Assembly (NCBI GenBank): GCA_023132135.1
Contig: JAGLYR010000105.1
Location: forward strand, 1 to 37,912
Direction of reading: 5' to 3'
DNA length: 37,912 bases
Source: Candidatus Eiseniibacteriota bacterium
GTDB lineage: Bacteria; Arandabacterota; Arandabacteria; JAGLYR01
Positions 1 through 37,912 of this stretch are shown here, in pieces. The notes beneath the pieces are model-generated. The model had not been told where the DNA came from. It was given only the letters and a program-made list of their open reading frames with translations, and did not search any database. How positions within the stretch are numbered: position 1 is the first letter of the stretch; each line of letters begins with the position of its first letter. Position numbers and translations under genes: made by a program.

Positions 1-97
1 TGCGGTCTATTCTCTATTGTCTATTGTCCTGTCCCGCAATGTGCTGGTGTATTGTGAATGGGCTTGTCCATACATAATGCAGCCTAGGAGATGGGGG

Positions 98-850
98 ATG
101 CTGAGAAAACGAGCGGGGATTTGCATGATCGCTGTCCTGGGGACCGTGATCGCTCTCTCGGGATGCGCTCCCGGGGGGAGCAGGCAGGTTGTCGTGGAAC
201 TGGATACGCAAGGCGAGGCCAGCGCAACGGATCCCGAGATCCATATGGAGATTGTCGAGGCTGGTCTTACAGCCGAGTACTACCTGGAGGTTGGAGACAA
301 GATCCGGGTAGATTTTTTCTTCACTCCGGAGCTCTCCGCTGAGCTGTTGGTTCGCCCCGACGGACGCATCACGATGCCCGCGGTTGGCGAGATGATGGCG
401 GCCCGGCGCACACCGCGCGATCTGGCCGCCGAAATCGAGTCCCGTTTCTCGGACATACTTCTGGACCCCGCGGTGACCGTCATTGTGAAAGACATGGCCG
501 CACCGAAAGTCTACGTCATCGGGATGGTCGAGAGGCCCGGCCCTGTGGATTTCCGAAGTTCCCTTTCCGCGATGACAGCGATCTCCGCTGCGGGCGGCGC
601 CAAGCTCGAGGGCAAGTTGGCCAGCGTAATTGTGCTCAGAAAACTCTCGACGCAACGGGTTTCCGTCGCGCGGCTCGATCTCAGCAAGCTTCTCGCCGGG
701 GCGGATCCCTCACAGGACATGTACCTCAAGCCATATGACATCGTCTTCGTGCCCAAGCGTTTCGTAAGTCAACTCCGGGATTTCGCCGTGGACCTGATCA
801 AAACCGTGGTTCCGGCAGTAAACATGTACAGAGGCCGCTGGATTTACTAG
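98..850 (+). CDS. Wza-like polysaccharide export lipoprotein
   Basis: Outer-membrane polysaccharide export protein of about 250 residues. I start at ATG 98 because AGGAG lies 7 nt upstream and this start opens with a signal peptide (basic MLRKR, hydrophobic core, lipobox LSGC with Cys23). An ATG-class start at 17 would bury the signal. After the lipobox come a polysaccharide export domain (from about residue 60, beginning LEVGDKIRV) and an SLBB-type beta-grasp domain (about 145-215, VYVIGMVERPGPV). The protein is much shorter than E. coli Wza (about 380 aa), so it has fewer SLBB repeats. The C-terminus is a short amphipathic stretch. It opens the run of EPS genes, 18 nt before the Wzz-like gene, and should form the outer-membrane channel for the polymer. 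The family is clear; the exact subfamily is inferred. Confidence 0.9.
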   Translation: MLRKRAGICMIAVLGTVIALSGCAPGGSRQVVVELDTQGEASATDPEIHMEIVEAGLTAEYYLEVGDKIRVDFFFTPELSAELLVRPDGRITMPAVGEMMAARRTPRDLAAEIESRFSDILLDPAVTVIVKDMAAPKVYVIGMVERPGPVDFRSSLSAMTAISAAGGAKLEGKLASVIVLRKLSTQRVSVARLDLSKLLAGADPSQDMYLKPYDIVFVPKRFVSQLRDFAVDLIKTVVPAVNMYRGRWIY

Positions 851-868
851 CGCGGCCAGGAGAGCGGG

Positions 869-2242
869 ATGCAGCAACAGCAGGTAGCGACCGAGACAAG
901 TGTCAGGGACATTGTCACGGTGATCCTGCGCCGGAAATGGGTGATCATCGTTCTGGTGCTGACATCATCAGCCTATATGGGGTGGAAGGCGGCCAAGGCG
1001 CCCGTCATGTACGATTCCCGTGGGCAGATCATGATCCGCCCGGGTGAGCGGTCGAGTTCGATGGTGGCGAATCTCGAGTTTCGACCGTGGGAAGAAGTTA
1101 TCAACTCCGAGATAGCGATTCTCACAAGCGAGCCCGTCGCTCGTCGCGCGACCGCGATCCTGGCCCGAAAATACGAAGAGCAGGGCCTGCCGGGCAAACC
1201 AAGCCGCATTTCCGCCGCGCGCGTGAAACCTGATTCCAAGCGGAATTCCAACATTGTCGATGTCGGCTACCGGGCCCGCGATCCCAAGATTGCGCGAGAG
1301 AGCCTGGATGCTGTCCTGGAAGCATATGTGGGCCTCCACAATGAGCTGTTTGAGCTCCCGGATGCTCACGAGATGTTCGACCAGGAAATGATGCGGGCCC
1401 AGCGGGACCTGGATATCCTCGAGCGCGAGAGGAAAGACTATGCGCAGAAGATGAGTATCACGGACCTGCGACGGCAGAAGGAGGAACTGATCTCGCGGCG
1501 GAAGATCCTCAGAATGCGGAGAATCGAACTCGTTCAGTCCATTGCGACGAAGAGGGTCGAGATTGGGGAGACGGAGCAGCTGATGCTGGAAATGAAACCC
1601 GGGGACCTGGCCCTTACGGGCCGGTACAGTCCCGGGGTGGGAGAAGCGCTCTCGTCGACCCGGCTGGAACTGGTAAAGGTCAAATCGAAGCGACGTGAGA
1701 TCCTGACCAAGTATACGGAGAGTCACCCGCAGGCCGTGGCTCTTGAGAAGCAGACCCGGGAATTGAAGGATCAGATCCGGAGTATCGAGCACGGGCAGAT
1801 CCGGATGCGGCGCTCGGAGCTGAGGGTCCTGGAGGAACAGAAGGAAGTGATCGCGCAGCAGATACTGGAAGTGGAGGAAAACCTTGCAGGGTTCCCCGAG
1901 AAGGAGATGACGATGAACCAGTATGAGCGTTCACTGGGACTCGTCACCAACACCTTCAAGGAGCTCCTGGCCAAGGAGATACACTTCAAGATCGCTGAGG
2001 TGAGCGGACGCGACTATCAGGTGGTCATCCTCTCGGCGGCTTCCAGGGCTCTGGCACGGAATCCCCGGGATCCGGTGCGCCTGTCTCTTGCGCCTGCCCT
2101 CAGTCTGTTCCTGGGTATTGGTCTGGCCTTCTTCATGGACCGTCTGGACCATTCGCTGAAGAATCGGGAGGATACCGAGAACTACCTCGCGCTGCCGGTG
2201 CTGTCCTCTGTGCCAGAAGTGCGTATCCGCAAGAGACCGTGA
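869..2242 (+). CDS. Wzz/GNVR-type chain-length determinant (co-polymerase)
   Basis: Inner-membrane polysaccharide co-polymerase, 457 residues. A first transmembrane segment lies near residues 25-45 (KWVIIVLVLTSSAYMGW). A long, charged, coiled-coil-rich periplasmic region follows. A second transmembrane segment near 405-425 is preceded by a proline-containing stretch and ends with the family-typical LDHSLKNREDTENYL. There is no fused kinase domain; the separate CpsD-like protein two genes downstream occupies that role. Start ATG 869 follows a purine-rich GGAGAGCGGG. In this family the protein sets polymer length and links the inner-membrane machinery to the Wza channel. The size and coiled-coil length fit the form found in exosortase-associated EPS loci, which is inference from architecture. 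Confidence 0.9.
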   Translation: MQQQQVATETSVRDIVTVILRRKWVIIVLVLTSSAYMGWKAAKAPVMYDSRGQIMIRPGERSSSMVANLEFRPWEEVINSEIAILTSEPVARRATAILARKYEEQGLPGKPSRISAARVKPDSKRNSNIVDVGYRARDPKIARESLDAVLEAYVGLHNELFELPDAHEMFDQEMMRAQRDLDILERERKDYAQKMSITDLRRQKEELISRRKILRMRRIELVQSIATKRVEIGETEQLMLEMKPGDLALTGRYSPGVGEALSSTRLELVKVKSKRREILTKYTESHPQAVALEKQTRELKDQIRSIEHGQIRMRRSELRVLEEQKEVIAQQILEVEENLAGFPEKEMTMNQYERSLGLVTNTFKELLAKEIHFKIAEVSGRDYQVVILSAASRALARNPRDPVRLSLAPALSLFLGIGLAFFMDRLDHSLKNREDTENYLALPVLSSVPEVRIRKRP

Positions 2243-2257
2243 GGGGGAGATTCCGTC

Positions 2258-3112
2258 ATGTACTGTTCGTTCTTCAAATTCACTGAGCGACCCTTCAACA
2301 TGACCCCGGACCCAAGATTCCTGTTCATGAGCCGAACCCACACGGAGGCGCTCGCCCATCTGCTCTACGGCATCCGTCATCGGAAAGGCTTCGTGGCGCT
2401 GGTCGGGGAGGTGGGGACGGGCAAGACCACGCTTATTCACACGTTGCTGGACGAAATTGCCGACGATACCCGGGTGGCCATTGTCTCGGGCGGGAGTTTC
2501 ACGCTGGGTCCTTTTCTGCGAATGGTGCTGGACGACCTTGGGGTGCCCTACAGCGGGCGTTCCGCCGCGGACATGATGATTCATCTCAAGACCTTCCTGA
2601 TCGAACAGGCCCGTCAGGGCACGAACGTCGCCCTCATCATCGACGAAGCTCAGGCCATGGCGCCGAGCCTCCTGGAACACGTGCGAATGCTGTCCAACAT
2701 GGAAACGTCCCGGGAGAAGCTGATGCAGATTGTTCTCGTCGGACAGCTGGAGCTGGGACGGATTCTCAGCCGCCCGGAGCTCAGGCAGCTGGCCCAGAGG
2801 ATTGGTCTGAGGTGCAGAATCGATCCCCTCGCGCCCGACGAGATCGCCCGCTACGTCAGGCATCGCCTGACCGTAGCGGGAGCGGGGGACAGGGAGATCC
2901 TGACCGAGGAAGCGCTGGACATCGTTTCCCGTCATTCCGGAGGGATTCCCAGGGTTGCGAATATCCTCTGCGACGGGGCATTGCTGGACTGCTATGCTCG
3001 CAGCCTGCACCGGGTCGATGCGGAAGTCATGAACGCTACGGTTCGCGAATGGGAAGAAGCCATCACAGTGGACGTGCCGCGGGTTTCCATGCGCGCCGCC
3101 GCGCATCTGTGA
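2258..3112 (+). CDS. ExeA-like AAA ATPase of an EPS locus
   Basis: Soluble AAA ATPase of 284 residues, similar to the N-terminal half of ExeA/GspA and to the putative secretion ATPase found beside exosortase-type EPS genes. The N-terminus (FFKFTERPFNMTPDPRFLF) is the characteristic opening of the family. Walker A is GEVGTGKTT (residues 50-58, Lys56) and Walker B is ALIIDEAQ with Asp129-Glu130; both are intact. An AAA lid with the sensor-type motif GGIPRVANILCD lies near the C-terminus. No transmembrane or peptidoglycan-binding segment follows, unlike full-length ExeA. Start ATG 2258 has GGGGGAG about 8 nt upstream. It sits between the Wzz-like and kinase-like genes, so a role in assembly or energisation of export is likely but unproven. 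Confidence 0.85.
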   Translation: MYCSFFKFTERPFNMTPDPRFLFMSRTHTEALAHLLYGIRHRKGFVALVGEVGTGKTTLIHTLLDEIADDTRVAIVSGGSFTLGPFLRMVLDDLGVPYSGRSAADMMIHLKTFLIEQARQGTNVALIIDEAQAMAPSLLEHVRMLSNMETSREKLMQIVLVGQLELGRILSRPELRQLAQRIGLRCRIDPLAPDEIARYVRHRLTVAGAGDREILTEEALDIVSRHSGGIPRVANILCDGALLDCYARSLHRVDAEVMNATVREWEEAITVDVPRVSMRAAAHL

Positions 3113-3129
3113 TCGGAGAGTATACACGT

Positions 3130-3891
3130 ATGAGTCGAATTCACGATGCTCTGGAGAGAGCCCGGCGGGAGCGGGCGAAATCACCGAATCGGGCAGAGAC
3201 GGAGACGGAGTCCAGCCCGGCACCTAAGCCTGTGGAGGGTGGCGCGTCCCTGGCGACGCTGGCGGATTGCTTCACGCAGGAGTGCGAGACGCTCCGGTCG
3301 GCCATCGAGGCAGCGCTCCCGGGCCGGGCCCAGCGTGTGATTATGTTCACGTCGGCCGTCCGCGGCGAAGGCTGCACTACGCTTGTGGCCAGCCTTGCTT
3401 ACACCCTGGCAACCCGGGGCGGTATGCGCGTAGCGCTGGTGGACGCCAATATCAAAGCCCCCGGGCTGGCCGCGTTGATGGGACTGGGCCCGCACGCCGG
3501 GCTCACAGATGTGATCGGGCGTGATCTGGACCTGAACCTGGCTCTGCGGGCCACTCCTACACCGAATCTCCACGTTCTGCTGTGCGGGAACACCCCGCTC
3601 ATCTCCTCGGAGGTCTTCGGTTCCAGTCGCACAGCCTCGGTCCTCCAGAGCCTGAAGGAACATCACCCGTACGTGCTGCTCGATACGTCGGCAGTGATGT
3701 CGGTTCCCGAAGTTGCCATGCAGGCGACATCCGCGGACGGCGTGGTCCTGGTTGCCCGCGCCAACAAGACGGATCGTGCCGTGCTGCAGAAGACGCGGGA
3801 TATCCTCCAGGGCAGTGGCGCGAATCTTCTGGGTGTCGTTCTCAATCGCAGGCGTTTTGTGATTCCAGAGTTCATCTACCGAAGGCTGTAG
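3130..3891 (+). CDS. CpsD/BY-kinase-like protein with degenerate P-loop
   Basis: Protein of 253 residues with the fold of CpsD/CapB/Wzc-type bacterial tyrosine kinases (SIMIBI P-loop class). ATG 3130 gives the family-typical opening MSRIHDALERARRER. The P-loop region reads SAVRGEGCTTL: the invariant Lys is Cys82 (codon TGC). Walker A' is VALVDANIKAP rather than the usual VDADLRRP, and Walker B is YVLLDTSAV. The C-terminus (VIPEFIYRRL) has a single Tyr instead of the autophosphorylated Tyr cluster. These changes suggest a protein that no longer works as an ordinary autokinase and may act as a scaffold or regulator for the Wzz-like protein. It lies 17 nt after the ExeA-like gene. The family is secure; loss of activity is inference. 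Confidence 0.85.
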   Translation: MSRIHDALERARRERAKSPNRAETETESSPAPKPVEGGASLATLADCFTQECETLRSAIEAALPGRAQRVIMFTSAVRGEGCTTLVASLAYTLATRGGMRVALVDANIKAPGLAALMGLGPHAGLTDVIGRDLDLNLALRATPTPNLHVLLCGNTPLISSEVFGSSRTASVLQSLKEHHPYVLLDTSAVMSVPEVAMQATSADGVVLVARANKTDRAVLQKTRDILQGSGANLLGVVLNRRRFVIPEFIYRRL

Positions 3892-3904
3892 TGAGGGACT
3901 TGCC

Positions 3905-5467
3905 ATGCGTCCATACGGGACCGGGGAATATTCCCTCAAACGGCCGCGCCGTGAGGCTTTTCCCTGGGCGGTTGCGGGGTTGATCGTGATCGGTCTTGCT
4001 CTGCGGCTGTACCGTCTCGGATCGCAATCGCTATGGATTGATGAGGTCCTCACATTCGGCGACGCGGGGTTGATCTACCAGGAGCATACCTTCCTCGGGA
4101 GTCTGCTCCGGAATCTCCACGGCCCCCTGTACTCGCTGGTTTTCTACGGCACCTGGCAGCTGTCGGGTCTCAATGAGTTCTGGCTCCGGTTTCCCTCGGC
4201 CGTAGCAGGCACCGTCACCCTGGGAGCCATGTATGCGCTGGCCTCTGCCGTCTACGACCGGCACACCGCGTGGTGGGCCGTGCTTCTGCTGGCTCTCTCT
4301 CCGTTTCATATCTGGTACAGTCAGGAGGCCCGGAACTACAGCTTTGTTGTTCTGTTCGTCACCCTGTCGATGCTTTTTCTTCACCGTTTTGTTACCGGCG
4401 GAACCGCCCGTTCGTGGGTAAATTACGTGTGGACAACCGCTGCAGCGCTGCTCAGCAACCTGAGCTGCTTCCTGCTGCTGGCCGCTCAGGGGGCAATAGC
4501 GCTGGTGGGAGGTGGTTCCCGGCGTCGCCTGTGGAGCCTCCTTCCGGCGGGCCTCGTTCTGATCCTCATACTTCTGCCGTGGCTTCTCGAGTTCAACAAC
4601 CGCATGGATCCCGGGCGCGCCCTGCACGGGGCGCCTGTTGCGGAGGAGGAGCTGTTGCGGGGCGATACCACCTTTACTCCATGGGGCATTCCCTTCACGT
4701 TTTTCGTATTCGGCCTCGGGTACTCTGCCGGACCCTCCCTTCGGGAACTCCACATGCAGTCGGCCCTGAGCGCTGTGGCTGGGGAATGGGCCGTCGTCGG
4801 GCTCGGCGCCCTCGTGTTCGGGCTGGTAGCGGCTCTGGGCGCATGGAAAACCCGTGAGGATCGGCGCACCCTGGTTGGATTGCTTCTCTACATCCTGGTC
4901 CCGATGCTCGTCCTCAGCTTTCTCGCTGTAAGGAATATCAAGGTGTTCAACGCACGGTACGTCATGGTCGCGTTGCCCGCGTACTATCTGCTCCTGGCCC
5001 GTGGCCTGTCACAGGTCGGACGCGCCTGGTTGAGATGGATGAACCTGAGTCTGGTCCTTCTGCTGGTCCTGTATTCGCTGTCCAACTACTACTTCGATCC
5101 CAGATACGCAAAGGAGGACATCCGCTCGGCCGTGGACTACGTCCAGGAGCATGCAGCGGATGATGACATTATCCTGATGACGAACTGCCGTTCCGTCTTC
5201 GATCTGTACTATGCCGGGCGGCCGCAGGTTCTGGACATTCTGGATTTGCTCGACCAGGACCCGCTCATCACGGAGGAAAATCTGAAGCAGCTTGCCACAA
5301 TTCACCCCCGGCTGTGGTTGGTTCAGGTCCGGGAGTGGGATGTCGACCCTCACGGTGCACTGGAGAAACTCCTGATGTCCCGTTTCGGGCTCGTGGACAA
5401 GCAGATATTCCCCGGTGTCCGTCTGAGCGCTTTCGATCTCAGTCCTCTGCAGCAGGAGAGCCGGTAA
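3905..5467 (+). CDS. GT39/ArnT-like membrane glycosyltransferase
   Basis: Integral membrane GT-C enzyme of 520 residues with about ten or more hydrophobic segments. The first extracytoplasmic loop carries SLWIDE (Asp46-Glu47), the acidic pair typical of PMT/ArnT proteins. Further family signatures are HGPLYSLV near residue 75 and WYSQEARNYS near 140. A soluble periplasmic domain makes up roughly the last 110 residues. Enzymes of this family transfer a sugar from a polyprenyl-phosphate donor on the periplasmic side. Substrate cannot be deduced. Start ATG 3905 follows GAGGG. Its stop overlaps the next gene's start (TAATG), so it is probably translationally coupled with the nucleotidyltransferase-like gene, and it may decorate the polymer outside the membrane. 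Confidence 0.88.
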   Translation: MRPYGTGEYSLKRPRREAFPWAVAGLIVIGLALRLYRLGSQSLWIDEVLTFGDAGLIYQEHTFLGSLLRNLHGPLYSLVFYGTWQLSGLNEFWLRFPSAVAGTVTLGAMYALASAVYDRHTAWWAVLLLALSPFHIWYSQEARNYSFVVLFVTLSMLFLHRFVTGGTARSWVNYVWTTAAALLSNLSCFLLLAAQGAIALVGGGSRRRLWSLLPAGLVLILILLPWLLEFNNRMDPGRALHGAPVAEEELLRGDTTFTPWGIPFTFFVFGLGYSAGPSLRELHMQSALSAVAGEWAVVGLGALVFGLVAALGAWKTREDRRTLVGLLLYILVPMLVLSFLAVRNIKVFNARYVMVALPAYYLLLARGLSQVGRAWLRWMNLSLVLLLVLYSLSNYYFDPRYAKEDIRSAVDYVQEHAADDDIILMTNCRSVFDLYYAGRPQVLDILDLLDQDPLITEENLKQLATIHPRLWLVQVREWDVDPHGALEKLLMSRFGLVDKQIFPGVRLSAFDLSPLQQESR

Positions 5468-6714
5468 TGGATGGGCTGAAGGTGGATTTCGCGACCAGTG
5501 CGAACGCGCGCGGCCACGGGGCCATCCGCGATATCATGGGACAGGCCGTGGAGCACATCGTGGCAACCCTCGGGGCCGGGACATTGCGTTCCATCATTCT
5601 CACCGGGGCCATGACCCGGGGGGAGGGAACCGTTCTGGAGCGGGAGAACGGGAGTCTACTCATCCTGAGCGATCTTGACCTCTACCTCGTGGGCGCTCCG
5701 GATGTCGACCTGCCGCTGTTGAAGAGGCGCTCCTCCGAAATCGCCTGCTCACTCCGCACCGTCATCCCCGAGGAGCGGATGGCTGCGCCCTTCGATCTGG
5801 CGGGTGTCAGCCTTGAAGAAATTGCTTCGGTCCAGCCCGCGATCGGAACCGTGGATCTCAGGAATCGTGGGAGAGTCATCTGGGGAGAAGACGTTCTCTC
5901 GGGTTTGGCGCCCCTGGAGCCGGGAACCATCCCACCCAGCGATGCGGTGACGCTGATTCTGAACCGGATCGTTGAGGAGTTGATGCACCGGGGCGCGGGG
6001 AGCCCGGCAACGGTAGAGATGGGAGTCTACCACACGGCCAAGACAGGGGCGGATCTGGCCCTGGCAATCCTCGCGCTTCTGGGTGAGTACCGCCCCACAT
6101 ACCGGGAGCGAGCGGACCGCCTTGGTGAGATCTGGGAAGATCCCCGTCTCAAGGACCTGCGACGGCATCTCCCGGACTTGCCCGACCGGGTATCCGAATG
6201 GACGAGGTGGAAGCTGTCGCCCGATCCTGGGACACTTGCGCTGGTCCCGGGCGCAAGCACGTCGCAGGAAGCTGCCGACGAACTCTGGCTGTCCCTGGTG
6301 CCGGCTGTCGAGGCGGTGTGGACCTGGGCCATGCTGCGCTGGACGGGAGACCCGTCATCGGAACCCCTGGCTCTTGCGCCACGGATTGGACAAATGGAGA
6401 CGGCAAGGGAAAGATTCCGGGGATGGAAGCGTGCCTGGCGCCGGGGAGACGTAGGACACGGTCTGGGAGACATGCTCTGTATGGCCAGAGGGATTCCGTG
6501 CGGATCGCCGGCGTCTCTTCTATACGCGGCGGCATCTCTCGCCTACTTTGCGTCGCCGGGCCGAGATGGTCTGGACGACGTGGCCGCGGCCAGGTACCTG
6601 GCGCGCGCCCGGCGGCTCATGCCCATACCGGTGGGGGGCGACGGTGATTGGGATGGAGTAAGACGCGTGCTGGTGGACTACTGGCGCAGAGCGGTGATGA
6701 GGGGGATGAGGTAG
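5467..6714 (+). CDS. Nucleotidyltransferase-fold protein of unknown function
   Basis: Uncharacterised protein of 415 residues. ATG 5467 overlaps the preceding stop as TAATG. The N-terminal 120 residues look like a Pol-beta/MNT-type nucleotidyltransferase: ILTGAMTRGEG (residues 44-54) replaces the usual G-S-x-A-R-G-E, SDLDLYLV gives the metal-binding pair Asp69 and Asp71, and a possible third Asp is Asp110 (PFDLAGVS). About 12 residues are inserted between the glycine and the Asp pair. The rest is mostly helical, rich in Trp and Arg, and I recognise no domain in it. It is coupled both upstream (GT39) and downstream (TAGTG to the phosphohydrolase gene). Nucleotidylation of a sugar, lipid or protein in EPS synthesis is possible; the substrate is unknown. 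Confidence 0.6.
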   Translation: MDGLKVDFATSANARGHGAIRDIMGQAVEHIVATLGAGTLRSIILTGAMTRGEGTVLERENGSLLILSDLDLYLVGAPDVDLPLLKRRSSEIACSLRTVIPEERMAAPFDLAGVSLEEIASVQPAIGTVDLRNRGRVIWGEDVLSGLAPLEPGTIPPSDAVTLILNRIVEELMHRGAGSPATVEMGVYHTAKTGADLALAILALLGEYRPTYRERADRLGEIWEDPRLKDLRRHLPDLPDRVSEWTRWKLSPDPGTLALVPGASTSQEAADELWLSLVPAVEAVWTWAMLRWTGDPSSEPLALAPRIGQMETARERFRGWKRAWRRGDVGHGLGDMLCMARGIPCGSPASLLYAAASLAYFASPGRDGLDDVAAARYLARARRLMPIPVGGDGDWDGVRRVLVDYWRRAVMRGMR

Positions 6715-7844
6715 TGGCGCGGAAGAGCATATTCATACTCATTGATGCACTGGGGTGGGAGAAGGTGTGCGAAACGGATTTCCTCCCGGAGCTGTCGGCC
6801 ACGCGCCGTCGGCTGCGCTGTGTTCTGGGCTACAGTGGCGCGTGCCAGTCCGCACTGTTCTCAGGGAAATCGCCTGCTCAGACCGGCCGCTGGCTCATGT
6901 ACTACTTCACCCGGAGAACGGAGACCTTCGCACCCACCCGGATCCTGAATTACTTTCCGGATTGGGTGAAGAACCGCGGGCCCATTCGCCGCCGACTGCG
7001 CAACTATGTGGCCCGCCGCGTGGGGGGGTATTTCAGCCTGTACTGCGTGCCAATGGAGGTTTTCCCCCACCTCGAGTTGGCCGAGAGGGAGGACCTCTAC
7101 GCTCCCGGAGGCCTGGCTCCGGCCCGGGGGATCTTTGACGATCTGAAGGACAGCGGGGTTCCGCATTCCGTCTGGAGCTGGAGGATACCGGAACAGGAAA
7201 GCCTGGATATCCTGCTTCGGGAGCTTCATGAGGACCAGAAACGGTTCTTTGTGGTGTACTGGACCCGGTTGGACGCGCTCATGCATGTGCACGGCGTGGG
7301 CTCCGAGATCGTCGACAGGCAGGTCCGGTGGTACGAGGACGCCATTCGCCGGATTCTCGAGACTTCATCGCCGGACGGGGAGACGCGCCTTTTCATTTTC
7401 TCGGACCATGGGATGATCGACACACGTAGCAGCATCGATCTTATGGCGCAGGTGACCGGCCTGGGGCTGACATTCGGAAAGGACTACGTGGCGTTCTACG
7501 ACTCGACCATGGCGCGGTTTTCATTTCGAACGGATCGCGGCAGAGATGCGATATGCTCCATGCTCCGCGCCCAGGATGGCGGCGAGCTTCTGGATGACGA
7601 AACCCTCAAATCGCTGGGCGTGTTCTATCCCGACCGCCGGTATGGCGACGCGGTGTTTCTTACCCAGCCAGGTGTTCTGATCGTCCCAAGCTTCATGGGC
7701 CCATCGGCTCCCAAGGCCATGCATGGCTTCCACCCGGATTGCCCCGGGTCCGACGCGCATCTGGTGAGCAACGCGGAGGTCGGGATGCCGGCCGATTCGA
7801 TTCTCGATCTGTATTCCATCATGAAGCAGGAGTTGAGTGGATGA
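6714..7844 (+). CDS. Alkaline phosphatase-superfamily phosphohydrolase/phosphodiesterase
   Basis: Enzyme of 376 residues starting at GTG 6714, which overlaps the previous stop (TAGTG). The metal-ligand pattern of the nucleotide pyrophosphatase/phosphodiesterase group can be followed: Asp11 (FILIDALGW), Asp187 and His191 (LDALMHVHG), Asp231-His232 (FSDHGM) and His340 (HGFHP). Aligning the segment before SGKSP with NPP enzymes puts Ser41 (GYSGACQ) at the nucleophile position, where NPPs usually have Thr. There is no signal peptide, so it should act in the cytoplasm. It forms a coupled pair with the nucleotidyltransferase-like gene, and its stop overlaps the flippase start as ATGA. A role in hydrolysing a nucleotide-sugar, lipid-phosphate or phosphoryl modification of the polymer is inference. 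Confidence 0.7.
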   Translation: MARKSIFILIDALGWEKVCETDFLPELSATRRRLRCVLGYSGACQSALFSGKSPAQTGRWLMYYFTRRTETFAPTRILNYFPDWVKNRGPIRRRLRNYVARRVGGYFSLYCVPMEVFPHLELAEREDLYAPGGLAPARGIFDDLKDSGVPHSVWSWRIPEQESLDILLRELHEDQKRFFVVYWTRLDALMHVHGVGSEIVDRQVRWYEDAIRRILETSSPDGETRLFIFSDHGMIDTRSSIDLMAQVTGLGLTFGKDYVAFYDSTMARFSFRTDRGRDAICSMLRAQDGGELLDDETLKSLGVFYPDRRYGDAVFLTQPGVLIVPSFMGPSAPKAMHGFHPDCPGSDAHLVSNAEVGMPADSILDLYSIMKQELSG

Positions 7845-9364
7845 GCCGTGTGACCGCGTCATCCGGGAGCACCCTGCGCAACGTCGGGACCGCCATGTCG
7901 TGGAGTGTGCTCTCGCGCGTCATCCGGCAGATATTCGGGATGGCATCATCGATCATCATCGTTCGTTCGCTGGGCAAGATGGACTACGGCATCTACGCAT
8001 TGCTGATGTCGGTGTTGACTTTCGGTGTGGCCATCGGCCGGGGGGGGCTTACCCAAGCGATGCTCCGGTATGTTCCAGAGCTCAAGATGAAGGGAGCCGG
8101 GGCCGGGATGCGCCTCCTTCTGCGCACGGTCATCCAGTTCCAGCTGGGGCTCACCGTTGTCATCGTGGTGGTGGGATGGCTGCTCCGGAATCAGGTCGCA
8201 CAGCTCTTCGATCAGCCGGCGCTGGCGGGTCTCCTGGCGCTGGGGTTGGGCCTGGCTATTTTCGAGGTGTACCACGATACGATCAACGAGTCGGCGATCG
8301 CTCTCTACGAGACCAAGACGGTTGCGGTGGCGGCGGTGCTGGGGTCCATCGTAACCTTGGCTGGCGTGATCCTGTTCGTGAAGATGGGTTGGGGCATCGC
8401 GGGAGTGCTGGTTGCCGCGGGTGTGGGGCATCTCGCGGTAATACTCGTTCTCGCACGCAAGGTCCTGCAGTGCATGCGGGCTGGCCGGAGCGACACTGGC
8501 GAGTCGATCAGCCGCAAGAGGTTGTTCAACTACGCATTCCCGTTCCTCGCCATCAACGTGATGGTCCTGATCACGTGGCGCCAGAGCGAGACTGTTTTCC
8601 TGTCGTACTACTGGACACCCGTTGAAGCCGGTCTCTTCGACTTGGCGTACCGGGTGCCCCAACGAATGCTGGAGTTTATTCCGGGGGCCGTGTATCCGCT
8701 GGTGATGGCGGGTTTCTCGGAAGCCATCACCAAGAATCTGGACAGCATGCGGCGCGGCATCGTGATGTACTACCGCCTGCTGTTCCTTATGGTGGCGCCC
8801 ATTTCGGTGTTCGGGATGCTCTATGCCGACCGGTTCATCGAGGTGATGTATGGCGCCGAGATGGCAGCGGCCGGTCCCGTGTGCCAGATCTTCTTCCTAG
8901 TCTTCATGGCGTCGTTCTTTGGAACGCCCCTGAGTATGGCAATCTACGCGGTGGAAAAGACGTGGGTCAACATGATCTTCTACCTGGTTTCGACCGTGGT
9001 CATCGTTGGCCTCGACCTGCTTCTTATTCCGCCCTACGGACTGTGGGGAGCCATCATTCCCGTAGCCGTGATCACGGTTGCCTCGCCCTTTGCCCGATAC
9101 CTGCTGGCGCGGCACTTCGTGGGCAGTATCCGGATCCCGTGGCGTTTCATCCTGCGGATGTATCTGGCTTCGGCTCCGCTGGGGTTGTTTTTCCCTTTCA
9201 GGGAACGGATCGATTCGCCGGCCGCGTTGGTGGCTTTCTGCGCCATCGCGGGCGTGCTTACGGTGGCCGCGATTCGCCTCTGCCGGGTCTTCGGCGCCGA
9301 GGAGAGGGAACTGCTGGAGAAATCCAACTTTCCGATGAGAAGAGTGATTCTGAGGCTGTGGTAG
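7841..9364 (+). CDS. Wzx-type polysaccharide flippase
   Basis: Polytopic membrane protein of 507 residues of the MATE/MOP superfamily (Polysacc_synt/RfbX type). It has about 12-14 hydrophobic helices and the N-terminal pattern VLSRVIRQIFGMASSIIIV followed by a GKMDYGIYALLMSVLTFG segment typical of O-antigen flippases. I start at ATG 7841, which overlaps the preceding stop by 4 nt (ATGA). It should move undecaprenyl-diphosphate-linked repeat units to the periplasmic face for the Wzy-like polymerase encoded at 12625. It is the last member of the tightly coupled block that begins at 3905. Confidence 0.9.
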   Translation: MSRVTASSGSTLRNVGTAMSWSVLSRVIRQIFGMASSIIIVRSLGKMDYGIYALLMSVLTFGVAIGRGGLTQAMLRYVPELKMKGAGAGMRLLLRTVIQFQLGLTVVIVVVGWLLRNQVAQLFDQPALAGLLALGLGLAIFEVYHDTINESAIALYETKTVAVAAVLGSIVTLAGVILFVKMGWGIAGVLVAAGVGHLAVILVLARKVLQCMRAGRSDTGESISRKRLFNYAFPFLAINVMVLITWRQSETVFLSYYWTPVEAGLFDLAYRVPQRMLEFIPGAVYPLVMAGFSEAITKNLDSMRRGIVMYYRLLFLMVAPISVFGMLYADRFIEVMYGAEMAAAGPVCQIFFLVFMASFFGTPLSMAIYAVEKTWVNMIFYLVSTVVIVGLDLLLIPPYGLWGAIIPVAVITVASPFARYLLARHFVGSIRIPWRFILRMYLASAPLGLFFPFRERIDSPAALVAFCAIAGVLTVAAIRLCRVFGAEERELLEKSNFPMRRVILRLW

Positions 9365-9386
9365 TCTGGACAACCGGGGAGGCTGA

Positions 9387-10388
9387 ATGAGCGACAGTTC
9401 GACTAAACCTCTTGTTTTGGTAACTGGCGGAGCGGGGTACATTGGCTCCCACGTGACACGGATGCTTCTCGAAAGTGGATATCGCGTGCGGGTGATGGAC
9501 AAGCTGATGTTCGGAGATCTGGGTCTCTCGAATTCCAGCAGCCACCCCCGCTTCGAATTCCAGAGGGGCGACATCCTGCATGTTGAGGAGGTTGTGCGGG
9601 CGCTGGACGGAATCGAGGCGGTAATTCACCTGGCCGGGTTGGTCGGGGACCCCGCCTGTGCGCACGACCGCGACGCAACGGTGGCCATCAACTACGAGGC
9701 CACGAAGGTGATGGTGGAGATCGCCAAGTACAAAGGCGTGAAACGCTTCGTTTTCGCTTCGACGTGTAGTGTGTACGGCGCGGCGGAAGACTATATCCTG
9801 AACGAGGGATCAGCCGTGAGCCCCGTTTCCCTCTACGCAGAAACCAACCTCAGGTCGGAGCAGGTAATCCTGAGGGGTTTCGAGGGGACCGGCATAGTGA
9901 GGGGCATCGTCCGTTTTGCCACCGTGTACGGCGCATCCGAGCGAATGCGGTTTGATCTGGTTATCAATATCCTGACGGCGAAAGCGGTGACGGAGAAGCG
10001 GATTGAGATTTTCGGCGGCGCGCAGTGGCGTCCCAACGTTCACGTGCAGGACGCAGCCCGAGGTCTGATCTGCCTCCTGGAAAGCGCCTCGGACGCAATG
10101 GACGGCGAGATTTTCAACATCGGCTCGAACGAGCAGAATCATCGCATCTCGGAATTGGGAGAGATCGTGGGAGCCGTGATTCCGGGAACAGAGATCGTGC
10201 ACCGCTCGGAGCAGCCGGATCTCCGCTCGTACCACGTCTCTTTCGACAAGATCGCGCATGTTCTCGGGTATTCGACCCGGTTCAGGATCGAGGACGGAAT
10301 TCGGGAAATCCAGGAGATCCTGGCCAGCGGACGTGTGGGAGACTACACAGAAGACACCTACTACAATGTGAAATACTCTGAGGTCTAG
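9387..10388 (+). CDS. NAD-dependent epimerase/dehydratase (extended SDR)
   Basis: Nucleotide-sugar-modifying SDR of 333 residues. The Rossmann motif GGAGYIGSH is at residues 14-22, HLAGLVGDP lies near 82, and FASTCSVYG carries the catalytic Ser/Thr region. The catalytic Tyr is Tyr150 in SLYAETN, but the lysine expected four residues later (YxxxK) is Asn154 (codon AAC). The family relies on that Lys to lower the Tyr pKa and hold the nicotinamide ribose, so activity may be altered or supplied in another way. Substrate is unknown; it probably makes an NDP-sugar for the next genes. It lies 22 nt after the flippase and 15 nt before the DegT gene. Confidence 0.85.
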   Translation: MSDSSTKPLVLVTGGAGYIGSHVTRMLLESGYRVRVMDKLMFGDLGLSNSSSHPRFEFQRGDILHVEEVVRALDGIEAVIHLAGLVGDPACAHDRDATVAINYEATKVMVEIAKYKGVKRFVFASTCSVYGAAEDYILNEGSAVSPVSLYAETNLRSEQVILRGFEGTGIVRGIVRFATVYGASERMRFDLVINILTAKAVTEKRIEIFGGAQWRPNVHVQDAARGLICLLESASDAMDGEIFNIGSNEQNHRISELGEIVGAVIPGTEIVHRSEQPDLRSYHVSFDKIAHVLGYSTRFRIEDGIREIQEILASGRVGDYTEDTYYNVKYSEV

Positions 10389-10403
10389 AAAACGGAGGGT
10401 TTC

Positions 10404-11612
10404 GTGACAGAACAGACCGGACCTGCAGCTGTGAAAGGTGGACGACCGGTACGGGAGGAGTTCCTTCCCGTTGCCAGGGCATGGTTGGGCGAGGAGGAAA
10501 TCAGGGAGATGGTGGATACCCTGACGTCGGACTGGATCACGACGGGGCCCAAGACCCGGCGGTTCGAAGAAAAGGCCGCGGAGTATCTGGGAGTCACTCA
10601 TACCCTGGCGCTCAACTCCTGTACGGCTGCCCTGCATCTCTCGCTGGCGGCGGCGGACATTGGTGAGGGAGACGAGGTCATTACCTCGCCGCTTACATTC
10701 TGTGCCACGGCCAACGTCGTGCTCCACCAGCGAGCCAGAGTCGTGTTCGTAGATGTGGAGAGGGACACATTCAACCTGGACCCGGAGGCTCTGCGATCCG
10801 CTATCACGGAGAAGACGAAAGCGGTAATTCCCGTGCACTACGCCGGTCAACCGTGCGAGATGGACGAGATTCTGAGTGTGGCCCGGGAGCACGGTCTCCG
10901 TGTGTTCGAAGACGCGGCTCATGCCATCGGCGCGACGTACAGGGGACGCCGGGCCGGCACGATGGGCGACACGGGATGTTATTCCTTCTACGCGATCAAG
11001 AACATGACCACGGGAGAAGGGGGCCTTCTGGCCACCAACGACGATGAGATCGCGGAGCGAGCCCGAATCCTGAGCCTTCACGGAATCAGCAAGGACGCCT
11101 GGAAACGCTACAGCAGCCAAGGTTCATGGTTCTATGAGGTGACACTCCCGGGTTTCAAGTACAACATGAGCGACCTGCAGGCTTCCCTTGGGCTCCACCA
11201 GCTGGCGAAGCTGGACGGTTTCATTGAAAGGCGCGAACAGCTTGCGCGGCGGTACGACCGCGCTTTCGAAGAGATGGAGGAGATCGAAATTCAGAGAGTA
11301 CGCCCCGAGCGTCGGCACGCTCGTCATCTGTATCCGGTTCTGATTGATCTGGAGAGACTCTCCATCGATCGGGCCCAGTTCATTGAAGCTCTTCGGGCCG
11401 AGAATATTGGGAGCACGGTCAACTTCATTCCTGTCCATCTGCATCCCTACTACCGTCGGACGTTCGGCTACCAGGAGGGCGACTATCCGGTTGCGGAGGA
11501 GATTTACCGCAGGGAAATCTCGCTGCCGCTGTTCCCGCGGATGAAGGACTCCGACGTGGATTCCGTTGTCTCCGCGGTTCGCAAGATCATAGCCCGCTAC
11601 AATTCGTCGTAG
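10404..11612 (+). CDS. DegT/DnrJ/EryC1/StrS sugar aminotransferase (first)
   Basis: PLP-dependent NDP-keto-sugar aminotransferase of 402 residues. It starts at GTG 10404 with GGAGGG 4 nt upstream. The family's Asp/His pattern (EDAAHAIGATYRG) precedes the PLP-lysine segment SFYAIKNMTTGEGG, with Lys199. The N-terminus (VKGGRPVREEFLPVARAW) and the length match ArnB/PglE/PseC-like members. It follows an SDR and precedes a GNAT acyltransferase, so SDR, amination and N-acylation would make one N-acylated amino sugar. The exact product cannot be fixed without structural comparison. Confidence 0.9.
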   Translation: MTEQTGPAAVKGGRPVREEFLPVARAWLGEEEIREMVDTLTSDWITTGPKTRRFEEKAAEYLGVTHTLALNSCTAALHLSLAAADIGEGDEVITSPLTFCATANVVLHQRARVVFVDVERDTFNLDPEALRSAITEKTKAVIPVHYAGQPCEMDEILSVAREHGLRVFEDAAHAIGATYRGRRAGTMGDTGCYSFYAIKNMTTGEGGLLATNDDEIAERARILSLHGISKDAWKRYSSQGSWFYEVTLPGFKYNMSDLQASLGLHQLAKLDGFIERREQLARRYDRAFEEMEEIEIQRVRPERRHARHLYPVLIDLERLSIDRAQFIEALRAENIGSTVNFIPVHLHPYYRRTFGYQEGDYPVAEEIYRREISLPLFPRMKDSDVDSVVSAVRKIIARYNSS

Positions 11613-11631
11613 CGGCGCAGTCAGTTGAACG

Positions 11632-12624
11632 GTGGGGGGGTACTTGGAGAACCGGATCACAGTAAGGCAATTGACCAAGGGCGAACTGGACGAGATCGCG
11701 CTCTTTCTGGAACGCTGCCCGCACCTCCCGTACACCTGCTACCCGGAGGTTACGCCTTCGTCCAGCGCCAGGCTCGTTCTCAGTGAGATCAGAGGGCTGC
11801 TGGAGGCCGGGGGATTCTGCCTGGCAGGGATGAGGGGCGGCGGACCCGTTGGGTTGGTGACGGGGCAGGAGTTGGGTTGGGATTCGGAACAGCTGGGTGT
11901 GGCTGCGGGTCGCCTCACTCACCTGCTGGTCTGGGACCCCGAGGTATCGCGGCGCTCTCTGGTCCGGGAAGCCGTGGATGAGTGCCGGAGGAGGGGCATT
12001 CTTCATCTCAGCTGCCGGGTTCCCTCTCCGGATATTCCGAGCGTTCACGCTTTGCAGGCTGAGAGGTTCCGAGTGGTGGAAGCGCTTCTCACGTTCGGCT
12101 TTCGCCACGGGCGTGATCAGGTTCGGATGGAGCGTTCGGGGGCTCTGGTGGCGCCTTGCGACGGATCGGAGGAGGAAATCCGCTGGGTGGCGGGTCTTGC
12201 GGCCGTGGCTTTTGATCAGGATCGGTTCCATGTAGATCCCCGCGTGCCGCGCGAGCGGGCCGACGAACTCCACCGGGCCTGGATCGAAAACTCATGCCGG
12301 GGATTTGCGGATGTGGTATTCGTGGCCAGGGACGCTGCCGGCGGAGCGCGTCTCGGATTCCTGTCGTGCAAGAAGCAGGAAGCGGCATCCAATTCGCTGC
12401 CGCTGAGTTTCGCCAATATCGTCCTCGGGGCAGTGGCTCCGGAGGCCCGGGGCCGCGGGGTGTACACGGATTTGAACCTTGAAGCGATGGACTGGTCGCA
12501 AGCGCGTGTCGATGTTCTGGAAGTCGGAACGCAATACACCAACGTCCAGGCGGCTCGCCTGTACATGCGGACGGGATTCCAGTACGTGCGGGCCGATGTT
12601 TCCTTGCGACTCTGGATGGAATAG
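11632..12624 (+). CDS. GNAT N-acyltransferase, WecD/FdtC-like
   Basis: Acyltransferase of about 330 residues. The C-terminal half carries the acetyl-CoA pyrophosphate loop APEARGRGVYTDLN (near residues 267-280) and the GNAT C-terminal pattern TNVQAARLYMRTGFQYV. The N-terminal half looks like a degenerate GNAT copy, as in WecD. GTG 11632 gives the longest plausible form. TTG 11644 is an alternative: a G-rich stretch lies just before it and MENRITVRQL is a natural N-terminus. It directly follows the first DegT aminotransferase and ends with TAG immediately followed by the ATG of the polymerase gene. Its probable role is N-acylation of the sugar made by the two preceding enzymes. Confidence 0.82.
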   Translation: MGGYLENRITVRQLTKGELDEIALFLERCPHLPYTCYPEVTPSSSARLVLSEIRGLLEAGGFCLAGMRGGGPVGLVTGQELGWDSEQLGVAAGRLTHLLVWDPEVSRRSLVREAVDECRRRGILHLSCRVPSPDIPSVHALQAERFRVVEALLTFGFRHGRDQVRMERSGALVAPCDGSEEEIRWVAGLAAVAFDQDRFHVDPRVPRERADELHRAWIENSCRGFADVVFVARDAAGGARLGFLSCKKQEAASNSLPLSFANIVLGAVAPEARGRGVYTDLNLEAMDWSQARVDVLEVGTQYTNVQAARLYMRTGFQYVRADVSLRLWME

Positions 12625-14148
12625 ATGTGGAAAAAGCCGGTGATGACGACGGAGAGGGTGAGGACGCGCCCGGCGGAACCGGGGGCGCAATGGCTGCGGC
12701 CTGCGTTGCTGCTTGTGATCATTGCAGGACTCGGCGTTGTCATGGCCGTCGTAGTGGACTCCCCTAACAAGCGTCTCATCGAAGCGGTGGGCGGGGGGCT
12801 TTTCCTGATGGTGGCCCTCATGGTCCACATCTCTTTCTCGCTGGGGGTGCTCCTGGCTATGTTGCCTTTTCCGGCCGGGACGTACTATGGGACCAGCAAC
12901 GAGATTCTGATCCTGGTTCTTCTCACCGTCTACGCGGTGAAGCAGATGGTCCGCAGGGAACCGGTCTTTCGGGCGACGCCTATCGATTTGCCGGTGGCGC
13001 TGCTGGTGGTGGCAACCCTGCTCTCCCTCTTTCATGAGGACAGTACCTTCGACCAGACCGTGCCGGAGGTCCGGGCGTTCTTCTCGGCAATTGCTCTGTA
13101 CTACATGATTGTCGCCGGGTGTTCGGAGTCGCGCCATGTGAAGCGACTGATGACCGGCTACTTGATCGCTATGACCGCAGCCAGTCTCGTGGCCGTGCTC
13201 CAGATGTTCTTGCCGGGAACAACCCTTATCCCCAAGTTTATCTACGTGAAGGAGGAAGAGGAGTTCATTCACTACGTCCGGGCAGCAGGAACGTTTGAAA
13301 ATTTCAGCGTGTTCGGGCAGTATATGGCGCTGAACATGATCCTGACGAGCTACCTGTTCATCCGCTCGCGATCGATCCATGGCAAGGTCCTCTATGTGGG
13401 GCTTCTCGCACTGGCCTGCGGGACGTTCCTGTCTTCGGCGATGCGGGGGGCGCTGTTCACCATGGCCGCGGGCCTGATCTATCTGGCGGTTATGGGCAGG
13501 CACCAGGTGAAGCTGCGCGAATGGGCGACGATGCTGGTGATGATTGTGGTTCTGCTGGTGTTCCTGACAGGTGTGATGCTGGCGTATCTCGGGACGGGGT
13601 ATCTCTTTGAGAGGTTTCGGGGCTTCAGTTTGGAATACGGATCGCCGACTAGTCGAAAGGATATGAACCTCTACTTCCTGAGAGAAGCGCTTGACTATCC
13701 CTTCGTGGGACACGGCCCTCACATTAATGTGGAGGTAGGCATCGGGGGCGCCCGCTCGGTGAACCCGCACTGCCAGTACATCCGGTATTTCTATACTATT
13801 GGTCTCATCGGGCTGGCGGGGTTCGTCTGGGCGATGGTGAATCTGTTTCGGTACAGCCTGCGGGCCGTCCGCTCGCGCGCTGGACCGGATCCGTGGAGCC
13901 AGGCAATGGTCGTTGTGTTTCATACGATGTTCGTGGTGTTCGCTCTGCATGAGCTGGTGGACGACTACATGCAGGTCCGCTTGTACCAACACATCGTGTG
14001 GAGTATATTCGGCATTCTGGTTGTCCTGAGCCGGTTGGTGCTGGAGGATGAGAGCAGCCCGAGTGGCGCGCAGGGAGTCTCGCTTTTGCGCGAGGGCGCC
14101 GCGCCGGGCATCGTGAAAGGGTTTCCGCCAACGCGCAGGAGGGTGTAG
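12625..14148 (+). CDS. O-antigen polymerase/ligase family membrane protein (Wzy-like)
   Basis: Polytopic membrane protein of 507 residues with about 11-12 hydrophobic segments. A large loop after residue 330 contains the Wzy_C-type features SRKDMNLYFLREALDYPFVG, HGPHIN and NPHCQYIRYFYTIGLIG, as in O-antigen ligase/polymerase proteins. ATG 12625 begins directly after the GNAT stop; a second ATG at 12643 is a possible shorter start. In a Wzx/Wzy pathway this protein polymerises lipid-linked repeat units in the periplasm, with chain length set by the Wzz-like protein. I checked it as a possible exosortase because of its many helices and found no exosortase-type Cys/Arg/His arrangement. Its stop overlaps the next start (TAGTG). 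Confidence 0.85.
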   Translation: MWKKPVMTTERVRTRPAEPGAQWLRPALLLVIIAGLGVVMAVVVDSPNKRLIEAVGGGLFLMVALMVHISFSLGVLLAMLPFPAGTYYGTSNEILILVLLTVYAVKQMVRREPVFRATPIDLPVALLVVATLLSLFHEDSTFDQTVPEVRAFFSAIALYYMIVAGCSESRHVKRLMTGYLIAMTAASLVAVLQMFLPGTTLIPKFIYVKEEEEFIHYVRAAGTFENFSVFGQYMALNMILTSYLFIRSRSIHGKVLYVGLLALACGTFLSSAMRGALFTMAAGLIYLAVMGRHQVKLREWATMLVMIVVLLVFLTGVMLAYLGTGYLFERFRGFSLEYGSPTSRKDMNLYFLREALDYPFVGHGPHINVEVGIGGARSVNPHCQYIRYFYTIGLIGLAGFVWAMVNLFRYSLRAVRSRAGPDPWSQAMVVVFHTMFVVFALHELVDDYMQVRLYQHIVWSIFGILVVLSRLVLEDESSPSGAQGVSLLREGAAPGIVKGFPPTRRRV

Positions 14149-15248
14149 TGCAGGTTCCATTTCTGGATTTGAAAAGCCAGTACCACCAGATCAAGCCTGA
14201 AATCGATCAGGCCATATCCGAAGTCATCGAGAGCGCGCGCTTCGTGGGAGGGGAACGGGTGGAGCGATTCGAGCAGGTCTTTGCCCGGTTCTGCGGTTCG
14301 AGCTACGCCCTGGGAATGAACTCGGGCACGGCAGCCCTCCAGCTGGCGCTCCTCGCTCTGGGATTGAAACCGGGCCAGGAAGTGATCTTGCCGGCCAACA
14401 CCTTCATGGCAACGGCTGAGGCGGTTACCCATGCGGGGGGCAACATCGCCCTGGTCGACGCCGATCCCAAGACCTACACCATGGACGTCTCCCGGATCGA
14501 GGAGGCTATCAACAAGAACACATGGGGCATTATGCCTGTGCACCTCTATGGTCATCCCGCGGATATGGATCCCATTCTGAAGATCGCGAGAAAACATGGG
14601 ATCCGAGTGGTGGAAGACTGTGCGCAGAGCCATGGCGCCCGGTACAAGGGTCGCCGCGTTGGCCAGTTCGGGGACGCTGCTGGTTTCAGTTTCTATCCGG
14701 GGAAAAACCTCGGAGCCTACGGCGACGGTGGTCTTGTCACAACGGACGACCAAGAGGCGCTCGGCCAAATGAAGCTCCTCTTCAACCATGGGCGGAACGA
14801 GAAGGGCGAGCATGAGATCGAAGGGTTCAACGAACGCCTGGATACCCTGCAGGCGGCCATTCTCGAGGTCAAGCTACGGCACCTGGACGACTGGAACGCC
14901 GCGCGCCGGGCACACGCAGATCACTACCGCGAGCGACTCTCGGGAGCGCACCTTGTGCTCCCTCAGGTGGATGACGATGTCGAGCATGTATATCATCTGT
15001 TCGTTGTGCGGCTTGAGAATCGGGACGAGGTGGTGGCGCGGCTCAAGGAGAAGGGCATCGGTGTGGGCATTCACTACGACAGGGCTGTTCACACGCACAA
15101 GGCCTACGAGTATCTGGGTGTTTCTGAAGGCACGCATCCCGTGAGCGAAGCGTGTGCACGCGAGGTGGTGTCCCTGCCGATGTACGCCGAACTAGGCGAC
15201 AAACAGGTCGATGCGGTCTGCGATGCACTGATCGAGGTCCTGGGTTGA
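14148..15248 (+). CDS. DegT/DnrJ/EryC1/StrS sugar aminotransferase (second)
   Basis: PLP-dependent sugar aminotransferase of 366 residues, starting at GTG 14148 in the TAGTG overlap. The opening VPFLDLKSQYHQIKPEI is typical of the WbpE/WlbC/FdtB/QdtB branch. The PLP lysine is Lys186 in SFYPGKNLGAYGDGG, preceded by EDCAQSHGARYKG. Together with the Gfo/Idh/MocA dehydrogenase (16799) and the beta-helix acyltransferase (17869) it makes the oxidation, transamination and N-acetylation set known from WbpB-WbpE-WbpD or WlbA-WlbC-WlbB. A UDP-2,3-diacetamido sugar is therefore a reasonable product guess. It belongs to a different subgroup from the first DegT enzyme, so two different amino sugars are probable. 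Confidence 0.9.
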   Translation: MQVPFLDLKSQYHQIKPEIDQAISEVIESARFVGGERVERFEQVFARFCGSSYALGMNSGTAALQLALLALGLKPGQEVILPANTFMATAEAVTHAGGNIALVDADPKTYTMDVSRIEEAINKNTWGIMPVHLYGHPADMDPILKIARKHGIRVVEDCAQSHGARYKGRRVGQFGDAAGFSFYPGKNLGAYGDGGLVTTDDQEALGQMKLLFNHGRNEKGEHEIEGFNERLDTLQAAILEVKLRHLDDWNAARRAHADHYRERLSGAHLVLPQVDDDVEHVYHLFVVRLENRDEVVARLKEKGIGVGIHYDRAVHTHKAYEYLGVSEGTHPVSEACAREVVSLPMYAELGDKQVDAVCDALIEVLG

Positions 15249-15259
15249 GAGAACGATCA

Positions 15260-16798
15260 ATGGCGACAACGAGGAAATCGGGGAAAGCCAGCGCGGGCGG
15301 CGGCACTGGTACGCGGGTAACGGCCGGGAAAGACCCGGCCCGCAAGCGGAGCCAGTTCCCATTTCTCGAAGTACTGGTGGCCGGGGATTTCATAGCGGTC
15401 TTCGCGTCCTTGCTGCTGGCCTACTGGATTCGGCTTGGCTCAGGATGGTACGGCGCGTGGGCGCCGCTGGCCGGGTACCACTTCGCCATCGCTGCTGTGA
15501 TCTCGCTCATCTGGCTGGGACTGTTCCGGATGAACCGGCTGTATCATGAAGCGAGGCTCCGGACTATCCTGGATCAGTTTGCGGTGATTGTGAAGTCGGT
15601 TACTCTCGGCATCCTCCTGCTCCTTGCCGCGGCGTTCCTGACCAAGACGGGGTACTTCATCGAGCGACGGCTTGTTGTGCTTCTGGCATGGGTCAACACC
15701 GTGGTTCTGGTCAGCGCGTTTCGGGTCCTCGTGATTCGCCCTCTATACCTGAGGTTTCTCCGCTCGGTGCCGGCCCAGACACGCCTGCTGGTGGTGGGCG
15801 CGGGAGAGGCGGGCAGCAGATTTGCCAGGGAGATCGGACAACGGAGAGATTCCGGGATTGAGGTCATCGGTTTCCTGGATGACGATCCGCAGAAAATAGG
15901 AGCGGCGGTAGCCGGCTATCCGGTGCTGGACAGCATCATGGGTGTCAGACAGGTTGTCGAGAGCTATGGGGTGCATCAGATTTCCGTGGCGATTCCCTCA
16001 ATGGACCAGAATGCAACGCTTGAAATGATGTCGCGCTGCATGCGTGCAGGGGTTCCGGTGAAGCTGGTCGGCGATGCGTTCCACGCGCTCGCATCGGATA
16101 CCGTTGTCGAAATGGTGGATGGGATCCCGACGATCGCGCTTCGGGAGAGCTCCTTCCGGGGCTTTGGCCTGGTGCTCAAACGATGGATGGATGTCGTGGC
16201 CTGCGCAACGTTCCTGGTCATGTTCGCTCCTCTGTTGGGCCTTATCGCGATCCTGATCAAGACTCTCTCGCCGGGACCCGTTCTGTTCCGGCAGATCCGG
16301 GCGGGGAAGAACGGAGAGGACTTCGCTCTCTACAAGTTCCGCACCATGGTGGCAAACTCGGATGACAGTGTCCACCGCCGATACGCGGCGAAGCTCATCG
16401 GCGGCAAGGATATGAACATCAAGGACAAGGTGAGCGACAAGGAGGTCTTCAAACTGACCGACGACCCCCGGGTCACGCGGATCGGGAAAGTTCTCCGCAG
16501 GACATCCCTGGATGAGTTGCCGCAGCTCATCAACGTACTCAAGGGTGAAATGAGCCTTGTGGGGCCCAGACCACCTATTGCCTACGAGCTCGGCCACTAC
16601 AGGGGGTGGCACAAGAAGCGGCTGGAAGCCAAGCCGGGACTGACCGGCCTGTGGCAGGTGAGCGGCCGGTCCAGCGTTCCGTTCGACGAGATGGTGTTAC
16701 TGGACCTGTATTACATCGATCACTGGTCTTTGGCAATGGACTTGGAGATCCTCCTCAGGACGATCCCGGTCGTTGTACTGGGGAAGGGGGCATACTAG
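15260..16798 (+). CDS. Polyprenyl glycosylphosphotransferase (WbaP/EpsE-type)
   Basis: Initiating phosphoglycosyltransferase of 512 residues; I take ATG 15260 rather than upstream starts that overlap the DegT gene. A basic N-terminus is followed by four hydrophobic segments (about 40-170) and a Rossmann-like CoA-binding-type domain beginning LLVVGAGEAGSRFA. The C-terminal bacterial sugar transferase domain opens with a re-entrant helix (RWMDVVACATFLVMFAPLLG). It contains PVLFRQIRAGKNGEDF, YKFRTM, the catalytic DELPQLINVLKGEMSLVGPR and SGRSSVPFDEM. It transfers a sugar 1-phosphate to undecaprenyl phosphate at the inner face of the membrane and so starts each repeat unit. The first sugar (hexose or amino sugar) cannot be read off. 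Confidence 0.93.
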   Translation: MATTRKSGKASAGGGTGTRVTAGKDPARKRSQFPFLEVLVAGDFIAVFASLLLAYWIRLGSGWYGAWAPLAGYHFAIAAVISLIWLGLFRMNRLYHEARLRTILDQFAVIVKSVTLGILLLLAAAFLTKTGYFIERRLVVLLAWVNTVVLVSAFRVLVIRPLYLRFLRSVPAQTRLLVVGAGEAGSRFAREIGQRRDSGIEVIGFLDDDPQKIGAAVAGYPVLDSIMGVRQVVESYGVHQISVAIPSMDQNATLEMMSRCMRAGVPVKLVGDAFHALASDTVVEMVDGIPTIALRESSFRGFGLVLKRWMDVVACATFLVMFAPLLGLIAILIKTLSPGPVLFRQIRAGKNGEDFALYKFRTMVANSDDSVHRRYAAKLIGGKDMNIKDKVSDKEVFKLTDDPRVTRIGKVLRRTSLDELPQLINVLKGEMSLVGPRPPIAYELGHYRGWHKKRLEAKPGLTGLWQVSGRSSVPFDEMVLLDLYYIDHWSLAMDLEILLRTIPVVVLGKGAY

Positions 16799-17839
16799 TT
16801 GAGTGAGTCGAGCAAGGAAGCAAACGTTATCAGAGTCGGTGTGGTTGGGTGTGGATATTGGGGGCCCAACCTTGTGCGCAATTTCTCCCAGATCCCGGGG
16901 TCGATCGTACCGATCATCTGCGATCTGGAAGAGAAGCGGCTCAAGCACGTGCAGTCGCTGTATCCCTTTGTGGATACCACGACGCGGTTCGACGACATGC
17001 TGGAGAACCACGGGCTCAACGCCGTGTGCGTCGCGACCCCTGTGCGAACTCACTTCGGGCTGGTGAAGCGGTGCCTTGAAGCCGGGAAGCACGTGCTCTG
17101 CGAAAAACCCCTGACGCGTTCCGTGGCTGAGGCGGAGGAGCTCCTCGCGCTCGCGCAGAAGCAGAAATGCGTCCTGATGGCCGGACACACTTTCGTCTAC
17201 ACAGCGGCGGTTAACAAGATCAAGGACCTCATTGTGTCTGGCGAGCTGGGTGAGGTCTTCTACATCAGTACGGCGCGCGTCAACCTCGGGCTGTTCCAGG
17301 AGGATATCAATGTCCTCTGGGATCTGGCGCCTCACGATGTGTCCATCATGAACTATATCCTGGACAGCCAGCCGGTTTCCGTGGCGGCACGAGGCGCTGC
17401 ATACATCCAGAAAGACATCGAGGACGTGGCCTTCATGACGCTGGAGTATCCCAATGGTGTCCTCGCGCACATACATGTCAGCTGGCTCGACCCCTGCAAA
17501 ATCCGCCGGACGACCGTGGTAGGAAGCCGGAAGATGCTTGTGTACGACGATGTCGTGACCATGGAGAAAATTCGCGTCTACGACAAGGGCGTCAACGTGC
17601 AACCGCATTACGATACCTTCGGAGAGTTCCATCTGGCATATCGCTTCGGAGATATCTTTGTGCCGCGCCTGGACGACAGTGAACCGCTGAAGGTGGAATG
17701 CTCGCATTTCTTGGATTGCATAAACAACGGCGTTGTTTCGCGAAGCGGCGGGCCGGAAGCGCTGGCAGTGGTCAGGGCGATAGAAGGAGGCAACGAGTCG
17801 CTGAAAAAGGGTGGGGGCCCGGTGAAGCTGGACAACTGA
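16799..17839 (+). CDS. Gfo/Idh/MocA-family sugar dehydrogenase (WlbA/WbpB-like)
   Basis: NAD-dependent oxidoreductase of 346 residues. The start is TTG 16799, directly after the preceding TAG, with GGGGAAGGGGG upstream. The Rossmann motif [11 protein letters not shown] lies near residue 14, the family motif CEKPL carries Lys103, and [18 protein letters not shown] starts the substrate domain. The sequence style matches UDP-N-acetyl-sugar 3-dehydrogenases such as WlbA and WbpB. It sits one gene after the second DegT enzyme and 29 nt before the beta-helix acyltransferase. Together they would convert a UDP-HexNAc derivative to a 3-amino and then 3-acetamido sugar. No UDP-sugar 6-dehydrogenase is visible in the window to feed the uronic-acid version. 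Confidence 0.88.
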
Positions 17840-17868
17840 GAGAAGCGGGAGCCGGGAAGGAGCTGATA

Positions 17869-18498
17869 ATGACGGATACCACGGATGTTGTCGTCAAGCG
17901 GATTGGCCGGGGTTTGCGCGTCGACGAGCACGTGATTCTCGGATACATGCCGGGCCGAACGATCGAGGATACGGATCTGGTGATCGGAGCCGACGCGCAT
18001 GTCCGGGCCGGATCCATCATCTACGGCGGCACCTGCATCGGTGATGATTTCGAGACGGGACACAACGTCGTGATCCGGGAAGAAAACCGGATCGGCGATC
18101 GTGTGAGCATCTGGAACAACACGGTGATTGACTACGGATGTATCATCGGGAACCGCGTCAAGATCCACTGCAACATCTACGTGGCGCAGTTCACGGTCCT
18201 GGAGGATGATGTGTTCATGGCCCCGGGGGTGACCATTGCCAACGACATGCATCCGGGATGCCCGCATTCGAGGGAGTGCATGCGCGGGCCGACCATCAAG
18301 CGGGGCGCGCAGCTGGGAGTGAACGTAACCGTTGTTCCCTTCGTTACAATTGGGGAAGGGGCCCTGATCGGCTCTGGATCGGTGGTGACACGGGACATTC
18401 CGGCGGGTATGCTCGCGTACGGCAACCCCGCACGGGCCATACGTCCCATCACGGAACTCCAGTGCATTACGGGCATCACGGACAAGCCGTACAAGTAG
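17869..18498 (+). CDS. Left-handed beta-helix N-acyltransferase (WbpD/WlbB-like)
   Basis: Hexapeptide-repeat acyltransferase of 209 residues, ATG 17869 preceded by GGAAGGAG. From about residue 35 it shows repeated I-G-x-x-x-x turns (for example [46 protein letters not shown]) and ends with the classical [17 protein letters not shown] loop with [17 protein letters not shown] interrupts the coils and probably carries the active-site residues. Such trimeric enzymes acetylate 3-amino sugars on UDP, as in WlbB and WbpD. It follows the Gfo/Idh/MocA gene and completes the second amino-sugar pathway. Confidence 0.88.
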
Positions 18499-18531
18499 GA
18501 TGTGCGCGGCAGGAAGAGACCCTGGAGGGGA

Positions 18532-19698
18532 ATGGCAGCGCGCGACAGCCAAGAGAGCGTGGGTAGAACCACCGTCGTTTATTACACCGACGCCCCCTAT
18601 TACGGTGGCGCCGAATACTATCTGCGCCTGCTTGCAACCGGCCTGGAGCAGGAGCGCTTCGATATCCATGTGATCTTGCGTCCGCTGGACAGCCTGGAGA
18701 GGTTACGGCGCCCCCTTTTGGACGCCGGAATTAGGGTTTTCGAGGCGCCTGAACCTGCGCTCCCGGATCCGAGGCACTGGATCTCGGTGTATCGCTACCT
18801 GCGCAGAGTGGGAGCCGAGATCTTCCACGTGAACCTTCCGGGGCCCTATGACGCGCAGAGGGGTTCGCTTCCCATCGTGGGAAAAGCGGCCGGCGCGCGC
18901 GTCGTGACCACCGAGCATCTGCCCATGTTTCGCGGCGGATGGGGACGGCGTCTGGCCAAGCGGGCCAGCCACCCGTTCGTGGATCTCACGATCACGGTCT
19001 CGGATACGAACGTAGACTGTCTCAGAACCATCCATGGAATGAAGCACTCTCGCATCGAGCGAGTCTACAACGGCGTGGACCTGGCGGAGTACTCCCCGGC
19101 GTCGAACGCAGAGGAGCTCCGCCGCAATCTCGGACTGGAGGAAGGAGAGAAGGCCATTGGGATCATCGGGCGCCTGGACGCGCAGAAGCGTCACGATCTC
19201 TTTCTGGAGGCGGCACGGGAAGTCCACGCGCGACACGGAGAGGCCCGCTTCCTGGTCGTGGGGGATGGTGCGCTGAGGGCTTCCCTGGAAGCTATGGCCG
19301 GGAGACTTGGCATCGAGTCCGTCGTCCGCTTTCTGGGGTACCGCGAGGACATGCCGGCAGTCTTGGGTGCGCTTGACGTCGTCGTGTTCTCGTCGAGCCA
19401 CGAGGGGATGCCCTTCGCTATGCTCGAAGCCATGGCCATGGGAAAACCCGTCGTCACCAGTGATGTATTCGGCATCAGCGAAGTCATTCGCGACGGGCAC
19501 ACGGGGCGACTGGTAGCGCCCGGCGACAGCAGGGCCATCGCCGAGGCCCTGACGGATTTGCTCAAATCAGCCGAGCGGACCCGTTTGCTGGGTGCAAGAG
19601 CGAGAGAAACCATTGCGGGGGGCTTCACGCTGGAGGGCATGCGCCGCCGGACCGCCGAGTTGTACGAATCCCTGATTCCCGCCCGGGAGTGCCCTTGA
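18532..19698 (+). CDS. GT4 glycosyltransferase (first)
   Basis: GT-B fold glycosyltransferase of 388 residues. I prefer ATG 18532, with CTGGAGGGG just upstream, over GTG 18502, which adds ten basic residues. The N-terminal domain opens YYTDAPYYGGAEYYLRLLA. The C-terminal Glycos_transf_1 domain (from about 195) has IGIIGRLDAQKRHDLFLEAA and the E-x7-E motif SSHEGMPFAMLEAMAMGKPV. It should add one sugar of the repeat unit at the cytoplasmic face of the membrane. It is coupled to the next gene by a 4-nt overlap. Donor and acceptor are unknown. Confidence 0.9.
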   Translation: MAARDSQESVGRTTVVYYTDAPYYGGAEYYLRLLATGLEQERFDIHVILRPLDSLERLRRPLLDAGIRVFEAPEPALPDPRHWISVYRYLRRVGAEIFHVNLPGPYDAQRGSLPIVGKAAGARVVTTEHLPMFRGGWGRRLAKRASHPFVDLTITVSDTNVDCLRTIHGMKHSRIERVYNGVDLAEYSPASNAEELRRNLGLEEGEKAIGIIGRLDAQKRHDLFLEAAREVHARHGEARFLVVGDGALRASLEAMAGRLGIESVVRFLGYREDMPAVLGALDVVVFSSSHEGMPFAMLEAMAMGKPVVTSDVFGISEVIRDGHTGRLVAPGDSRAIAEALTDLLKSAERTRLLGARARETIAGGFTLEGMRRRTAELYESLIPARECP

Positions 19699-20972
19699 AG
19701 ATCCTGATGATCAAGATGGATCCCCCATTTCCCCTGGAAAGTGGAACCGACTGGGTGAGCTATCACCTGCTGGAGACTCTGGCCCGGGAACACGAGATCA
19801 CCTACGTGACATTGACCCGAGCGGCGGATGACGGGCAGGCGATCGGGGAGCTGGAGAGACTCGGCGCGCGAGTCCTCTCGATGCGCCAGCCGAACGTCAA
19901 GTCGGTCTTCCATCGGGCGTTCTACAAGGCCCTGTATCTTCTGATGACGCTCGTCACCGGGATCCCGATGGTCGTCTGGTACAACACGCCGTGGTCCATG
20001 CGGCGGCGCGTGAAACGGCTGTTGGAAAAGGAGACCTTCGACCTGATCCACGTGGAATACTGGTATGCGGCCCCATACGCCCGGTATGCACGCGCGGGGC
20101 GCCGGGTCCTTCTCAAGCATGACGTGGCATGGCTTGCCGATCGCAGACTCCTTGAGCATCGTCGCCCCGGGCTACTGCGGTCTTGGGAGCGATGGAACGC
20201 GGAGCGCCGGAAGCGGGCGGAGATCCGGTTCTGCCGGGAGTTCGACGCCGTTTTCACGCTCACGGGTCCGGACCGCGACACCTTCGATGCAGTTCTGGGC
20301 GGCCGCCCGACCGTCAGGGCTCTGCCGGCCCTCGTGTTGCCCTTCGAGGCACCACCCCGGCGAGATCCCGGCGCGAATCACCGGGTCGTGTTTGTTGGGC
20401 ATCTGGGCCGGTCCATGGTCGTGGATGCGGTGACGTGGTTCTGCGACGAGGTTCTGCCGCGGATCCGGAAGGAGTGCCCGGAGGCCGTGTTCGAGATCGT
20501 CGGGGGTCAGGAAGATCGTGTCCGGCATCTTGCCGGGAGGCCGGGAGTCGAGGTCACAGGATATGTGCGGGACGTCGGGTCGCACCTGAGGAATGCCGGG
20601 GTCATGGTCGTTCCGCTGCGTGCGGGCTCGGGGATCAAGATCAAGATCGTGGAGGCCATGATGGCCGGACTGCCCATCGTGACAACCTCGATCGGGGCGG
20701 AGGGGATTGACGCCCGGCACGGTGAAGAACTCATGGTTGCCGATCACGCGAAGGATTTCGCGCGGTGCACGCTCGAGCTCCTGACCGACCCGGCTCGCCG
20801 GAGTCGGATGGGAGCCGCGGCGCAGACGTTCGCTCGAGAGCGCTACGCGTCCGATGAGACCCGCCGGCTGGTGCTGGATTTCTACCGGAGCGAAATGGAG
20901 AAGGATGCCGGCAGCCCCGCGGCCCTGCCGGCGGGGGAACGAAGGCAGGGTCTTTCGCAGACGGGGACGTGA
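19695..20972 (+). CDS. GT4 glycosyltransferase (second), stp1-like opening
   Basis: GT-B glycosyltransferase of about 425 residues. TTG 19695 overlaps the previous stop (TTGA) and has GGGAG 5 nt upstream; GTG 19689 is an alternative that adds two residues. The N-terminus ILMIKMDPPFPLESGTDWVS resembles the sugar transferases associated with exosortase-type EPS loci. The C-terminal domain has VVFVGHLGRSMVVDAVTWF and GSGIKIKIVEAMMAGLPIV, the latter the nucleotide-sugar-binding motif. The tail is rich in Gly, Ala and Arg. It probably adds a sugar to the lipid-linked repeat unit. Confidence 0.85.
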   Translation: MKILMIKMDPPFPLESGTDWVSYHLLETLAREHEITYVTLTRAADDGQAIGELERLGARVLSMRQPNVKSVFHRAFYKALYLLMTLVTGIPMVVWYNTPWSMRRRVKRLLEKETFDLIHVEYWYAAPYARYARAGRRVLLKHDVAWLADRRLLEHRRPGLLRSWERWNAERRKRAEIRFCREFDAVFTLTGPDRDTFDAVLGGRPTVRALPALVLPFEAPPRRDPGANHRVVFVGHLGRSMVVDAVTWFCDEVLPRIRKECPEAVFEIVGGQEDRVRHLAGRPGVEVTGYVRDVGSHLRNAGVMVVPLRAGSGIKIKIVEAMMAGLPIVTTSIGAEGIDARHGEELMVADHAKDFARCTLELLTDPARRSRMGAAAQTFARERYASDETRRLVLDFYRSEMEKDAGSPAALPAGERRQGLSQTGT

Positions 20973-20991
20973 GCATGCGGGCCGGGGTACG

Positions 20992-22212
20992 ATGAGGATT
21001 CTGAATGTCAACAAGTTCTTCTACCTGAGGGGAGGGTCTGAGCGGTACTTCTTTGATCTCGGCCGGTTACTGGAGAGTCGCGGCCACGAGGTCATTCCCT
21101 TCTCCATGAGAAGTGACCGCAATGTTCCCTCAACGTTCGAGGAGTATTTTGTATCGGAGATTGATTTCAGGAGTCAACCCGGCTGGCTGGGCCGGATACG
21201 CGCCAGCGTGCGGGTCCTGTATTGCCTGGAAGCTCGTCGGAGGGTCCGTGACTTGATCGCCCGGACGAACCCGCAGGTGGGGCACCTTCACAATTTCGCC
21301 CACCAGCTGTCGCCTTCGATTCTTGGACCCATGAAGGACGCAGGCATGCATATTGTGCAGACGCTTCACGATTACAAGCTGGTCTGTCCGACATACCGGT
21401 TTTACGCCAGGGACGGGATTTGTGAGCGCTGCCGCGGCGGGAGGTACCTGGAGGCGGTCCGGATGCGATGCAACAGCGGTTCGTGGAGTGCCAGCTTCGT
21501 GAACGCTCTGGAGATGACGCTTCACCATCGTGTTCTCAGGTTGTACCGGCACATCGACACGTTCGTGGCCCCCTCGAAGTTCATGAGGGACAAAGTTGTC
21601 GAGTTCGGGATTGCGCCGGAGAAGGTTACTCATCTGCCGTACTACCTGGATCTGGCGCGGTTTCCGGAGAGCCCGGCCGCGGGCGAGTACTTCGTCTTTG
21701 CCGGACGGCTTTCCGAGGAGAAGGGACTTTTGACTCTGATGCGGGCGATGAAGGACGTGCGTCAGCTGCCCTTGCTGGTGGTGGGCGAGGGACCGATGGA
21801 ACCGATTCTGAAAAGAGAAGCCGACCGTATGGCGCCCGGAACAGTGAAATTCCTCGGCCATCTCGATGGTGGGGAGCTGAGGGATACGGTTGCGCGATCG
21901 CGATGTGTGGTGGTACCCTCGGAATGGTACGAGAACTCTCCGCTGGCCATCTACGAGGCCTTTGCGCTGGGACGGCCGGTGGTGGCAAGCCGGATTGGCG
22001 GCATTCCGGAACTCGTGGTGCATGAGCATACGGGACTTCTCTTCGAGCCCGGGAACGCGGAGGATCTCGCAGGCAGTCTTGCCCGCCTAGCGGACGACGC
22101 GCAGATGGCCCGGAGTCTGGGGCGTGAGGCAAGAAAGCGGGTCGAGGCAGTTTGCGATCCGGAGTACCACCTGGCGGAGCTCGGGAAAATCTACGGGGAG
22201 GCGATCCAATGA
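20992..22212 (+). CDS. GT4 glycosyltransferase (third)
   Basis: GT-B glycosyltransferase of 406 residues, ATG 20992, 19 nt after the previous gene. The start MRILNVNKFFYLRGGSERYF is typical of GT4 enzymes of polysaccharide loci. The insertion ARDGICERCRGGRYLEAVRM in the N-terminal domain carries a Cys pair (CERC) often found in this subgroup. The C-terminal domain shows FAGRLSEEKGLLTLMRAM and YENSPLAIYEAFALGRPVVA with the E-x7-E motif. Its stop overlaps the next start (ATGA). Substrate is not deducible. Confidence 0.9.
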   Translation: MRILNVNKFFYLRGGSERYFFDLGRLLESRGHEVIPFSMRSDRNVPSTFEEYFVSEIDFRSQPGWLGRIRASVRVLYCLEARRRVRDLIARTNPQVGHLHNFAHQLSPSILGPMKDAGMHIVQTLHDYKLVCPTYRFYARDGICERCRGGRYLEAVRMRCNSGSWSASFVNALEMTLHHRVLRLYRHIDTFVAPSKFMRDKVVEFGIAPEKVTHLPYYLDLARFPESPAAGEYFVFAGRLSEEKGLLTLMRAMKDVRQLPLLVVGEGPMEPILKREADRMAPGTVKFLGHLDGGELRDTVARSRCVVVPSEWYENSPLAIYEAFALGRPVVASRIGGIPELVVHEHTGLLFEPGNAEDLAGSLARLADDAQMARSLGREARKRVEAVCDPEYHLAELGKIYGEAIQ

Positions 22213-23306
22213 AGATCGCCATGGTTGGACAAAAGGGCATACCGGCAACCTATGGCGGCATCGAACGCCACGTCGAGGAACTGTCCACGAGGCTGGTGGA
22301 GCGGGGCCACGAGGTCACGGTCTACAGCCGCCCGTACTACACGAAACTCCGGGGAGAGTTCAGGGGCGTGAAACTCGTAACAGTGCCGACCATGCAAACC
22401 AAGCACTTCGACACCGCGAGCCACTGCGCCTTTGCGATACCCCACATGCTGGCCGGGAAATTCGATGTCGTTCACTTCCACGCGCTGGGCCCCTCCATCT
22501 TCGCCGGTCTGCCGAAACTGAGTGGAGCCAGGACTGCGGTCACGGTCCACGGGCTCGACTGGCAGAGGGAGAAGTGGGGGCGACTGGCCCGATGGATTCT
22601 GAAGAAATGTGAATACACGAGTATCCATTTCCCCACGAGAACCATTGTGGTCTCACGATCACTGAAGGACTATTTCCACCGGCGGTACAGTCGCCGGGTC
22701 AGCTACATCCCCAACGGAATCAACATTCCCAGCGTTCGGGAAGGGAACAGGATCCGAGAGATGGGGATAGAACCCGACCGCTATGTCCTGTTTGTGGGTC
22801 GGCTCGTGCCGGAGAAGGGTTGTCACTATCTTCTGGATGCTTTCCGGAAGGTCAATTCGGATCTTGACCTGGTTATCGCCGGGGGCAGCAGCTTCTCGAC
22901 TGAGTACACGGAGAACCTGCGCGCAAAGGCCGGGAAGCGGACCCGCTTCCTCGGCTACGTATACGGCGACGTGCTGGACGAGCTGTACTCGAACGCGCGT
23001 CTCTTCGTCTTGCCGTCGGATCTCGAAGGTCTGCCTATCGCGCTGTTGGAAGCCATGAGTTTCGGGAACGCCTGCCTTGTCAGCGATATCCCGGAAAACG
23101 TGGAGGTGGCGGGGGACAATGGAACGACCTTTGCCAAGGGAGATGTGGACGACCTGGCCAGGCAGATCTCGGCACTGCTGGCGAACCCGGAGAACTGCAG
23201 GTCGATGGGCGAATCCGCTCGCAAGCACGTTCTGGGCACATATGACTGGGACGGTGTCACACTGCTTACGGAGTCGCTTTACTATTCCATGCTGAGAGAT
23301 GAGTAG
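22209..23306 (+). CDS. GT4 glycosyltransferase (fourth), rhamnosyl/glucosyl-transferase type
   Basis: GT-B glycosyltransferase of 365 residues, ATG 22209 within the ATGA overlap. The N-terminus KIAMVGQKGIPATYGGIERH is the hallmark of a GT4 group that includes many EPS rhamnosyl- and glucosyltransferases. The C-terminal domain has YVLFVGRLVPEKGCHYLLDA and PSDLEGLPIALLEAMSFGNA, including the E-x7-E motif. It is the last glycosyltransferase of the continuous run and ends 8 nt before the prenyltransferase gene. Confidence 0.9.
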   Translation: MKIAMVGQKGIPATYGGIERHVEELSTRLVERGHEVTVYSRPYYTKLRGEFRGVKLVTVPTMQTKHFDTASHCAFAIPHMLAGKFDVVHFHALGPSIFAGLPKLSGARTAVTVHGLDWQREKWGRLARWILKKCEYTSIHFPTRTIVVSRSLKDYFHRRYSRRVSYIPNGINIPSVREGNRIREMGIEPDRYVLFVGRLVPEKGCHYLLDAFRKVNSDLDLVIAGGSSFSTEYTENLRAKAGKRTRFLGYVYGDVLDELYSNARLFVLPSDLEGLPIALLEAMSFGNACLVSDIPENVEVAGDNGTTFAKGDVDDLARQISALLANPENCRSMGESARKHVLGTYDWDGVTLLTESLYYSMLRDE

Positions 23307-23314
23307 CCTGAACG

Positions 23315-24163
23315 ATGCAGGAATCTGATATCAGGATCCAGCACTACCGGGATCTGGTGGAAGAGAATCTCGAGCGGTGTCTGCCGGTGGGGGGCGCCGA
23401 GCAGCCGGATCTACTCAAGGCCATGCGCTACAGTCTGTCCGGAGGCAAGCGATTCCGTCCTGTCCTGACGCTGGCCTGTGGCGCGGCCGCGGGCGGATCC
23501 CCGGAGAGCGTGATCCCGGCCGGACTGGCAATGGAGTGCATCCATGCGTCATCGCTGATTCTGGATGATCTGCCCTCCATGGACAACGGCATGTATCGCC
23601 GCGGTCACAGGGCAACGCATCTGGTTTTCGGGGAGTCCACAGCAGTGCTCGCCGCGCACGCCCTGCTGGCTCACGCGTTCCGGCTGCTTGCCGGCAACGC
23701 TGCAGACGCTGCTGTGTCCAAGGAGACGGGGTTGTGGGTTATTGGAAGGGTGGCGGACTGCCTCGGGCTGGAAGGGTTGGCGGGCGGACAGTACATGGAC
23801 CTGGAGGCGGCGAGCGGTTCGACGGGCTATCCAGTGGGGGTCAAGACAATCCATGCCCGCAAGACAGCGTCCCTGTTTGTGGCATCGGCCACCGCGGGCG
23901 CGGCTCTGTGCGGTGCGGGGGACGATACCCTCCGAATGCTAGCGTCTTATGCAGAGTACTTGGGGCTCGCGTTTCAGTCCGTGGACGATGCTCTGGATAC
24001 CGGGGAGCGCGGTACGCCCGGGGATCCGGAAACAGCCCGCCGCACCGCGATGGCGGAGGCGAATGAGTTCACACAGCAGGCGATGAGTGCCATCCAACCG
24101 CTAGGGACTAATGGGGTTACGCTTGCGTATCTTGCAACCATGATGATCAGGCGAGGGAGCTGA
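23315..24163 (+). CDS. Short-chain polyprenyl diphosphate synthase, atypical second Asp motif
   Basis: All-helical isoprenyl diphosphate synthase of 282 residues, slightly shorter than IspA-type enzymes (about 295). GGKRFRPVL (residues 43-51) binds the isopentenyl substrate. The first Asp-rich motif is DDLPSMD (Asp84, Asp85, Asp90) followed by YRRG, as in type II FPP/GGPP synthases. Residues 79-80 before it are Ser-Ser instead of an aromatic, which in known enzymes allows a longer product such as GGPP. The second motif DDALD (Asp224-Asp228) is followed by TGERGTPGDPETARRT: the usual block with conserved lysines (LGK..GKD..K.T) is shortened and lysine-free. It may still condense isoprenoids, but altered kinetics or function are possible. 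It may supply lipid-carrier precursors for the EPS pathway. Confidence 0.85.
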   Translation: MQESDIRIQHYRDLVEENLERCLPVGGAEQPDLLKAMRYSLSGGKRFRPVLTLACGAAAGGSPESVIPAGLAMECIHASSLILDDLPSMDNGMYRRGHRATHLVFGESTAVLAAHALLAHAFRLLAGNAADAAVSKETGLWVIGRVADCLGLEGLAGGQYMDLEAASGSTGYPVGVKTIHARKTASLFVASATAGAALCGAGDDTLRMLASYAEYLGLAFQSVDDALDTGERGTPGDPETARRTAMAEANEFTQQAMSAIQPLGTNGVTLAYLATMMIRRGS

Positions 24164-24181
24164 TCCCGCTCCTTTTCGTTT
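24156..24181 (+). terminator. Possible intrinsic terminator at the end of the EPS run
   Basis: GGAGC (24156-24160) and GCTCC (24168-24172) can pair around a 7-nt loop that contains the prenyltransferase stop codon. TTTT, CG and TTT follow. The stem is short, so this is a weak candidate, but it sits where the 24-kb gene run ends. Confidence 0.35.
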
Positions 24182-24212
24182 GACTCAGGCGGTTCAGATC
24201 AGTAGCCTGCAC

Positions 24213-24263
24213 TAGCCTGGATTATGCACGGATTCCAAGGTTGGGGGCGTGCATAATCCAGGC
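24213..24263. repeat. 16-bp perfect inverted repeat, minimal copy of the CCTGGATTAT family
   Basis: GCCTGGATTATGCACG (24215-24230) and its exact reverse complement (24248-24263) flank a 17-nt loop. CTAG precedes the left arm. The same arm sequence recurs at 26835, 27013-27026 (reverse) and 29741, so this is a mobile-element-like repeat rather than a private hairpin. No T-run follows, so a terminator role is unlikely. It lies in the 150-nt gap between the prenyltransferase and galT-like genes. Confidence 0.7.
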
Positions 24264-24313
24264 AGAGCAGTGGAGAGTCGAAATCAGATAGTAGAGGCCG
24301 GGGGACGAGACGC

Positions 24314-25351
24314 ATGCCAGAACTCCGAAAAGATCCCATCATCGGGCGTTGGGTGATCATCTCGACAGAGCGCGGGAAACGACCGGGGGATTTTCCGTCG
24401 GTCGAGACGGTAACCCCCGGGGGTTTCTGTCCGTTTGACGCCGGGAACGAGGACAAGACCCCACCCGAGGTCTTCGCGTTCCGGGAGCCCGGGACAGAGC
24501 CGAACACGCCGGGATGGAGAGTGAGGGTTGTTCCGAACAAGTTCCCCGCGCTCAGGATTGAAGGTCCCCTGATCCGGCGAGGGGAGGGAGTCTTTGACAA
24601 GATGAGCGGCATCGGGGCACACGAGGTGGTCATCGAAAATCCGGACCACGGTAGTGCCCTGTGCGACCTTGCTCTTCCGCAGGTGGAAGAGGTGGTGAGA
24701 GCCTTCATCCACCGCATCAAGGATCTCCGGAAGGATGAGCGTTTGCGGTACATCCTGGTGTTCAAGAATCACGGGGAACAGGCAGGCGCTTCCCTGGAGC
24801 ATTCACACACCCAGATCATCGCCACACCAATCGTTCCCAAGCGCGTGATGGAAGAGCTGAACGGAGCCAGGCAGCACTATGATCTGAAAGAACGCTGCAT
24901 CTTCTGTGATATTGTGCTGCAGGAGATGGAGGACGGAATCCGCCTGGTGACTGAGAACGAGGCCTGTGTCTCCCTGACACCTTTCGCGTCCCGGTTTCCC
25001 TTCGAGACGTGGTTGCTGCCGAAGTGGCACTCGTCCCGTTTCGAGGATATGACGGATTCCCAGATCACATCGGTGGCGGATCTCCTGCTGGAAACCCTGC
25101 TCCGCCTGAGATCCGCTCTTAACGCGCCACCGTACAATTTCATTATTCACACGGGCCCGTGCCAGGATCCGGAGCTCCCGTTCTACCACTGGCACATCGA
25201 GATTATTCCGAAGCTCACGAAGATCGCCGGTTTCGAGTGGGGTACCGGCTTCTACATCAATCCGACTCTTCCGGAGGAAGCGGCCCGGTACCTGAGGGAG
25301 GTTTCCCTGGACGCTGCACAGGCTGGAGGCGATTTATGTCCCAAGCACTGA
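24314..25351 (+). CDS. galT: GalT-like hexose-1-phosphate nucleotidylyltransferase
   Basis: HIT-superfamily enzyme of 345 residues, ATG 24314 with GGGGGA 8 nt upstream. The opening ELRKDPIIGRWVIISTERG is characteristic. Zinc-type cysteines occur in CPFDAG and CIFCDI. The nucleotidylated His lies in EHSHTQ (His163-Ser-His165), where E. coli GalT has HPHGQ; His292-Trp-His294 (YHWH) forms the second site. The family exchanges UMP between UDP-glucose and galactose 1-phosphate, but the HSH form also occurs in ADP-glucose phosphorylase-like members. The glgA start lies inside this gene (16-nt overlap), tying it to glucan metabolism. The symbol reflects family membership, not proven specificity. Confidence 0.82.
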   Translation: MPELRKDPIIGRWVIISTERGKRPGDFPSVETVTPGGFCPFDAGNEDKTPPEVFAFREPGTEPNTPGWRVRVVPNKFPALRIEGPLIRRGEGVFDKMSGIGAHEVVIENPDHGSALCDLALPQVEEVVRAFIHRIKDLRKDERLRYILVFKNHGEQAGASLEHSHTQIIATPIVPKRVMEELNGARQHYDLKERCIFCDIVLQEMEDGIRLVTENEACVSLTPFASRFPFETWLLPKWHSSRFEDMTDSQITSVADLLLETLLRLRSALNAPPYNFIIHTGPCQDPELPFYHWHIEIIPKLTKIAGFEWGTGFYINPTLPEEAARYLREVSLDAAQAGGDLCPKH

Positions 25352-26838
25352 GGATCTGCTTTCTCTCTGCGGAAGTGGCGCCCTTCGCCAAGGTGGGGGG
25401 ACTGGCGGACGTGGCCGGTTCCCTGCCCAAGGCCATCCATGCACTGGGGAACGAGATCTTTCTGGTTCTCCCCAAGTACGGGATTGTGGATGACGCGGGT
25501 CAGGAGATCGAGAGAACCGATATCGGCCCTCTCGAAGTTCGCATGGGATCCCGCGACATTTCATTGGAGGTCTGGCGCGGGAGACTGCCGGGCTCGGATG
25601 TGGCGGTTTATTTCCTTGGAAACGACGCCCTGTTCGAAAAGGGCGTCTACGCCGACCCGGAAACGGGTCAGGGCTATGCGAGCAACACGGAACGATTCGT
25701 GGCCTTCTCCATCGGCAGTCTGGAACTTCTCCGGGCCCTCGGAAAACCGGTTGATGTGATTCATCTGAACGACAACCACGTGGGGCTCGTTCCCCTGTAT
25801 CTCAAACACCGGTACGCGGACGATCCCGTGCTCAAGGATGCAGCAACGTTGATCACAATCCACAATCTCGCGTATCAGGGCGCCTTCCCCGTGGAGGAGT
25901 ATCCCATCCTGGGCCTGCCCGATCAACTGGCATCTCCCGGATCCAGCATCGAGGCATGCGGGCAGGTCAACATGCTGAAGGCCGGGCTGATGGAGAGCAA
26001 CGTCATCAGCACAGTGAGCGAAACCTACTCGAGGGAAATCCAGACGGAGGAACACGGGGCGGGGCTGGACGAAGTGCTCCGCTGCCGTCGTGATGTGCTC
26101 TCTGGAATCCTCAACGGGGCGGACTACTCGGTGTGGGACCCGCAGGTCGATGATCTTCTTCCGCACAGGTACGGCCCGGATCGAATGGAGGACAAAGCCG
26201 AGAACAAGAAGGTTCTGCTGGAGACCGTCGGGCTTCCGGCGGATCGCGCCAGGGACGTTCCCCTGATCGGGATTATCTCCCGGCTGGTTGAGCAGAAGGG
26301 ATTCGACATCCTTGAGGAAGCCCTTCCCGAGATCCTCGGTATGGATCTCCAGATAGTGGTCCTGGGAACGGGCGAGGAGCGTTACCATCGTTCGCTGACG
26401 GAAGCCGCCGAAACCCACCCGGATCGGCTGGCCGTTCGGCTGGCTTTCGACAATGGACTGGCCCACCTCATCGAGGCCGGCAGCGATATGTTCCTGATGC
26501 CGTCGCGGTTTGAGCCCAGCGGGCTGAACCAGATCTACAGCCTGAGGTACGGCGCGGTACCTGTCGTTCGCGCCACAGGAGGGCTGGCGGACACTATCGT
26601 GGACTACGAGGAAGCGGGAGCCAACGGCTTTGTCTTCAAAGCATACGAGGCCGAGGCCTTGACGGAAGCCGTCCGCCGGGCGGTCGAGTGTTACCGCGAT
26701 ACGGCGGCCTGGTCTGCGCTGGTCCAGCGGGGAATGCGGCTGGACTTCTCATGGGGAGCGTCGGCCCGGAAGTACGTGGAGCTCTACCGGGAAGCGAAAA
26801 AGATTCTGGTAGGCAGAGCCCGACAGTCTTCGGCCTAG
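25336..26838 (+). CDS. glgA: Glycogen/starch synthase (GT5)
   Basis: Glycogen synthase of 500 residues (E. coli GlgA has 477). ATG 25336 overlaps the end of the galT-like gene by 16 nt. The ADP-glucose-binding motif is KVGGLAD (Lys19; KTGGL in many bacteria), in the opening LSAEVAPFAKVGGLADVAGS. HNLAYQG, LNGADYSVWDP and ISRLVEQKG are all present, as is the catalytic C-terminal SRFEPSGLNQIYSLRYGAVP. It transfers glucose from a nucleotide-glucose to a growing alpha-1,4-glucan in the cytoplasm. The TAG stop is part of a MITE-like terminal repeat, and a 42-nt piece of the 3' end is repeated at 29781. The gene itself looks intact. Confidence 0.94.
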   Translation: MSQALRICFLSAEVAPFAKVGGLADVAGSLPKAIHALGNEIFLVLPKYGIVDDAGQEIERTDIGPLEVRMGSRDISLEVWRGRLPGSDVAVYFLGNDALFEKGVYADPETGQGYASNTERFVAFSIGSLELLRALGKPVDVIHLNDNHVGLVPLYLKHRYADDPVLKDAATLITIHNLAYQGAFPVEEYPILGLPDQLASPGSSIEACGQVNMLKAGLMESNVISTVSETYSREIQTEEHGAGLDEVLRCRRDVLSGILNGADYSVWDPQVDDLLPHRYGPDRMEDKAENKKVLLETVGLPADRARDVPLIGIISRLVEQKGFDILEEALPEILGMDLQIVVLGTGEERYHRSLTEAAETHPDRLAVRLAFDNGLAHLIEAGSDMFLMPSRFEPSGLNQIYSLRYGAVPVVRATGGLADTIVDYEEAGANGFVFKAYEAEALTEAVRRAVECYRDTAAWSALVQRGMRLDFSWGASARKYVELYREAKKILVGRARQSSA

Positions 26839-27026
26839 CCTGGATTATGCACAAGTTCTGCGGTCTGGTGCTGCAACTACGTGATCTGCAAATGGTTGAT
26901 ACGCAAAACCCAGCTCGTGTCGATTGACATACTGTCTCGTGTACATCGGATCTTGGAGAGTCTCGTTTTCTGCATCAGAGTCCGAGACCTCAACGCTGCC
27001 GTTGTAGCCTGAATAATCCAGGCTAG
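26835..27026. mobile_element. MITE-like element of about 190 bp with CTAG-flanked inverted ends
   Basis: The left end CTAGCCTGGATTATGCAC (26835) and right end ATAATCCAGGCTAG (27013-27026) share a perfect 14-bp inverted match. If the true ends start at CCTGGATTAT, the flanking CTAG on each side reads as a 4-bp target duplication. The right end also forms a small palindrome with 7-nt arms at 27005-27011 and 27019-27025. No transposase is present, and the interior has only a 61-codon minus-strand frame I cannot recognise. The left end contains the glgA stop codon. A parent IS family is not identified. Confidence 0.6.
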
Positions 27027-27123
27027 TCAAGGTGGACCGTCGTATTGCCGATAGTAGGTAGTAGATGCTAGAGCTTGGACGCGAGTCAGTGATCGATTCT
27101 GGGATTCCACATTCGGGGAGCCA

Positions 27124-27861
27124 ATGCAGTCGCCGAAGCTCAGCGTAATCATACCTACGTTCAACGAGGAAGGGACCCTGGGGCAGCTGCTGGATCGCGT
27201 TCTAGCCTCTGAGGTTGACCTTGAGGTCATCATTGTTGATGATGGTTCTACGGACCGGACAGCGGGAGTGCTCGAAACATATGCTCAGGAACCCAGAATC
27301 CGCGCGATCGCACATCCAGAGAACCGGGGCAAAGGCGCCGCCATCCGAACGGGGATCTCTCACGTGCAAGGGGAGCTCGTCCTCATCCAGGACGCGGATC
27401 TCGAGTATGACCCCAGCGACTATGCAGCCTTGATAGCACCCTTTGAGAATGCCGATGTCTCGGTAGTCTACGGCTCGAGGCGCATGCTGAAGTCGAACCC
27501 GAAAGGGTCTCTGCAGTTTCTTCTTGGAGGAACGACGCTCACATGGATCACGAACATATTGTACGGGACACACATCACAGACGAGCCAACCTGTTACAAG
27601 GTGTTCCGCGCCGATCTACTGAAGAGTCTTCCCCTCAGATGCAAGAGGTTCGAGTTCTGCCCCGAAGTAACAGCGCTGGTGGCGAGGCGAGGGTTCCGCA
27701 TTCACGAGGTACCCATCCACTATTTGCCTCGCAAGCGGGGAGAGGGGAAGAAAATCGGGCTGGGGGACTGGTTTGAAGCGGTACGGACCCTTATCGAGTG
27801 CCGTTTCAAGAGCCGATCTGCCTGTTCACACGCATGTGTGCAACGAGGGGAATGTCGATAG
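27124..27861 (+). CDS. GT2 glycosyltransferase, DPM1-like polyprenyl-phosphate sugar synthase
   Basis: GT-A glycosyltransferase of 245 residues, ATG 27124 with GGGGAG upstream. SVIIPTFNEEGTLGQLLDRV opens the fold, VIIVDDGSTDRT lies at 35-46, the metal-binding Asp90-Ala-Asp92 is in LIQDADLEYDP, and YKVFRADLLKSL plus VPIHYLPRKRGEGKKIG are typical of the dolichol/undecaprenyl-phosphate mannose (or glucose) synthase group. There is no C-terminal membrane domain. Such enzymes make polyprenyl-phosphate sugars, the donors used by GT39 enzymes, two of which lie nearby (27940 and 30480). A second, broken copy starts at 29956. The ends of the two reading frames differ (RSACSHACVQRGECR here). Confidence 0.9.
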   Translation: MQSPKLSVIIPTFNEEGTLGQLLDRVLASEVDLEVIIVDDGSTDRTAGVLETYAQEPRIRAIAHPENRGKGAAIRTGISHVQGELVLIQDADLEYDPSDYAALIAPFENADVSVVYGSRRMLKSNPKGSLQFLLGGTTLTWITNILYGTHITDEPTCYKVFRADLLKSLPLRCKRFEFCPEVTALVARRGFRIHEVPIHYLPRKRGEGKKIGLGDWFEAVRTLIECRFKSRSACSHACVQRGECR

Positions 27862-27939
27862 CCGGCCCACACTTGCTGATGGTGCGAAGAGGGGCGACGC
27901 GGGAACGGCGCAGTCGAGTCTACAGAAGAACCGAGCAGA

Positions 27940-29295
27940 TCAATCCGTTGATCCGGCCCTCCGCCTTCTCCTCTTGCGAACCTCGAAGATTTCGAAGAAT
28001 CCTCTTGCAGAAACGGCCAAATAGAGGGGAATTGTCGGCACCTTGTACCTCGCGTGGCCAATTACCCCCGAGACACCTGCAAAATAGAGGGTGGCCAGAA
28101 TCAGGAAGACAACATACAGTCTCTTCTCTCTGGAATGAAAGACGACTACACACCCCACGATAACAAAGGCGTACTCGATCAGTTGCTTTGTTGCGAGAAG
28201 CGGGCCCAGAAAGTACTCCTCGCGGGCGCTGCGCAGTAATCGCGCCGTTCTTGCCCATGTCGTTTCCGCGAGTGGAACGTCCTCGCTCCAGCCCTCCCAT
28301 CCGGGACGGAACGTCTTCAAAACTCCACCCTTTGCAGTCCCCAGGAACACATTCATGGTGCCCTTCATGTGGCAGTAGATGTAGTCGGCCACATGTGTGC
28401 GGATATACTCGAAGGCGATCCTGTTCAAAATGGGTCCCTGGTCGAAGGGATTGGTGATCCCTTCGACAGAAGTCCCAACCAATTCCTCCAGCGCCTCCTC
28501 CCGGCTCGTGCCTTCCGTATGCGCTTTCGTCATCGCAACGCTCCAGTAGCACATGTTGGTGCTCTGAATGCTCGACAAAGCGTAATGCCCGTACAGCCGG
28601 TAGTTGCGAAATTGCCATGGGGATATCGTGACCGCGAAGGCGGCGAGCAACACGACAGCGCCTATGACTGCACGCCTTGGTCGGCCGCCTCGTCCCTGCC
28701 ATACAGCTACGGCTCCCATAAGCACGGGAAGGAGCAGGGTCGCTGGTTTGACGAGCGTCGCCACCCCAATCAGCAGACCCGCCAGCGCGAACGTCCATGG
28801 CCTTAGCACCTTGAGTGCTTTGACGAAAATGAGGACCCCTATCACTAGGATGAGCGTAAACAGAATCTCCGTCCTTAGCCGCGTGCAGAAGTAAGGGGGC
28901 AGCAGAGAGATAGCGTATAGAAAACCTGCGACCTGCCCGGTGCCTCTCGATTCAAACACCTCCATGCCCAGGAGGTAGGTCAGAAACACTACAACAACGT
29001 CGAGCAGAACCTGCAAGAGCAAGACAGCCGCCAGCTTGCCCGCAAAAAGGGAGTACATCATTGCGACGAAGAGTGGATATACCGGTGTCCTGAAGGTCTC
29101 GGAGGAAGGGTACCCACCACAGCTGAGAATCTCGAGAGCAATCTGGTGGTATCCCTTGGCATCCGTAATGAGGAGATTTTCCTTCAATCCCTCCTCGTCC
29201 CACGGCTGCAACGCAAGGAAGAAGGCCACGCGTATGACCAGCGCAAGCAGGCATATGAGAAGGATGACCTTGTGTCTAACCACGAACCGCCTCAT
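27940..29295 (-). CDS. GT39/ArnT-like membrane glycosyltransferase, minus strand
   Basis: Polytopic GT-C protein of 451 residues on the minus strand, ATG at 29295 preceded by GGGAG. A first transmembrane helix is followed by the acidic loop LLITDAKGYHQIA (Asp45) and FRTPVYPLFVAMMY, then about ten hydrophobic segments and a short basic tail (RKRRRRRAGS). It should use a polyprenyl-phosphate sugar in the periplasm. It converges on the GT2 gene, with 78 nt between the two stops, and is the only membrane-glycosyltransferase gene on this strand in the window. It resembles the + strand gene at 30480 in architecture (TEILFxL, ATLxxPxTxLLPxL) but is clearly divergent. Confidence 0.85.
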   Translation of the reverse strand: MRRFVVRHKVILLICLLALVIRVAFFLALQPWDEEGLKENLLITDAKGYHQIALEILSCGGYPSSETFRTPVYPLFVAMMYSLFAGKLAAVLLLQVLLDVVVVFLTYLLGMEVFESRGTGQVAGFLYAISLLPPYFCTRLRTEILFTLILVIGVLIFVKALKVLRPWTFALAGLLIGVATLVKPATLLLPVLMGAVAVWQGRGGRPRRAVIGAVVLLAAFAVTISPWQFRNYRLYGHYALSSIQSTNMCYWSVAMTKAHTEGTSREEALEELVGTSVEGITNPFDQGPILNRIAFEYIRTHVADYIYCHMKGTMNVFLGTAKGGVLKTFRPGWEGWSEDVPLAETTWARTARLLRSAREEYFLGPLLATKQLIEYAFVIVGCVVVFHSREKRLYVVFLILATLYFAGVSGVIGHARYKVPTIPLYLAVSARGFFEIFEVRKRRRRRAGSTD

Positions 29296-29383
29296 GTGTC
29301 GTCTCCCGGTGCGATCAGCGCCACCTCACTATGAAATCCCTGTTCATTTGGCCGGACCAGTTTATCGCCGATTTCGGGTTGAA

Positions 29384-29740
29384 TCAACCGTACTCTTTGT
29401 TGCCTTTTCGGCCTCGCCGGGTTTTCTTTGACTGACCTCCGCCAGCGGTCCCGAGCGTCAGCTCTCCAATGTTGGCCGCCTCAAGTCCTTCCGGCAGAGA
29501 CAGGGCCCCACCCAATACGGTACCAAGGGTGGGAGCGGACAGTCTGCTTTCTTGGTACCAGAACCATGAGCCAAATTCCAATGAAATATCCCTGTCCAAG
29601 AACTGCTCGCCAGCGGCAAGAAGGTCGGCGGGGGATAGGGTCCGGCCGATATTCAGCTCTTGAATATCACTACTGTTGAAATCGGCATCGGCAGGCAGTG
29701 AGCTTAATTCATATTTGGCTGCAACGGTCTTGACAGAAGG
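29384..29740 (-). pseudogene. Orphan coding fragment, product not recognised
   Basis: An open minus-strand frame of about 118 codons without a convincing start. Its upstream end runs into a stop formed by the repeat end at 29741-29743. The translation looks protein-like (IQELNIGRTLSPADLLAAGE, then DRDISLEFGSWFWYQESRL, and a basic C-terminus SKKTRRGRKGNKEYG), not like frame noise. I do not recognise the family. The likeliest reading is the 3' remnant of a gene cut by insertion or rearrangement at the repeat; a chance frame remains possible. Confidence 0.3.
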
Positions 29741-29757
29741 CTAGCCTGGATTATTCA
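29741..29757 (+). repeat. Solo copy of the CTAG-CCTGGATTAT terminal repeat
   Basis: CTAGCCTGGATTATTCA matches the ends of the MITE-like element at 26835-27026, most closely the reverse complement of its right end. No partner end is visible nearby. It marks the junction between the orphan fragment and the duplicated glgA tail. Confidence 0.6.
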
Positions 29758-29780
29758 TGAATCCTTACTGCGAGGATCTG

Positions 29781-29822
29781 GGGATGTGTCTGGTCTTCTC
29801 ATGGGGAGCGTCGGCCCGGAAG
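29781..29822 (+). repeat. Duplicated 3'-end fragment of glgA
   Basis: About 42 nt match glgA positions 26731-26772 with roughly 4 differences (for example CTTCTCATGGGGAGCG and TCGGCCCGGAAG). In both places this piece lies upstream of a GT2 copy, so it is the left part of a duplicated segment whose middle has been lost. Confidence 0.75.
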
Positions 29823-29867
29823 GCCGCCTTTTCTTCTGGACTGTACGGCGGGACATGTCTCCTCGTG

Positions 29868-30413
29868 AAGGCGGACCGTCGTATCGCCGATAGTAGATAG
29901 TGGAGTTTGCACGCGACTCAGTGGTCGATTCTGGGATTCCACATTCGGGGAGCCAATGCAGTCGCCGAAGCTCAGCGTAATCATACCTACGTTCAACGAG
30001 GAAGGGACCCTCGGGCAGCTGCTGGATCGCATTCTAGCCTCTGAGGTTGACCTTGAGGTCATCATTGTTGATGATGGTTCTACGGACCGGACATCGGGAG
30101 TGCTCGACACTCACGTGGATCACGAACATATTACAAGGTGTTCCGTGCCGATCTGCTGAAGAGTCTTCCCCTGAGGTGCAAGAGGTTCGAGTTCTGCCCC
30201 GAAGTAACAGCGCTGGTGGCGAGGCGAGGGTTCCGCATTCACGAGGTACCCATCCACTATTTGCCTCGCAAGCGGGGAGAGGGGAAGAAAATAGGGCTGG
30301 GGGATTGGTTTGAAGCGGTACGGACCCTTATCGAGTGCCGTTTCAAGAGTATTTCGGCTGAGTCGCATGCTTGCGCGCGTCGCGGCCAATGCAACCGGCC
30401 GAGTGGTAGCTGA
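29868..30413 (+). pseudogene. Truncated, frameshifted duplicate of the GT2 gene with its 5' flank
   Basis: This matches 27029-27861 closely. The flank (GGACCGTCGTAT, GCCGATAGTAG, CTGGGATTCCACATTCGGGG) and ATG 29956 are shared. The coding part then lacks two blocks present in the intact copy: about 260 nt (27276-27535) and 35 nt (27559-27593). The loss of 295 nt removes the catalytic DAD region and shifts the frame, so the first frame stops at 30159 and the C-terminal half continues in another frame from 30138 to 30413. The tail differs from the intact copy by substitutions (ISAESHACARRGQC). It cannot make a working enzyme. Confidence 0.9.
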
Positions 30414-30479
30414 TAGGGATTCTCGTCGATTGTCTGCCAAAGCTCTGTGACTGGGTGAGCAATCTCCGGGAGGTTTGGA

Positions 30480-31820
30480 ATGCCGCTTAGGGGACTGGAG
30501 TCATTCGCAGAGCAGCATCGCAGGTTTCTGGTCTGCGCCTTGCTGGTGTTGACTGCCGCCTTCGGCCTGCGGTGGGCGCTGCGGGCTTCTGATTGTGCTA
30601 TCGGATGGGATGCCAGTGACTACGATGACATCGCGGAGAATCTGCTGGCTGGGAACGGGTTCGTGTACGACGGCGTCGCGAATCTGCGCGGGGAAGATGT
30701 TGCCTTCCGCTTGCGGGGCCACCGCCCACCGATCTACCCTCTGTTCCTTGCCGCCGTATACAAGCTCACAGATCACAGCGTCCGCGCGGTCTACACCGTG
30801 CAAGCACTCATTCACTGCATCACGGCCTACGCTGTCTATCTGCTGGCCTTGATGTTGTTTCGCAAACAGGCGCCCGCCTTTCTCAGCTTGTCGCTGTTCT
30901 CTATTCACTTCCCGCTGCAGATCTTTGTAACTCTCGTAGGTACAGAGATTCTGTTCGCGCTCTTCCTCGTCCTTCATGTGCTATTTTTGGCCAGATGGAT
31001 CAAGAAACCGGAATACCGAGCTGTTGCTATGTCCGGGTTGTTCTTGGGCTTGGCAACGCTGACGCGACCGACGACCTTCCTGCTGCCTCTCTTCATCCTT
31101 CCCCTGTTCGTGACGGTCCGTTCCTCAGGGCTCAGAAGAAGCCTGGCAGCGTATGTTGTCCTCTTGGTCGCCAGCACTGCGGTTATCTCCCCGTGGATGG
31201 TCCGACAGTATAGCACATTTGGGAAATTCGTGCCGGTTACGACGGGTGGCGGAATTACTCTATGGGAGGGTGCCGGTCCTGCAGCCGGACAGACGGCCAA
31301 GAGCTGGGTTGAGCCCGGCGTTCCGGACCAAACAGTGGAAGCGTTTCTGCACATGTTCCGAGTGTCCGGCGATGCCTACTCGGCCGAATCTGAGATGGAC
31401 AGTTTCGCACGCAAGGAGGCGTTGCGCATCGTCCGTGGAGATCCCGCGAACTACGTCCGGCTAGCCCTTGTGAAAGCCCCGAAGTTCTGGCTGGGGGTAG
31501 ACCTCGAGTCGGCCTCACCGTTTCGCGCGGCGCGCAGGGACATACTGGGGCTTGTTATGAACAGTGTGCTCCTGGTCTCCGCAGTGTTGGGGGCTGTTGT
31601 CCTCTGGAAGAGGAAGGCAGTGGCCTTCCTTGCCCCGGCCTGTGCACTCCTGTATATGGGTTTTCTGCACATCTTCCCTTACTGCCTACACCGTTACGGG
31701 CTGCCCCTGTATCCATTGGTGATTGTGTTCTCAGCCGCTGGCATCGTTTGGGCAATCCAGCGAGTAGGGGGTGGGGGGTCGGACGGGGGCATCGTCGCCA
31801 CCGGGCAAGACGTCATGTGA
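30480..31820 (+). CDS. GT39/ArnT-like membrane glycosyltransferase, plus strand
   Basis: Polytopic GT-C protein of 446 residues, ATG 30480 with GGGAGG 6 nt upstream. A transmembrane helix at about 16-35 is followed by WDASDYDDIAENL with Asp47 in the catalytic loop, RPPIYPLFLAAVY near 85, and TEILFALFLVLHVLFLARW. Ten or so hydrophobic segments make up the rest. It probably transfers a sugar from a polyprenyl-phosphate carrier in the periplasm. It lies 66 nt after the GT2 pseudogene, so its former partner is broken and the intact GT2 copy 3 kb upstream may serve it instead. The tRNA-Gly promoter begins shortly after its stop. Confidence 0.85.
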   Translation: MPLRGLESFAEQHRRFLVCALLVLTAAFGLRWALRASDCAIGWDASDYDDIAENLLAGNGFVYDGVANLRGEDVAFRLRGHRPPIYPLFLAAVYKLTDHSVRAVYTVQALIHCITAYAVYLLALMLFRKQAPAFLSLSLFSIHFPLQIFVTLVGTEILFALFLVLHVLFLARWIKKPEYRAVAMSGLFLGLATLTRPTTFLLPLFILPLFVTVRSSGLRRSLAAYVVLLVASTAVISPWMVRQYSTFGKFVPVTTGGGITLWEGAGPAAGQTAKSWVEPGVPDQTVEAFLHMFRVSGDAYSAESEMDSFARKEALRIVRGDPANYVRLALVKAPKFWLGVDLESASPFRAARRDILGLVMNSVLLVSAVLGAVVLWKRKAVAFLAPACALLYMGFLHIFPYCLHRYGLPLYPLVIVFSAAGIVWAIQRVGGGGSDGGIVATGQDVM

Positions 31821-31853
31821 ACGATCCCGACCAGCCTTCAGGCTATTCCAAGC

Positions 31854-31883
31854 TTGACAGCGTTGACTATGTCGTAGTTAGAT
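31854..31883 (+). promoter_or_regulatory. Sigma-70-type promoter of tRNA-Gly
   Basis: TTGACA (31854-31859) and TTAGAT (31878-31883) are separated by 18 nt. Transcription would start near 31890, about 14 nt before the mature tRNA-Gly 5' end. It could also serve tRNA-Cys. Confidence 0.6.
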
Positions 31884-31903
31884 GGAGTAGCAGTGGCTGC
31901 CGG

Positions 31904-31978
31904 GCGGGAATAGCTCAGTGGTAGAGCGCCACCTTGCCAAGGTGGATGTCGCGGGTTCAAGTCCCGTTTCCCGCTCCA
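31904..31978 (+). tRNA. tRNA-Gly(GCC)
   Basis: A complete cloverleaf. The acceptor arms GCGGGAA and TTCCCGC pair, the D-arm is GCTCAGTGGTAGAGC, and the anticodon stem CCACC/GGTGG encloses loop TTGCCAA with anticodon GCC at 31936-31938. The T-arm contains GGTTCAAGTCC. CCA is encoded at the 3' end (31976-31978). Confidence 0.97.
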
Positions 31979-32074
31979 AAATTCCCACGCGTCGGGGATA
32001 GTACTTCGGACGTTTGGTCGTTCCCCCGCGGATTGTGTTTTTGTTTTTCTCACCACAGTTGTTGCGACACGCGA

Positions 32075-32150
32075 GGCGGCATAGCCAAGAGGCTAAGGCG
32101 GCGGTCTGCAAAACCGCTATTCTCCGGTTCGAGTCCGGATGCCGCCTCCA
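32075..32150 (+). tRNA. tRNA-Cys(GCA)
   Basis: Acceptor arms GGCGGCA and TGCCGCC pair, the anticodon stem GCGGT/ACCGC encloses CTGCAAA with anticodon GCA at 32108-32110, and the T-arm contains GGTTCGAGTCC. CCA is encoded. It lies 96 nt after tRNA-Gly and may share its promoter; I see no clear separate one. Confidence 0.97.
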
Positions 32151-32206
32151 AGCTTGTTCCTGCGGAGGGTGGTGCCGTCCGCGAGCGTGCAGCGAATTGC
32201 AGATAA

Positions 32207-32232
32207 GAGGGGGTCCATCGTGGGACCCCCTC
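32207..32232 (+). terminator. Strong hairpin downstream of tRNA-Cys
   Basis: GAGGGGGTCC (32207-32216) pairs perfectly with GGACCCCCTC (32223-32232) around a 6-nt loop. No clear T-run follows, so it is an imperfect intrinsic terminator. It sits between the tRNA pair and the end of the convergent lipoprotein gene, where a bidirectional stop would make sense. Confidence 0.55.
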
Positions 32233-32304
32233 GAATGTATCTGTTCCTCGTGCGGTGCCGAAGAAGATGGAGTTTGAGAACGCGCTGAACGGCTTTCCGT
32301 TGTC

Positions 32305-33735
32305 CTACTGCGGTATCAGGATTGCCGCCTCGTTATTCCGGAGTTCAATCTCGGTGATGGGATCACCGAGAGTCCCGTCGTCGCTCAGGGCACGGTACGT
32401 TCCCCCGAGATCATGCATGGTCTCGGTCCCGAAGTACAGGAAGTACGATGCACTATCCCGGTGCTTGACCAACACAAGCGCGTTCGTGTACTCACGCGCC
32501 ATGATGTGGTATGTGGAGGCAGGCCTTGCCGGATCCGGGCCCGAGGCCCACACATACGCTGATCCGAGTGGCTCACCTACGTCCTGCGCGATAGCGTCGA
32601 ACCAGTTCAGGTCACCTTTGTGATCGCAAAAGTACAAGTTCGGATGGTTGATTAGATAGAACGTTGCAAGGATGAAGATGCGCCCCCGTTCTGACTCTGA
32701 GTTGTCCTTGGCGCCGAACAGGATCTTCCTACCGGACGCGGCCAACTCTCCGATCCCGAGAACGTCTTGGAACTGAACATCGTACGAACAGGTTGCAGCG
32801 GTGACGTATGGGTCGTAGCGGACTCCGTTCTCGACCATCAGCCAATCGAATCTTTCCAGGAATCGCCCGCTGTTCACCGGCTCAGAGGCCAAATAGTAAC
32901 TCGCCTCGGCGTTGCCTAGCACAATTTTCGGCTCACCGAGTTCCTGTTCGAGGAAGTCCCGCAGCACCGGCATATAGGAGTAATGGTCGTCAATCATGGA
33001 GAAACCCGCGTCGACCGTTTCACCCCAGTACTCGATGGTTTTGTCGAGCATCATATGGGACATAGCGCCCACGATTTTCACTACGCCATCGACAAAAACA
33101 CCATCCACCACGGTATTCCCCTTGCGCATGGTGTGGGCGAGGTACTCATTCCGCCAGTGCTGCCAGGCCCGACTCGCAACGTTCGCCCAGCGCTGGTTCG
33201 CTTTCCACCTGCCCCAGACTCTGGACTCGCTCTTCGCGCTTGCTGAAGCAGGTGGGTCGCCGGGTTGCCACTCTGGGTTCCATCCCGGAACGAACACATC
33301 CTGGGTGCCTCCATCGGGGAAGTTCCAAAGGTAGCTAACGTCTTCCCGATAGTGCAGGAAGAAGTCCTCAACGTCATACCCGTGCGCCGCAGCAAAGGTC
33401 TCCGCGCAGAATTCGCCGATTTCGCAGGAGGGGCCGAAGTAGACCCCCGAGTTGGCGCGGATCAGAATGTACGAGAGCACCAGGATATTGGGGTTGGTCT
33501 CGTAGACCCGTGGAAACCTGATGCCAGTTCCGACGAAGACATCGTAGTGAGTAGCGATGAAATCTGTCTCCGCATCGTCGAGAGCGTCATGACAGATCTC
33601 AAAGGTCTTGATGTGATCGAAGATCGACGCTTTCAGACCCGTCGGAACATACGAAGGCGCCGTGGGCGCGTCGCCACCGCAGCCCGGAAAAAGCGCCAGC
33701 ACGCCAAAAGTCAACAACGCGTATGCCAACCGCAT
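32305..33735 (-). CDS. Putative GHL15-type glycosidase-like lipoprotein
   Basis: Minus-strand protein of 476 residues. ATG at 33735 has AAGGAG 5 nt upstream (33741-33746); GTG 33741, two codons earlier, would overlap that site. A signal peptide ends in a weak lipobox FPGC (Cys19), followed by Gly-Asp and a Pro/Thr linker. The rest looks like a TIM-barrel glycosidase of the 'hypothetical glycosyl hydrolase 15' type: LKASIFDHIKTFEICHD, VDGVFVDGVVKIVG, FDWLMVENGVRYDP and ILFGAKDNSESERG fall at the ends of predicted strands, with acidic residues as candidate catalysts. The C-terminus is a small beta domain. It would act in the periplasm or on the cell surface. It lies between tRNA-Cys and tRNA-Leu, opposite to them. 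Enzymatic activity is not established for this family. Confidence 0.65.
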   Translation of the reverse strand: MRLAYALLTFGVLALFPGCGGDAPTAPSYVPTGLKASIFDHIKTFEICHDALDDAETDFIATHYDVFVGTGIRFPRVYETNPNILVLSYILIRANSGVYFGPSCEIGEFCAETFAAAHGYDVEDFFLHYREDVSYLWNFPDGGTQDVFVPGWNPEWQPGDPPASASAKSESRVWGRWKANQRWANVASRAWQHWRNEYLAHTMRKGNTVVDGVFVDGVVKIVGAMSHMMLDKTIEYWGETVDAGFSMIDDHYSYMPVLRDFLEQELGEPKIVLGNAEASYYLASEPVNSGRFLERFDWLMVENGVRYDPYVTAATCSYDVQFQDVLGIGELAASGRKILFGAKDNSESERGRIFILATFYLINHPNLYFCDHKGDLNWFDAIAQDVGEPLGSAYVWASGPDPARPASTYHIMAREYTNALVLVKHRDSASYFLYFGTETMHDLGGTYRALSDDGTLGDPITEIELRNNEAAILIPQ

Positions 33736-33866
33736 AGCCACTCCTTGTCAGGCGTCTGCGTCCTCTCCCAATAGTATAGCAGAAGAGCTCGCTGCGCGCC
33801 AACATATGACGTGAGGTGGACCGGGCCTTGTCATGCAGGGCGTCTACGACACCTTGCATTGTTCGA

Positions 33867-33895
33867 TTGTTCTCACACACCCGGCATGCTAGAAT
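33867..33895 (+). promoter_or_regulatory. Promoter of tRNA-Leu
   Basis: TTGTTC (33867-33872) and TAGAAT (33890-33895) are 17 nt apart. The expected start point, about 7 nt after the -10 box, falls at the first base of the mature tRNA (33902), implying little or no 5' leader. Confidence 0.55.
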
Positions 33896-33901
33896 CCCGG
33901 T

Positions 33902-33987
33902 GCCCGGATGGTGGAATGGTAGACACAGCGGACTTAAAATCCGCTGGGGCCTAAGGCTCCGTGTCGGTTCAAGTCCGACTCCGGGCA
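33902..33987 (+). tRNA. tRNA-Leu(UAA)
   Basis: Class II tRNA of 86 nt. Acceptor arms GCCCGGA and TCCGGGC pair, the anticodon stem GCGGA/TCCGC encloses CTTAAAA with anticodon TAA at 33935-33937, a long variable arm follows, and the T-arm is GTCGGTTCAAGTCCGAC. CCA is not encoded (CTG follows the discriminator A), unlike the other two tRNAs here. Confidence 0.96.
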
Positions 33988-34089
33988 CTGGCTTTCTTGT
34001 CCAAGAGGCGCGAAAGGGGAATCTGGGGACACAACGCCGTCCACTGCTGGCCTGGGTCCAACGGAAACTGAAAACGAAGGGTGTTCGGA

Positions 34090-34341
34090 GTGCCGGATAG
34101 GCATTGCAGGGGTCCCTGCGGGGAACTGTTCCCGGATTATCTGTTACAACCGCGGTCGATTCCCGCGTCGGACGTCGACGCGGATTGGTGTCCGATATGT
34201 TCCCTCCGGGCGGCCAACCAGGAAAACGACTTGCCGCCGGACACGCCGCCGGACGACGAACCGCTCCGCGGACTTTGGAAACACGCGAAGGCGATACTTG
34301 AAAGACGGAACGCACGCCGTGCCAAGCAAAGAGAGCTCTAG
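34090..34341 (+). CDS. Small four-cysteine protein upstream of the restriction enzyme
   Basis: Small protein of 83 residues (86 if it starts at GTG 34081). GTG 34090 has GAAGG about 9 nt upstream. Cys6-x3-Cys10 and Cys34-x2-Cys37 could bind one zinc ion. A proline/aspartate-rich linker (PPDTPPDDEP) and a basic helical C-terminus (RRNARRAKQREL) follow. It ends 3 nt before the ATG of the restriction-modification gene, so the two are probably co-transcribed. I do not recognise the family. A DNA- or protein-binding accessory or control role for the R-M enzyme is possible but only inferred from position and composition. Confidence 0.5.
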   Translation: MPDRHCRGPCGELFPDYLLQPRSIPASDVDADWCPICSLRAANQENDLPPDTPPDDEPLRGLWKHAKAILERRNARRAKQREL

Positions 34342-34344
34342 GTC

Positions 34345-37332
34345 ATGACTGTTGCGACACTAGATTCGGCTTTTCAGCAGGTAGGAAAACTGGTTGACCT
34401 GTTCCAAGCCAACGAGGCGCGTTACCTCTCAGCCGACTACCAGGAAGCCGAAGTCCGCAAGGACTTCATCGACAAGTTCTTCATTGCGCTCGGCTGGGAC
34501 GTGAACCACGATCACCAGACCAATCCTTACGAGCAGGAAGTCAAAGTCGAACCCTCCGTCTCGGCTGCAGGCCAACGGCGGGCGGATTACTCATTTTGTC
34601 TCGCGCCGAACTTCCGTGACGTGCGCTTCTTCGTGGAAGCCAAGAAACCGCGCGGCGACATTGCCACCAATCACAACTACTTCCAAGCAATTCGCTATGG
34701 CTGGAACAACGAGACGCCTTTCGCCGTACTCACCGACTTTGAGCAATTCCATGTTCTCGACTGCCGCTACAAGCCCGACCTCGCCGCGGCCCTCAATCGC
34801 TGTGTCTCGAAGTACCACTATACCGACTACACGAAACCGGAGAAGTTCGCAGAGATTTATTGGCTTTTCTCTCACGAGGCCCTCGCCGGCGGTTCTCTGG
34901 AGAAACGCGCAAAGGCACTCCCAAAACCACGAGGCAAAGCTATTCAGCGTGGCCGGTTCGCGGGCGGCCATCAGAGCGTTGACGAGTCCTTCCTGCAGGA
35001 ACTCGACGAATACCGCACCACGCTTGCCCGGGCTTTCAAGAGGAAAAACCCTCAGTTCGACAGCGCCACGCTCACGGAACTTGCCCAGCGCACTCTCGAC
35101 CGGCTCGTGTTCCTGCGGTTCCTCGAAGACAAGGGCATCGAAGCGCAGCGTCTCGTTGATCGCTTCGGTGAGAAAGGCACGGCCTGGGAGGATTTCGTCA
35201 CCGCCAGCCGCCGCCTCGACAGCATCTACAACGGCATCGTCTTCAAGCAACACGGCATCCTGGACGTTCAGAATCTCCCCGTGGACGATGACGCCTTTGC
35301 CAACATCTGCAAGAGACTCGCCCATGTGAACTCGCCCTATGACTTCAACGCCATCCCTATCCATATCCTGGGCTCGATCTACGAACGCTTCCTCGGCAAA
35401 GTTATCGTCGCCACCGACAAACGGGCGCGCGTCGAGGACAAGCCCGAAGTCCGCAAGGCAGGCGGCGTCTATTACACACCGGAGTACATCGTCCGCTACA
35501 TCATCGAGAACACTATTGGCAAGCTCATAGCGGGTAAGACGCCGAATCAGATTGCCAAGATGCGCTTTGCGGACATCGCTTGTGGCAGCGGTTCGTTCCT
35601 GCTCGCCGTGTACGACCTGCTCCTGCAATACCACGGCAACTACTACAACGCGAACCCCAAGAAAGCCAAGATGGGTACCTGCATCCAGCGCGACGGCAAA
35701 CTGTACCTCTCGCTCCGTAAGAAACGCGAGATCCTCCTGAACAACATCTACGGCGTGGACATTGACCCACAAGCCGTCGAAGTCTGCCAATTCTCGCTCT
35801 ACTTGAGGCTGCTGCAGGAAGAGACGGAGGCTAGCGCTTATCAGTACCTTTTGGACTTCCAAAAGCAGGCTCTCCTGCCGTCGCTATCCAAGAACATCGT
35901 GTGCGGCAACTCGCTCATCGGCACCGACATTCTCGAAGGCAAACTCTTCGGTAGCGACGAAGAACGCAAACTCAACCCTTTGGACTTCGAAGACGCGTTT
36001 CCCGAAGTGGCAAGGCGAGGAGGCTTTAATGCCATTATCGGGAATCCACCCTACGTGCGCATGGAGGGGTTCGTTGATATCAAGGATTACCTCCGAACCA
36101 AATACGCGACGCACTCGGATCGATCTGACATTTACTACTACTTCATGGAAAGAGCTGTGAATCTGCTTTGCGATAGCGGGCGGCTTGGCTTTATCGTGAG
36201 CAATACCTTTACACGCTCTCGTGCTGGGGAATCGCTAAGAGGATTCCTGACGGAGAGATTGGCTTTCTCCAGTCTAGTTGAATTTGGCGATTTCACGCCG
36301 TTCGCTGCTGCAACGGTATATCCAGTTATCTTGATTGCTTCGAAGACAAAGGCCAGGCGGCGGCGGATCCCCTTTATTGTCCAGGATTGTGACCCGCAGG
36401 CCAATCCGTCGATTCAGTCTTTCCCGATCGCCTTTCAACTGGACCGTAAAGCCTTGGCGAGAGAGGGCTGGGTTTTCGAAGACGCGGCATCGCTGGATTT
36501 GCGCACGCGCCTTCTGACAGAATACCCTTCGCTTCTTGCTCTCTATGGCCCGGCCAGAATGGGTGTAAAGACTGGTTTCAATAAGGCCTTTCTTATCAGT
36601 GAGTCTGACCGCAAACGCATCCTCGCGAAGAACGCCGCGGGGAAGAACATCATCAAACCTTACGTCGCAGGTGAGGATCTAGATCGGTACGCACATCGCT
36701 GGCACGACCAGTGGATGATCTATGCAACACACGGGCTCAATGCCTCGAAGTATCCAGCGGTCATCGAGCACATGGAGCCGTTCAAGTCGGCATTGAAAGC
36801 GCGCGCGACCAAGCAGAATTGGTTTGAGCTTCAGCAACCTCAGGAAGCCTATTCTGACCTCCTCGACAAACCGAAGATCATGTATCCCGATATGTCTCGG
36901 TATCCCAAGTTCAGTTTGGACAGCAAGGGCTTGTTCTTCAGCAACACCGTCTACTTCATCGCAAGTGAATCCCTTTATCTGCTCGGACTACTGAACTCGA
37001 AGCTTCTGTGGTTTGTGATTCGAGGCTTGAGCAACGCATTGCGTGGTGGTCTGTGGAGATTCAGGCTATTCTCCAGACACATAGAGAGACTTCCCATTCG
37101 GCGCATTGACCTCGCGAGTCCCGCCGACAAAGCATGCCACGACCAGATGGTGGCGAAAGTAGAGGCAATGCTGGAGGCGAAGAGGCAATTGGCGAAGGCG
37201 CTGACCGACAGGGACAAGACCTACTACGAAAACAAGTGCGCGAGCCTCGACCGGCAGATTGACCGGCGGGTCTATGACCTCTACGACCTGACGGATGAAG
37301 AAATCAAGATCGTGGAAGAAGGCGGCGGCTGA
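34345..37332 (+). CDS. Type IIG restriction-modification enzyme (Eco57I-like)
   Basis: Single-chain restriction endonuclease and N6-adenine methyltransferase of 995 residues. An N-terminal PD-(D/E)xK-type nuclease has Asp81 (RRADYSF) and Glu98-Ala-Lys100 (FFVEAKKP). A helical connector follows. The methyltransferase has the AdoMet motif I ADIACGSGSFLL (Gly414-Ser-Gly416) and the catalytic NPPY (Asn567-Tyr570) for adenine N6 methylation. The C-terminal 250 or so residues resemble a TaqI-type target recognition domain (GVKTGFNKAFLI, KPYVAGEDLDRY, LYLLGLLNSKLLWF). Methylation and cleavage in one chain need no separate S subunit. The gene looks less G+C-rich than the EPS genes, and its place beside tRNA-Leu suits horizontal acquisition. 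The recognition sequence cannot be predicted. Confidence 0.93.
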   Translation: MTVATLDSAFQQVGKLVDLFQANEARYLSADYQEAEVRKDFIDKFFIALGWDVNHDHQTNPYEQEVKVEPSVSAAGQRRADYSFCLAPNFRDVRFFVEAKKPRGDIATNHNYFQAIRYGWNNETPFAVLTDFEQFHVLDCRYKPDLAAALNRCVSKYHYTDYTKPEKFAEIYWLFSHEALAGGSLEKRAKALPKPRGKAIQRGRFAGGHQSVDESFLQELDEYRTTLARAFKRKNPQFDSATLTELAQRTLDRLVFLRFLEDKGIEAQRLVDRFGEKGTAWEDFVTASRRLDSIYNGIVFKQHGILDVQNLPVDDDAFANICKRLAHVNSPYDFNAIPIHILGSIYERFLGKVIVATDKRARVEDKPEVRKAGGVYYTPEYIVRYIIENTIGKLIAGKTPNQIAKMRFADIACGSGSFLLAVYDLLLQYHGNYYNANPKKAKMGTCIQRDGKLYLSLRKKREILLNNIYGVDIDPQAVEVCQFSLYLRLLQEETEASAYQYLLDFQKQALLPSLSKNIVCGNSLIGTDILEGKLFGSDEERKLNPLDFEDAFPEVARRGGFNAIIGNPPYVRMEGFVDIKDYLRTKYATHSDRSDIYYYFMERAVNLLCDSGRLGFIVSNTFTRSRAGESLRGFLTERLAFSSLVEFGDFTPFAAATVYPVILIASKTKARRRRIPFIVQDCDPQANPSIQSFPIAFQLDRKALAREGWVFEDAASLDLRTRLLTEYPSLLALYGPARMGVKTGFNKAFLISESDRKRILAKNAAGKNIIKPYVAGEDLDRYAHRWHDQWMIYATHGLNASKYPAVIEHMEPFKSALKARATKQNWFELQQPQEAYSDLLDKPKIMYPDMSRYPKFSLDSKGLFFSNTVYFIASESLYLLGLLNSKLLWFVIRGLSNALRGGLWRFRLFSRHIERLPIRRIDLASPADKACHDQMVAKVEAMLEAKRQLAKALTDRDKTYYENKCASLDRQIDRRVYDLYDLTDEEIKIVEEGGG

Positions 37333-37397
37333 CACGCCACGAAGGGGAGGGAAGAACAGCTTTTACAACACCGTCCCCTGTGCCAACAGATGAGATC

Positions 37398-37912
37398 CTA
37401 CTGCCCTTCCCCGTCTCGAATCGTCTCCTGCGTTATCTTCAGATCTGCCTCAAGTGCGGAAAGCCGCCTCGCTGGAGGTCCCTCGGGCATCGCCCTAGCA
37501 TGCGGCTCGATGATTCTTACTCCCTCACTGAATGCACGCACTGCTTCCTCGGGCCGGCGTGCCGCGCGTAGCACGGTGCCCAGTGAACCCATACTCGCAG
37601 CGAGGTCGGGTTCGAATCGGGCGGGGTTGGCCTTTGCCAGGCGGCGTCTGATCTCCACGGCTTCCCGGATGGCTCCCAGAGCGCCCCTGCGGTCGCCCGT
37701 GTCGCTGAGTCTGGGAGAGAGGTTATTCAGGCTCGTAGCGAGGTCGGATTCGAATCGGGCGGGGTTGGCCTTTGCCAGGCGGCGTCTGATCTCCACGGCT
37801 TCCCGGATGGCTCCCAGAGCGCCACGGGCATCGCCACCCGCCGCGAGATCAACCGAGAGGTAGTTCAGCAGCTCAGCTGTTTCCGGTTCGTCGTCAACGC
37901 ATTCGAGCATTG
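37398..37912 (-). CDS. TPR-repeat protein, C-terminal part (runs off the window)
   Basis: Minus-strand gene whose 3' end lies at 37398 and whose 5' part lies beyond the right edge; the ATG at 37910 is probably internal. The visible 170 residues contain TPR units of 46 residues with the pattern ALGAIREAVEIRRRLAKAN, PARFE.DLA.S followed by L..L. This long-TPR style is common in bacterial signalling or scaffold proteins, including those linked to CHAT or NB-ARC domains. The last helices diverge (EEAVRAFSEGVRIIEPHARA). Function depends on the missing N-terminus. It converges with the R-M gene, 65 nt apart. Confidence 0.8.
   Translation of the reverse strand, partial: MLECVDDEPETAELLNYLSVDLAAGGDARGALGAIREAVEIRRRLAKANPARFESDLATSLNNLSPRLSDTGDRRGALGAIREAVEIRRRLAKANPARFEPDLAASMGSLGTVLRAARRPEEAVRAFSEGVRIIEPHARAMPEGPPARRLSALEADLKITQETIRDGEGQ
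37601..37823. repeat. Near-identical 85-bp direct repeats within the TPR gene (period 138 bp)
   Basis: Bases 37601-37685 and 37739-37823 differ at one position that I can see (CGAGGTCGG followed by G or A). The 138-bp period equals 46 codons, so each copy encodes one TPR unit. DNA-level identity implies recent duplication or gene conversion. Confidence 0.85.

Follow-up and report, generated by a model that had tools for sequence, protein, structure and literature searches.

Two neighbouring genes in an exopolysaccharide (EPS) operon raise the question addressed here: what would a putative nucleotidyl-adding protein (NT) and a putative phosphodiester-cleaving enzyme (AP) do side by side in the synthesis of a polysaccharide? 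The genes lie in a 37,912-nucleotide stretch of DNA from Candidatus Eiseniibacteriota, hereafter the window. No polysaccharide system with both NT and AP is known to us. A published description of the pair was not found in the literature searched, most subscription journals lying outside it, and a family model naming the pair was found in neither Pfam nor NCBIfam.

The operon and its gene junctions

The EPS operon in the window is of the Wzx/Wzy type according to Pfam and NCBIfam: an OPX protein, a PCP protein, a tyrosine kinase, a flippase, a Wzy-like protein and an initiating glycosylphosphotransferase are all present. On the forward strand, the genes encode, in order, an OPX/Wza-like polysaccharide export protein (17–850; NCBIfam TIGR03027, 1.7e-33), a PCP/Wzz-like chain-length determinant (869–2242; TIGR03007, 5e-13) and an XrtA/PEP-CTERM-associated-type ATPase (2258–3112; TIGR03015, 2.5e-81), each of these three matches being below the cut-off of its model. 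A polysaccharide tyrosine autokinase resembling CpsD and the C-terminal part of Wzc (3130–3891; TIGR01007, 1.2e-29) and a GT-C membrane glycosyltransferase (PMT_2; 3905–5467; Pfam PF13231, 7.9e-11) follow on the same strand. NT (5467–6714, forward; 415 amino acids by translation) and AP (6714–7844, forward; 376 amino acids, GTG start) come next, and the Wzx-like flippase (Polysacc_synt_3; 7841–9364, forward; PF13440, 9.8e-20, and PF01943, 4.1e-11) stands directly after them. On the 3' side of the flippase gene are sugar-modifying enzymes, a Wzy_C protein (12625–14148) and an EPS_sugtrans glycosylphosphotransferase (15260–16798), the last two identified with Pfam and NCBIfam.

The tight coupling of these genes, claimed in a preliminary description of the locus, is present in the sequence. 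The GT-C gene and NT share TAATG at 5465–5469 (GT-C stop at 5465–5467, NT start at 5467), and NT and AP share TAGTG at 6712–6716 (NT stop at 6712–6714, AP GTG start at 6714). AP and the flippase gene overlap in ATGA at 7841–7844, with the flippase ATG at 7841 and the AP stop at 7842–7844. The enzyme upstream of NT had been called GT39; it is indeed a glycosyltransferase, and the label is refined here to a PMT_2-type GT-C protein.

The nucleotidyltransferase-fold protein

A nucleotidyltransferase fold had been proposed for NT (P0001) from the motif SDLDLYLV, which occupies residues 68–75 and includes D69 and D71. The fold is borne out by an AF2 model of good confidence (pLDDT 88.7, pTM 0.89), in which an NT domain (residues ~1–140) is followed by a C-terminal all-helical domain (~157–411). 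In Foldseek, the top PDB match of the model is AadA with ATP and streptomycin (6fzb; E 4e-4, probability 1.00), followed by HalB and the CD-NTases. The likeness to AadA is remote, with TM scores of 0.33–0.51 and HalB and the CD-NTases close behind. Compared with PDB sequences, the NT family profile matches mostly aminoglycoside nucleotidyltransferases, with HalB also among the hits, and these matches are weak (E 0.01–2).

The features of a Pol beta-type nucleotidyltransferase are found in the alignment columns, the AF2 model and the Foldseek matches, namely a G-[GSA] motif, a DxD/E motif, a third acid and an alpha/beta NT domain. All positions that follow are on the forward strand. The motif G47-A-M-T-R51-G-E53 (5605–5625) is well conserved among 24 members of the family, with G47 in 24, R51 in 22 and E53 in 23. 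D69-x-D71 (5671–5679) would supply magnesium ligands; the first position is D in 19 members and N in five, the second D in 16, E in seven and G in one. The change of the first Asp to Asn is seen in the Corallococcus-type NTs. The third acid, D110 (5794–5796), is D in 18 members, E in five and S in one. In AadA, Asp47, Asp49 and Glu87 are the magnesium ligands, Glu87 is also the base, and Arg192, Lys205 and Tyr231 contact the phosphates (PMC6065190). D110 probably occupies the position of the catalytic base Glu87, the D71–D110 spacing being 39 residues in NT against 38 in AadA. In the helical domain, R167 (5965–5967; R in 23 of 24) and K192 (6040–6042; K in 21 and R in three of 24) are candidate phosphate contacts by analogy with AadA Arg192 and Lys205, respectively.

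The protein itself matches no Pfam and no NCBIfam model. The ANT(3'')(9)/AadA family is defined by the Pfam domains NTP_transf_2 and DUF4111 (PMC6065190). At an E-value of 0.1, DUF4111 was found in none of the 24 NT members and NTP_transf_2 matched only two of them, weakly; membership of the AadA family was rejected on these grounds. Membership of the LicD family was likewise rejected, PF04991 being listed for none of the 24 members at the same E-value. Neither Pfam nor NCBIfam includes the NT family, which is new to them; AP forms a separate clade within a superfamily already described.

The phosphatase-superfamily protein

AP (P0004) is a PF01663 protein (1.9e-11), and the domain is found in all 26 AP members compared. 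The family profile finds NPP among PDB sequences at 3.4e-21, and the nearest structure to the AF2 model (pLDDT 93.4) in Foldseek is Xac NPP (E 1.5e-17, TM 0.70). With PF01663 and six conserved metal ligands, AP belongs to the alkaline phosphatase superfamily. D11, S41, D187, H191 and D231-H232, picked out earlier as the active site, stand at the positions given for them, and the last metal ligand, H337, which had been overlooked, completes the catalytic set.

The ligands D11 (6744–6746), D187-x3-H191 (7272–7286) and D231-H232 (7404–7409), all on the forward strand as are the sites below, are invariant in the 26 members, and H337 (7722–7724) is present in all 25 members that reach this site. 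The predicted nucleophile S41 (6834–6836) is S in 23 members and T, K and G in one each. A Ser/Thr nucleophile, as in NPP, is found in P0004 and the main clade. In a wider set it is absent from seven of the 39 loci that can be read at this position: it is Ala in L123, L125 and L127, Arg in L124 and L128, Lys in L049 and Gly in L058. Some AP members may therefore be inactive or work without a phospho-serine. In NPPs the nucleophile is followed, 21 residues on, by an Asn of the active site, N111 in Xac NPP. This Asn is missing from the AP family, where column 62 holds L in 12 members, F in four, E in four, Y in three, M in two and V in one. The family has a signature of its own in D263-S-T-M-x-R268 (7500–7517), of which D263 and R268 are present in 26 of 26 members and lie outside the canonical NPP ligand set.

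AP proteins start directly at the first strand, too early for a signal peptide to fit. In a simple hydropathy check, the maximum is 1.45 for AP, up to 1.89 for NT members and 2.65 for the GT-C protein. By this measure AP is clearly soluble, and it is taken to act in the cytosol. NT would probably act there as well; some NT members are borderline in hydropathy (up to 1.89, in the helical domain or elsewhere), and their solubility therefore leans on the model too. Both are small proteins, predicted to be soluble and catalytically intact.

Distribution and correlated divergence

A fused query was run against 195 genomes of another phylum (Myxococcota, judging by a named Corallococcus contig). AP relatives were found in eight of these 195 genomes, and inspection of the neighbourhoods showed that these AP relatives share their cluster with a relative of NT. 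One such neighbour (P0005) aligns with P0001 in BLASTP at 3e-6. Used alone as a query, P0001 found no relatives in the genome-contig scan, in 41 relatives or in plasmids, and its relatives came to light only through the neighbourhoods of the AP matches.

A wider scan of 84,980 species genomes used the AP alignment alone. Among the matches listed, the loci come from Spirochaetota, Nitrospirota, Verrucomicrobiota, Chloroflexota, Omnitrophota, Myxococcota, Woesearchaeota and another archaeon, and the pair is found on at least two archaeal contigs. A profile search of all open frames identified NT at each of the loci listed for the specific AP family, apart from those where the contig ends at AP. 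These exceptions are L038 and L053, which represent a single Corallococcus contig edge, together with L048 and L055.

Co-occurrence was also counted in 386 genomes picked by kinship sampling and not by their content. With profile E-values of up to 1e-25 for each protein, NT (as long matches) is found in 15 of the 386 and AP in 15, and the 15 genomes are identical (hypergeometric log10 P about -26.6, with relatedness ignored). The two genes are adjacent in 14 of the 15 and on different contigs in G441, and G349 and G486 carry two pairs each. The pairing is far beyond chance, and NT and AP form one conserved, near-obligate two-gene module. The pairing first seen at a single locus recurs elsewhere, both in these genomes and at the loci retrieved with no query other than the AP profile. 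In ten other genomes the NT matches are short and weaker (E 1e-6 to 1e-11), and they were read as generic nucleotidyltransferase proteins.

The divergence of the two families is also correlated, as judged by pairwise NT and AP distances (Mantel r 0.72 across 40 loci and 0.45 across a dereplicated set of 23, with 0 of 5000 permutations in both tests). The shallow clades of the two trees are concordant, but some deep branches are discordant, in particular that of the Corallococcus NT. In L049, L124 and L128 the AP nucleophile and the NT third acid are both lost (Fisher's exact P 0.014, uncorrected for relatedness), a coincidence that is suggestive only, because the loci are partly related.

These observations bear on one alternative, that NT and AP are unrelated enzymes made neighbours by accident in an ordinary operon. 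AP-superfamily proteins are common in the class, since its eight genomes hold 24–44 PF01663 matches each. The identical set of 15 genomes, the kept order and overlap and the correlated divergence all speak against an accident, and a profile search of open frames found no NT next to the generic AP proteins, which are more distantly related (L060, L062–L070). We regard accidental adjacency as extremely improbable.

Gene order, fusions and neighbours

The two genes lie on the same strand in 37 of the 39 pairs tabulated. The commonest order is NT-AP, often with an overlap of 1, 4, 8 or 11 bases. Corallococcus-type loci have the order AP-GT4-NT, spirochaetes AP-GT2-NT, and L043 and L045 AP-GT4-flippase-GT2-NT. 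Both partners are found fused to glycosyltransferases: NT stands behind GT2 in L036 and L057, and AP stands in front of GT4 in L047 and of GT2 in L125. A further GT2-NT fusion, suspected in L052, was rejected when a glycosyltransferase domain was not found. The 53 genes that adjoin the partners or lie between them include 13 with Glycos_transf_1, 13 with Polysacc_synt (flippase) and nine with Glycos_transf_2.

By inspection of the sequence, the pair of L125 lies near Wzm/Wzt-like export genes, and the pair may therefore not be bound to Wzx flipping. In several loci, STAS, SpoIIE or response-regulator genes stand ahead of AP.

Two regulatory readings were considered. In the first, NT would nucleotidylate an EPS enzyme (a glycosyltransferase, the kinase or the flippase) and AP would erase the mark, much as in GlnE/GlnD control. 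The genes adjoin those of tyrosine kinases, glycosyltransferases and flippases, a glycosyltransferase fusion could keep the modifier near its target, and one NT member has a weak match to GlnD. Against this, the proteins nearest in fold have small sugars and nucleotides as their substrates. The neighbouring protein families also vary between loci, and a single conserved protein target is therefore not apparent. A protein switch of this kind seems to us quite unlikely.

In the second, NT would make a soluble nucleotide messenger that AP degrades, tuning polysaccharide synthesis. CD-NTases make nucleotide messengers and ENPP1 hydrolyses cGAMP; in structure, HalB and the CD-NTases come next after AadA in likeness to NT, and AP resembles ENPP1 in Foldseek, where a cGAMP-bound ENPP1 structure is available. 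The STAS, SpoIIE or response-regulator genes would also suit such a system. However, AadA ranks above HalB and the CD-NTases, a receptor-type family does not recur among the neighbouring genes, and both partners have fusions to glycosyltransferases. None of the ten proteins searched matches a PADLOC defence model, which also led us to reject the pair as a known anti-phage defence system. A messenger module is accordingly very doubtful.

Proposed function

The fusions to glycosyltransferases, the flippase and glycosyltransferase neighbours and the protein starts without room for a signal peptide support a role for the pair in the cytosol, on a glycan intermediate. A glycan acceptor in particular is favoured by the adjacent glycosyltransferases, the fusions and the likeness of NT to enzymes that adenylylate sugar-like rings. 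The resemblance of AP to NPP favours phosphodiester cleavage, and the near-obligate pairing suggests that neither step is useful without the other. Taken together, these three lines lead us to prefer a reading in which NT nucleotidylates a glycan intermediate and AP resolves the product.

In this model of a cytoplasmic module, to which we give about an even chance, NT would take an NTP (or another nucleotide donor) and attach a nucleotidyl group, or another group held by a phosphodiester, to a hydroxyl on a glycan intermediate that the glycosyltransferases encoded nearby have built. The chemistry would follow a two-metal mechanism, as in the aminoglycoside adenylyltransferases. AP would act as an NPP-like two-metal phosphodiesterase through Ser41 and cut the phosphodiester made by NT. 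It may remove the cap that NT had added, which would provide a reversible checkpoint before export. Alternatively, it may cut on the nucleoside side and leave the phosphate on the sugar, in an add-then-trim scheme. The preliminary description suggested that the pair could add and remove a phosphoryl or nucleotidyl mark as a gate before flipping. This idea is supported in part, by the recurrence of the pair and the predicted fold; opposed reactions on a single mark, a mark of nucleotidyl and not some other phosphodiester type, and control of flipping by it are putative. We infer a shared glycan-assembly chemistry for NT and AP, and with it the acceptor, the donor, the bond cut by AP and any link to export.

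A related alternative is that NT uses a CDP- or UDP-conjugate as donor and transfers its phospho-linked group onto the glycan, as LicD does, with AP as a required processing enzyme. AP would then work on the donor or the product and would not erase a nucleotidyl mark. LicD-family members of the nucleotidyltransferase superfamily use CDP conjugates in capsule synthesis (PMC11666461), and a sequence of two steps would account for near-obligate pairing no less well than addition and erasure. On the other hand, a PF04991 match is listed for none of the 24 NT members at an E-value of 0.1, and inspection did not consistently recognise a gene for CDP-conjugate supply beside the pair. We consider such a transfer unlikely and keep nucleotidylation of a glycan intermediate as the preferred reading.

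The occurrence of an unnamed pair across many phyla and in archaea points to a missing step in surface polysaccharide synthesis. More tentatively, and with a probability well short of even, the pair may represent an unrecognised glycan-assembly step common to both domains, in which a new NT family nucleotidylates in the cytosol, an obligate NPP-like partner releases or trims, and capping is regular in many phyla. To our knowledge, none of the Wzx/Wzy or ABC pathways described so far includes the capping of glycans with nucleotides, and a demonstrated nucleotidyl cap would make the system categorically new. If the proposal holds, many uncharacterised polymers would gain an added chemistry, a control point and possibly a phosphate decoration.

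Comparison with known systems

HalB of the Hailong system and the CD-NTases share the nucleotidyltransferase fold with NT and are its next-ranked structural matches, but they belong to defence systems, whereas the NT-AP pair stands in a glycan context. The LicD/FKRP-type phosphotransferases of capsule and teichoic acid synthesis are closer in setting, being nucleotidyltransferase-superfamily enzymes of polysaccharide loci (PMC11666461); the part of that source consulted does not mention an AP-superfamily partner, and the 24 NT members lack a LicD match at an E-value of 0.1. AP resembles the NPPs (Xac NPP and ENPP1–7) in its fold (TM 0.70), six metal ligands, PF01663 domain and, in the main clade, Ser/Thr nucleophile. 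It differs from them in the absence of a signal peptide, in the residue at the place of Asn111, in the family-specific D263 and R268 and in the loss of the nucleophile in divergent clades.

AadA is the best structural match of NT and shares with it an NT domain followed by a helical domain, a DxD motif with a third acid, and a near-equal spacing between them. In contrast to AadA, the helical domain of NT is larger and is not recognised as DUF4111, the sequence likeness is barely detectable, and the NT gene lies in glycan loci, next to or near that of a phosphodiesterase-like partner. In the mannose-6-phosphate pathway, GlcNAc-1-phosphotransferase adds a phosphodiester-linked group to a glycan and the uncovering enzyme trims it. 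The same add-then-trim logic underlies one version of the model for NT and AP, as an analogy without kinship, since the enzymes of that pathway are eukaryotic and unrelated.

Catalytic residues and paralogues

In three loci (L123, L125 and L127), the NPP-like alkaline-phosphatase-superfamily protein (AP) forms a sub-clade in which the predicted Ser41 nucleophile is replaced with alanine and the metal ligands are retained. Directly before the gene of the nucleotidyltransferase-fold protein (NT), L123 encodes a B12-binding radical SAM protein; the 53 adjacent or intervening genes of the NT-AP loci include three that code for proteins of this type. L124 and L128 are additional NT-AP pairs, in genomes (G349 and G486) that each have another. 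In these two loci the AP nucleophile is replaced with arginine and the third NT acid (Asp110) with serine or glycine, resulting in the loss of a key catalytic residue from NT as well as AP.

PF01663, the Pfam family of AP, has 24–44 matches per genome in G000 and its class relatives G001–G007. AP-superfamily proteins are numerous given the genome size of 2–3 Mb.

Genomic context

A STAS, SpoIIE/HATPase or response-regulator gene precedes AP at L041:9615-9944, L044:9571-9930, L043:7563-7862, L045:7786-9983 and L134:8314-9477, hinting that the NT-AP cluster is under partner-switch control. Spirochaete and verrucomicrobial loci, among others, have this arrangement.

In the window, a polyprenyl synthetase gene (23315-24163) immediately follows the EPS glycosyltransferases and is possibly the source of the lipid carrier. 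The window also encodes a putative GHL15 glycoside hydrolase protein (32305-33741, reverse strand) and, close to its end, a large Eco57I/TaqI_C-type restriction-modification enzyme (34345-37332).

On sequence inspection, ABC export genes resembling Wzm/Wzt lie near the L125 pair (L125:5496-7525). Because of these genes, the NT-AP pair may also function outside flippase pathways.
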